Shown: in pieces, positions 1 to 64,000 of the stretch | Layout of the letters: every line of letters starts with the position of its first letter | Numbering within the stretch: position 1 is the first letter of the stretch | Assembly: GCA_963920705.1 (NCBI GenBank) | Contig: OY987227.1 | Coordinates: forward strand, 17,943,434-18,007,433 | DNA from: Odiellus spinosus | Taxonomy: Eukaryota; Arthropoda; Arachnida; Opiliones; Phalangiidae | Reading direction: 5' to 3' | Length of the DNA: 64,000 nt | Program-made: the position numbers and the translations under genes | The notes under the pieces: generated by a model | What the model saw: the letters and a program-made list of their open reading frames with translations, nothing else | Database searches by the model: none | Told to the model about the DNA's origin: nothing

Positions 1-1533
1 CATCAGGTTTTTGAGTATAGGATTTTTTTGTACTAGCAGAGGGAGATAAAAGGAGAAGAGAGAAATTAAATTTATACAATTGTAATACCAACTCCAGAAA
101 ATGTTAGCAAATTAGCTTCAGGTTACAATAAACCGAATTAACGTCAATTAATTAAAGTTTTTCGAATGACCATGGATTTTATTTTTGTGTTTATCATAAC
201 TATTAAAACGCCGTTTTCAAAATTTTACATTTCTGGGTTGACGCGTTCTTAAGAAACTTGAAAATGGATATGTCAAAAATACGTAGTTAGTTTCCTTTAT
301 TTATGGAACGTTATTCAGTCTTGAGTTCCATCTATATAATTGTCCTCGTCTGTTGAAAAAAACCATAAAGGGCAACATTTTACCTTTGACAATTCTAATA
401 TCATTTAATTGAATTTCGTTGTGAGATGTGAGAATATTTTGCGTACCCGCGTAGGCAAAGAAGCGCAAACTGTATTGAAACGATATTACCTGGTTATCTT
501 ACATATTAGATCTTTACAGTCTGTTACAGCCCATCCAAAATATACATTTTTATATATTGCATGATGATAACTATTGGTCTAGGCGTGGAAGAGTTTTTTT
601 ATCATCTTTTGCCACCCCAAAACCCAAGCCATGAGAGACGAAATGAAAGAACGGTCCAACCGGAAAATTTCCCATTGTATATAGGGATGATATTTTTCTT
701 TTTTCTTTCCCGGCCGCGCATCGGATCTCGGTGTCGCGGATCCTGTCGTTATGTATCTCATTGCACGCTCATTGGACGGGAATGCCATCATGAAACCCGG
801 ACTCATTCTATCCCCCCTACCCATTATATTCTCTTTGGCGCAGTGTTTCAGATGGATGATTCCTTTACTTCAACCATTGTGTATGGCATTTACCCCCTTT
901 TTTTTTCTTCCCCAAGATGATTCAAAAATATATATATTTTTTTTTCGTTTATTTCTTTTTTTGTTTCACCTTTTCTGTCTAAATGACTTTTTATGGAATG
1001 GGATTCGTAGTTCCGAGTGTTTGGTACTTTCGTAATAAGTTCCACCCTTTTTATTATCTAACGAATTGAAAGGAATGAACCTGAAAAGTTGGAGACGAGA
1101 GTTTTATAGCTAGAGTATTCTTAGAGGAAATTGGTGTAACGACAGCTCGGGCTGTTGTATTGTTTTCGTTTTTTTTTAATAAAGCAGGAAATGTCCTTAA
1201 TCCTTAATCCCCGCTCTGTCGGAAAACAAATGGTTTCCCCTGTTTTTACGAAGGTTTGCCTAGTTTGTCAGACGCCGCGTTAATAAATATGTCAAATTTA
1301 TATAATTTTTTCATTTAGAAGAGAACGGAAAACCGTTTTTTTTTTTTTTTAAGCCAAATTGTTGAAACCGGTGTTTTAACCAAGGATGCGATTGACACAG
1401 AACCCGGGAGGTAGAATTTGTTTAGAGTTAATGTTATAGGAACAACGTTTATTATTATTATTATTTTTTGATATATCATACGTCAGAGTTATACTTAAAA
1501 ATCCTCGCTTAAATTCTGTCAACTGGCTTAGAA
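1..1533. other. Non-coding DNA, nothing recognised
   Basis: AT-rich with T-rich tracts and an ATT microsatellite near 1448-1467. Two overlapping short frames near 561-1035 run through T-rich DNA and are not protein-like. No exon, RNA gene or repeat family was recognised. Confidence 0.6.
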
Positions 1534-1537
1534 TTAA

Positions 1538-1758
1538 AGGTAGAATGCAACCTGACAAGTAATTTTCTATCGATTCCTTATCCTTTAAAAAAAAGGCCTA
1601 ATCCACCGGCCCATTAACTACGAAATTTCAAACTCTCCATGGATTATTGATAAGCCTACTTTACGAGTAATTTAAAAATGCTTAATATTGGTTCGTATTT
1701 TTTTCTACTGGATAAAAACGATAAGAAATCGATCGAAAATCCATGTTGTATTCTCCAT
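1538..1758. mobile_element. Decayed copy of the 26545-type TTAA MITE (221 bp)
   Basis: Starts AGGTAGAATGCAACCTGACA after TTAA at 1534-1537, keeps the TATCGATTCCTTATC and GGCCTAATCCA motifs of the 26545 element, and ends TTGTATTCTCCAT before TTAA at 1759-1762. It lacks the inner hairpin, which supports that hairpin being a later insertion in the other copy. The divergence suggests an old insertion. Confidence 0.6.
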
Positions 1759-1762
1759 TTAA

Positions 1763-4700
1763 GCAATCGAATAATGTACACTCTCAAAACTCAGATTTTA
1801 GCGTCGTCTGCTTGAAACTAATATATATTTAATTTTTTTGTTGCATCTAAAAGTATTTCGAGGAAATAATCTTAGGTCTATATATCTTGAATTCCGGAAC
1901 AGGAAAGACCCACTAGCGTAATAGCCACGTGCAGGCACGATTGAGGGTATATGTATGGAGACCAGGACATAAGGCTGGCGTAGTTGTTAGTGGTGGCGGT
2001 AGGTTCACCCGGCTCTTTACGCGCGTGACCCCGGGACCGTAAATTTTCTTTTAACGAGCGCTGTTTGCTCGCATCTCGACAACGATGCTTTACTAGCTAT
2101 AAATTCGACCCCCGTAATGAAGGGATTATGTGCCCGAAGATAAATTATTGCTTCTTTTTATCGGTGGGCGCGGTATTACAGCGTCGACCCTGAGGGGGAA
2201 AAAAAAAAAATTGGTAGATGATGAGTGAGAGAGATATCTTTACCCCTCGTGAATGTCCCCTGGAAGAGGAGGTGGATCTCGACAATTTACAGACGACCGA
2301 CCGTCATAGAGAGTAAATTTTTTTGTTCCTTTACGGAAATTATTAGTATTCTGTCATGATTTTGTCCGTCTGCGGTATAGTCTGCCTAATAAGGAAATAC
2401 GACAATTTTCTCCTTCTTGACGCTGAAACAATTTTTTTCTTTCTTCTTATCTGCATTTTCGGTGTTCCACGCGAGGTTACGCTGTCGCGCACGAAGGCGG
2501 TCTTCATTTTAATTAATTTTCATATTAATGCTTATAGTTTAGCTAAGTATTTGATCTCAAAATGTGTTAGTTTCATTCCGAAGGACATTTAACTTGATCC
2601 GAGAATGTGATTTAATCAGATTTAACGTCGTTAATCAAGGAAGTGCTAGTGATAATTTTGCAGCTCTTATTAAATCTCAATTGAAAATACTGTGGGAACA
2701 AATGTTAAAAAAATGTTTTGCGCGACGGTCTTTATCGTAGTTATGTCTCATTTTTTATTTTTATTATCAAGAAAAAATATTTGGAATAAAAGGGAATGAC
2801 GCATGTGTATATTTCTTTCCTGTTGAGTAGTTTCTCAATATTTCTTGGAGGCTAAAGAAGAAGAGAGAAAAAAAAACGAAAATACAAGTCTCGCAGACTT
2901 TTACACTTGTTTTCTTTAGACATTTTAGAAATTCGAAACCTTCTTTACTAGACAATCATTTCACGCGTGAAAGATATTTTTTATTTCAGGCAGTTCCCTG
3001 TCAGTCAAGTTTCTAGTTTTCTACAATTCACAACCCTCTTCCTGATTGGCCCCCTTCTTTTTGACACGGTTTCCAAGTTCCAACAACAAAAGATTAGGCC
3101 TACACGGTTCAAAAACCGTCTTTTTCTCTCTAAATGTTCCCCTGTACACATTGACTGTAGTTGGCACCCTGTTATTACTCCTTTTAGTAAAAAAAATCTT
3201 CATTTTTACTCTAAAAAATGTAGGGATTATATTTTTAAGAAGTCCGTCTCTTTGACGAGGGCCTATAGCTCTATGCATAAAGTCTGTTCACCTTGTTCGA
3301 AGCAATTGCTATGAAGTTTAAAGTGGGTGGATTGTTAAACGCCTGCCAACTGGGTTTTTCTCCTAATTCAAACTCTGTAACGTTAACTTCTACAAGATAA
3401 CGAACCTTATACGTGTAAAAGAACGATGGCAGTTCGGGTTACTTATCCGTTTGTAATAAGACGTTTAAGGCGGGGAAATGCCATCGCGATATTCCCCGCG
3501 AGAAATCAAAAATATTTTTTTCCTGATGGGAGTTTTTTGCCTTTTGTATATTTGTGAGTTCTCAGACTGCCTTCTCTTCCACGCATGAGCTTCGCTAAAG
3601 TCAGCAACGGTATTTAGATTTCATCGTGTACAAAGATAGGCTCCCCTCTACAACTGAAACTCTCAAATAGTAAGAAATATCACCAAATCTCGCTCTGTGT
3701 AGCTTGAAACCCGCGCTCGATTTTGCTCGCAAGTCTTCTCCCATTCTTTCTCGAGGTGCGGGGACATTTGCGCCTCGCAGTTTTACTTCTTTTATATATT
3801 TTCTTTTGGGATTTCTTTTTTTAAAGAATAGCCCGGCTTCTCTGACTAAGACCTTTTTTATCCTCGTCATCCATTCTTCTTCATTTTGCCCTTGGGCAGC
3901 CGTTTGAGCAATTTATTGTGTAAAATCAGAATGGCGGGTTTTCTTACTGGTGACCCAGGTGGAACGGTCACTCGACGGGGAGTCTTAAGACGTACTATTC
4001 TGCGCGTCATAGTTACTGTGTACCACTTTTTTTTACCAAGTTGAAAATAGGAAATCGTACTGTATGTCGGGGTGGCGGAGTTGTAAATTTTCTTGGCTCG
4101 TATAATCCATCTGTAATAAAAAGAAATCTATGAAACTGTGGTTGACGTTTCACGCTACATCAGTCTTTGTTTTCGCGCGTCATTTGGAACTTCCTTCCTT
4201 CCCTTTTGCTTTACTTATTCATTTGTTTTTATTGGACGATTGTTTCTTGGCTTTTGTGTTCCTGGATGTCATCAAGCATCGTGAATATCCTAATGAGCAA
4301 TAGCGATGAGGTGTCGAATTGTTACGGGTAAAATTACGAGGTATAACGTTCCCTGATTGGTTGGGATATTTCTGCTGATATATCGAAGTTTCATTTTTCA
4401 AAGGGGTTGTTTCCATACCACAGTAATCTTAAGTCCTTATTTTAGAGTTGACCGCATTTAATAATGATTCAGACGCTTTAGAATGCTTTGTGCATAAGCT
4501 CAAATTTTTATGAAGTCAAGCCCATTTTCTTCTGTAGATAATTTGTATAGTTGAAACATTTCCAAGTAACAAAAACACGATTGTGAACTTGACTGTAAAG
4601 TCTACAGGTAGATCAGTTCGACCTTTCTGAACGTTCGAAGGCATTATATGCCTTTCTTTATCTCTGCGGTTTAGTTTAAGAGGGGAGCGTAGGTTTGTAT

Positions 4701-7700
4701 GTACTGAAATTTCCACACTATTGAATACATTTCATGGAAAGCTAAAAGGGGATTGTCTGGTAGTATCGATAGCCTTCTCACCACAATGCGCTACACCATA
4801 CCTCAATATATGCCAGCCAGGAGATGAGATACCAGCACCGAACTCCCCTCCTTTTCCTCGTCCTCATCTTCTTTATACGTAAGTTACGTTGGAAAGTTTC
4901 TTCTTTTCTCTCCTGGTCTGGTCTCTCGTCTCGTCCCAAGGTCTAATCACGCCATCTCTAAAGTTTCTGATACCGGAGACGGCGTTCTGTTGGGCGGAAC
5001 CTTCCATCTACTTTATAGTTTAGCTTCTTTCTTTTCTCTCTCGATCGAGTCTCTCTCGACTTAAAAAAAGAACCCTTATTATCCAACTTGCCCTTCAGCA
5101 ATCAATTCTTTACCTCCCCTTTCTAACCCTTACTTGTTAAATAGAGGCTGTAAAGGAAAATAATGTGAATTATGAATTATACACGTATTATAAGTTACAA
5201 TCTTAATCTAGACCCGAATGAATGTTTTTTTGCTGTCAATGAAGAAATTTTTAATTAGACTAATTAGACGCATTTTTATTTTAAAAACATTTGTAAACCT
5301 AACGGGAATGTAAGCTAAGATTCCGTATTCATGACACAATCCTTTAAGGACCTCTATCCTTTAAGGACCTCTAACGCTATTGCACTAGAAAAAATCTCAA
5401 CTTATATCAACATTCTCGAGACAGTGATTGGATTTTTGGGAGGGGGTATTTAGAAGTTAGTGCTTGTTTGGAGAATGATTTGAATCTAATTTTTGATTTT
5501 TTTCTCTCACACTCTCTTCTTAACCCTAACGATCCTAAACTCTTAAGGTTTGAAAGAAAAATAAATCTTTTGGTTGAAAAATTACTATATATTTTTGTTC
5601 AAAGCTTTTTTTATGACCACCCGGAATTTCTTAGATCATACGCTTAGAAAAAAGGTTTTTAGAAAAATCTCTCGCGGTTCTTCCTTATACGAAATCTCGA
5701 TTGTGGCGTTAGTGTAACTTGACAATATAAAAGTAACGTTATCAAAGTAAGAGAGTTGCCATTACTACATATTTTATATACAATATTCTGTTAAAAAACG
5801 CGTTTCGGTTTTCTACCGTGAAATTCAGTCCCCGGGAAAAATTAAGAAGGTCGAATGACAGCGGGCGGTTTCGCCAATGACGACACTGCACTAACTCTTA
5901 TTGTCAAAATCAGTTTGAAATAGCAGTACGAACCCTGCTAAAATTCTAGTAATGCTACTAGGGTTCGATTCTTAGTAAAAGGCGTTATTTACCGATTTGT
6001 ACACGCTGTAGTCTCAAACTCTAAAAAAAATACTTAATACCCAAGCACCACCATCTTTTAATATACCAGTTTCGTTATGTGTTTGAATTTTTTTTTTTTT
6101 TATTCTTCTTCTGCTGCTATTTCTTTTAAGCTCGCTCCCGAGGGGATATTAAAACTTAGTTGCGTAAGCGGCTTATCGAGTCACGCTCATTTTCGTTTTA
6201 AAGAAAAGGTTCGCGCACCCAGTTTGGCGAGTTTCAAATTTTTAGTTCTTTGGAGAATGATGTTCAAGAAGTTGGAGAATTGAAAAAAATGAAATAATAG
6301 TAAAATTGTTAATGATAAATTTAGAAAACCTATAGTATATTTAGACCTATAGTATACGCTTAAATTTTGTATATTTTTATGGGTTATTTTTGGAAATTTT
6401 GCTCTATTTCTATTAGTGGCGAGGCAGGATTTTAATATTTTAAAATAATCTAGGGAATATCTACTTTCTAACGAATATAACTGTTTCATGAACTTCAAAT
6501 AAATAGACAGACTAAAAATAGTTTCCGACAGATTCATGAATAACAAAATAGACATAGACGAAAAATCAATTTTTAATTCACGAATAAATAGATATTTTCC
6601 AAAAATAGCAAAATATATTTTAAAATATTCTCTTTATTCTTATGCAGGAATGATTATAATTATGTAAATGATAAGCGATCTGATTCGTCACAATACTTTT
6701 TGATTCTAACTTATGTACTCTATGGACTTTTGTCCCTCGACATTTTAACTTCGAAGAGAAGGGAGGTCGATAAGAACTAAGTTTAACCCTTATGACGTCG
6801 CGCGACCCGGTTAATATACGAGACTCCAGGGACGCGAAAGAGTTTTCAGACGACGATGACGGGATTTTAGGCTTGTGTTGGCCGCGAGCTACGTTGGACG
6901 CGCGATAAAAAGGAAAGGGGAGAAAAGGGTGTATTCGATCGCGCGCACGCCCAGCGAGATTAATCGCCCCAAGACAAATACTTCGTGATGAAGGCGCCTA
7001 GAACGAAGTCCACCGCTGCGCTGTTATATAGAAAATGGCCCGAGAGTCATTCCCGAGAAGTATAGCTCCCCTCTATGTTTAAACGAACTCTTCGACGTAC
7101 TCGGGGGAACGATTTTATAAGTTTGATCCTCTAGCAGTGTTGGGGAACGACTCTGCAAGGAGTCTTTCGCGTCTTTGACTAAGGAGCGTGTACCGATGGG
7201 GCCCAGACCCCTCTATGTCTCTCGGTTAATCCCAGTGGCTGCGATACTTGTATCTTATTATTGTTTGACCTGGACTAACGAAAGTTCCCTCTCCCATACG
7301 CTCGCGATCATTACGCTCGAGGAACTCTAGCTAGGAAGAGATTACATTCCAGAATTTGTTTCTATCAAATTCGCTGTAATCTAAATTTAGCGTGGAATAA
7401 CGGGTTAGATTTAAATAACGTCGATTATAGTTCGGGCTTCACTAACCGATTTAACTCGTCATCTTGAAAATCTGCTTACTCAATTTGGAATGCAAGGATG
7501 TTTAATCACGTTCGCGTGAAAGTTAAATTATTTTTGTACACAGTTTATACGCCGTTGTTGAATCTATAGTTTTGCCTTGTAATTGTTGGCGCGCATGATG
7601 TGAACACGTAAGCTTGGTAGCAAAATATTGAAAAACCTTTGCAGGGGTTATTTGTTTTCCTTTTGGAATAGATGAATAGCTCTTAAGTATAACAGTTTTT

Positions 7701-8589
7701 GTTAGGAGTAGATCCTCGGCGAAATTGGGAGTGTCGAAAGTGTGTACTAAATAGAATTACGCTTTCTAGAGTTAAAAAATGATTTCTCGTTCTTAAACAA
7801 TTATAATTTGTCTATACCTCCTAGAAACCAACCTTGAAACTTTAAAATTTAACTCATTTAAAACCAGTTTTGTGGGGAAATTGTTAATGATTCTAATATT
7901 GCCATGGTTATCTCCAAAATTATATATAAATTTTGGTAGGATTTATATATAATTTCAAAATTAGTTTACCTTCCACGCTGTACGCGTATATAGTGATTGA
8001 ATAATATGACATGCATTTCACCATCAAAATCAAATGCGAACTGGTTTAAGTTGGGTCAACCCTCGTTTTTCGTTGAAGATACGCTATTTTGTCACGGTAG
8101 TTTTCACGAAGCGAGATTGGAAACAAAGTGCTTGGCTGGTCATTAAGGAGTCTGGCAAACAAAGGCGAGAAAGAGAGAGCGAGATATAAACCCCATGTTT
8201 AGGGGCAGACACGATTACGACGACTGTACTATATCCTATAAACCATAAAGATTTCTTTTCCGTTTTTTTTTCTCTATTCACTCAGATAGTATATAGAATA
8301 GACCTGGTATAAGATTGCGCCCTTAAAATTACTACGGAGCACGTATTGAGATTCCTCCCCGCCCCCCTTTTTGTACTAGGATCAATTTGTAACAGCTTTA
8401 AAGCTAGGGGGAAAACTGTTCAATATTGAGTAGCACGTGTTCTAGAATAATTATACCGAAAAGATTCAATATTCAGATATTCAATTTAATCTCCCTTCTT
8501 TTTTTTTTACAAAAACTAATTTACCATCAAACATTCTTAGAACACTTTAATCATAATAATTTTTGGTATAATTATCTTATTATAGACCT
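1763..8589. other. Non-coding DNA upstream of the homeobox exon
   Basis: No exon recognised. Contains an 18-bp tandem pair (CTTTAAGGACCTCTA type) at about 5341-5373, a short hairpin at about 5928-5970 (CGAACCCT/AGGGTTCG), T-rich tracts, and a somewhat GC-richer stretch at 6780-7330. The short frames on both strands overlap each other and show no conserved motif. Confidence 0.6.
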
Positions 8590-8767
8590 AGTGGGGGAAG
8601 ATATGCCACGTGATGTGACGTCACACTAGCTAGAATGTTTCTCTAAATTAAAGACAGTACAAGTTTACACCCCTGGGTCTACGGTGTTTAACCGGGATAA
8701 GCATTCAATCCACCTGGTGAAAACCGACAGTGGTCACGTAATCCGATCACGTGGTTTTTCCCCCACT
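8590..8767. mobile_element. Inverted-repeat MITE-like element (178 bp)
   Basis: AGTGGGGGAA followed by CCACGTGAT and a TGACGTCAC-like stretch at the left pairs with the mirror arrangement ending CACGTGGTTTTTCCCCCACT at the right. Arms are about 35 bp with mismatches. No clear target duplication was found. The CACGTG cores in both arms are E-box sites. Confidence 0.55.
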
Positions 8768-10432
8768 TAGTCTATGTTTCACTCTGATTTTAGTATTATA
8801 TGTTTTAAAGGGTGGGTGTAAAGCGAAATTGTGTTATTGAATTAGGCCTAACTGATGACACTTGAAGGAATTATTAGTGATCGAATGATAGAGTCCCTTG
8901 AAATGATATTATTTCATGGTAGTAGATTAGCTTCGTCTAATTATTTGACACACTGTTTGTCTATTTTCAAATCTCTATTCTTAATATTTGTTCTTTGGCA
9001 AATCTTTGGCATTAAAAGACCAATGGAAACCAAGATCAAATTTAAGTATACGACGTTAATTTAACTTCAAGGGTAAAGATCTCTTTCCTTAGCCCATGAA
9101 TGTTTCCTTTCTTCCTTAAACCTTACATAGTTAGGAAAGTTTTAAGCCGCTAGGAGCGCAACAGACGTAGCGATTTTCTGTATTCATTGTATCCGCGTCG
9201 TCTGCTTACATCCAATTGAAAACAATTAATATAACCATTTTATTCTGCAGTTAGATTAAGAATACTTGTTCCGATGGACGTCGTTAAAGCCACTTAATTT
9301 ACGTTTTCACCCTCGCTTTATTATTTTAACTAAAACACAACGTATGATAATCATGATGGCTAATAAGCCGTGTGACATAAAATATACACTTTGAATTCCA
9401 AAATTAATGAAGGTTCGCTAACAAGGGGTAAACGTGACATTTTCCAGGTTGAGAATCGACTGTATAGTTAGTGAATGAATTTTTTGAAACCCAGTTGGTT
9501 TCCGCTTTCACCAGTGGTTTATTCTCAGCGTGAAAGACATTTAAACGTGGTGTGAGATGGTGGAAATGGCAGCTGTTTTTTTCGATTAATAATCGGGAAA
9601 GGTTTTTTCGCGCGCATTTACTTTTGAGTAGATAGGATAAAAAGAGCTAGAGACACCGAGCCAGACTGAAAGCACGCGGCAACATTGAAACGCCTATATC
9701 TTAGAAGAGAAATTAGTTCAATCTTTTCTCTTTTTGCGACGTGCCTGTCTAGTCCCCTTGACGAGGAAGATGGAGTAGGATGAATCTTTGAAATCACATT
9801 TTAAAAGTCGCGTTTCCATGTCCCATTGCAAAAAAACGAAAATAAAGTAGCACTAACGATCGACTGAAGAAGGGCCTGGGCTCGAAACGTCTCGTAAATT
9901 AAGTTTTTCGTTCAATACCATGTCGTTTTCTCTGAAAAAAAAATGAGAAAATTCAAAAATTAAATTGTTTCGTGAATGGTATATAGGTCGCAATTAATCT
10001 TCCAAGTCACTTGTGGAAAGATATTAAGTAATTTGCCTTCTAGAGCAGTGTTTGGAGTACACCCCTTATACCAAATCCTCAAAATACATAATTATATATG
10101 TAACATGTCCGTCGCTAACGCTAAACTTTACACGCGTCATATTAATCATTTTACGCTTTTTGTTCAAGAAAAGCTAGTAAAATTTTGTAGCGAATTGATA
10201 AGCAATGTTAAACTTCTTTGCTAAAAAAGTAGTCAATGCAAACTCCCCTTGAACACGACTTTGAAATTCATTTATTAAGCTTGCGTTAGGCTTCGTGTTT
10301 TAACAGGGCTTATGTTTTTACTATGTTTAACAAGAGTTTATTTAAAACAAATTTAGTTTCGAGATTTAAATGATTTTTAATAAAATTGAGACCTGTTTCC
10401 GTAGTAAAATATTAAGGAAGGGTCTCTGTAAT

Positions 10433-10700
10433 TATACCTCCGACTAATCAAAAGACACCCCACTTTAGGCTTATTAAAATCCCCTCGACACACGCTACGG
10501 CACTCTCTTTGAATCGCTCTAAATATCGTTCTTGATTATATTCACGACCACAATCGTTCGTACAGCAGCGCGTGTAGCGGATATTTTATGAAGCCAAAGG
10601 TCTTTTGATTAGTTTTTCTTTTTAACTGAATGGCAAAATCTGAATCTTTTCTGATTTTTTTTCGCAATTCAGAGACATTTCCCGAATGTTTTAAAACACG
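10433..10700 (+). repeat. Dispersed repeat with inverted ends, copy 1
   Basis: Shares with 41089-41350 the order CCTCCGAC..ATCAAAA, CACCCCAC, TTTGAATCGC, CGTTCTTGAT, GGATATTTTATGAAGCCAAA and AAAATCTGAAT, in the same orientation with about 75-80 percent identity by eye. The start motif recurs inverted at about 10601-10625. Probably an old MITE or fragment of a larger transposon. Confidence 0.65.
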
Positions 10701-11721
10701 AATAGTAGTCTAATCGATGTAAAATTACTTCATTCTCACTTTAAGTGAAGTAAAACATCGTTTCCTCCAACAGCTGTTGTAGCTATAATAGCCAAAAAAT
10801 ACTCATAAGAACCTAATTAAAACTGAAATTCAAAAATAAAAAATAGTTCCATCATTTTTGACAGGTTATAGCTAGTAATGTAACTTGTTTTTATGAAATT
10901 TCATCTCAATTTTAAACACTACACAAATTTTGATATTTTAATTATTAACCGCTTGGGATGAAATATAAGATTTAATTAACTTTTATTTAATAGAACCAAA
11001 CTTCATGGTTTTAAAACCTCGAAAACTTAAATATTTTTTGGGGGAGCTTTCGAGCTCACACGCTCCTTTTCAACCCAACTAACACAATAAAATTTTAACT
11101 CACAAACTGTATTTATAAAAATATTTGGGCCACCAACCAGTCACCACGGGGTCTCTCTTCCTTTTAACGTTTCTTTTTCTTTCGATCGAGATAGCTACCC
11201 AAAAAAATAAGGTTTTAAAAGCATGAAATATCGTTCTTTCTCTTAAATAAAAATAAGTTAATTAAATTTTGATATGTTTCAGCAGCAGAGCTCTTACAAT
11301 TTATAAATCATGGATCATTGAAAAGGAGCGATTAGGATTTCAATCGCCCTAATTTTGTTATTTCTTATATCGCTGTTAAAGTTTGAATTATTTCAATAAG
11401 ACTTGTTTTACAAGCTTGATCGAGTTTGACTCACGTGGCAACGCGTCTTTAGATTTCGAAGAAAGTGTGGGACGGAACGTCGGAACGAGATTTATGTCCT
11501 TTAAGATACTAAATACTGATACCTCATTTTATTATTTTGATAAAAAGAGGGTGTATATAAAACGTCACGCGTTTTTCTCGACTCTACTTTAGTTACGTTC
11601 TCACTAGATACTTTGGAACCGTTTTCAAACCGTTTTGAATCGTTTTGAATGTTTAAATTAATTTTTTAGACGATGGTCAAAGGATTTTGACAGTTGATCT
11701 GAAATATTTTCTATCTGACCT

Positions 11722-11892
11722 TACCGTAATACCCTTTTCAGACGAAACGTAACAAGCCGGTTTAATCATATTTAACCGAGGTTTAATCACAATTAACCGA
11801 GGTTTATTGCACTGAGAAGGCTATGCAAACCTCGGTTAAATCTGGTTAAACCACGGCTAATTATGCCTCGTCTGAAGAGGGTATAACGGTTA
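11722..11892. mobile_element. Foldback MITE nested in an older inverted-repeat element
   Basis: The left arm (TACCGTAATACCCTTTTCAG, then ACGA...TTTAACCGAGG) pairs with the right arm (CCTCGGTTAAA...TCGTCTGAAGAGGGTATAACGG) over about 60 bp. A second pair of inverted motifs lies outside it, at about 11596-11611 (CGTTCTCACTAGATA) and 11906-11923 (TCTCTAGTGTGAACG). This suggests that one element inserted in another, or a single longer element spanning 11596-11923. No target duplication was resolved. Confidence 0.55.
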
Positions 11893-14171
11893 AAAACTCT
11901 TTCAAAATCTCTAGTGTGAACGCCGCTATAGTAATCTCGACAGATTAAACTTGTATCTCACGCGCGTGCATGTGATAGAGTTGAGCTTCGTGATTTGACA
12001 CGGTCGTCTAAAACAATATGCATTTTAGCAGCAACATTGATATCTTTATTCGGAGCCGGTTCGGGGCAAGTTTTAAAACTTGTTTTTATCAAGTTCTAAT
12101 TAATTCTAAAATATAAATTACATTCAAGGAGGATTAAGACGCCAATATATACATTTAGTATCAATCTAAAAGAGGCTCAGATAGAAATTGCGATAATTTC
12201 ACGAGAAACTATTCCTCCAAAGATTATTTTACTATCCACCTATCTTTTAGGCCTAAGATCTAAGCCTAGTTTATTCAAGTTCAGACAGTTGGGGATTGTT
12301 TACCAGACGCTAAACAATTCTCCATTGTGGTTGACACGCTCGAGTTGGGTTCCCCGCTTTTAATCTGATAAAAAAATCTTTCCACTGTCACTAAAAAGAA
12401 AGTGATGGTATAAAAAATATCTTCCAATTAGCCCGATCCTCCTAAAACCCGACTACTCGTAATAGTATTGGGTAGCGTATATTTCGTCTTGTCTCCTTTC
12501 CAAAATTTGGCGTGGGTATAATCCTACGTCTATTTTAAAAGTTTTTTATCCCGTCTCAAAATAGAGAGTAAACCGTATAGACCCTGGCATGGTAAAAGCG
12601 TGATAGTAAAAGATAGCGTCTCTCGATGACGTTTAAAATGTTACCCGACTATTTAGGACACGGCAGATTCCGACAGACTGCGGGAGAAGCAATTTACCCC
12701 ATTTGAAGGTGAAATCTTTTTATTTAAGGAACCAAACATTTGTAGTTTTATAATTGTAAGCACTCTTAAATCATGTCACCAAGAATATGATATAGATAAT
12801 TACAGTATAAATGGCCGTGTCTCCTTAGAGCTTGACTCTACAAATCAAGGAACCATTCGCCGAAGGAACATATTGGCTTTTGAAGCCTATCCCCTTAATG
12901 CTCTTGGAATGACGTAACCGAGCAGCCTAGACGAGTTCCTTGATAAAAACCTTTCAGTTGTCTTGGGAATTCATGTAGCGTAATTATCTGTTATATTATT
13001 GCTGTCATATTCGAATAAAAACCTGCCATGCCTTTGTGGGTTTTTTAAACCAATGGTGAACAGAATAATTCAATCTATTCGGCTATGGAACATAATAAAT
13101 GAACACGATAATTTAAATATTTAATTAATTTTATGGAACCTACCCAAAACTGATTGTTTGATTATATACCCTATCTTTATTTATACATCCAACTGTCATT
13201 AATTATTTTATTATCTTAATTACTCTCACATAAGACTACTCGCCACATGCTACCCGAGTCACCAGAAGGAAAGTCTTATTCTTTTTTACATAATTATTTC
13301 TCTGTATATAAATTTGGGCCCCTTAACAGAAACTTGTAAAAACCTTTTAGACTTAGGTATTTATACGTATCGATCATTTTGGGACTTATTTATGGGGGTG
13401 GCTTTTATCGGAAAACGACAGGAAGGCAAATATTTAGAGACCCCGAGTAAACGAAAAAGCCATTAAAAATAAGGTTGGATTCCTTTTTATTTACGTGGAA
13501 ATCAAACTAGGCCTAACTTTAACGCGCGTAAAACGGCTTCAATCCAGTCTGTATTATACAGATACCTATATATATATTTTTATATTTAACACGCATCAGC
13601 CTGTTCCTCTCACCCCTAGATTTTCCGAGATCTATTGATGGGGGATGATGGGAGCTGGAAAGGCGTTGGAAGAGATTGAAAGCCGTAATATAACTTCTCA
13701 ACTCCTTCCTTGGGGCGTGACAGTCGCGTTAAAAGTTGTTACGCTCGGGAGATGGAAATTCTAGATAACTTTAGCGAGCTTCTTTTCTTTCTCCCTTCTT
13801 TTCCGTTTACATTTAAGTCCGTTGCACATGAAACAACAATTTTCCTTTACCAATTTTCCAATATTTATTGATGAAAAGATGACATTTAAATCGGAATCTG
13901 TGAATTACCTTTCATAATGAATATTCAAAATTATTATTACACTTCTTGATTTAAAAATTTCTGATAAAGTTGACTAGGACATTTTAACGATTCAACCATT
14001 CAAAGTCTATAGTGCTAACGCTGCTTATGTGGAACCACAAAATATACGTTTGTTTCATAAAACGTTGTCGGTTTCTCCAGAAATGAACTTAAATCTATGA
14101 CAATGCATACTTGCCATGATTTCAAATCAGGCCCTGAATAACGAATCAAGTAATTTTGTCATCAGTTCAAT

Positions 14172-14314
14172 CAGGGGCGTCGGAAGTTATTACTAAGTGG
14201 GTGGGCTGAACAAGTTGGCTAAGGTCAAATTATATGGGGCTCAGTTACCCCAGATCCGACGGTCGAGGAGGCTTGAGCCCACCCTGCCCCCCCCCCCCGC
14301 TTCCGACGCCCCTG
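14172..14314. mobile_element. hAT-type MITE (143 bp) with perfect 8-bp target duplication
   Basis: Perfect 15-bp terminal inverted repeats (CAGGGGCGTCGGAAG and its complement) flanked by identical 8-bp direct repeats AGTTCAAT at 14164-14171 and 14315-14322. CAGNG-type ends with 8-bp duplications are the hallmark of hAT transposons. The body is short and non-coding and contains a 13-14 bp C tract before the right end. The perfect duplication and ends suggest a fairly recent insertion. Confidence 0.92.
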
Positions 14315-17300
14315 AGTTCAATTCAATTAAAGGGAGCCCAAAGCTGTTTCAGTGACATTTAATGCTTAGATTAATCCTATTGAATAAAAGTGACCACTCA
14401 AAATGATTTAAATCTACTTGGGTCCCATTTGTGTCGTCCGCTTTGTAACAACGTCGAGCTAACTGAACGAAAACTCGAAACACGTCTCTTCTGATTTTTG
14501 GCAAGGTTGAGGAAAAATTATAACACAGTCTATTTTTGCGGGGAGATTTTGAGAGATCGAGAACTCTTGTCCAAACTGATTGGTTGGTGTGCGACGGGCC
14601 ATAAACGTTGGGTTATATAAAAAACTAGCTTCTTTTATAAATGTTAAATATATATGAAGAAAAAACCCTAGAGTTTAGGAACCCCGAAATAGGCCCTTCT
14701 ACTCTTAGCGTGCATGCTTGGAGAGTACTTTGGCTGGCATCAACCCAGAAGGTTTTTCTACTCTTTCTCTCTCCTCCTTTTTTTTTCTGTTTGGAGCTTC
14801 CATAATCACGGCCCGTGAAGAGATTCGCTTTTAAGTCTTTACTCTTAATTGAAAATTATTCCCCCGCAGGCAACGGAAAGATCTTTATTTACGCCCGGTC
14901 AGATTTTCTTCCGAGATTGCTCAGCCAAAAACGTGTTATTTTATCACTTTTTTTTTTCAAATTGATGATAAAACCGATTCGGGCTTAATCCCGACATTTT
15001 GCGTCGCTCCCAAAAATATAAACCCTAATTTTACCACGAAGTACTATCTTACAAGATAAAACACGGACGGGGAGGGTCAAATCTATAAATTAGCGACATG
15101 TTGAATTATATATCCTGATATCATCCGAAGCTGTGGTAATGGATGACAGTTTAATTTAAACATAGAGACATCTTAAAGAAAACATCCTATACTGTCAAAA
15201 ACTAATTTGTTAAACTCGTGAACGTACATGTTTCACTATCGATAGTTGAGGCGTTTTTTATCACTTAAAATTTTCGGAAAAAACTCAAAATTGAGCGTGA
15301 AATCGTCGAAAACGACAGATTTTTAAATGATTTATAAAAGCTGAGTTCATACGAGGCCTTGGAATCGATTTAAACCGTTTCAAAACGTTTCGCTAGAGTC
15401 GTGTGAACGGGAAATCGTCTTTTCTTGAATCGATTTGATTCGATTTCTCGAAACTGCATCGGGAACCAGTTTCATACCAATTCAGTTTCAACAACCGATA
15501 GATGAAGCTATACAATAAATCGATACATAAATAATGCGTGAAGGCGTGACGCTTAAAACGATTACTGGCCATTTGAATATCGGTTTGATTTTACCGTTTC
15601 AATTCGATTAAGAAATGCTAGCGTGACGCCGTGACCGTAGCTTAAATGACATTGGGGTTAAGTAAAATAAATTAAAAACATTGCTATTGGATAATATCTA
15701 CTGAATTATAATTAAATAGCATCCATTTTCTTAAAAATAGACTATTTACTTTCGTATATTACCGAATCTTAATTAAATCCGAAGTGAATTACCAAATTAA
15801 TTATCAAGGATACCGATTTTAGTTTATTTGACCTGTATATCCTTTTACTAAATATTCGGATTCCCAGCATGGTTTGAATGTAATAAGTAGGCGTGTGTAT
15901 TCGAAATTGAGATCTTTTAACCGTAAACCCCTGGGGATTGACTTATGGACGTTGTTTTTAGCGTTTCTAGGAATGTTACCCTCTTTAACTAACAAATTTG
16001 AACCAATGAAAATATAAACCCTTAACATAAATACCACCCCGTGAAACGTAATTTTTCAGACCCTGTAATATTGGTTCCCTTTTTTCGGACGTACTTATAG
16101 GATTGGGTATATCTTTATCCCTAGTTTTTGGCGAGGGGGTCTCATCTTTAAATTTCTGGGGAAAGGGGCTCCTCTCTTATTTCAGGCGAGCTTTTATCCC
16201 TGACTTTTTTTTCGCGCTCCGAAACAGCTGCACTTCATCTGTAAGCGTACACTTCAGTCTTCAATATTTATAGGTCCTCCGTGCTGTAGTTGGAATCCAT
16301 GGTCTTAAATGGCAACTATAGAAGCCTAGGCCTCACTCTCTCTCTCTCCTTCCCCGTGACCCCTAACTGGAAAGAAAAAAACACCTCTCCCTCCTCCATC
16401 TCGAAAATCCCGTCTTATCCCCATTTTGGCCCTCCGACCAAATATCCTCTCCCTTTTGCGCCGTTATCGCTAACACGTATACCCTGAGCGAGCGCGTACG
16501 ATTTAAGATTTCAGTACCCCCGTATCTATAGGTTCCGATTTTTCCCGGGACAGAAAGCGATAGTTTTATTAAACAGCGTGGTTTTATCTTCGTTGAAATC
16601 TCGAACAGATTCTGGTTTTAAATTCTGTTTAACTTAATTGAATCAATTCTGCTAAGCCGCGGGAATCGGGATTTCCGCCAACTCATGCCTACAGTTATTT
16701 ATACTTCCCCCAACGTTGGTTCATTAACCGGGCCATAGTCGAATGGAGTGTTACTATAGCGCGGGGCAAAACGGGCGGAGGTACACTCGCTTTTTGGCTT
16801 CAATTTAATCTACACCAACATTCCATCGAAAGACCTTTTTCCGCCTCGCGCTGCTAGACTTTTCGTCTATTTTCGGGGCCCTTCTCCGATATCACCTCCT
16901 CCTCCACCTCTCTCGTCTCTTCTCTTTCTCAAATAGTTTGGAGAACTAATTTTTTCGCCTCCACTCTCCAGCATCTTTCTAGAATGTATATACCCCTCCC
17001 TTCCCCATGTACCCCCTCGTTTTCTGTCACTCTGAGTCTAATTAGAGAATGTTAGCCTCGCTTTTTTCCCATAGTTCTCGAGGAATTGGTCCGGAATCCT
17101 GGTTGGATTGTTTATAGGCTTAGTGATGAGGGCGTTGAATCTTACTACGAGCGTAATAGCCAGAAATATTATGATAAAACAAGGTGGACTAGACTACATA
17201 CTATTTTTCAAGAGGAGTTGATAGCGAAAGCGTAGCTACGATAGAAGTAATCCTTGCAAACGTCTGATGAATACACGAGTATTGTAACATTTTCAGTATT

Positions 17301-17955
17301 GAGTTGTTTATGTAGGCTTAGCCAGAAACTCTGGTTCTTAAAAACAAACAAAAACTATCAAAATAATCTTATATTTAAATATTTTCAACACGTTTTTCAA
17401 TTAGCGTTTCACTCCAAAAAATGATGTACGCGGAAAATCCATTTTACAGTCACTATATGAGAGCTATTTGAGGTTTTCGTTTACAATGTTCGCGCCATTG
17501 TATCGTTTATTTTTAAAACAGGGGGTAAAACCTAAATGGTATCTCTTGGCTTAAAATTGACATTGCTCCCTTTTATTTTTGAAGAGCCGCGTCGCGCCGG
17601 CGATGATGAGCTAGGCAAGATTATTTAAGTCAAACGCCGAGCGCCAGAAAATCTTATCCCCTCTTCTCTCTCCTCTTCTTCTCCAGGGATTTCCCCTCTG
17701 CGTAAGCCTCGAAACTTCTAGCTTCAAGGCTTCAGCATACCATTACACCGTTTAGAAAGTTAGACTCATTTATTATTTTTCGTTGTGAAAGATTTCGAGC
17801 ATATTCAGGGACAATTTTCTATTTTTTGGCCCTTTTATATTTTGATAATTGTCGCCGCTAGGAGTGCAACAATGCTCACTGCTCAGTCATTCTAAGCATT
17901 GATCATGAATAAATAAACGCGGCCAAAATATTAGCTAATATTCCAGCTTGAACAA

Positions 17956-18139
17956 TAAAGGCCCATTTACAAAAGAGTGGAAAGCTGAAGCGTAATCTGA
18001 TGCATGGAGCAATAACAACAGGAGGCATAGGTTCATACATTGTTAAAGAATGAGATTTTGGAACCTATGCCTCCTCTTGTTATTGTTCCATGCATTGGCT
18101 TACGCTTAAGCTTGCCGCTCTTTTGTAAACGGGCCTTTA
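17956..18139. mobile_element. Foldback MITE with about 80-bp inverted repeats (184 bp)
   Basis: The arms begin TAAAGGCCC and run through TTTACAAAAGAG, GCATGGAGCAATAACA and AGGAGGCATAGGTTC, pairing with the mirror sequence ending GGGCCTTTA, with about one mismatch per ten bases. A loop of roughly 25 bp separates them. The target duplication is unresolved (flanks CAA and TAA). No coding capacity. Such structures are typical of short foldback DNA transposons. Confidence 0.8.
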
Positions 18140-20000
18140 TAATGTAAAGTATGAACTGAGATTCGCGCCCTCTGATATTTTGCATGTGAATAAGCGGTGC
18201 AAAAGGTTTTGTTGTGATGCGCATGCAGCTAATAACCGCGTCTAGGTCTCGTCGTGTTTTTCACCAGTTTATATTTATATACAAAGGCCAAAAGGGCGAA
18301 CGAAGCTACAAGATACGCAGTATGTGGACTAATACCCGTATCTTTTCCTGCCTTATAGCTTTTTTTCCAAATACATGACACTAGCCAGCGATATATTTTT
18401 GATCCCGGGAATTCCCTGAAGTCGAGAGTGCGCGGTTCAGATATCCTAGGTCTAGGCTTCTTTCGCTCTTCAATCTCTGGAGAAATAAACCAAATACAAG
18501 ACCGACGCTGAAATGGCGCTCAACCTTGGCAACCTTTCTCGCGCCTACGTAGTTTTCTATCAGTTTTTTTTTTTCTCATGACATTATAAGGCCCTCTCCT
18601 GGATTAGGCTTAACGTTGTTTTGGAACCGTAAACTTCATGATATTTTCTTATTGATAATTGGAGAGTGGGATTGTATTTTAATTGAATTGGAAATTCAAT
18701 CTTTGAAAAACAATCTTTGAAATTTTCAAAATTTAAACCGCGTAAATCCTAAAATATTTTGTTGGGAGTTGAACGAACCCCGCCATTGAGCATCCGAACA
18801 TTTATTTAATAAACCATATCAAGTTGAGAAGTATCGTTAATTAATTTAATAATATTAGAAGTTAATCACAATGGTCAATAAATTTTGTGCTAACGAAATA
18901 TCCAACCCTATACTGACATGAAAACTTGGCCATGGTACACCGTACAATCGCTCGTCAGTTGTAAATGACTCGAAACCATTCACCGTGTCATTCTATGTCG
19001 AGGGCTCAAAAGAGACCATTATCATAAAAACAATTCAGAAATATTTTTGCTAAATAACTTTCGGGTCAAACTTTTAATTATAGAGAAACAAACCGCGAAA
19101 ATTAGTAATTCACGCTGGGACTATACGTTCCAAAAAACTAAAGTGCTGATAATTAATAACTGGGGAAAAGGGGCGCTCCCGAAAAGCGTTACTGGAGAAG
19201 AATTTTAAAAAGTCGAGTACGTGTACGAATGATTTACGACATTTATATTCAAAAAAGGTTAGGGGGAAATAAGTTTGAGAGGGGGTCGCTATTAAACCGA
19301 GCATCCACGCGAAAGAGCAATTGGCATAATATTGTAAATCACCGAAATGTATACGTATAGAAAGAACTAATGAAATTCCGCCTGTGTTTTCATTCTAACA
19401 CATAACGCTGTCTAACGCCATTTAAAAACCTGCCGGTATAATACTTAACCAAGACACGCGAATATTTATTTCAATTTTTGGTGAGTGGCGGAAAGATTTG
19501 GCCATAAATGATCTTATTATTCTTATCTTATACGGAAATGATACGCCCAATTAATCAAATTTAATTTTAATAATTTACACGAGTAGAGCCCCCAAAAACT
19601 CCGTTGTTTCTAACCAATTAATTAGTTTCTAACCAATTAATTAGTTAATTTTAATAAACTACCATAAAAAATCACCTACAAGCTCGCCTACAAGTTTGCA
19701 TTCCACCAACAAAAGATGGGGGAGGGGGATATCATATCTATAGCACATGTTAGTTATTACTATGTGGCACCAAGGTTCCTTTAAAAACTTCGTATTGTAC
19801 GAGCATAGGTAAAGGTCATCATAAACTGCACTAGGGCTCACAGAGTACATACAATACCTATATAATAGATATATTTCCCAGGTGGTCATATGAAAACCTA
19901 TTCGTAAATTTATTCTATAAATACCTATATTTTTGTAACGGTTGGAACTTTCGTAAATTTCATAGGTTTTTATTCTAAATCTATCCATTTATTTAAATCC

Positions 20001-20175
20001 GTCCGATAACTTTTTATTTTTAAGAGGGGGTCAGTAGACAAATATCCGACAAAAAAAAGTATTTTTTAATACAGGAAATGTAGCGTTGTCCGGTAATTTT
20101 GTTAAATGTCCGATAACTTTTGAATTTTTAAGGGGGGCTACTATGGGCATTTGTCCAATAAGAATTTTTTTTTAT
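20001..20175. repeat. Tandem duplication, about 107-bp unit, two copies
   Basis: GTCCGATAACTTTT..ATTTTTAAG followed by a G run and a C..TA..G..ACAAATRTCC-like stretch occurs at 20001 and again at 20108. The second copy is partial. Divergence of roughly 15-20 percent suggests an old duplication. Confidence 0.5.
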
Positions 20176-23100
20176 TTCCGTCCCTGCTTCAGAATTCTGC
20201 AATTTTGTGTCGTCTGCTTGTTTATGTAAGTTCTTCACTCACGGTGTGCGGATGTATAGTCCGATTTTCAAAGTGTTTCTCGCGGTCTTACAGTTTAATT
20301 TTATGATAATCGGTAATATTTAGCGTAAGTTGTGTCTAATTATTACAGTTTTTGTTATATTCGCTGAACTATCGTGAAATGATCGAAATAAGTATAAAAT
20401 GAATCTACGCGTTTATGATAAGGCATTGACTCGGCGGATTCGCCCAACTGTTCTCGTGACGGAATTTAAGAGCTATGAAGTTTTTGAACGCTACCTATGT
20501 CCCTAGTATTATTTGGTGAGTGAATTTAAATTTAAACATTTAACCTTCGGTTGACGAATAACTAGCGTGCGGTATTATCAAATTCAATTGTTTAAATTAA
20601 TCGAAACGTAGGCTTAACAAGGTCGTTATCTCCGGCCACATATTTTTTTCATTTTGGACCTATAATACCTATTATCTTTTGTGGACATTAGGCTGGGAGG
20701 CGTGTAACTATTTTCGTTGGCCGTCAATAATAAAAACGGTGTTGCCATTCTTTTTCAACCGTTCCGAACTGATTGAAAACGTATGACAATACCGTTTGTA
20801 ATCTCATTAGACTCTATTTTTATCCAATGTATTCGGCAAACCATTTTTGCATCTCGGCAACTTATTATTCTACTCGTTACTACCGATAGTCTTGAACGAA
20901 TTGATAAACTATTCTTAAGCCTAAATTCTCCCATGCCAAAAACGAAAAATAGGAATAATAATCATTCCGACACGGTCAATTACATTTAGCGTCAATGGAA
21001 CGCCTAGAACACGAGTTTCGTGATTGAATTCACGAAGGGGGTTTTGGCGCCTTTTTTTCACTATCTCAAAAAGTGACACGAAATGAAATTAATGACGTTT
21101 TAATAATGTCTTCTAAAAATTGGTTATTTTTTTCGAATGAAGGGATGAGACGGGAAGTAAAAGTTGAACATTAAAAGATCGTTCGTAATCGTCTGGTCCC
21201 CGTTTTTCGCTCGGATGGATTTTAGTTGGTCGTTTTACTTTAGCAGTAGTAGGCCTAAATATACTTTACTTAGGCCTTGGCCCCTTTACTCCGGGAATTC
21301 ACGTTCACTATTTTCTCCGGGTCTCCGACGGCTCTTTTCCCGCCGATGCTTTTTCGATAACGGTTCGCTTATTTTTGGTGATGCGTTTTTAACGCGATTT
21401 GATCCTACTCAATTCTCTTCGGGCTTCAGAATCCTCTCAACCTTCCTCTTCTTCCGGTAGGCACGGGCTCTTCCATTTGCCGTCCATACTCTATCAAAAA
21501 GGGGGGTTTTCCGAATTAAACTACTCTTCCCGCTCCAGGCGTTTAAAGGGAAAGTCAAACGTTGTTATAGTTACCCCTGAAGTTTAAGAAAGTAAAATAG
21601 GCCTAGTTAGAAAGAGATTTCAAAATATCCCAGTCTAAGCCTAAAGCTGGAATTAATAACTATGGAACATTAAAGCGTGAATTCTTAGCACCATTTAGGC
21701 TTTTCCATCCAATAATAATAATTTATAACATTACACACTGTCCCTTTAAAAATACCGGCCCTTGGTCTGACGCTCTCCAAAAATTGGATAAAAGCTAGAC
21801 CCTTCCACTCTCGTAGAAGAGGGTTTAGGTTTACTTTTCGATCATCGGAAAAATATTTGCCCCTATTTATTTTTAGATTATTTTCTCCTCCAAATATCCT
21901 CAAAAACCAGAACTAGTCATTTTTAATAACCCTTGTTTATTTTTTCAAAAGTACACGTTTCTTTCGTGAGGTTTAAAAGTTTTTAAGTGGATGGTTACGC
22001 GACTTAGTCATAGATCTAAAATATCTAACCATGAAAAAGTTTATTGCACCCTTTTCTTTTCTACGCAATTTTAATGTTTTAGATTAGTATCAATCAATTT
22101 AAAAAATTTCCAACGAGTCAGTCCTTACATATATTAAACGAGACTTTATCGTCCTTCAGTACATCTACATGTATAAGTGAATAGGCTTAGTCGTGTGTTG
22201 ACGAAAAAAGAATCAAAGGGTTAATATACCAATTTTTTGGAAAATAAACTTTTTTGGATTATTAATGATAGAAATTTAAAATTATCAGTTTAATCCTAAT
22301 AAACCAAGAACCACTTAAAGTACCTAAGAACGTGTGAATTCCGTATAACCCTCTCTAGTACCGTCCTCATAAACTTAGCCAAAAATGGTCTGCTTTTCTT
22401 TTCTTACATCTGAGGTTTCATTCACTTTTGGTTACTATAATCTGTACTATGTATTTTTGATTTAAAAGCATTCGCGAATTTAAATCGAGTATGTGAGGGA
22501 AGAGTTTTGAATATTGGGGGTTCTTCAAATTGTTCTCAAGGAATCTGATTTGACAATATTTCACAACAAAGGGATTATATATTTTTAAATACAGACGCTA
22601 CTAACCCTTTATTCAAGATTCTTATCTAAATGTTCGGGCTTAATAGGAACCCAATTTCTATCCTGCTCGATTAGACTGTATATCCATGAGAAGAAACTCG
22701 ATAATGGCTAGAGTCATTCTTAAGCACGTCTTTAGCGCGTGACATGACTATTCATATAAATGATATTTGTTAATATATTTTTACGTTTTTATGGAAACCA
22801 ACTATGTATAGAAAGAGTAAGGTTTACCTAGTTTGTACTCGTGAGACATACTAGATTCTAGTAAACTATTTAATTTCCATCTCTCTCTCGTCTCTCGAGA
22901 AATTAGCATTTTTTTTTTACGTAAAGTTACGCGTGTAAAGCTGTCAGCGTTAAATACGTGCGCGTAAGATACACTATTACATACCCGCCGTGCGGCGACA
23001 TATGACAGCCAAGATTTATAGCTTTATTTTCTCCTTCTACCATCGTTTAAAAACGTTACTTCTTGTTTTCTTCTTTCTCTTGTCCCTGCTGATGAATCTA

Positions 23101-26100
23101 TAACTTATTCTGTCTCGCCATCTGTCCGCGTTAAAGTGAAATTGGCCATTTTAGGTTTTAGTTTTTAGTTGATTATGAGGTTTAAATTATAACAAGAGTG
23201 TGAAAATTAAATCAAATTCCATTGTTTACTATCGTGCTTTGATGTACAGAATTTTGCCTATTCTTATCCTTAGTAATTTTGGTGAATTCGAATTAAAACA
23301 CACTGATTGTAATTCAAATTTAAACAAATATATTTCTTGCTAAGCCGGATTCAAACCATAAAATTGAAATTGATTACTAACTATTTGGATGTTTCCTCTT
23401 TTACTAATATTAAATCCTTTTTAGCCCATAATCCTAATAATAATTCCAATTTAAGCCGAATTAAACTTTACTAAGTCGATTTTAAATTTAATTTTCAGTA
23501 TTACAATTTGAATAGCAAAGTTTTGATGCTTCGCAGTCCCTTTAAATTGTAAATTTTTGGGATGAGCTTTTTAGCAAGATGTTGGCGAATTTAAGCATGC
23601 ACGTTTTCCTTAAAACTCTAGTCTAAACATCGATGGTCACGAAAATCCTCCTACAATTTATAAACGGGGGGAGGAGAATGAGTTTTTATACTTTTTATTA
23701 TCAAGTCGTGATCCAAATGGGCTCTACGCTTTTGCCAAAATATTAAAATCTCTTTGGTTTTAAGGAAATTCGAAACCACGCGTGTATAAACAAGGGATGT
23801 ATGCCGCGCGAATACCTTCTATGATTTAACCCAGGCGGTTTTAGCGATTGTTTGAGAAGCAGATTTATATTTTATCCCCTACTAACTTAAAACATCCAAC
23901 CCCTCACCCTTAAAATAAGGTGATTTTTAACGCGCACTGAAAGACCGGGGTTTTTGGATTTATCACTTTGACCCACCGTTTAGGGGATAATGTATACCGT
24001 TCTATTTTCATAGGTTTTTTGACCTTTTAGATGCTAATAGTAAATTTCTGATTCAAATCGATTTCGGACCCTTGAACTTGAACTCCCGGGCCCATTGCCT
24101 TACTTCTTGACCTTTTAATCCTCAGTTATTTCACATTGAATCACTTGACTCTAAAAAGTTGTTTTCGTTTAATTAGTTTTACACTGACACTTCTTGACCT
24201 TCTCAGTTATCGATCCCCAAAATTGAGGGTTTTAAAAACGTCTTACCCTTACTGTTTTTCAAGCTAACCTGGGGTTGGTGTTTGGATTTTTAGCTCCTGT
24301 ATACGTAGTATTTCAGAGCAGGCTTTTGCTTTTAAGGGTTTCGAGTTTTCGACCTCTCTCTCTTTTTCTCGTAAAGGCAGGCAAATGGTAGGCGTTTATA
24401 ATAAACCGTGAGGGAAATCTGAGTGTTCCCTCTTTTCTTTTTTCATTCCGTCTCCCGGTCTCTCCTTCCCTATAGAGTTGGTTCTTTTCCCCGGATCCAC
24501 TTTCCCTCGGATTTTACGAAAAAGAGGAGATCTCCGGGGACCCGGCACCCCCGCAATAGCTGGCCTTCCATGGTAACGGAGCTGGCGCAGAAATGAACGC
24601 TCTTAGAATGCTCTTTTTCCAGTCTGTCCCGTTCTTTTATCCATCTCCCAGCGCACCCTGGTGTAGTTCTGGTTCTATTTTGGCGCGGGAAGAGTGCGGG
24701 GGTGTTGGGAAAACATTGAGGCTTGCGGGGTTTTCTATCCCCGCGCTATGGTCACGATAAATCCGAGTTTTCAATACGTACGCGACCTTCTTCATTTATC
24801 TCAAACGAAACTGTCAAATAAGCGTAGAGAAACGTAGCTTTATACGCGCTGAACTGTCAAACTGACTCTGATCATAGTTTTCCCCGGTCAATTTGAGTCG
24901 TTTGAGCCAATACGACGATATTGGGGGAAGGAGAAAAAGATGGTAGACGACGCTTAAACAAAACCATTCTTACCAGCTTTCTACGGATTGACTCTCGCGT
25001 CAAAGTCGAACGGACTGTTATGCCCCGAGAGTTTGGCCCCTTTTCTATCTCTAATGCTACCAAATCCTGCGGTAATTTGTCACTGTCAAGCCCCGGGATG
25101 ATGGCGGGCTTAGCCCGAACATTGCCTACAAAGATGCCCCGGCTTTAGACACCAATTTCGCACCCATCTCCCCCTTTAAGAGTGGAATATATCCAGGATA
25201 AGATTATAGTGCCCATAGACGCTATACGCTATTTTTAATAATAATGGGGTGGGGGGTACAAATACCTCCTCCCTAGCTTAATCCGACCCTCATATCCAAG
25301 AGTTTCGCGTTTCAACTTGTACATGCGCGGGGTTTCAATAACATAACGATATTGCACGGTACCGGTATTAAAATTTGGAGAGAAAATTTATAAATTGGCA
25401 TGAATTTGGTTCGTAGCTCTAGATGGTACCTCCTCTTCTGCTATTAATCGTGATGAATCAAATTATCAAACTTTTGGAGAATGTTAACAATTGATTAATT
25501 TAGGCCACGTCTAAAGTGCAAGCAAATTCCATCTTTATAGAATTTTTCGCTCTGAAACACTATGGTATAATTGTTTTGAGATATGTTCTTCAGAACTCAT
25601 CTTTCTAAACATAAGGATTTAGTATGAAAGATCTAAAAATATAATCCAAATTAAAAACATTAGTGACGTCACTTTAAATTAACATATCCAAATATGCTTT
25701 TCCTTTGACTCGCCTTTCCTACAGTTAAATCCTTATTGGATTCTGTAAACCACTATAGAAAAACTCGTAGATCAAAAACCCTTGGTTGTTATTATTAATG
25801 TCGAAGATAGACCCCTCTTATTGAACCTTACTTATCCAGATAAGATAAAAAAAAAGTCAGGCATGCAATAATCGCTTGATTGAATTTTACCCATACATTC
25901 CCTTCTCTCTTCGATGATTAAAAACCTTATTTTTTTTTAATAAAACAACCAATGAATTGGTAGCATTCTCGAATAAAGCCCCACCCACCCACTCTTTATT
26001 AGCGATCTCCCTTCTCTCCGTACGTATAATATAGGAACGGGGGTGGAAGATTTATGTTTATTTATCGAACCGGTGTATATAAATTTAGCTTGTACGACAT

Positions 26101-26544
26101 GCCCGATGATTAGGGCGAAACAGTTTCATTTTCTAAAGTGATTCCGCCTTTCCTATGTTCTCAATCTATACGGAACGAATAAACACCGCTTTACAGTTAG
26201 GTTTGCTTTACGAGTCCATAGATGTATTATGGAAAATTGTTTTTTTTTTTTCCCAGTTTGTAAAGTGAGGGTGAACGGAAAAATGAAAATATTTCAAATT
26301 TCAATTGCAATATTTCAATATTATAATTTAAGTTAAAATAATTACATAAATCCAATCAAACTGATTTAACATCTTCTCTCAAGCCATATTCGTTAGTAAA
26401 ATATTTTAGGTTTAATATATAAATTCCTTTTTATTCGCCATTTAAATTTACGCTTTAGAATTACTAATATTTTATAACCAATTCGTTGGCGCCATATCTG
26501 AAAGATTCAATTTTAATTTATTTATTTGATGTATAACCCTTTAA

Positions 26545-26940
26545 AGGTAGAACGCAACCTATCAACAAGTGAATTTTTTATCGATTCCTTATCGTTTTAG
26601 TAGGCCTAATCCATTTGTCCAAAAACAAATATTAAAATATAAATAAATTTAAAACTTACCTGGAAAATAGGCTTAGCTGGATTCAAGGATATCTAAAATT
26701 CTTCGCATTGAGTCAGAGACCAATCGAATGTTATTGAGAATCTCATTGAGATCTCGCCTTAACGACGGGCCTCATTGCTCGCTGACCCATCAATGCGAAG
26801 AAATTCAGGAATCTCCATGAATCTAGCTAAGCCTATTTAAGTTTTAAATTGATTTCTAGTTTAATATATTTTTTAAAGGTGGATTAGGCATATTTAAACG
26901 AATCGATAAAAATCACTTGTTTTTAGGTTGCATTCTCCCT
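26545..26940. mobile_element. TTAA-flanked MITE with internal long hairpin (396 bp)
   Basis: Flanked by TTAA (26541-26544 and 26941-26944). The terminal inverted repeats begin AGGTAGAACGCAACCT and extend about 70 bp through a TATCGATTC motif to TAGGCCTAATCCA, with mismatches. Nested inside is a second inverted repeat of about 55 bp (around 26656-26714 against 26790-26850), with ATAGGCTTAGCTGGATTC paired to GAATCTAGCTAAGCCTAT. The inner hairpin may be a separate element inserted in the outer one. No ORF. The ends resemble those of the 0.8-kb TTAA elements (AGG...GCAACC), so the families may share a transposase. Confidence 0.75.
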
Positions 26941-29900
26941 TTAATAACGGAAGGTCAAAGACTCACCATTAACTATAACTTCTAGATAAGTAACTATAGT
27001 TCGTTATATACGTATATATTTTTGATCACAGATGTTCGATATAATTCCGTATACAAACATGAAATTTGCGACGGAAAAAAATAACGCAAAAAATCATATA
27101 GGAAGCTGAGGTCTGGTTACATTTTTGTGTTCATATTATTCGTGTTTTACTCTGATATGGCCCCTTTTTTTGTGAGTTCCCAACTTTACCATGGATCCAT
27201 TATTATTCAGAAGAGCATTCAATAGACTATTTTTATGGATTATAGCTATAGGGAGCGCATTTTACCCATAAAAGAAACCAATATGCGGGATATCACGCAT
27301 AATATGCAATATTTGGAAAGTTATGGAAACTACTAAACATTTTTTTTTTTTTTTTTTACATTCACACTTGGAAGTAGTTCTCAAATCTTTCCAATGTTCA
27401 AATCCGATTTTCAAAGAAATATTTTCATTTTTGAGAATAAAACCTGTACAGTTGACCCACAAATTTGACAATTTTGACCATTTTAAAATGGTTTTAAAGC
27501 CCATAGTGTCCTCTAAACAGTAAAAGCGTTTTCATCCCAATTAAAATTTGGACCTTTAATCTATTCATAAGCTTTGTAGCTTTAACTGTATCTCGTATAC
27601 TCATCTAGGGAATTGGAATGAATATGTATAGTAAAAGACTCCAATATGAGGAAACATTTTTCATAAGCTGATGCGCCATCAGAAAATGATATTGTTCGTT
27701 TTTGGGAGCGGGGTTTTCTCCCGAAAAGAGCATCGCTTCGCCATGGTTCCTCGCCACTATACATGGTTAAAAGGGTCTAAGGGGTCTCCCGCTCCTTTCC
27801 TATTCATAACCCTAAACTGTACTCAGTGACTCAGATATTTTCCCGCCACCAACCGAACTCCCTAAATTTTCGCCGGATTTGGTTTCTTCCTATATATATG
27901 AAAGTTGTCCGATATAAAATTCGGCGCGCGCTATTGTGCACTAGGGCGCTCTTTTTGCCAACGACTCGGACACCTGCTCGTTCCAGGGTAACCGTAGAGT
28001 AACCCCGGGGTTGAACTCTATTGTGTACCGGACGCCCCGCGCGTATGAAATTTTAAGCTCACGCGCGCCCGAATGTGATGGCTATAACGGTTTAAGAAGC
28101 TTAATCCTTGAATGCCCGGATTTTCCATATTTTGTTCCGCGGCTTTAAAAGGGATTAATCTTTATTAGCGACGTTTAGGTGTCGTCGGATTTGTAACTTT
28201 TTTTTTTTAACGTTGAGAATGTACCGTAGCTTATAAGCCGGAAACGTGGTTTTTAGATCAGTGCGGAAAAAACGCTCTGTTTCACGGTATACTTTTTCTT
28301 CTTTTAAATTTAACTAAAACTATAAATATATGTTAAAGCCTATTTATAATTTTACGCCTTACCCGTAATGTGACGGGATGACACCGAGAAACACTCGTTT
28401 TAGCAAGTCCATAAAATAATATTTATGGGTTTTGGCGCATTTTCCAAATATCTTAAGCCTTCCTCGTCTCGTACTGCACGCGACCAACTTATAAATGCCA
28501 GTGCCAAAAAACTAGATTTTTGTATCTTTAGTATTCCCGCTCATCCGAATCTCGAAATAGTAACTTTGAAACCTTTAAAACATTAATCTTCCGTCCAAAA
28601 ATAATCTGTTTCTATTTTTGCATTTGCTTTTCGCGTTATCTCGATACAATTGTGTAATCCAAATAAAAAGGTCTGACTGCATGCTGCCTTTATTGATTGA
28701 AACTATAACGTATTAAACCAGGGTCCATTTGAAAAACAAGTAACGCAAATCATGATCATTAACAATTAAGGACATTATTTTGCAATCGAATAAAAATATA
28801 TGAAAGTTTCTAGAATATTCGTATATACTTATCATAAAGGGTTTTCTTTCTGGCTATGACTATGTACTTGTAAAATTGAGTGGACTAAAGAATAATACAA
28901 ATGTACTTGTAATACTTGTTCGAGGTTAGTTAGCTATATATAAAAAACTGAAGCTGGGTGATACACAGCGCTAAACCAGCATGTTAAAAAGTATAGTTGT
29001 TAAAATCCCTCTCTGTTCATATAGTTTAGGTTCGAGTTTCAATTTGAAACATTACCGAGAAACCCACAGTACGGATATACTAACGGTCGTAGAAAAGGTA
29101 TCTACATACACCCTCAAAGTGTATAGACTTTAAGCCTATTTTTCTGGAATCCAGGAACTTCGAAAGGGCACAAAAAAATAAGTTATTCCGTCCCATATAT
29201 ACTCCAGTTAAGCCATAGTCGAAGAAGGGTTTTCTTTCTATCTTGGATTAGGTCTATTTCTCGGAAAAAAACTAAAGCGAGGGTGTACGAGCGTAAACGA
29301 GCGCAGATCCAAAAAAAAAAAAATCTTCCCTTTCTTCTGGTCTAGAACTCAAGATCTCAGGAGGGGGAGGACTTAGTCTTATATGAGATATATATATATA
29401 TAACGTATTTTGGGGTGGTATGTCTTACAGTAGGAGTAAAAAGGAGAGAGAGAGGTTTTTAGGCCATAGTTTCCTAGAAAAAAAAAAGGGAATTTTGGAC
29501 AGAAAAACTCTTATCCTCCCTCGCTAAACCCTACTTCTCCTCCTCCTCCTTCTTCTTCTAACGGAGGAAAAACGCCATCCATCATGCTCAAGTTGCGAGA
29601 GCAGAATGCGGTAACCATGGTTACTCTAACAAACTCTGTTTTGGCTGCCAGAGACGCGCGGGATCCGTGAAAGAAAAGAGAATCGAGAGAGGGAACGAGT
29701 CCTTACTGAAATTGTAAGAAGAATGCGCCCCCCTCCCCTTCTCTTCGCCTTCATCGAAAGGATGTATGAAGAAAACTTTGAGGGAAATGAGGAATAGGAA
29801 GGAAGGGTGTAGCACGCGCCTGAATATGGTTACTTGCCCGGAACCGTCGACTTGTATAATGTATAAGAAGAAGAAGACCCTCGCGACATATATAGCATTC

Positions 29901-30796
29901 TTTCGTTTCTTTCTTTTTACATCAAAGCGAACGAGCCGCGAATACGGGGATGAGTTTTAAAGGTTTATTTGTAAAGATAATGTGAAACGAAGAAAAGTTT
30001 TATACTCTTATTTGTTTCCTATCGCAATTGCTAAACCTATAAATCAAATTAATGAATTGGCAATTATTGCGCAAGAAAGTTCTCTTGAAAATCATGTATT
30101 CTAAAACTTCCTATAATCCTGGATGTCCGGGGTGTTGCCAACTTTTCCCCGATGAGGTTTTACATCGCTTATCCGTCTTCTTTTGGCAATTTCGCCAAGT
30201 CCTCCTGGTCGAAAGAATTAAATTATCTTAAACCTTCCCTATAATACCTAATAGAAACTGCGGGAGTTACAAATTGATACGAGCTTTCGCGTATTTGTTA
30301 TATCATTTCACCTTCCCTTTATGGTACAAATCTTTTAGACAGCATCCATGAACGCGGATAACGTTTTTGTGCCTGATCGGCAAACCTTGGAGGCTTGTTT
30401 CGGATGGCCGGGTGATCCCGCGCATTCTCGCTCCGATAACTTTTCTTTTCTCTTCCATTCCCTTCATCCTTCCTCGTCCCCCCCTCCCTCTCTCTATCCT
30501 CATCAATAATTGCCACCACGCAACCGCTTTCTTTTCCACGCGGCCTGTTTTTTCTTCTTTCTATAGTTACAAATAACATTTCTATCATCGAGTTTGTACT
30601 GTATATACCGTTTTCTTCAACTCCAACAGACCGATCTATCTCTATGGAATGTTTTCTATTTTGTTTTGCCAAGTCTCTATAACGCAATACCCAAGTATCG
30701 CTGATCCCATTTAGTTTTCTAATAATGAATTTGTATAAAAATCATTAGGGCTAGTACGTATAGAGATGTGTTGATTTGTATACAATATTTTATTTA

Positions 30797-30817
30797 TTTT
30801 TTTTTTTTTTTTTTTTT
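30797..30817. repeat. Homopolymer T tract (21 bp)
   Basis: Uninterrupted T run. Similar long tracts in the window: T at 27340-27357 and 43754-43778, A at 49200-49229 and 60458-60477. None is followed or preceded by a recognisable retroposed body, so they are simple replication-slippage tracts. Confidence 0.9.
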
Positions 30818-32323
30818 CATTGTGTATACCACTCCTTGGTAATATTGCCTATTATACGACGCATGAAGAAAGTTTCCCTCAATCTATATGAAGTTTTCAA
30901 AGAGTAGATTTTAAACAGTTTTTTGAATATAATCAAATTGCTCCTTGTTCAAGCTTCGCTGCGTTAATTTGAACCGCTTACGTATCGTTTTAATAGCCTT
31001 TCACTAAGTTTTTCTCTCGCTTCTAATATTAGTTTATTGGGTGAAAAATCTTGAGCATTCTGTAATATAATTCCCTATCGACCTATCTTTTCTTGGTTCC
31101 TGTTTTATTCTCTCGCTTTACTCAATATAGAGCTAAGATTGAAGATGAAAAGGCGGACGAATCTTGGTCGTTATCTGATGACGGTTAGCATCGTCATTTA
31201 CTCCCGCGGCTTGCTGGATCCAATGTCACGGTGGCTTCCCCATCTTTTACTCCCTTTTACTCGTTTCTCTCCTCTTCCAGAGGGAGAGAGAGAGAGAGAT
31301 AGAAAGATCCCACCCATTTGAGTTTAAAAACAAAATCGATTGTGTGATGGCGGGTGGGTTTTTGATACGGGGATCCGATGGAATTCTTTTCTTTCTCTCC
31401 TTCGACTCTTTCTCGAAACTGGTTATAGTCAATTCAACTTTGGGAAGATAGCGGAAGGATATTAGGGCGAGGAGAAATTTAAGGTAGGCCGGTGCCAATA
31501 TAATGGCCAGAAAATCCACCCCCTATCTTCCCTATTACTATTTTTTCGTACTGACTGTACATTGAAACTCCAATCCCGAAATAAGTATAGGTTCAGAGTT
31601 ATAACTTGTACATTAAGTTTCTTAAAGCCTCTGGATAGCTTTGTACGTGCTGAAATGCGGTGTTTTCCAAATTATGCAATTTGAGATGTCAGTACACCAC
31701 AAACTATAAACTGTCCTATATTCTCTTTGAATCAAAATCAATGAGATGAAAGGTTCCGATAGATTGATACGCGCTGAAATTCCAATGTGATTTTCATCAA
31801 AGAAAATGTGACGCTCAATCTTTTTCTTCTTTAAAATGAGAATTCCAATAAAGGAGGAGGAAAAGATATATATTTTTTTTCTTTGACTCGAAAGAGATTT
31901 AAAGCCAGGGATGAAGAGAAATGGGGAAAAATCGAAAATATATCGAAAATGAACACGTATACGTCAAGCCGCAAAAAAGTTATTTTATTTATATTTAATA
32001 TTTTTTCCGAATTCATTACGCGTGGCTGTTAATTTATAAAATATTTGATTGATGACCTATATAGCTGTATATGCATTCGAAATCAATTCAATTTTAATTT
32101 CCTTCCCTTGTATAAATTGCGTAATTTTATAATACGGACGCGGTGTAAAAGCTTCGTTATCAGAAAATAAGGTAATTTTTCATAGATATACGATTTCCGT
32201 GTTTAACATAATAATAGTTAATTTTTAATTTCATATTTTTATTACGTGTGGTTTTTCTTTGAGTTAGGTGGATAAAAAGGAGTGTGTGCGCCCGAAAGGC
32301 TCCTTAAAAATATATACTTTTTA

Positions 32324-32430
32324 GGTTTAAACCATTGGTCTCATTAATTAAATTTGTTTAAATATCTAATTCACCATGGTTAATAAATTTAATATGAAAA
32401 ATAAATTTAAAATTAAATTTTAATATTATC
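32324..32430. repeat. Dispersed AT-rich repeat, copy A
   Basis: TCATTAATTAAA..GTTTAAATATCTAATTC followed by ACCATGGTTAATAAATTTAA resembles the stretch at 35388-35490 and, more weakly, 18830-18890. Low-complexity composition limits confidence. Confidence 0.35.
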
Positions 32431-33217
32431 TGGTTAAGGCGCGAGAAAAATTACCCAACAAGGATTAATGTACACGATTAAATGTAAGCCTTACACTCCA
32501 CATGACCAACCATGGGGGATTTTCTCTTATTTGCTCTCCTTATCATGTAAATTCATCTAATTCGAAAATTGCTTTTGATTTGAAAGTTTGTTTACATGGA
32601 TTTATATCGTCACTATAAGGGTCAGTTTTGTTCTATAATTACGTTTTGGTTTAATTTATCGCGTGTGTTTTCAAATTATATTTCAGGTAGGTTTGACTCT
32701 GGCTGGAATTAGAGGGAGGTGGGAGTAGATAAGGGTTGGAAGCTTCCTTTTGTTTTGAACGTGTTTCGTGCCCGAGTTATATCGGGCTCATGCTACTTGC
32801 GTATGCAGGCGCGTGCTTGTCAATCAGCTGACTTTTTGACCTCCCTAGCTTCTTTCTCGTTCTCCGCCTAACTGTTTTAGCACCGCCTATTGAGGGCGAA
32901 ACGTCGACGCCCACATTTTTTTCCTTTTTCCATGCCCTCTTCTTTCATTCTCTCTCTTCTCAATTCCTCTTATCATCCTGTGCAAAAAATGGGACGAGTT
33001 TATGGATTTGTTCTCAGTTGGACTCTATGTCTGTCCTGATGTTTATTTTTTTTATGATAAATATTATTGTTCTTATAATTTAACCGTTCGTTTTTAATAC
33101 CATGGGCTTCAAATGTTAACTTGTATTATTCGTTGAACCTGGGACTAATATTTGAAATGTCCTCTTAATACTATTCGAAATTCATCTTAGTTCTTCCAAA
33201 TTTTACCCCACGCTTAA

Positions 33218-33508
33218 AATGTAACTCTTTATTGTTAGAAATGCAGCTCGTTATTGTTAGAAATGTAGCTCGATATTGTTAGAAATGTAGCTCGATATTG
33301 TTAGAAACGTAGCTCGATATTGTTAGAAATGTAGCTCGATATTGTTAGAAATGTAGCTCGATATTGTTAGAAATGTAGTTCGATATTGTTAGAAATGTAG
33401 TTCGATATTGTTAGAAATGTAGTTCGATATTGTTAGAAATGTAGTTCAATATTGTTAGAAATGTAGCTCGATACTGTTAGAAATGTAGCTCGATGTTGTT
33501 AGAAATGA
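33218..33508. repeat. 22-bp minisatellite, about 13 copies
   Basis: The unit is TATTGTTAGAAATGTAGCTC plus GA. Most copies differ by one or two substitutions: an ATGTAGTTCG variant occupies a block of four consecutive units, showing local spread of a variant. Edge units at both ends are more divergent, with a degenerate trail to about 33555. There is no coding role, since 22 bp does not keep a frame. Confidence 0.95.
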
Positions 33509-35387
33509 ATCTGAACATTACTCGCAATAGCTCAACGTTGTTCGCATTCTAGATAAACGTTCCTAAACACAATATCGCCGTAAAATAAAATTTAACTCGC
33601 AAATTGTATATTTATTTAGAACTATTTTACTATCCTTTTAATTGTTGAATAAATTTAATATTCCCTTTTGGGTTCGTTGTCTACGTTTCCCAAATTCGCA
33701 TAATATTTTTTTCCCCCCAACCAATCCCTAGTAATTAAAAGTTGGGGAGAAATTTTACAGAATTGAAGGGAATAATTTTACATAATTATACGATTCGCGG
33801 CTAAAAATTCTTAATTAAGATTTTTTGAAAAGGGGGAAAGTTCCCTCATCATCTGATAAGGGATTGCTAAATGGAAGGGTCCACTATTGGAAATATTTTG
33901 GGGGTGGATGGATCTAGAAGGGGCTATTCCCATAATAGACTGTTATACGTAAAAAGGGATGTTGGGGATGAAAACGGGGGTAAAATCCATTCAATCCCCC
34001 ATCCCCCAAAGATGAAAATGGAGTTTCGGGAGAGGGTGTCGGAACGACTAAGATTGATGAGATGCCCGCGGCGAACCCGTGGGTGCATTTTTCCCCCTTA
34101 CAATGTCTAGATTTTGTTCGATGTATTTGAAACAATGCGTTCAAACCTTAGACGTGGTTTGAAACCTATCAGGGTTATCTTATTCCCGTATAAGATCTCT
34201 TCATTGATTTAAATACGTAGATCGAACTGTAAAAGTCTGGGAGAGACCCTTTTAAATCATACACGCAGTTTATATTTTAGTTGTTCGTGGACTGTTAACG
34301 CTATGGCGTATTAATACTCTGTGTTATACCTCATAGAAGGAAAACTTAGTTGTTGCGAACTTATCTCGATCACTAAAGCGTATTTTACGTATAGGGAATA
34401 CAGCTTAAAATTTCTAAAACTCTTAATTATATTCGTAGGAAAAAAAAAACACTATAATTTTAATAAATTAAAATATTTTCCCTATTGTTTCGAATCACGC
34501 GTTTCGATGTTTTCCCACCTTTTACGAGGACTCGTAAAAAAGAGGGACTGGGAGATGGGGTATAATTTTTAATCCCTCTAAATCGTATGTCGTGCAAAAT
34601 CTCAATTCTATTATTAGGGGATTTGCTCACGTAAAAAAAGGTAATACCATTTAGGGAGAAGCAACGAGCGCGGCACCCTCTTTGTACTGCATTCGCAAAT
34701 CCTTCATAATCTCCGCTTTTAGCCCCAGTAAGGTTTAAACGGCGTCCAAAATTCAATGGTTCCAAATAGTACAGTATTGGTTATACCCCGAGCTTTTCTC
34801 CCTAATAATATTCGAGGCCTTATTTTGATCCCCCTAGTGGCCACCTCGGGCTATAATACCACCTCTCCGATCGGCTATACCTCCATTACGTAAGAGATTT
34901 CTGTTCAAAGTCTACTTCAGCACGCCTTCATAGTAAGGCTCCCTTTTATAAATCTTTGTAAACCCAAGTATATAGAGATATGAACGCTGCAATTTCATCC
35001 TGAGTAATGAAGATGTACCCTCTTCGCGCATCGCGTGAACTACAAAATTTCTTTTTGATAGATCTCGCTTCTCAGGTATTGAAACGCCTCCTCATTGAAA
35101 GTTGCGTCATACCTTATGTTATTTGTCTATCATTGTTCTCGATTCTACCATCCCAGTTGTATTACGTCAGATCAAGAACTCATTCAAGTAGAAAAGAACC
35201 TCTGGTAGCCAAAATTCGTCTGCTAGTATATCTTTCTCACCACTCTATAAAGTACCAGAATTTGAAATTATTCTTGATTTTTAGATAGGAAATCTTCTAA
35301 GAGTATTAAATTACCATAGAATAACTTTAAAATATTGGCCGGGAATATTTAAACAATTTTAACTAATGAGATTGATACTTCATGGTT

Positions 35388-35490
35388 TAAACTTTATCAG
35401 TATCATTAATTAAAGTGTTTTAAATATATAATTCAACATGGTTAATATAAATTTAATATAAAATATTGTTGAAATATATGAAATTGAAAT
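35388..35490. repeat. Dispersed AT-rich repeat, copy B
   Basis: Matches 32324-32430 in the same orientation: TCATTAATTAAAGTG, TTTAAATATATAATTCAACA and TGGTTAATATAAATTTAATA. Probably an old transposon fragment; no ends were identified. Confidence 0.35.
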
Positions 35491-38400
35491 ATTGAACTTG
35501 ATGGAAAGATTTAGGGTATTTTTTGCGGCGTCATCCATTGGGTCGCGTGATCGGCGTGTGAATATATTTTTATTTGCCACCATCATCTCCGCCGTCGCCC
35601 GTGCATATATACGTTTCCAATTTGCTCTAGAGGGATTCAATCTTTTGGAAAAAATAAAGGTTGCCCAAAAAAAAAGTATAAGGGGATCGTTTTAAGCCGA
35701 CGTCTGGCGCTGACTATTTTTAGGGGGCTCTCTCAACGCGACTCAAACCAAGCCGAAACTCGGAATAATTCTCCTCCGCCGCCTCTCACTTTGAAAAATA
35801 AAATAAAAAATGGACTATTGAGGAGGATAAGGGGGGATCAATTGGCCGAAAGTAATCCAATCGGACTCCTTCGCACGCACCCCTCCAAAAAAACCACCCT
35901 AATGCGCGTCACACGCTTTACGAAATAGAATCCAAATTTGATTTTTTTTTTCAGACTCAGTGGGATATTTGGTAATCCTAATTCTACAATATCAATGTTG
36001 GTTTTCAGTTAAAATGTCATTCGGTACAATTTTAAGTAATTCTTTCTGTTTGGTCAAGTGAATCAAAATCTTGAAGTTGGCATACAATACAAAAGCTTAT
36101 TTCTTCGTTCCAATTTCTATTTCGTGACCGATAACTATGTCGCCAGCCCGCTCTGTTGGCCACTATCGTAGCAAAACGAAAGTGTTGAGTGTGGCTACAC
36201 ATCACGGACGACTTTAACATTAGGGCGTTTAATGATAGCCTTAAATAAATATTTTTTTTAGAAAAGCGAAGCAAACAAGTTTTTGCGTAATCCGTTCGGC
36301 TGTGGGGATTTAACAAGACCGTAGATCAATTCCTGTTTCACGCGAATGCTAAAAGACATTCAAGATAAGCTAGTTTAAAAATGAGATGCTATGTATGTAA
36401 TTAATCTTCAATCCCAACTAGATTTCGGAGGTTAATCAAAATCAGTAGAGGAAGGCTTCTTAAGCTAAAATTATTGATAAAACCGAACAGATACAGAGTT
36501 AATCTGAAATGAAGTTTATGAGTCTGAAAAAAGAGTATCAGTTTTTCGAGCGTGCGTGTAGCTATTTCGGAAAAATAAGGTTTCTTTTTTTCATCTAAAT
36601 CTAAAAGGAAAAAAAAATATTTTAGAAAAAATGGCGAGAAAGGTCAGCAATAGTTCAAAAAGCGTATAAAAGCCGGATGAAACGAAAAACTTGGATCGTG
36701 AACTTTTTTTTATTTTGAAAATGAAGAAAGTTTCTTCTATAGAAAGATTTGGCGCTTTTTTTTTTTTTTTCTTTTCGGATCCTGTCAGATTTCTTGCCGC
36801 GGGGCTTGTCATTTTTTGGCAACTGACAGGCCCGCGAGCCACCTCGGGGTCACCCTGTAGACCAGAAAGCCATAAAAATGAAATAGGATAAAGCCCAAAG
36901 GGAAAAATTGGCGCGAAAAATATAGAGAATCTCCTCCACAGTCCTCCCGCTTATATACGACCTTAGAAAGTATAAAAAAATATATATTTCTAGTTTCTCT
37001 ACAAAGATGATTCGCGTAACTTTAGAAAGGTGGTATTTTAAGAGTCAGCCCCCCATATCATTCTATCCGGCATCTGCTATAAGACTCCGACGCTAAAAGT
37101 CTATGATCCTCTCGGACAATGAGTTTCTATAATAACGAGTACTTTTCAACGAAGGCGGACGTGGTTCACTTCGGACAAGTTGGCAACGTTTAATTTGAAC
37201 TCTAAAGGGAAAGCGAAACCCCCAATCGAGGTGTTTTTCAAATGATTTCTCTTGTAAAATAAGCGAAAATAACCATACTTGAATATTACCGAGCAATTTT
37301 CGACTCTTCTGTATATTTAGCATATTTTAAAACCGTCTCGTGTGATTTCAGTGATTTAAAACCAATTAAAATTGCTATTAAGGGTCTCAAGATATGAATT
37401 AAATATTGGGAGCAAGTTTAGCAACGGCTTAAAGATGGGCATAACGGATTTAATCGAATTTAATCAAGATTTAATAGACCAATGTGTACAATTAATTTGA
37501 TAGTGTGGAGTGACCCTCTTTTCGTCTAGCAAGACGAAGAATAGTTTGATAAGGATGGGTTAACCACTTCAATAAAACGTGTACATAAACCTGACTCAGA
37601 CACGTACTCACTTTAGTGAAATAAAAACTATAGACTTGTAGTATATATTGATTACGTGGAGTGATCAACCCATAGGGCTAAGTTAAAAGATTGAAATCAA
37701 ATAAAGAAACTTGTCTCTGCTGTTCCAACTTCTCTTTAAATAATAACTGCTTGGAAGAAATGTCAGTTTTGTGACTGACTCCTACCACCAGACCCCGTGG
37801 TTAAATGGAGCTGGAATTTTTTTTTTTCTTTCGGGTAAATGTTGCTTGTTTGTGGTAGTTTTTTATATTTGCGGTGGAAGAATTCCGATCCGACGTATCG
37901 ATAGAGTTTCGGCGCGCTAACCAGGGATGTCTGGCCTTTTTTCAAAAGAGAAAAGCCATAAGAAACCTATAATAATTATATACACGCGGACTTGACAAGC
38001 GTGACCTTACCCAACATGATCGACTAGGTTTAGGTTTAGGGGGACTGCCAGAGACAGACGTATACTCGCGCCTAGGATGAATGAAACCCTCTTACTGTTA
38101 TTTTTTCTTGTAAAAAAATTCCTCCATTCTTCACGCTTTCAACGGGGAGGTTAAGAGACATATTTAAAAATGATTCTATCCGAACAGTGTGTCATACCTC
38201 CGTGTAGACCCTAATTATTTTGGTGACACTGCGAGGCGTTCTTCGCTTCTTATCATAAATTTTTGTTCCTCGGCCCGTTTCGACTCCTATAACTCTATAG
38301 CTCCTCTTCGGTTGTATCATCCATTTTCGTCTCCAGTCTTAACTTCTCTTTTATACTCGTCATGGCAATTTTTCTCCCCTTAACCCGAAGATTAATGATG

Positions 38401-39969
38401 AACCCTCTTATTCGTTATTTTTCAAGTTGAGATTCAACCGCGGTCAAAGGCGGGGTCTACGCTATTCAAATTGAATTTATTTTCGCTGGGATTTGGGTTT
38501 TGGACCGTGTTGAATTCTACCGAAACGCTAAAACGTCTGAAAGACTGAAAAATATTCGTCTGATGCTAAATCTGTCTTCCTTCGGGATTTATGACTCTTT
38601 AGTTCCCGGAATTATTTCATCAGTCCGAGAATTCACCGAAGGCAGTGCTATTGGATCCCCTGATAAGTCGAGTCCCGTCGAGAATATTATTATAGTCATT
38701 GCGCGAGTGATCGGTGGGAAAGGTTGCGGAAGCGAGTAATTGCTAACCATTTGCTAGACGATCCGATGTGCTTAAAAAGTTCTCAGTCAAGGGGTTGGAC
38801 ATTCTCCGACATCGCCGTCTGAGAGATTTTGTTAACTTATCATTTTTGATTCCTTATTCCCCAGATTATAACGATGACGTATTTTGATCCATTGTAGTTT
38901 GTGTATTCGAGTATACGGATATATTTCGGATTTTGGTTTAAATTCACGATAAGTTTGTGTATATCTCAAAACGCGGTCTCACATTTTCTATGCCGTTTTG
39001 AACCAACCTTCGCGCGGTTTTCCAATTTCATCGAGATAAGCAGTCGCGCATGGATTACGCGTAAAGTTCCTACCCTTCCGTATCGAAAAACGTGTCTCTT
39101 TGTCTTCGTTCGTTTTATAGACGATGGTGTGTCGCGTGACCGGGATGCGTAGACGGGCCATCGCGACAGCCGTCCTTGTAGGGCTGCGAGAACGATCGGC
39201 AGTATATGGGAGAGCTAAAGCGAGAGAGAAAGAGAGAAAAGGAAAGGATTTGACACATTATCCGACGTCGTATTTATGTATGGTCAAAGAGACATATCCT
39301 AGCTCTATCCCGCCACTTATACCCCTAAAACTTCCCACCAGTTCACCACCCTCTATATCAATATTGAGAGGTCCCGTCGACCGTCGGACAGGCACCACGC
39401 ACCATCAGAAACCCTCTCCTAACGTATATCTCCCCTTGTACGTCTAGGACGTTGAATACGAACTTAACGGGACGTTTTTAGATGGACGGCCGACGGGCCG
39501 CCCTCGCCTCCTCCTCTCCTCTCTTTTTATTCATCGTCAAATCGGACCTGACAAGTACTGAAAAAAAAAGAGGAGAGCGAGAGAAGAGAAGGAGCGTATC
39601 TAGGCACCGGACCCCCGTATTTTGCCGCGGATCCGCGATTTCGTTCGGCTCTTCTCCGCGGGATAGTCTATGGAGAAGGCCGCTTCTCTTTCTCAAATTC
39701 TCCACGGATCAGTCGTTGCGCTAGCGGGGTTTTCAGGCTTTCTTCCTCGCGCTCGCGGCTATGAACGACTAGCTATACTGTAGTTCCCATTTTAATGATT
39801 CCCGCTCCAGCGTTTCGAGTTCCTTCGATGCCGCCATCTTCTTCCGCGTCAAATTGTAATAATTGCGCAAATTTATTTCACGCACGCGCCAGACTTGATA
39901 ATTCGTTTATTGTTAAGCCTATTTTTGTGGTTTTTGAAACTAACCGTTTTGTGATATTTTAATTGGCAG

Positions 39970-40130
39970 GTTTTTCGTTATGGTCAGCCGGTGACGCGAG
40001 TGTCGGTTCCGGGGATGGAACGGGAGAAGACGAAGACGAAGAAAGGGGCAAGAAGAGGCAAAAAAAGAGAGGGATTTTCCCTAAAGTAGCCACCAATATA
40101 ATGCGAGCTTGGCTTTTCCAACATCTCACG
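39970..40130 (+). CDS. hth: Meis/homothorax homeobox gene, exon with N-terminal half of the TALE homeodomain
   Basis: Internal coding exon of a TALE homeodomain transcription factor of the Meis/homothorax family, a nuclear DNA-binding partner of Pbx/Extradenticle and Hox proteins. The translation begins with a Gly/Ser linker, runs through an acidic stretch (GEDEDEE) and a basic arm (KKRQKKRG), then gives [19 protein letters not shown], which is homeodomain helix 1 in Meis-type form. The paralogous Prep/Pknox and Tgif proteins differ here (for example VLPKHATNVMRSW). The exon is bounded by an AG acceptor at 39968-39969 (ttggcag) and a GTAAGC donor at 40131. It enters in phase 1 and leaves in phase 0 after the Thr codon, as I recall for vertebrate MEIS genes. 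An open frame runs on past the donor, but those residues (VSVSFFRK) are intronic and unlike the family. Ile-Met instead of Ile-Leu at NIMRAW argues against an insect. The upstream exon was not found. Confidence 0.95.
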
Positions 40131-41088
40131 GTAAGCGTTAGTTTTTTTAGAAAATATCTTCTACATCTTTTTCCTATATACTTTTTGTCCCAATAATTTG
40201 GTATTATAGGGTATAAGTTAAGAGTTTGTAGAATCGTGAAACATTTTATTATTGACCCTTGAGTACAGTTTAGTCCGTATGGTTATAGCTCGATAGACTT
40301 GGCCAAAAACCTAAATAAAATATAATTAATTGATTTCCAAATCATTATCCCTGTACGTGCGCAAAGTTACACGTGTTCGTAAATTATTAGTCGGGTATAT
40401 GCGCGAACGTGTTATTTATATTCCATATACTTTCAATGATTTTGAAAATTTATTTCTCTCACTGTACGTGTGATAGGGGGAGGGTGTACCCAGTCCTTTA
40501 CATCCGTTTTCAGTTTATTGTACAATGTGTATTGGCGAAATATATACCACTCTGATCGATTCCTAGTAATTATCCAATTTCCCATTTGCGAGAACGCGTG
40601 ACAAACAGTATTCCCAGCTGCATTTATAATTCGTCCTGATCTAAATAGATCGAGGCAATGGAATGAAAGGCTGCGAGCTAAAGATATACGTGACTTCTCT
40701 TTATTACCCGTTTTTATTATTATTTTTTTGTTGTTGTTGTTTCCCGCGTTTCATTCAATTGCGTTTCTGTCATTAGTTGACTTTCTTCTCTCGCAGTATC
40801 TATACTACGTATGGTGTAAAAATTATACCAATTCATTTCTCTTTCGAAATATTGACACATAGGTTTATTTAATTCCGTATTATATCAAAGGGATAGTATA
40901 CCTGATCTATTCAAAATTTAAATTTAGAACTAAAACTCTTTAAATTGAAGAGGAAGAGGTATTATGATTTTTTTTTTAAATATTTATTCTGCTTCTAAAA
41001 ATAAGTCATTTTTGCGTAGCAAGCATTCAAGAAATGTATCTGTTTCGTTTTAAAATTATGAAACTTTCTGATTTTGGCATGGAATTAA

Positions 41089-41350
41089 AAGGAGAACCTC
41101 CGACAAATCAAAAAACGCCCCACGTTTGCCTTAAAAAAATCCCCGCGAGATGTACTTCGCCACTATCTTTGAATCGCGCTAAATCTCGTTCTTGATCATT
41201 TTTTACGTGCGTACAAAAGCGAGGGTCACGGATATTTTATGAAGCCAAAGGTGGGATGGCTTTTGATTTGTCGGAGGTTTTCCTTTCATTTTGAATGCCA
41301 AAATCTGAATTTTTTCCGTCAGAAACATTTAATGAATGTTTTAAATACGC
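41089..41350 (+). repeat. Dispersed repeat with inverted ends, copy 2
   Basis: Second copy of the 10433-10700 repeat. Here the inverted motif is clear: AACCTCCGACAAATCAAAA at about 41096-41114 and its complement at about 41261-41281, giving a 198-bp foldback. Similarity to copy 1 continues past the right arm, so the repeat unit is larger than the foldback. A TTAA lies at 41085-41088, but none at the right arm. Confidence 0.65.
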
Positions 41351-44300
41351 GAACAAGTCTTTTTTATAGTAGAATAGATAAAAACACGATTTTTTTCCTC
41401 TTCACCCTTTTGTTTAATAGTAAATGTTTTCATAATTTATTTCACTACTGTCAGATAGAACAAAACTCCCTTATTTAATATTTTAGTTTTCAAACTTATT
41501 CCAGTCTTGCCGTTTTGTAGCAATTTCGCGGAATAGTTTTTCGAGTTGAATTTGCCGGTTTTCTAATGATTTCACCGTCATATGACGCGTGTCCAATCGT
41601 TCCCGCCATTAAAGTAGTTTTTTAAATTTTATTTACAACAATTCTATGACGTATACGTCACGAGCTTGTAAGTGAAAACTGAGGCCTGGTGATTTCAAAC
41701 AAGACGTTGAATAACGAATAGAGACTTTTGGCAAAACAAGCTCTACATTTGTTTGATCTTCGATGTGTCCCATAGACTTTAAAATAAAAATGTGGTGATT
41801 TCCCTTTAAATTCCCTCCGTTAGAAATTTATCGGAAACAACTAGCATAGCACTTACACCGACTATACCCTCTCCCCATCTTCTCGCTCACTGATTTCAAA
41901 ATAGGCTTAAAGATTTTCTCCTTCCTAATCTAATTGCGACATCGATTCCGGTTCAACCCCCTTTAAAATGTAATTTCACGACAGGGCGGTTGAACTTTAA
42001 CGAGGTATTTTAACGGCCAAACTCCCTTTTAAAGATGATTTTAGTTCGTCCCTCGCGGGAATATTTGAGACGGGAAAACATATTCCGCGTTCAAGTTTCC
42101 GCCTTTGAATACCGTGAGAACGACGCAAATTTTATTGAAAGACCATTTTTATTTATTTTAATTTTTAAGCGTGTTACGGTTTAATGTAGAACGCTTTAAA
42201 GCTGAAGCTGGGTTTTCATGAGAGCAATATTCGAAGGGATTTATCGATCAGCGATTACGCTGAAGCGAGAGCGAATTATCAATCATTGATATCCCGAGAA
42301 TAAAAAGTAAAATAGATAGCTGCGATATCATAAATATCGCTGTCACTAGCTCTTTCTCGCTATTTTCTTTAAATTTTCGCTAAAGGTGCATTTCCACATG
42401 CCCTACCTTTCATATGAAACTTATCATTAATATATTCTACGTCACCAAGCGGAAAAAAATTAAATATTACGCGTAGGCCTTTGAAAAAATGGTGACATCC
42501 TCACTTCAAGTATCTCATTAGTATTATAAAACTTATCTAAAATTTTGATTATAATCTTTCCAATGGATAACTCCAAAACCCATCGATGAAAGCATCGTAT
42601 ATTATACGCTATCGAGAATAAATCATTTTCGTGACCGGATACGCGAAAAAGGGTAGGATAAATATCGCTCGAATGAACTAATTTCGTAGATCTCCGTGTT
42701 AAATGGCCTCGCGTCGAAATATTCCCTACTATCAGCACAGGGCCAGGTAAACGTATAAGCCCATCTCTTAAAACTAACCAAAAAAGTCATCACCCCTGTC
42801 TGGCTCGAGTGATTTGGACTCTTCCTCGATATTTTGAGTCGGGAGAGAGGGACGGAATTTAGGCGGACCGCGCTTGGCTATATTGTCTTTCTTCCCAACT
42901 CCGAAATTTTTCCAAAGGATGATGCTTCTGATTTCACTATTTACACCGTCTGCGATCGAGAGTGTCTCGAATCAGAATCTATTATTAAATTTACCTGGAC
43001 CTTTGCTGGTATCATAAAGTGATAGACTTTTGGTTGAGTATATGTAAAGCAATATCTAGCCACTGAGTGCCGATAAAAAGATATCGCTATACTTTCTCCC
43101 GCTTTCTCTTGATGATATTGAAATCTGCCCTCGATAACTTAGGGGGATTTTTTTTTTTTCGACTTTTCTTCGAGTGCTCCAATATCAGTTTTTGCATATT
43201 TCGAAGAGTGGAGGGACTTGGCCTATAGCTCTCTTTCTGACATCTCGATTTTGGGTGTTGATACTGTTGACATAAGAGATTTTGACAGTTTTAACAGCTA
43301 TTTTTATGATTTTTTTTTATCTTGGAAACTGATATGATATAATAAGCTTAGCGGCGAAATGATAACTGAAATATACTGTTTTAGGATGGGGCCCCAATTT
43401 GTCTAGCAGCTTTGTTTATTTTCGAAACGGAAATGGCATAAAAAACTTGAACATAGGCCTATATATCGAGCTATAGATACTTGTACAATATTTACACGAA
43501 TTTAAGGTGAAAATATATATAGTTTAATTTTTAATTTTCGACAAAGAATGACTGCAAAATATTTTATTTATTAGAATTAGAATTTCCCCAGAAATATTTC
43601 TTCTACTGGTTTAGTGGCAATAGAGTGAAAGGCGGGGAGAAAGAAATAGGTGCAGTGACGCAAATTAATTTCTGTACATTATCCACGTCTTGGATCTTAA
43701 ATGGTTTCTAATCAAATTCAAGCTATAATGTTCTACATTCCATAAAAATATACTTTTTTTTTTTTTTTTTTTTTTTTTACATATATAAATTTTTTAATTC
43801 GATGCACGAAATTTAATATAAAAGGTTTAATCAACTCTTCACTGTTAATATTATTTTCTAGCTTGATTTCTTGGTATCTTGAAATCTTTTCGTAAATTTA
43901 GTTACATATATTTTGATTGATATTTAGGCATATATAAAGGTTAATCCAATTGTCCCAACATTCTCCACACGTTCGTAAATGTAATCTTTGAGTAAACTTT
44001 AAGGCTTGTAAAATGTCTGCAGGGCATCTTATTCCGCGAACCTTACCTCTTTCTGCCAGAAGGGTAAAATGGCGTCATATTGACTCGTGATCGTAATTAG
44101 GCCTCGGGGAGATTCGGGGAAAAGCCGAACTCCTCGCGGCCGCCGTCGCCGCTGACTGTAAATAAACCCATCAGGCTTCTTCTCCGAGCCGCGCCAATAT
44201 TTCCCGCGCAAAGGACAAATCTCGGAGAAATGAATTTGAATTTGGTTGAATCTCATTGAGAGTTTATGTTTATAAAGAAAAGCAGCGAATTTTCTCGCGT

Positions 44301-44552
44301 GATTCTAGAGCGCATAAACAGTACACATCTAAAAGTCTAGATTCACAATCGATCAGGCCCAAAACACGAAACATAGAAGAGGATTACAGTATAAATCCAA
44401 GCCTTCCACTCGCTTTACCACTGGAGCAAATATCCAGGGGACTTTTTCACGCGACACATTTTTAAATTGCGTGCTCGTGTAACTTCCCAAGTTCCCCCTA
44501 GAGAAAAACAACTGAGAGGTTAGCGTACCCCTTACAAAAATCCTCTTAAGAA

Positions 44553-44640
44553 TTCCAAAGAAATTTCTTTGGAATCTATTGGGGCCCTATGGGATCAGTT
44601 CTTAAGATGAAAAATCCAAAGAATTTCTTTAGATATTCTG
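44553..44640. repeat. Left-end copies of the palindromic subterminal motif
   Basis: One perfect 22-bp palindrome at 44553-44574 and a degenerate one at 44614-44631, about 60 bp apart, just inside the left inverted end of the 3.2-kb element. They match the array at 47461-47640. Confidence 0.7.
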
Positions 44641-44839
44641 AAGGAGATTTTCCCTAAACCCTTTATGGTTAATTTCTCTATGGTATTCTTAAGAAAATAA
44701 TTTGGAATTGTTACGACTTTTTTAGAAGTTATTATTTCATTTTTAAAGTAAAATTTTATATAAAGCTACGCCACTTGATGTTATTTTTTTTAATTATCAA
44801 TCAAATGAATTTAAAATTAATATTATACAAATTATACAG

Positions 44840-45310
44840 TACTTTCAATTTTCATTTAGTGTTAATTAAAGATTAAAATTATTTTTTCAATTTTCATATA
44901 GTATTAATTAAAGATTAAAATTATATTTTAAATTTTTATTTAAATTGAATTTAAGATTATAATTATATAATTATATTTTCAAATTTCATTTAAAATGAAT
45001 TTAACATTATAATTATATAATTATATTCTCAAATTTAATTGAAAATTAATTCAACATTATAATTATATTTTCATTTAAAATGAATTTAAGATTATAATTA
45101 TATTTTCATTTAAAATGAATTTAAGATTATAATTATATTTTCATTTAAAATTAATTTAAGATTATAATTATATTTTCAATTAAAATTAATTTAAGATTAT
45201 AATTATATTTTCAATTAAAATTAATTAAAGATTATGATTATATTTTAAATTAAAATTAATTAAAGATAATAATTATATTTTCTATTTTAAATTAAAATTA
45301 AATAAAGCTT
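44840..45310. repeat. AT-rich tandem array, about 35-bp unit
   Basis: Units of the form ATTATAATTATATTTTCATT followed by TAAAATGAATTTAAG repeat with a 35-bp period. They are cleanest at about 45057-45240 and more divergent toward both edges. The array lies inside the 3.2-kb inverted-repeat element and probably grew within it. Confidence 0.75.
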
Positions 45311-45680
45311 AGGTCGAATTATTGCCTTCAACGTTCGTTATATTTACAAGGGAGCTTTCGTTCCTAGAATGCCCCTCTCTTGTGTTCCTCCTATTGAAAA
45401 TCAGTAGCTAAGGGATTAGGGGGGGGGGGGCGAATAGTGTTTCTTTACAATGCCGTGACGTACGTTGGAGGTATTTAGAGGGGCTCTACTTCTACCTTGG
45501 GGGCAACAAAAATCGTCCGGCTCAGCCGCTCAACTGGCCGAGTTGGCGAGTTTCTCATTTCGGGTTTTTTTTTCTTGTTTTTGCCGTGAATATACGCAGC
45601 TCGTGGTCGCGTGGGGTTATATTAATAACTACAAGCGTTAAGAATTTAATATAAGTAAAAATAGCCTCCATTTTTTTTAG

Positions 45681-45853
45681 TCAAGTGGAAAGGGCAGGAG
45701 TTATAGAACAAGTATCCAATTTGAAAATTAAATCTAAAGATTTAGTTAATAAAATTGCAGCGGCAACCAATCCAAATAGGTTTTTAAAAACTATGGCTGA
45801 TATTTGCTGGGACCGGAAGGAAAAACCTGCTGAAGGAGAATTGCTCGCTTTTG
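45681..45853 (+). CDS. Possible exon a of an unrecognised gene inside the 3.2-kb element
   Basis: A T-rich tract ending in AG at 45680 precedes a 173-bp open frame. It contains VSNLKIKSKDLVNKIAAATN and, shortly after, MADICWDRKEKPAEGELLAF, and ends at a good donor (g|GTTAGT at 45854) in phase 1. The composition (charged, few stops, balanced codons) is more protein-like than the surrounding DNA. No family recognised. There is no Met before MADICW, so it would need an upstream exon or would start there. It lies within the homeobox intron on the same strand, but its phases (in 2, out 1) do not fit as a cassette between phase-0 homeobox exons, so it is not part of hth. It is more likely a gene fragment carried by the transposon-like element. 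Confidence 0.35.
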
Positions 45854-46235
45854 GTTAGTATATACACTTAATATTTGTTTTATGTATTAGAGAGTTGAAG
45901 ATATTGACCAAAACCATTAAATGAGTAGCCCTTTATAAAGTATGGAGATTACAAACGACTCATAATTAGATGTTTGAGATTCGTTTATCACCGTTTTTGT
46001 TTAACCATTTACTCAAGTTTAAGAGGGCTAATTTTATCATTGAAAAGCAACTTAACTATAATTATTGACTTGGGCCTCCGACTTTTATGCTATAGTGTTA
46101 TTTTGATTAACCGATATATTAAGCACCTAAAATTCAGTTTTAGATTGAAGCGCGTACAAAGCTACTATCACGTGAATAAAAATCTATCTATTGGCGTCAG
46201 CGTAGTAGCGTACTGACTTGTTTGCGTTAATACAG

Positions 46236-46561
46236 GCAAAAGGGTTCGATTTTCTAGAATGAATTCTTATTATATCCCATCCGTACTACTGAGAAACGTT
46301 TTACCCCAAAAAAGGCATCTGGTTCTCCTAGAAATATCAGTGGGTGTCAAAGCTCTCGGAAGTCTTATTTTAGCGGTTATAAAGAGAGCTATGATGCACA
46401 ATTTATTTATACTGAACATTGGAGATGAGATGAACCAGCCCTTACAACCGTTTTTTTTTTCTTTTTTTTTTTCTTTTACCTTTGTTCATTTGTCCACCTC
46501 TCTTCAGGCTAACTCTGTATTTCCCGTTGGCTCTATACTTTCTAATAATATTCTTAAATAG
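46236..46561 (+). CDS. Possible exon b of the same unrecognised gene
   Basis: Begins after an ACAG acceptor (46232-46235) preceded by a weakly T-rich tract. The only open frame is the one that completes the split Gly codon left by exon a, so the phases agree. It reads KRVRFSRMNSYYIPSVLL onward and ends in a TAG at 46559-46561. The first two thirds look like ordinary protein with basic and hydrophobic residues. The last third is a Phe/Ser run from a T-rich tract and may be non-coding read-through past a lost donor. Total product with exon a would be roughly 165 residues. Phase agreement is the main support; chance is possible. Confidence 0.22.
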
Positions 46562-47460
46562 TCTAAGTTCTTTAGGAATTTAGTTTTGGTCCATTTTTCA
46601 AACTCATAAATGTACATAATTTCTATTACTTAAAACTAAAATGTATACTTTTTTATATTTAGGCACGAATGAATGTAGACAAGTAATAATTTATTGGTCG
46701 ATTTATGGGTAAAATAATACCAATACCTTAATCAACATTACCAAATCGTAAGTTTTGTCAATAGTTTTCTTACTATTTTGTTTCATCTAAGCCTTTTTGC
46801 GATTAAAAGTTTTCAGATTATGGTCACGAAAATTATTCGGCTAATAGTTAAAATGAAATTGATGTGGCTTTGGTTAATGAAAAGGATCCGGCTTTACACT
46901 AAGAAAGTACTGAGAAATATAAGCAAACTTCCTAGAACACACCGACACTGTTGAAAAGGTTCGTCAAGATTTGTGTAAATTACAAAAATTTGACTGTATT
47001 TTTCTTTAACATAGGTTTTGAATGGTAATGTAGAGTCAGTACTTAAGCCGAAGATATTGAATACCGAATTTTCTGGAAATGGAAATGCAACATTTTTTGC
47101 AAGAAACCTTTTATTAATTGGATCCAGCAAAAATATGTTCTATTACGGGTAAGTTGGGATTTTATTTAAATTTAGATTATAGTTGAAAATTAAATGGTTT
47201 GCAAAACCATTTTGTCCAAGTAAACTTTAAAATTATTTTAATATATTTTAGATCATACATGCCAAAAATATTTTGTGCGAATAAATATGGTAAAAAGGAC
47301 TTTACAAGACAATATTAAAGAAACCACGAGTAAAACAAAAACTAAAATTTAAATTGGATCGGCTTTAAAAGAATAATAAATTGGATTTTTTCAAAGTTCG
47401 TATTTCGATATTAATTAGACGGGTATTTTATTTACCATTAAAAATTAGAATACTAACATA

Positions 47461-47640
47461 ATGACATTTCCAAAGAAATTTCTTTGGAAATCCCTATTGA
47501 ATTTCCATAGGGACTTCCAAAGAAATTTCTTTGGAAATCCCTTAAGATATTCCATAGGTATTTCCAAAGAAATTTCTTTGGAAATCCCTTTAGATATTCC
47601 AAAGTCTTTTCCAAAGAAATTTCTTTAGGTTTTCCCTTTA
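47461..47640. repeat. Tandem array of a palindromic subterminal motif, about 47-bp unit
   Basis: Four copies of the palindrome TTCCAAAGAAATTTCTTTGG, at about 47467, 47515, 47561 and 47608, spaced 46-48 bp, separated by short segments with CCCT and CATAGG motifs. The same palindrome occurs at 44553-44574 and, degenerate, at 44614-44631 near the other end of the element. Each unit can form a perfect hairpin. A 87-codon frame on the minus strand here is only a by-product of the repeat. Confidence 0.8.
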
Positions 47641-49199
47641 ATGTCTTAAGAAAAAGGGGCCAATATTCCCCATTTTTCCAAAGGATACCTTTCGGATTTC
47701 CAAAAGAAATTCCCATTAAAATCTCTTAAGGATTCCAAAGAAAGTTTTTGTAAGGGACGTGCCAAAGAAGCTTTTGAAGTAACCATCTATTTCCATGTTC
47801 CGTGTTTATTTGCTATGCCTTAGCTTCGTGGTATACCTGTAACATAAATACGCAAATTTTGATCTCAATTTGGATCGTGAGACTCATCCTTTACGCAAAG
47901 AAGACCTTAGAATAGGATGAAGAAGGGGGTCGAGATTTTTCTCTACATCTCTCTCTGTGTGTAGAATCAGCTGTAACTCCACTCAGCCTTATAACAGGGA
48001 GCAAAACCTCTTCTAATCCTCATCTTCTTTTATTGCTCTCTTTTTCCCTTCCTTATTTCTCTCTCTATCTGACCCGTTTTGTTTGCTCAGTCCAAAAACC
48101 CGTTACTTCTCTCCCGTGCGATTCTTCCTATAATGAAAGTGTCGTCGGTAAACGAACTGAGGAGGGATTCCATCTACATTACGGGAGAAGGGTGTATGGG
48201 TAAAACGTCATTTGTAATCCTGTTTGGTTTTATTCAGTCGCCCGCTTTACATTTAGTACATTTCGATTCTCGTACGCTTTTTTTAAGAAACGTTTAAAAA
48301 TACACCCAAGAGGGTAATCCAGAAAATAGGTTTCTATTTATAGCCCCTGATAGTAGGCTTTGCCCTGAACACACTTGCGCAGCAGCAAAAGGGTTTTTAC
48401 AGGCACTTTTTCACTTTGGTCTATTTTAGTGTTGATTTTTTCTTCGTTGTTTTTATTTACGAATGAATATTAATTTTCTTGTTTAAGTTTAGACTAATAC
48501 GTTGGATAAAGTTATTATTTTTTTACAATCAATATGGGCGTATTTAGGGTTTACATTATAATGTATAAGGCCTATAGTTTAGGGTTATATTTTAATACCA
48601 ATTTGTACTATTTTGAAATTATTATTGGTATTCGTATTCGTAAATATTAGTAGTAGTTTAGTATTATTATAATTTTTAGAAAAAGTATTATTAATATTAT
48701 TATGAGAACCTGTATTCTATAGGATATAATTTAATATTAAAAGATAAAAAAATATATAGCGCTAAAAATAAACCGTCTCTATCCACCTATATGTATATAG
48801 GGTGTTTCCGTTTCTCCCGGGAATAGCGAGTTTGTCGGCAGTTTGGCGAACTTAAGTATAGCCTAGGCGTTATATACGTATGTAGAAGGAAGGGGCTGCG
48901 AATCTTTTAGGCGTATTTTTAGAAATTTAATATGCAAAGAACGCCCTCTCCTTTTCTCTCTCTCTCCTCCCTCCTTACTCTTCGAAGTTTCGACGAAAAC
49001 TTCCTCTTTCTCCCTACGCGTAGCTTTATACGGTGCTGTGTTAGGAATATTGGGTGCTTGAATGTTTTATAAATAGGGAAACCCTTGGGCCCTAAGAACG
49101 AGGAGCCTGCAGGGTTGAGAGACGGGGTGGAAGGTAAATTTTGGATAACGCTTAAGCCTGTACACTCCAGGGGAAGAGTGAGGAAGGTAGGGATAGGGG

Positions 49200-49231
<32 letters not shown>

Positions 49232-51930
49232 GGAGGGTGGAAGTATATTCGCTCGCTCTCCGGTTTTTGATAGAAACTGACAAGAAAGTAATTTTCAAAG
49301 CGGACGCTAAAGCCGAAAATGTTTGGGCTCCGCGCTATTGTGCGTGGGCCAGTAACTAGTATATTCTCATCATGCGATTCCAAACGGAATTTGCTACAAA
49401 CATGTAGAGGAAGCAACTTCGGGTTCGAGCCAAGTTTACGAAGACTACTTTTATTCCTATTTTGTCTTATATTTTGTGTTCTTACGCCACAGTTTTTGCT
49501 AGTTTGTCAAATATAATTTAATATGCAATGTTTTGCAAGTTTTTATTCTACACAATTGATTATATTGTAGTTATAAAGCGAGTTAAAATATCCCTCCGTG
49601 GTAGCTTAAGTAGTTTGTCCCTTAGAAAGAACTTTGATTAATAACTGAATTACATTGAAAACCTGGAGAAATATAGGTTGGTTTAAGAATGATAACTATA
49701 AAAATTTGAAAATTGGCTTAAATTGCAAATTTGTTACGCATACTATTTTAAATTGTCTTAAAATTCGTGGAGGAAAAGATATTTTGAACTTTAAATATGA
49801 TCCTAAGTATGTCAATTGTTATTCACGAGTATCTTAGATTTATGTATTGAAAACTCCGCGTGAATGTTTCGTATTCGGTTTTGAACCCAAAAACCACGTA
49901 TCTTTCTACGGATCAAACCTAATGCTTACGTAATTCTGACTTTAAAAGCCCTATTTGAACTCCCTATACCCTTTTTGGTGGTTCGCTTCCAGGGTCTTTC
50001 CCTTTTTGGAGAAGATATATTCGCTTTACACGACGCTTAAAGTTATTAGCTGGAAAGAGTATAGTTAGGGTGGGTTGCCCTGAGAGCCCGAGACCACAGC
50101 GGGCTTGGAGGAGGTGTAGGAGTTACTCTCCGACAATGATTGCGATCTTGACAGTTTTTTGGGAGAAAAGGGGGTTGGCACTAACTTCCAGAGTCGAGCG
50201 TCGCGTTGCGAGCGAAAGACTCTTCATGGAGGAAATATTTTTCAGACACCCACTCTTATCTCCCTAGCGTAATTATTATTATTACTACTAAAGTTGAGAG
50301 AACCTACGAAAAGCCGTAGAACTCGAGACTAAAAAAAGTGCCTAGTAAGAAATTAATATTACATATTAGGTTGAGAAAATTTTACGATTTAAATATATTT
50401 TTTTCCTCGTTGGAAAAATGCTCGGTGAAACTGTCAATTTTCGCGACGTATTTATTAACCGTTAAGCCAATAATTCGGTGTTGAGTTTTGTGTTTAAGAT
50501 TGAAAAGTTTGGATTAGAAGGGGACGAATTGAGGAAAGTCGTTAAAATGAGGAAACAAAATTAAATTTCCTGGTAGACAATCTTTTTGACACGTAACTCT
50601 TCTAAAATTTTATCGGTTTTAACAGTACGATAATTAGTTTCTTTTTCAATGGATCGCGAATTTTCTTTTATTTGAATAAGGTTGATTTTTTTATGAGGTG
50701 ACGAGGCGTTCAGAGACAAATTGTATTATAGTCAAAAAATAGTGGAAGAATAATTTTGATTGCAGTGTTTTGGTAAATGTTGGCTGTTTAAAAATGAAAC
50801 TCCAATTTCTTTTATTTTCGGAATGACCATGCCAAAAAACGTAGACATTATTCTACGTAACCAGTGAAAATAAGATTCTCGATCAAAACCGTGGTTATAT
50901 AATTCTTACTCTTGGGGTTATATTTTTTTATAATTAATCTAGCATTTGCATTTCTTTATCACGTGTACTACATATGATATGGTTGAACACAATCAACCTG
51001 ACACTATTCTGTAAAGGCTTTTCATTTTATCCAGGGTAAACCGCAGTGTATGCGTATTGATTGGCTCATTCTTCCCAGCGAACAATAGTCGACCTTTTAT
51101 AGGATTACGTTACAAATATGTAGGCCTTTATCTTTTTTTCTCTCTCTCCGAATCCACTTCTTCCTTCTTTCTTACTATACCAGCGTCTTTATATTATAAC
51201 ATATCACGCGTGTGAGGAAATGTTAGGAAACCATCTCAAATTTAAGCACGTAGGGGATCGTAGCCTTTCCAATATGTTTCTACGAAAGCAAATCTTACGG
51301 AGATACAGGGGTATCGTAAGTCTGCACGTGCTAAAATTTCTGACTGAAACTAACCGAAATTTCCTCAACCACCCACGTATATTGCTAAAGCGAATATATA
51401 TAGGATCCGAAAAATTCTGCCTCCTACAGCTTCTACTCCTGGTTGCGTTGCGTATAGTGAACCCTAGCTTGATTTATGGCGGCTAATAGGCCAAGGGAGA
51501 ATTCGACGCTATACTACTAAGAGTGGATACCAGAGAAAATATACCAGTCCCATATTTCAGCGCATTCAAACATATAAACGTCTCTTTACCTCTGAAAAAA
51601 CCAAATTATATAAAATGGCACCTTGTTTTGTACGCGCCGTAATCTCCGTTTGGTTTTGTCTATAGAGTGTGTTGCTCTGGCAAAAGCAGACTTTTCGGAG
51701 GCTTTTCGGGGGTCCGAACGACAGATAAATTATTGCTTCTTCTTGGCCCCTATTCGCCCCCTTTTACATCGAGGTCTGAAGGCCCCCGCTAGGGTCTTTG
51801 GTCCTTATCCTAGAAGCTAGTAGGATACGCGTTTCCAAGGTAACCCTTAGGGTTAGAAGTTTCGTCCTTAACTTCGCTGCCAAGATGTAGAGGCTTCCAT
51901 GGTATAGGATAACCCTAGGATACGGCGTAT

Positions 51931-51960
51931 CCAATACCCCTCGCTGCGAGCGGGGGTATT
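51931..51960. repeat. Short GC-rich hairpin
   Basis: AATACCCCTCGC pairs with GCGAGCGGGGGTATT, nearly perfect, with almost no loop. No flanking T run or gene context points to a function. Confidence 0.4.
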
Positions 51961-53387
51961 ACGATACGTTCGACTTTACCCATTGAATAGATACCATACT
52001 TGAATGTTTTTACCCCCAGTATCCTTTTTGTTGTCTTTTCTCCTTCCCTCGACGAATCAGTATTAACTCGAATTAATCGAACGAGGCTAGTGGCGATTGA
52101 TGGTTTCTGAAATCCTCTCGCACATGTGCAAAAACGAAGATGATAAAAGCAAATTTGCAACGAAGCCAATGATATAAGTTCGGGTTTGTCTTTTTTTCTT
52201 GTTAAAACTTGTTGTTAGGAGGGACCTATTTTAGACTGCATGGAACACTCAAATTGGGTTTTCACGTATAAAGTTTCACGGTTAAATTTGACCAAAGAGA
52301 AAGGCGAGGCCCATCTTTTTCAAATACTTCGGAAATTTCCTGTTACGTGCCTTTGGATCTTAGTATAGATTCCAATCTCGAAATATAGCTTTTTTTCGAG
52401 CCCAAACTTGTACCCCAAGACGTCTTGGTCCGCGGGATCGACGAGAGATGGAGGGTTTAAGCAATAGATATAAATATAAACTTATATATAGGAATTCCCC
52501 CTTACATACTTCTATAGAAGGAAAAGAAGGTCGTATACAACCAGAAATATATTTTTTTTCTGTACAGAAACTGGAAATCTTGTTTCCAAAGGGATGTTTC
52601 ATAAAGTTTGATTCGGGGTTTTTAGATATAGTCGAGCGATAGTGGGTGTAGACGTTCTTTAATGACGAATTAATGGGGCGAATTATGACGGATGAGGCTG
52701 TACACTTATACTCTGCGCTTCTTTATCTTGTACGTAATGGAGATTGGTTGATAAGGGGGTATAAGATTCTAGTTTAGCGTGCCAAACGCACCCACACGGC
52801 CACACCACGCTCTCTTGGATCTAACAAGCGAATATGGTTCCTTTTTTTTTCTTCTTCTTTCTTCGTATACTTTAGCAAAGATCCACTCTATGGAATATCC
52901 ACTTTGGAATTGAGAATATATCCTTTGATATATGTTTCGCGATATATACGACTTCTTTTTTGTATAATTTTGTATTTAAGAGGATGATGGTATAGCTATG
53001 AAGGACGCGCGGTGGGGTTGGGAAATAGTGAAAAGAATTACGACCATTCTTTTGCGCGGCTGGCATCCTATCCTCGAACAACTTTTGATACTATAGTATA
53101 CATTTTCAACTTAATTTGTCAGCACCTACAAAGCTAGTACGCTACCCCTTATCTCTATGGTTTGTTTACTTTGAGATAAAGGGAATGTTGGGCTTTGCGT
53201 CCGCTGACGAATCAATGTGGAATTGAGATTACAGATATAGGCATTGCAATTTTCACGCCGTAAGGAAAAATAAGAAAAGAAACTTAAGTCGACCTTGGAT
53301 GAAAACTAAGCAACTCTCTGATGTGAAATTAAAATGAATTGTTTTAAATCTATAGATGGTTTGATTATGAACTTATTTATTCGTTAA

Positions 53388-54175
53388 AGGGAAAGGCAAC
53401 CCAACTTTAAAAGTACTTCCATTGGAAAGAGCATGCTTAAAAACCTACTAATCAAAACACATTATAGTGATTTAAGTCTTGGTTAATTTATAAATATAAT
53501 TTTAAAACCGAAATTTACGTTCCTAGAAGAACGCCATATTTGCTTCCCGGCATTTCGAGTTTTAAAAATAAGGAGCCGCTTCAATGATTGGCCTTTAAGT
53601 CACCCAATAAAGAAACGAAGGCCATTCGAGTCGGCTGCAGTCGGATCGTCTGTTCGTAACTTCGTAAGAAGACCCGTAATTTTGTGATTTCTAACATTCT
53701 ACGAAAACATGCCTAATTGCGTAATTAATGAATGCAGTTTAGTTCTTACCTTCTAATTCTTCAAATCAACTTAAGACTCGGTTAATACCTAGTACTGACT
53801 ACTACTAGCTCAGCTGGCCGACCGACCTTCGGGTTAGTGTTCGCGCGCGGGATCCTTCGGGCTAGCCTATGTTTCGGCCCGGCATATCTTATTTGACTCT
53901 AAAGAAATTGAGCGCGCTTATACCCACATCTATTTTCAGCTAGAGTCAAGTTACTTTAGGTGAGAAATAAACCAATCGGCGAAGCCGATCCTCAGCAGGC
54001 ATCGAAAGGGTATGAAAAAACTAAAATGGCGTTCACTAGAGATCACTTTTTGCTTATAATAAACGTAAATATCTTAATATCTACTAACTATTAATTTTTT
54101 TGCGATAGGATATTAGTCGTTTTAATATACGCTCTATAATTTAAGACACACTTTTTTTTATCCCGGTCTGTACCT
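53388..54175 (-). mobile_element. TTAA-flanked non-autonomous DNA transposon, copy 1 (788 bp)
   Basis: Both ends abut TTAA (53384-53387 and 54176-54179). It matches the copy at 63086-63892 over its full length in reverse orientation, with scattered substitutions and a few small indels (I estimate well over 90 percent identity by eye). The ends are AGGGAAAGGCAACCC and, read inward from the other side, AGGTACAGACCGGG, so the terminal inverted repeats are short and imperfect. TTAA targets are typical of the piggyBac and Kolobok superfamilies; the AGG-type ends fit Kolobok better, but there is no transposase to confirm this. No ORF of note. The interior includes a GC-rich patch with a tRNA A-box-like motif. 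Confidence 0.85.
53806..53817 (+). promoter_or_regulatory. tRNA A-box-like motif inside TTAA element copy 1
   Basis: TAGCTCAGCTGG fits the Pol III A-box consensus seen in tRNA genes. It is followed about 40 bp on by a GC-rich stretch with GGGATCC, a poor match to a B box. The same motif is kept in copy 2 on the opposite strand (63447-63458). This could mean that a tRNA-derived SINE fragment was captured into the element, or it may be coincidence. No tRNA cloverleaf can be folded convincingly. Confidence 0.3.
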
Positions 54176-55941
54176 TTAAATACGATGATTGAAGAAAAAC
54201 ATTTATAAAGCTTTAAAATTCAAAATTATTCTGATTTTTTGATAATTTAATAACTTATCGTGTTCGAGACCCAGTTATTTATTTTCTACAGGTTTGAATC
54301 CCATCTTCATCTATGGTTTTTTTACGACACACATTCGTAACTAGATTTTCTCTCGACGGGATGATCGAGTGTTTAAACTATCAAAATTTCGATTTTTGAG
54401 TTTATTTTTGAGATGGGCGAAAATTTAATTATATTAAAATTAAGAGGAGTGAGAAGCGGACACGCGAAAACAATACCTTTCATAAACATTTAATTAAAAT
54501 TCTCGGCCCGCGCGGTGAGGAAAGGGGAAACAGTCTGGTTTATCAGCAAACATTTCATAAAATTCGTAGCTCGTCCCCTCAGCTCGCCGGAACGAGCGAA
54601 ATGTAATTAAAAAAGAAGAGGTAAAAGCCGAGAGAAGGAGAGAGAAAGAGAGACATGATAGAATGAAAGTAAATTAATCTTTCCCGTCCCACGGTCGACT
54701 CCGCTATGGTATTATCCCATCCAAGTGTTAGCCTATATATTACATACAGTCCAATCCGGGACAAAGACTTATCAAAACAATTTTGGGTGCTGGACGGGGC
54801 CACGAGTAAAACTACTCTTAATCTTTCTGGTTCGCGAAAGAGAGTATGTAAATGATGCTAAACGTATTTCTACGGGGTTATCACGCTACAGTGTGAAAAA
54901 TCGGGAATTATAGAAAGATTTAGGGAGTTGAAAAATAGGATAAAAAGCTGGAGAAAAGTCTGGGAATTGATAATCAGCCGCGAACATTCGGAATTTAGTG
55001 GTCAAGCCAATTTACACTAAAAAATATTGATTTGTGATTGGCCCAAATCTTGTTAAAAGAGTTCAAAATAGTATCCGATAAATTCTGTTTATTTTTCGTT
55101 TCCACACTCCCTTCGAGCGCGTATACGCATGGGTCGAAAAGGATTTAACCCCATCTGCTCTCCTCGCTAGCCCTCTATATACTTTTAACTCTTTCTCGCT
55201 GGTGTTAGGGGCCTAAAACTGATAAGACAAGACCCAGGGAATCCTTCCTAACTGTACAGAATAAACGGGCGTGCGCCCAAAGTGTGTCTTTCTAATTAAA
55301 GTTTGGGGAGACGCGCGTGGTGGGATGAGCTCGCGTCGTGTTTTCGTCCAGATTACTATCAAAACTTTCTCGCTTAAGAGGATGAAGAGACGGGAAAGGG
55401 GAGAGAAAGAGCGAGCAAGGACTCTTAGAGGCTGCGAGGCAGGAGAGAAAGGGGACAGAAAGAAATATATCACTTTTCACACTTAACAGAACGATTCAAA
55501 TTCCGTCCTGTGTAAGTTCGTACCCAACACGACAACAGTATACGCGGTCTAAGGGATTTGGCTTCTGGCTCTATTGTATTTTAATCTGGGATAGACCGCC
55601 CAGCTCCATCCCCATCCCCTGTTTTTAATCCGGCCCTTTTTTGATCCTATACCAGTTTTAATTAACTGGTACATTGCTCGGTAACTGTTCTTGAATAAAG
55701 GGTAAATCGTGGAAGGAAAGAATTTTGACTCTAAAAGACTGGTGGATGAAACGCGTGAATTTGCAGGAATGGATGAGTCGATCCGCCAAATAGGTTTTGG
55801 TTGTTTTTAGGAGTTAAAAAGCACTGTGAGAAGGAATATCGTACTTATAATTAACCACAAAAATAAAGCCACTACAGAAACATTTTTATACCATACTTTT
55901 GTTGAAATATATAGTTTTAATTCAAGGCAATTAAATTGTTA

Positions 55942-57009
55942 TTAATTGTTATTAATTTTCAACTTCCGGTTTTCCTCTAGCCGTAGCTTCAACTGAGATT
56001 GTTGTTTAAGAAAATCAGTATCGAGTTGAATAAGTGAAAATTTTCTCAACCATAATCTAACTAGTAATTCGTCCTCTTCCAATAATTGAGCCAATTTATT
56101 AAGAAGGGATTCGTATTTATCATCACCGTAAGCGGCTGATTGAGTAAAATATTCAAAGGGTATTTCGATTTTATTATAATCCCCAATATTCTCGTCCCAT
56201 ATTGTTACTCGAAAATACGGAGCTCCTGGAAAAACGACCACTCTAGCCATCAAACGAGTACCACGAATGACGTATCTGTCTTCCATGTTGTTTAGAAGGG
56301 TTAATTTTCCGACTAAATCCATTCGTTGAAACGATCCACCAACGTAGATTCCCATTCTGAATTTATTTACCGGAATGGCAGGGTTTTTCTGATCGCCGTA
56401 CAATTCCACGAAATTTTCGCTTATGCAAGTGAATTTAGCGACGCGTTTACCAAAATCCACCGTTTTATCACTCGGGGATAGATTATCCAACATCGTTACG
56501 GCTGCTTTGTTTGCACCCATCGCGTTATCGAATATGATGAAGCCAATTCGGCCGTTCAATTCAAACTTGATGGTCAAAATTGCGTGACCGTGGAAATAAA
56601 ATAAATGGTGGTGGTTTCTTTCCATTTCCTTCGTTATTTTATACGTCATGTCGCGAAAATTCAGAGTAGTTGTGGTGACGTAAGGAGCCACAATTACGTC
56701 CGGATATTCTTGAGTTAATTCCGTCGACAGTAGCCGTTTAAGTTTCAAAGTTCGACCTCTGCACGTGAGTGTATTTTCGTCCAACTGCTCTACCTGGTAC
56801 TGACGATAGAAATCCAAAAGGGGCAAGGGCTGCGATTTGTACGCTTCGTAGAAATCTACGTAACAACGCACTCGATCGTGATCCTGGTCGTATAACACTT
56901 TGTCCGTCACGTTTTGACATTTCTCGACAAAGAGTTTCAGTTCTTCAATCGTGTTGAACCTCATCTTCTTTATATCGTAGTTCCACGACTCCAAAGTCAG
57001 ATCGTCCAT
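55942..57009 (-). CDS. Intact 355-aa ORF of unknown family nested antisense in the Meis/hth intron
   Basis: By far the longest ORF in the window: ATG to TAA, single exon, antisense to and inside the intron between the two homeobox exons. I do not recognise the family. The protein is soluble-looking, with no signal peptide or membrane segment and few cysteines. Residues 1-60 look helical and charged. Residues 104-290 are rich in alternating beta-type segments with conserved-looking turns (a His cluster at 133-142, FDNAMGANKAA at 160-170, FPGAPYFRVTIWDENIGDY at 260-278). Residues 297-355 form a Leu/Glu/Lys-rich helical tail, probably coiled coil. The last four residues and the stop fall in a two-copy 10-bp repeat, so the C terminus may have been altered by slippage. 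No poly(A) tract follows, which argues against a recent processed copy. It could be a nested host gene, a domesticated transposon gene or a captured viral gene; the sequence does not decide. That it is a real coding sequence is likely from its length in AT-rich DNA. Confidence 0.75.
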   Translation of the reverse strand: MDDLTLESWNYDIKKMRFNTIEELKLFVEKCQNVTDKVLYDQDHDRVRCYVDFYEAYKSQPLPLLDFYRQYQVEQLDENTLTCRGRTLKLKRLLSTELTQEYPDVIVAPYVTTTTLNFRDMTYKITKEMERNHHHLFYFHGHAILTIKFELNGRIGFIIFDNAMGANKAAVTMLDNLSPSDKTVDFGKRVAKFTCISENFVELYGDQKNPAIPVNKFRMGIYVGGSFQRMDLVGKLTLLNNMEDRYVIRGTRLMARVVVFPGAPYFRVTIWDENIGDYNKIEIPFEYFTQSAAYGDDKYESLLNKLAQLLEEDELLVRLWLRKFSLIQLDTDFLKQQSQLKLRLEENRKLKINNN

Positions 57010-57098
57010 AATTGTAGAGGATCGAATCTTTCGCGTTATTATTGAAGAGAAGTAATGATTCGTAATAACTGAAGAATTGCTATAGAGTAACTCTTAAT

Positions 57099-57120
57099 CT
57101 TATCACCGTCTCTTGATAAG
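57099..57120. promoter_or_regulatory. Palindromic pair of GATA motifs upstream of the 355-aa ORF
   Basis: Two GATA motifs face each other (CTTATC, 10-bp spacer, GATAAG), 90-111 bp upstream of the start codon of the minus-strand ORF. A TATA-like stretch (TATAATAA read on the minus strand) lies about 30 bp further upstream. The position would suit a promoter-proximal element, but both motifs are short and common in AT-rich DNA, so the regulatory role is inference only. Confidence 0.22.
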
Positions 57121-58116
57121 ATGTCCCAATTTTTCAGTATCGTATTATTATACAAGTGTACATTCACTGTGATCTCTTCAAGGTCTTGAGCGAGGCCGTG
57201 GGGCGCAACTTGCGGAATCTCTATAAGTAATTCCGTGTGAGATTTTTTTTTACCAATTCCGGGATTAAATTTGGCCAGTTGGTATCTCTACCGTTGTATA
57301 TCATATTTTCTCTCACGTTGGTAATGAACTATATAGGAAACTAGGCTTAGGGGGCCGAGGCTCGAAGATCCTAACGTTATTATTGTTATTAGCGCAAAGG
57401 GCATACACGGCGTAACTCGGCGCTATAAATCAAATCGCTCGTAATCTTCGCGCTCGCGCGGCTCTCGGAAGCTTTCATACCCTCCCCGCCTTAAGCCAGC
57501 CTTTTCTGTCTGACCTTTTCTTAAACCCAGAGACTTTTCGCCTCGCTCGCAGCGGCCTAGAAGTGGCAGCAGTGAAAGCCGTCTTCTCTTCTCTAGCTAA
57601 TACCCGCTTCCGTGGCGTAATAGACCAAGCGAGGCATATACGCTTATGATATACGACTTTTTATATCTAGTTATAAGCCTACTTGCTTCTAATCTTTAAG
57701 AGAGAGAGAGAGAGAGAAAAAAAACTCCTGTAATTTCTTTACACTATTTTCCAAAAGAAAAATAAAGAAAAAATGAGCTACTCGAAAAGGAGGAGAAAAA
57801 GAGGAGGTTACGGGCCGTTAAAATTCCGTCGAAAACCCACCACTATAGCCGAGAGCCACTATCGAAGTTTTTAATCTTATCGGGTTAAGTGGAAAGTAGC
57901 CCCAGTACGGGTCGTAAATCATCGAATTCTTTTCCTAACCCCCATCTTTTACTTGAGTTTTTCATTTTTTTTTTTTTTTTTTCATAGGAAGTTCCTTTTA
58001 ATGTTATTTTGAGTTTTTCTATTTTCATCTTTCCATTGAAAATTGTGCTGTATATGGAAAGTTTTCGTTTTGATTCAATATATTTTTCTTTATTATTTTT
58101 GTTTTTGGACATATAG

Positions 58117-58193
58117 CATCCTTACCCGTCCGAAGACCAGAAAAAACAGCTTGCTCAAGATACGGGACTAACGATCCTTCAAGTAAACAATTG
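58117..58193 (+). CDS. hth: Meis/homothorax homeobox gene, exon with TALE loop and helix 2
   Basis: The next exon of the same gene. After an ATAG acceptor the frame reads HPYPSEDQKKQLAQDTGL and then TILQVNNW, with the last Trp codon split TG|G by the GTGAGT donor at 58194. This covers the three-residue TALE loop extension, helix 2 and the start of recognition helix 3. The length of 77 bp and the split Trp codon match the equivalent vertebrate MEIS exon as I remember it. The peptide equals Drosophila Homothorax over this stretch, with Asp in SEDQ where vertebrates have Glu. The phase 0 entry fits the phase 0 exit of the exon at 39970-40130, so the two join directly across an 18-kb intron. The following exon, expected to encode FINARRR with the DNA-contacting Asn, is not in the window. 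The ORF is too short to be found by length alone. Confidence 0.96.
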
Positions 58194-61100
58194 GTGAGTT
58201 TTAAACGCTTTTATAGTCTTATTTTTAAGCCTATACCTAAGTTTTTGTAATATAATTTTGTTTGGTGAATAACAATGGGAGATGAAGGCTCTGAAATGAT
58301 AGAAAAACCTTCATCTAGGGTAGTTGTTATTATTCCTCTAAAAGTGTAATCTATCCAAAAATTCAACGAAGTATATTTTATGTTGAAACAAAGTATGAAA
58401 ACTCTTTTATCGTCGTTTCGAATCACGTTTGAACGTTATCTCATAGCCTATGTACATTTACTTCTCGTCTTATATAAATTTGGAATTTCGTAATTTCTTC
58501 CCGGCATGATGCTCGCCGGAAAAGAGTGAAGCCGCGTTATTAAGGGAGAAAATCGAGATTAAGAGTGAACGCGTTGCTTGGGAAAACCTTTTGGGAGGTG
58601 ATGGGGAGAAGCTGGGATGTAAGTGGCACGTCGCTTTTCTCCAGATAGGCGCTATAGGCTAAGCTCGAGGATTTAGGCTTAGCGTAACGTTGCGTGGAGA
58701 GAAGGACTACTGGTAGAAGAGAAGGAAAAGCGAGGGAGAACGCGGTGCGGTTGACATCCGCGGCGCGCTCGGTGATTAATTACTGCGGAAAATATAGCGG
58801 AGAGAGACTTAGCCGTCGCTGCGACACTCTTTTTACCCTTGTTTCCGACGTACTAGAACCCAACGCCGCCGCCGCCAGAGGCTCACTCGGAACCCCTTCA
58901 CATTGAGTCTCTGCCAAGCGTATCCCCGCAGCTCCCTTTGTATATAGGGGTACCATGGTGCTGATAATGTCGCGTAGAGTCCTCGGAACTTTGCTGGCGA
59001 CGATCCATATATCGAACTTCGCATCACCTATGTATGCGAAAAAAAAAGTGTACTATACCAAACAATCGAAAAACTCGCTCATTTGAAAGAAAGATCACGC
59101 TAATATCGTGTTTGATTAATTCTGGTTTAGAATTGATATATTTGGGGATAATAACTCCATCTTTAGGCGAGAGACGTCCGCCACAAACCATTAACTAGTG
59201 TGTCCACGAAAGAATGGGATTTGGGAATAATTAAGTCATTCGGGGAAAATCTAGGAAAAATTAGGGTCTCTATAGCAAAGCTAAAAACCTCAATAATTCA
59301 TGAGAAAATCTTATCCAGACAGTTTGTTAAACATAATCTAATCTCGCGAAGGATTATGCTCTATTAATATTCTTAACTCTTAATTTTACAACGTTGGTAT
59401 ATAATCCCTCGGTTTTTGTTGATCGTATTTAAAATCTACACTCATTGATCTGGTATTCGCGCGAAGTGTAAGCGATTTTTCGTGTATTTACTTTGGATAA
59501 TTTCATTCAACAGTCACTATATCTCAATTTATAATACTTTTAACATCAGTACAACAAATATTACACGCCCATTATAAATGTAAGCACTTTTTTAGATAGT
59601 TTTACAAGATCATCAACGAAAATTGAAATTGTTTTTTCTTTTTTTCATACTTCATTATATATTCAAGGCAGTCTGTATAAATTTCCGTATTCCCTAGTAT
59701 AGTCAAAGGCAGAGTATTGCCATCAATATTAAGATCCATTTGTGGGAAACGTTAATATATCTATAGTTTTTATCTGACGCACGCTTCACTTTTATACGTT
59801 GGTTGTTTTATCTCGAATGGTCGGAGGAGAAAAGGGTCGTTAAATATACATAATTCTCTTCAAAGGGGAGTTTGCGTAAAAGCGAAAGCTGAGGCTGATT
59901 GATACGTAATGTTGAGCTTAATAGAGTGAAAGTAGACACTGTGAACTTCTCTCGAACACGATTATAGTTAGATAATGCTCAGTTTTCAGCACCTGTAAGC
60001 TTGGTTACTATAGTTTTAATCTCTTGGTAAGCGTTTATTGTGTAGCTTCGCGAGCGCTGTAGTTTAAATCTGATTCGGTGTGCTTATGATCAAGTATACC
60101 GATGAATTCACGTATTTTTCAAGGAGGTAATATTTTACTTTAAATACCTACTGGGGCTGAAGGTAGAATCTATGAATTTCAAATCGCTACTAAAAGCATT
60201 ATATTTGCATATATTTGTTTAGTGTCCTCTCAATTATCACCGGATAGAGCAACGTAAGCTTTTATTTTATCGTATTTTTTAGGGTATTGTATTTCGTTTA
60301 GGGAAAAAACAAAAATACTATATAAGGTGGCTTATATTATATGGTTTTTAACGATATTGGAGAATATAATTTTTATCTTTATTGCGAAGGTCTGTCGAAT
60401 ATAATACGCGCTTTCTTACTTATCAGGATAATGTTTTTCTTTATTTTTTGGAACGAGAAAAAAAAAAAAAAAAAAAACTCGCGCTTATGGGCTGTCGATT
60501 TTACTACCTTACATTTTACGTATAGAAAACAAAAATCTTCTCCAATTTTCTTGAAGGCATATTTTTGACGTAGATTATAATCTATGGAACAACTTACGAA
60601 CTTACGCATATATGCGGACAACCTGTTTACCAAATAAGGTTTGTAAAAGGAAGATTGAAATATATATTATCGTGGAATAAAATAGTTTATGCGAGGGGTG
60701 TACAGAATACTAAGCATACTCAATGGTTAGGATACAATTAGCGGAACGGATAAAAAATGTAGAATATCGATAGCTTCTGCAAAAAGGAAAGTTATGTGCA
60801 AATGCTACTTCTAAACATGACGAAACTGGACCAGTAATTATGGAGTAGTAACTAAATTGAATTGAAAAATTGACCAAAATGCTGATCAACATTTGATGAT
60901 ATTTTTCGTCTGTTTGCTCCTTTTTTTGTTCAATTTAGAATAAAAAATTTAATTTTGCTAAAAATCCTTTTGTAAAATTCAATATAAAGTCCAATATTCG
61001 CCATTTTTTGTTTTCGCTTTTTGAATTTTTCAAGAGATTTTGAGATTTCAGAACTATTTTTGAGACAGATTGAGATTTCAATGTTAATTTTCCATAGCGA

Positions 61101-63085
61101 AACGTTTATTTTGGGATTTAGGCCAAATTTTTAGAGTGTCCAAACCCTCGGAATTTTCCCCTAATTAAAGCTATTTATTTTTTATCTCTTCACGATCATG
61201 GAATACCCAAAGGGCTTAAAATCAAACTTGTTTTTAATTAATTTTAATTATAGTAACCGGAATGAATCCCCCTTTATAAAAAACTGTCTTCGCGTGAAAA
61301 AAGTGTTTGACTTTTGAAGAATCAAGCCCCGAGGGATGAATTTACGTTTAATCGTAATCTCTTTAATGAGAATTTAGTATATCGCCAACCTTTAATAAAC
61401 TAAGCCGCCTTTTTTTTAACTTTTTCAAAAATTTAAATCTAGTTAAGATTACTCGCGAAATCAAGAATTAAGAAACGAGTGATTTTCAATCGAGATAAAA
61501 AACCCTATCGTCATGTACACGGCGAAATGTTAAACCCCAAAAAGGTTTCTTTACAGATAGATATTAACACTTCGTTTAAATTTATTGGGTAGTTCTTACA
61601 AAACGAGAGTAAATTCTTTTAAAACCACCAACCTCAATTTAATTTTATTTTATAATAAATTTTATATCTTTAGATAATAAAATAAAATACTAGCCCTAAA
61701 GCAACCACGTGGAAAAGTTAGGAGTAAATGTATTCTACCGCGTGAGAGCAAAAGCAAAAATCACTAAATAATATCACAAGTAAATCATCCTTCAAGTTTA
61801 TAAGATGACATGCGGGTGACAATGAAGTGAGTCCAATTTTCTTAGTCCATGGTTTCACCCTAAGTATTCCGAAATTTGTACAGAAAGGCGGCCAGGCCCA
61901 GTATATTCTTTTTAGAGTAAATCATACTCGAAATCGCGACGGCCGGGCGAGACACGCTCATTCATTTCGCGAGAAAGAGAGGAGAGTTGTTTTCCGTGGA
62001 TACATTTTCACTCCTGTAAACGTCAATATTAGCACCGCCTACTTAGTTCCAATCTCAACCCCTAGAGAGGGCAATTTCGAATTCCGTATCTCGACCGTTT
62101 AGAGTTTTGGGATTTTTCCTCTCTCTTCGTGCGAAAGCTCTGACGACTACTTTCAGAACCACATACCAATCATAATATTCCTTGTTGTAAACTTGAAGCA
62201 TGATTTACCTGTGATAATATAAATATATATTACGTAGCGGTCGTGGGAGAATTTAGAGCTGCAGTATTACGATATTACCACACTTCCAAGTGGTACTGGA
62301 ACTAGAACCTTTTAGTATATATATAGTTTATGACTTATAAAATAAAAAATAAAAGAAAAAGAAACAGCTTCGGTATAATTTCGGGTTTCCCCTATTTTAT
62401 TTTTACGATTATGTTGTCCTTGCCCTCCCCAACCACGGAAGAATTCGCTCGCAAAAACTACTAAATTTCAACGTACTTTTTTCGTGAAAGTTATACTGAC
62501 GTTTTTATTTGCCAGAAGAAAACGAAGCGAGTTCAGGGAACCCGATTGAAAAACAAAAACCATTTGGTACAAAAAGCTTAATTACAGTATTTTTCTAAAA
62601 CATCGTAGGTTTAGTTCCATTTTGAATTGTTGAATGTTAATCGTAGGGTTTATGTTCAGCGGGAGGATTCAGTGTGGTCATTTGCAGAAAACGTGATCGA
62701 GTATATTATGTGTAAATGGTCTGCTTTACTAAAAATGAAAATATCAGCTATAAAATAATTTATAATGACAGGCATATTTCAAAACATGAGAAACCGTTGA
62801 AATTTCATTTTTATGATTTAAAAAATTATAAAATAAAAAGGGATACTAGGCTTTGGAAACAAATTATTTTTTAATCGATTTAAAATGTTAAAATGTGCCT
62901 TAACACATAAAAACTTGACAAAAGTTTCGTAGTAATTCGCGGTTTAATTAACAAAGTTGCTAAATTAGGTACGAAGAAATTTCCCAAAAATTTGAAGCCA
63001 GGGCAGCGAGACATTTTAAAAAAAACATGTATTAGTAATATATAAAATTTTGTAACTAGATATTATCATGGTTTTGTAAGTTTAA
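58194..63085 (+). other. Start of the next Meis/hth intron
   Basis: Begins with a GTGAGT donor. No exon reading FINARRR was found up to the window end, so this intron exceeds 5.8 kb. A GC-rich stretch at about 58500-58910 contains an open frame that is not protein-like. The rest is AT-rich unique DNA, ending in the TTAA element copy 2. Confidence 0.75.
58268..58331. repeat. Short inverted repeat (64 bp)
   Basis: AATAACAATGGGAGATGAAGG pairs with CCTTCATCTAGGGTAGTTGTTATT, with a few mismatches and a 20-bp loop. It lies 75 bp downstream of the second homeobox exon donor. It may be a small foldback MITE. Confidence 0.4.
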
Positions 63086-63892
63086 AGGTACAGACCGGGA
63101 TAAAAAAAAGTGTGTCTTAAATTATAGAGCGTATATTAAAACGACTAATATCATATCGCAAAAAATTTAATAGTTTGTAGATATTAAGATATTTACGTTT
63201 ATTATAAGCAAAAAGTTATCTCTAGTGAACGCCATTTTAGTTTTTTCATACCCTTTCGATGCCTGCTGAGGATCGGCTTCGCCGATTGGTTTATTTCTCA
63301 CCTAAAGTCACTTGACTCTAGCTGAAAATAGATGTGGGTATAAGCGCGCTCAATTTCTTTAGAGTCAAATAAGATATGCCGGGCCGAAACATATAGGCTA
63401 CTTCCGAAGGATCCCGCGCGCGAACACTAACCCGAAGGTCGGTCGGCCAGCTGAGCTAGTAGTAGTCAGTACTAGGTATTATTAACCGAGTCTTAAGTTG
63501 ATTTGAAGAATTAGAAGGTAAGAACTAAACTGCATTCATTAATTACGCAATTAGGCATGTTTTCGTAGAAAGTTAGAAATCACAATCACAAAATTACGGG
63601 TCTTCTTACGAAGTTACGAACAGACGATCCGACTGCAGCCGACTCGAATGGCCTTCGTTTAGCGAATCTTTATTGGGTGACTTAAAGGCCAATCATTGAA
63701 GCGGATCCTTATTTTTAAAACTCGAAATGCCGGGAAGCAAATATGGCGTTCTTCTAAGAACGTAAATTTCGGTTTTAAAATGATATTTATAAATTAACCA
63801 AGACTTAAATCACTATAATGTGTTTTGATTTGTAGGTTTTTAAGCATGCTCTTTCCAATGGAAGTACTTTTAAAGTTGGGTTGCCTTTCCCT
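63086..63892 (+). mobile_element. TTAA-flanked non-autonomous DNA transposon, copy 2 (807 bp)
   Basis: Second full-length copy of the element at 53388-54175, in opposite orientation and flanked by TTAA at 63082-63085 and 63893-63896. It differs by a few substitutions and short indels, for example a small extra segment near 63658-63665. Because each copy has its own pair of ends and its own TTAA duplication, the two are better read as separate insertions than as the arms of one 10.5-kb element. No coding capacity was seen, so it must have been moved by a transposase encoded elsewhere. Confidence 0.85.
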
Positions 63893-64000
63893 TTAATTGA
63901 GAGTTAGACAGTCGATATACCAAGATAGACACGGAAAATTAATGACAACCAGCAATTATTTAAAACATTTTCGGACCTATGGTTTGAAGCGCAATAACAT

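Follow-up and report, generated by a model that had tools for sequence, protein, structure and literature searches.

A long open reading frame lies antisense in an intron of a homeobox gene of Odiellus spinosus. The questions are whether it encodes a protein, where it came from and what its product might do. In this study, we analyzed the 64,000-nucleotide stretch of contig OY987227.1 that carries the frame (the window), and compared the frame with the rest of the genome.

The frame and its place in the host intron

The frame was checked at 55942-57009 on the minus strand. It runs from ATG to TAA over 355 codons with no internal stops, which confirms the intact 1,068-bp frame of 355 aa described in an earlier note on this DNA. 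Elsewhere in the window, the longest ATG frame encodes 122 aa, and one frame of 165 aa was found when TTG starts were allowed. In 200 simulated windows of 64 kb (order-2 Markov), the longest ATG frame had a mean of 126.0 codons and a maximum of 205. A frame of 355 codons exceeds this maximum, in line with the earlier view that its length is very unlikely by chance. The G+C content at its three codon positions was 0.466, 0.287 and 0.449.

The frame is bracketed by plus-strand exons that were identified by translation. The first part of a homeodomain (...LFQHLT) is encoded at 40065-40130, where the exon end was estimated from the translation, and the next homeodomain exon (HPYPSEDQ...VNNW) lies at 58117-58194. 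From the exon sequence, we take the host gene to be homothorax/Meis. The intron between these exons is about 18 kb long and splits the homeodomain, and 1.1 kb separate the frame from the exon that follows, as the earlier note had it. The entire coding sequence is therefore contained in a single host intron on the other strand, which is what we count as opposite-strand nesting. A possible poly(A) signal, ATTAAA, is found at 55916-55921 on the minus strand, 20 nt past the stop, as a consensus match only; AATAAA was absent from the 800 nt scanned.

Related loci and selection on the codons

The frame had been called an orphan, and this was not borne out. A tblastn search of the species' own 443-Mb assembly gave 21 rows with E up to 1.9e-5, which were read as 20 loci because one locus consists of two exons. 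The family thus has at least 20 loci in this genome, with the window's locus included, and such counts are lower bounds. The 20 loci show significant protein similarity along most of the sequence and have the invariant columns in common, and none of the 21 rows contained an internal stop in the matched stretch. Identities among members drop to 17-25%. The loci are spread over ten contigs, the window's contig counted, and the nested copy is the sole family copy within the window. Seven copies, 41-44% identical to the window protein, stand in tandem at C7:17.430-17.449 Mb (G000:C7:17430274-17448544; L002-L007 and a further one spanning L009/L010). The remaining twelve loci lie at C7:6.89, C17:12.67, C17:11.56, C2:15.97, C2:24.26, C14:1.12, C8:16.93, C6:17.20, C1:0.80, C1:1.48, C4:4.44 and C18:7.49 Mb. 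Queries with three divergent members added exons of four known loci and no new loci. Three rows from these searches hold one stop each, which we read as matches that probably overrun an exon end.

Gene structures were predicted from GT/AG sites and homology. A single open frame was found in 13 of the 20 members, namely the window gene, the seven array copies, C7:6.89, both C2 loci, C14 and C6, and putative introns were found in the other seven. In the two C1 genes, C4 and C18, the first intron falls at a common place behind TEIPx and a donor follows RNQ or RNK, and a third exon was located for C4 and one C1 gene. One putative intron each was assigned to C17:12.67 (908 nt, after GRTLK), C17:11.56 (1049 nt, before VDEN) and C8 (589 nt, after FYSQFK). 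The members with one putative intron each, at three differing places, are L014 (6447-6743, 4708-5577), L016 (5861-6121, 4038-4850) and L019 (around 4426-5364); in this mostly single-exon group, these single introns may possibly represent intron gains. In the tree, the window gene paired with C7:6.89 (support 82/85), adjoining C17:12.67 and the array, and the single-exon C6 gene (L020) joined the four multi-exon genes (100/99). Only five of the 17 inner branches of this tree are well supported and long branches meet, so its deeper order, and any reading of intron loss or gain from it, is tentative.

The earlier note had also suggested a domesticated transposase-associated gene, and the spread over ten contigs would favor this or a part of a mobile element. 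However, no transposase family in Pfam matched the window protein or two overlapping sets of 12 members (A1 and A2). A DNA-level genome search with the window copy, which skips very common words, returned the self-match only. In addition, seven paralogues do not share the flanks of the nested gene, compared over 600 nt on its upstream side and 400 nt on its downstream side (at best a stretch of 12 nt, E 0.30, and one of 24 nt at 79%, E 1.6), and the seven members with introns also speak against a mobile origin. We consider such an origin extremely improbable.

Selection was examined by pairwise codon likelihood in 18 pairs, with 2dlnL taken against omega=1. Between the window gene and three of the seven array copies, omega was 0.220-0.235 (2dlnL 61.8-66.8, dS above 2), well below 1 as the earlier note's proposed check with same-genome paralogues had asked. 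Against C7:6.89, omega was 0.075 (2dlnL 91.8) at a saturated dS of 7. Four more distant members gave 2dlnL of 15.9-51.3, with dS above 60 in three and 3.2 in one. Omega was also below 1 in L008-L002 and L008-L015, two pairs that neither include the window gene nor lie wholly within the array. Pairwise values do not single out the branch of the window gene. In three trios, omega on that branch was 0.176, 0.146 and 0.304 (2dlnL 5.0, 9.6 and 0.7). Omega=1 on this branch was rejected in two of the three trios, and the third uses a saturated outgroup. These results indicate that the codon changes of the window gene relative to its relatives fit purifying selection.

The array copies differed from this pattern. 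In 8 of the 21 possible array pairs, omega was 0.53-1.18 at a dS of 0.016-0.128, and omega=1 was rejected in one of these eight (2dlnL 5.7). The young array copies are a recent expansion, loosely constrained or diversifying. Their weak constraint, together with the one branch test of three that was not significant, could suggest that the window copy is itself a decaying pseudogene that has stayed open by luck. However, its omega of about 0.22 against the array copies and a frame open at dS above 2 argue against decay. Simulated neutral drift over 2000 replicates, with indels ignored, left a frame of this length open in 1.45% of them at 0.1 substitutions per site, in 0.1% at 0.2 and in none at 0.3, so neutral copies are rarely open even at far lower divergence. 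A decaying copy is therefore highly unlikely. Because the frame has genome-wide relatives and an omega well below 1, and would probably be broken under neutral drift, a nested protein-coding gene is supported, as the earlier note had proposed. On this sequence evidence, the single-exon frame at 55942-57009 is almost certainly a real coding gene of 355 aa.

Several other features were observed around the family loci and in the genome. Near a family member, a plus-strand frame at L016:8098-8745 carries FLSWGGKR, FGQWGGKR and FNNWGGKR units, which we take to be kinin-like, and a minus-strand frame at L016:9353-9613, likewise near a family member, carries PGFMGARG units, presumably tachykinin-like. 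A repeated element with the frames QKPMKPSFEVYYS...PLCMG recurs within and between L014, L016 and L019. Long tandem repeats with open frames lie beside family members at L015:689-2098 and at L014:2406-3179 and 8150-9622 (LIFKINQ, PPKTKPFK and TPSTASQR units). The TTAGG repeat is of the arthropod type. (TTAGG)5 had 10,296 matches in the genome, overlaps counted, and its reversed control had 0. Among the matches listed, all on C1, exact (TTAGG)5 occurs at dispersed places inside the contig, which means that telomere-type repeats are interstitial as well.

Invariant residues and the proposed enzyme

The earlier remark that the translation matches no familiar family stood up to profile and family searches, which gave no credible name or match for the family in Pfam, NCBIfam, PHROGs or the PDB sequences. 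For the window protein, Pfam returned no family at E up to 10 and NCBIfam no match at E up to 1, and the best hits in PHROGs (E 0.059) and among the PDB sequences (E 0.38) were judged to be chance. NCBIfam and PHROGs were queried with the window protein only. In profile searches of the PDB, A1 gave nothing at E up to 10, and the best A2 hit (E 0.22) was judged to be chance. Pfam scans of the 12 A1 and 12 A2 members returned families that touch one or two members each, with a best E of 0.0072, and these were also judged to be chance. A single-sequence structure model of the window protein, the sole model made, had a pLDDT of 33.5 and a pTM of 0.19 and is worthless, so the beta-rich core and helical tail described earlier are not established.

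The alignment of the 20 members revealed a set of fixed residues. Cys83 (C83, codon 56761-56763) and His142 (H142, codon 56584-56586) are invariant in 20/20 members, and position 161, D161 in the window protein (codon 56527-56529), is acidic in 20/20; these minus-strand coordinates were computed from the frame. C83 and H142 are separated by 59 residues, and H142 and residue 161 by 19 residues. W9, F18, Y54, K58, G156 and V223 are also invariant. The member C1b, read over 350 residues because its locus ends within the last exon, contains a single Cys, which is the C83 one. The highest 19-residue hydropathy mean of the window protein was 1.09, and the value near the N-terminus was -0.39. This mean stayed under 1.6 in 18/20 members, and the other two, C17b and L017, reached 1.66 and 1.64.

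Because C83, H142 and the acid are kept in all 20 members, C1b has a single Cys and hydropathy is low, a soluble Cys-His-acid enzyme is proposed. In this enzyme, C83 would act as the nucleophile toward an acyl or amide substrate, with H142 as the general base that activates C83, and D161 (E in many paralogues) would orient H142. A Cys-His-acid active site of the papain/transglutaminase-like type in the window protein is a tentative proposal, with a chance that we place slightly below even. A real nested family gene might instead encode a structural or binding protein, in which a role in folding or metal binding, and not in catalysis, conserves the Cys, His and acid. The lack of profile similarity to known enzymes, the six other residues that are equally invariant and the D/E swap at position 161 are consistent with this. 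However, Cys and His are kept in every member despite identities as low as those given above, and C1b keeps no Cys besides the C83 one. We regard a structural or binding role as a possible explanation, though a rather doubtful one.

Transglutaminase-like and papain-like enzymes have their residues in the order Cys, His, acid. The family resembles these enzymes (PF01841 and kin) in keeping the same order and differs from PF01841 enzymes in that its acid column is often E (14 of 20, with D in 6). PF01841 had no match among the 12 A1 or 12 A2 members. The genome has five separate PF01841 matches, four of them above the cut-off. When the family was compared by hhalign with one of these genomic proteins, a transglutaminase that we take to be PNGase-like, the His residues were paired, but 70 of 100 shuffles reached at least the same score. 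These comparisons gave no support for membership in the transglutaminases, which was rejected.

Arylamine N-acetyltransferases (NATs) have the order Cys-His-Asp. This order and the acid position, which reads DPGY in 2/20 members and DPGF in a third, raised them as a candidate. In contrast to these enzymes, the family has no PF00797 match in the Pfam scans, and a genome-wide search with PF00797 was empty at E up to 1. A profile of bacterial NATs was built from E. coli nhoA and the best 80 of 588 relatives, with 31 of these 81 sequences kept. Against it, hhalign gave a score of 12.2, compared with 9.7 for the reversed control and 14.5-19.0 for the best 10 of 40 column shuffles, so the score lies below many shuffles. 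These results led us to reject membership in the arylamine N-acetyltransferases as well.

Origin of the nested gene and its comparison with other nested genes

The nested gene probably arose as a copy of another family member. This copy, free of introns, would have landed in the homothorax intron on the opposite strand, by retroposition or by DNA-level copying, and would have been retained there as a nested gene that is transcribed on its own. The window gene is without the introns present in seven of its 20-member family, and the single-exon L020 groups with multi-exon genes. No traces of retroposition were seen at the nested gene, and no poly(A) tract was visible on inspection of the 400 nt that follow the stop; its loss is expected at such an age.

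The earlier note had further considered a captured viral gene, which here would have been amplified in the host and fitted with introns later. The missing match to any cellular family and the single-exon structure of 13 members would agree with such a capture. However, there was no viral family match, and no relative was found in IMG/VR, which was searched with six peptide patterns and then one, or in 50,697 phage records, two collections that cover insect viruses only in part. The deep divergence within the genome and the introns of seven members also oppose it. We judge a viral origin very unlikely. The preferred reading is that a family gene was copied into the homothorax intron, was kept as a nested gene and encodes a Cys-His-acid enzyme. 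Taken as a whole, this chain may well hold, but we would not yet call it probable.

A broader view is that the loci form a so far undescribed family of Cys-His-Asp/Glu enzymes in arthropods, lacking a Pfam match and expanding in this lineage by dispersal and tandem duplication. One member would have been fixed in the homothorax homeodomain intron and, by being transcribed there, could influence the host gene. This remains speculative and, on balance, unlikely. Nesting as such could in principle touch the host gene.

The frame that had looked like an orphan is thus placed in a gene family with at least 20 loci, and the active site proposed for it is specific enough to be tested. It also adds a case of a gene nested within a conserved developmental regulator. 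A limited literature search found no reports on the family or on any gene nested in homothorax. In D. melanogaster, about 6% of the gene complement consists of nested genes (PMC3786989). The arrangement found here resembles that of Drosophila 2mit in timeless2 (PMC3786989) and C. elegans ceh-10 in polq-1 (PMC12274878), in which a coding sequence also lies within an intron of a gene of opposite orientation. Opposite-strand nested genes are common, and the nested arrangement is therefore ordinary. Such nesting is common in insects, so what makes this case interesting is the unnamed family with its recent tandem expansion. Unlike 2mit/timeless2 and ceh-10/polq-1, the host here is homothorax/Meis, and the nested gene comes from a family that is unnamed in the libraries searched.
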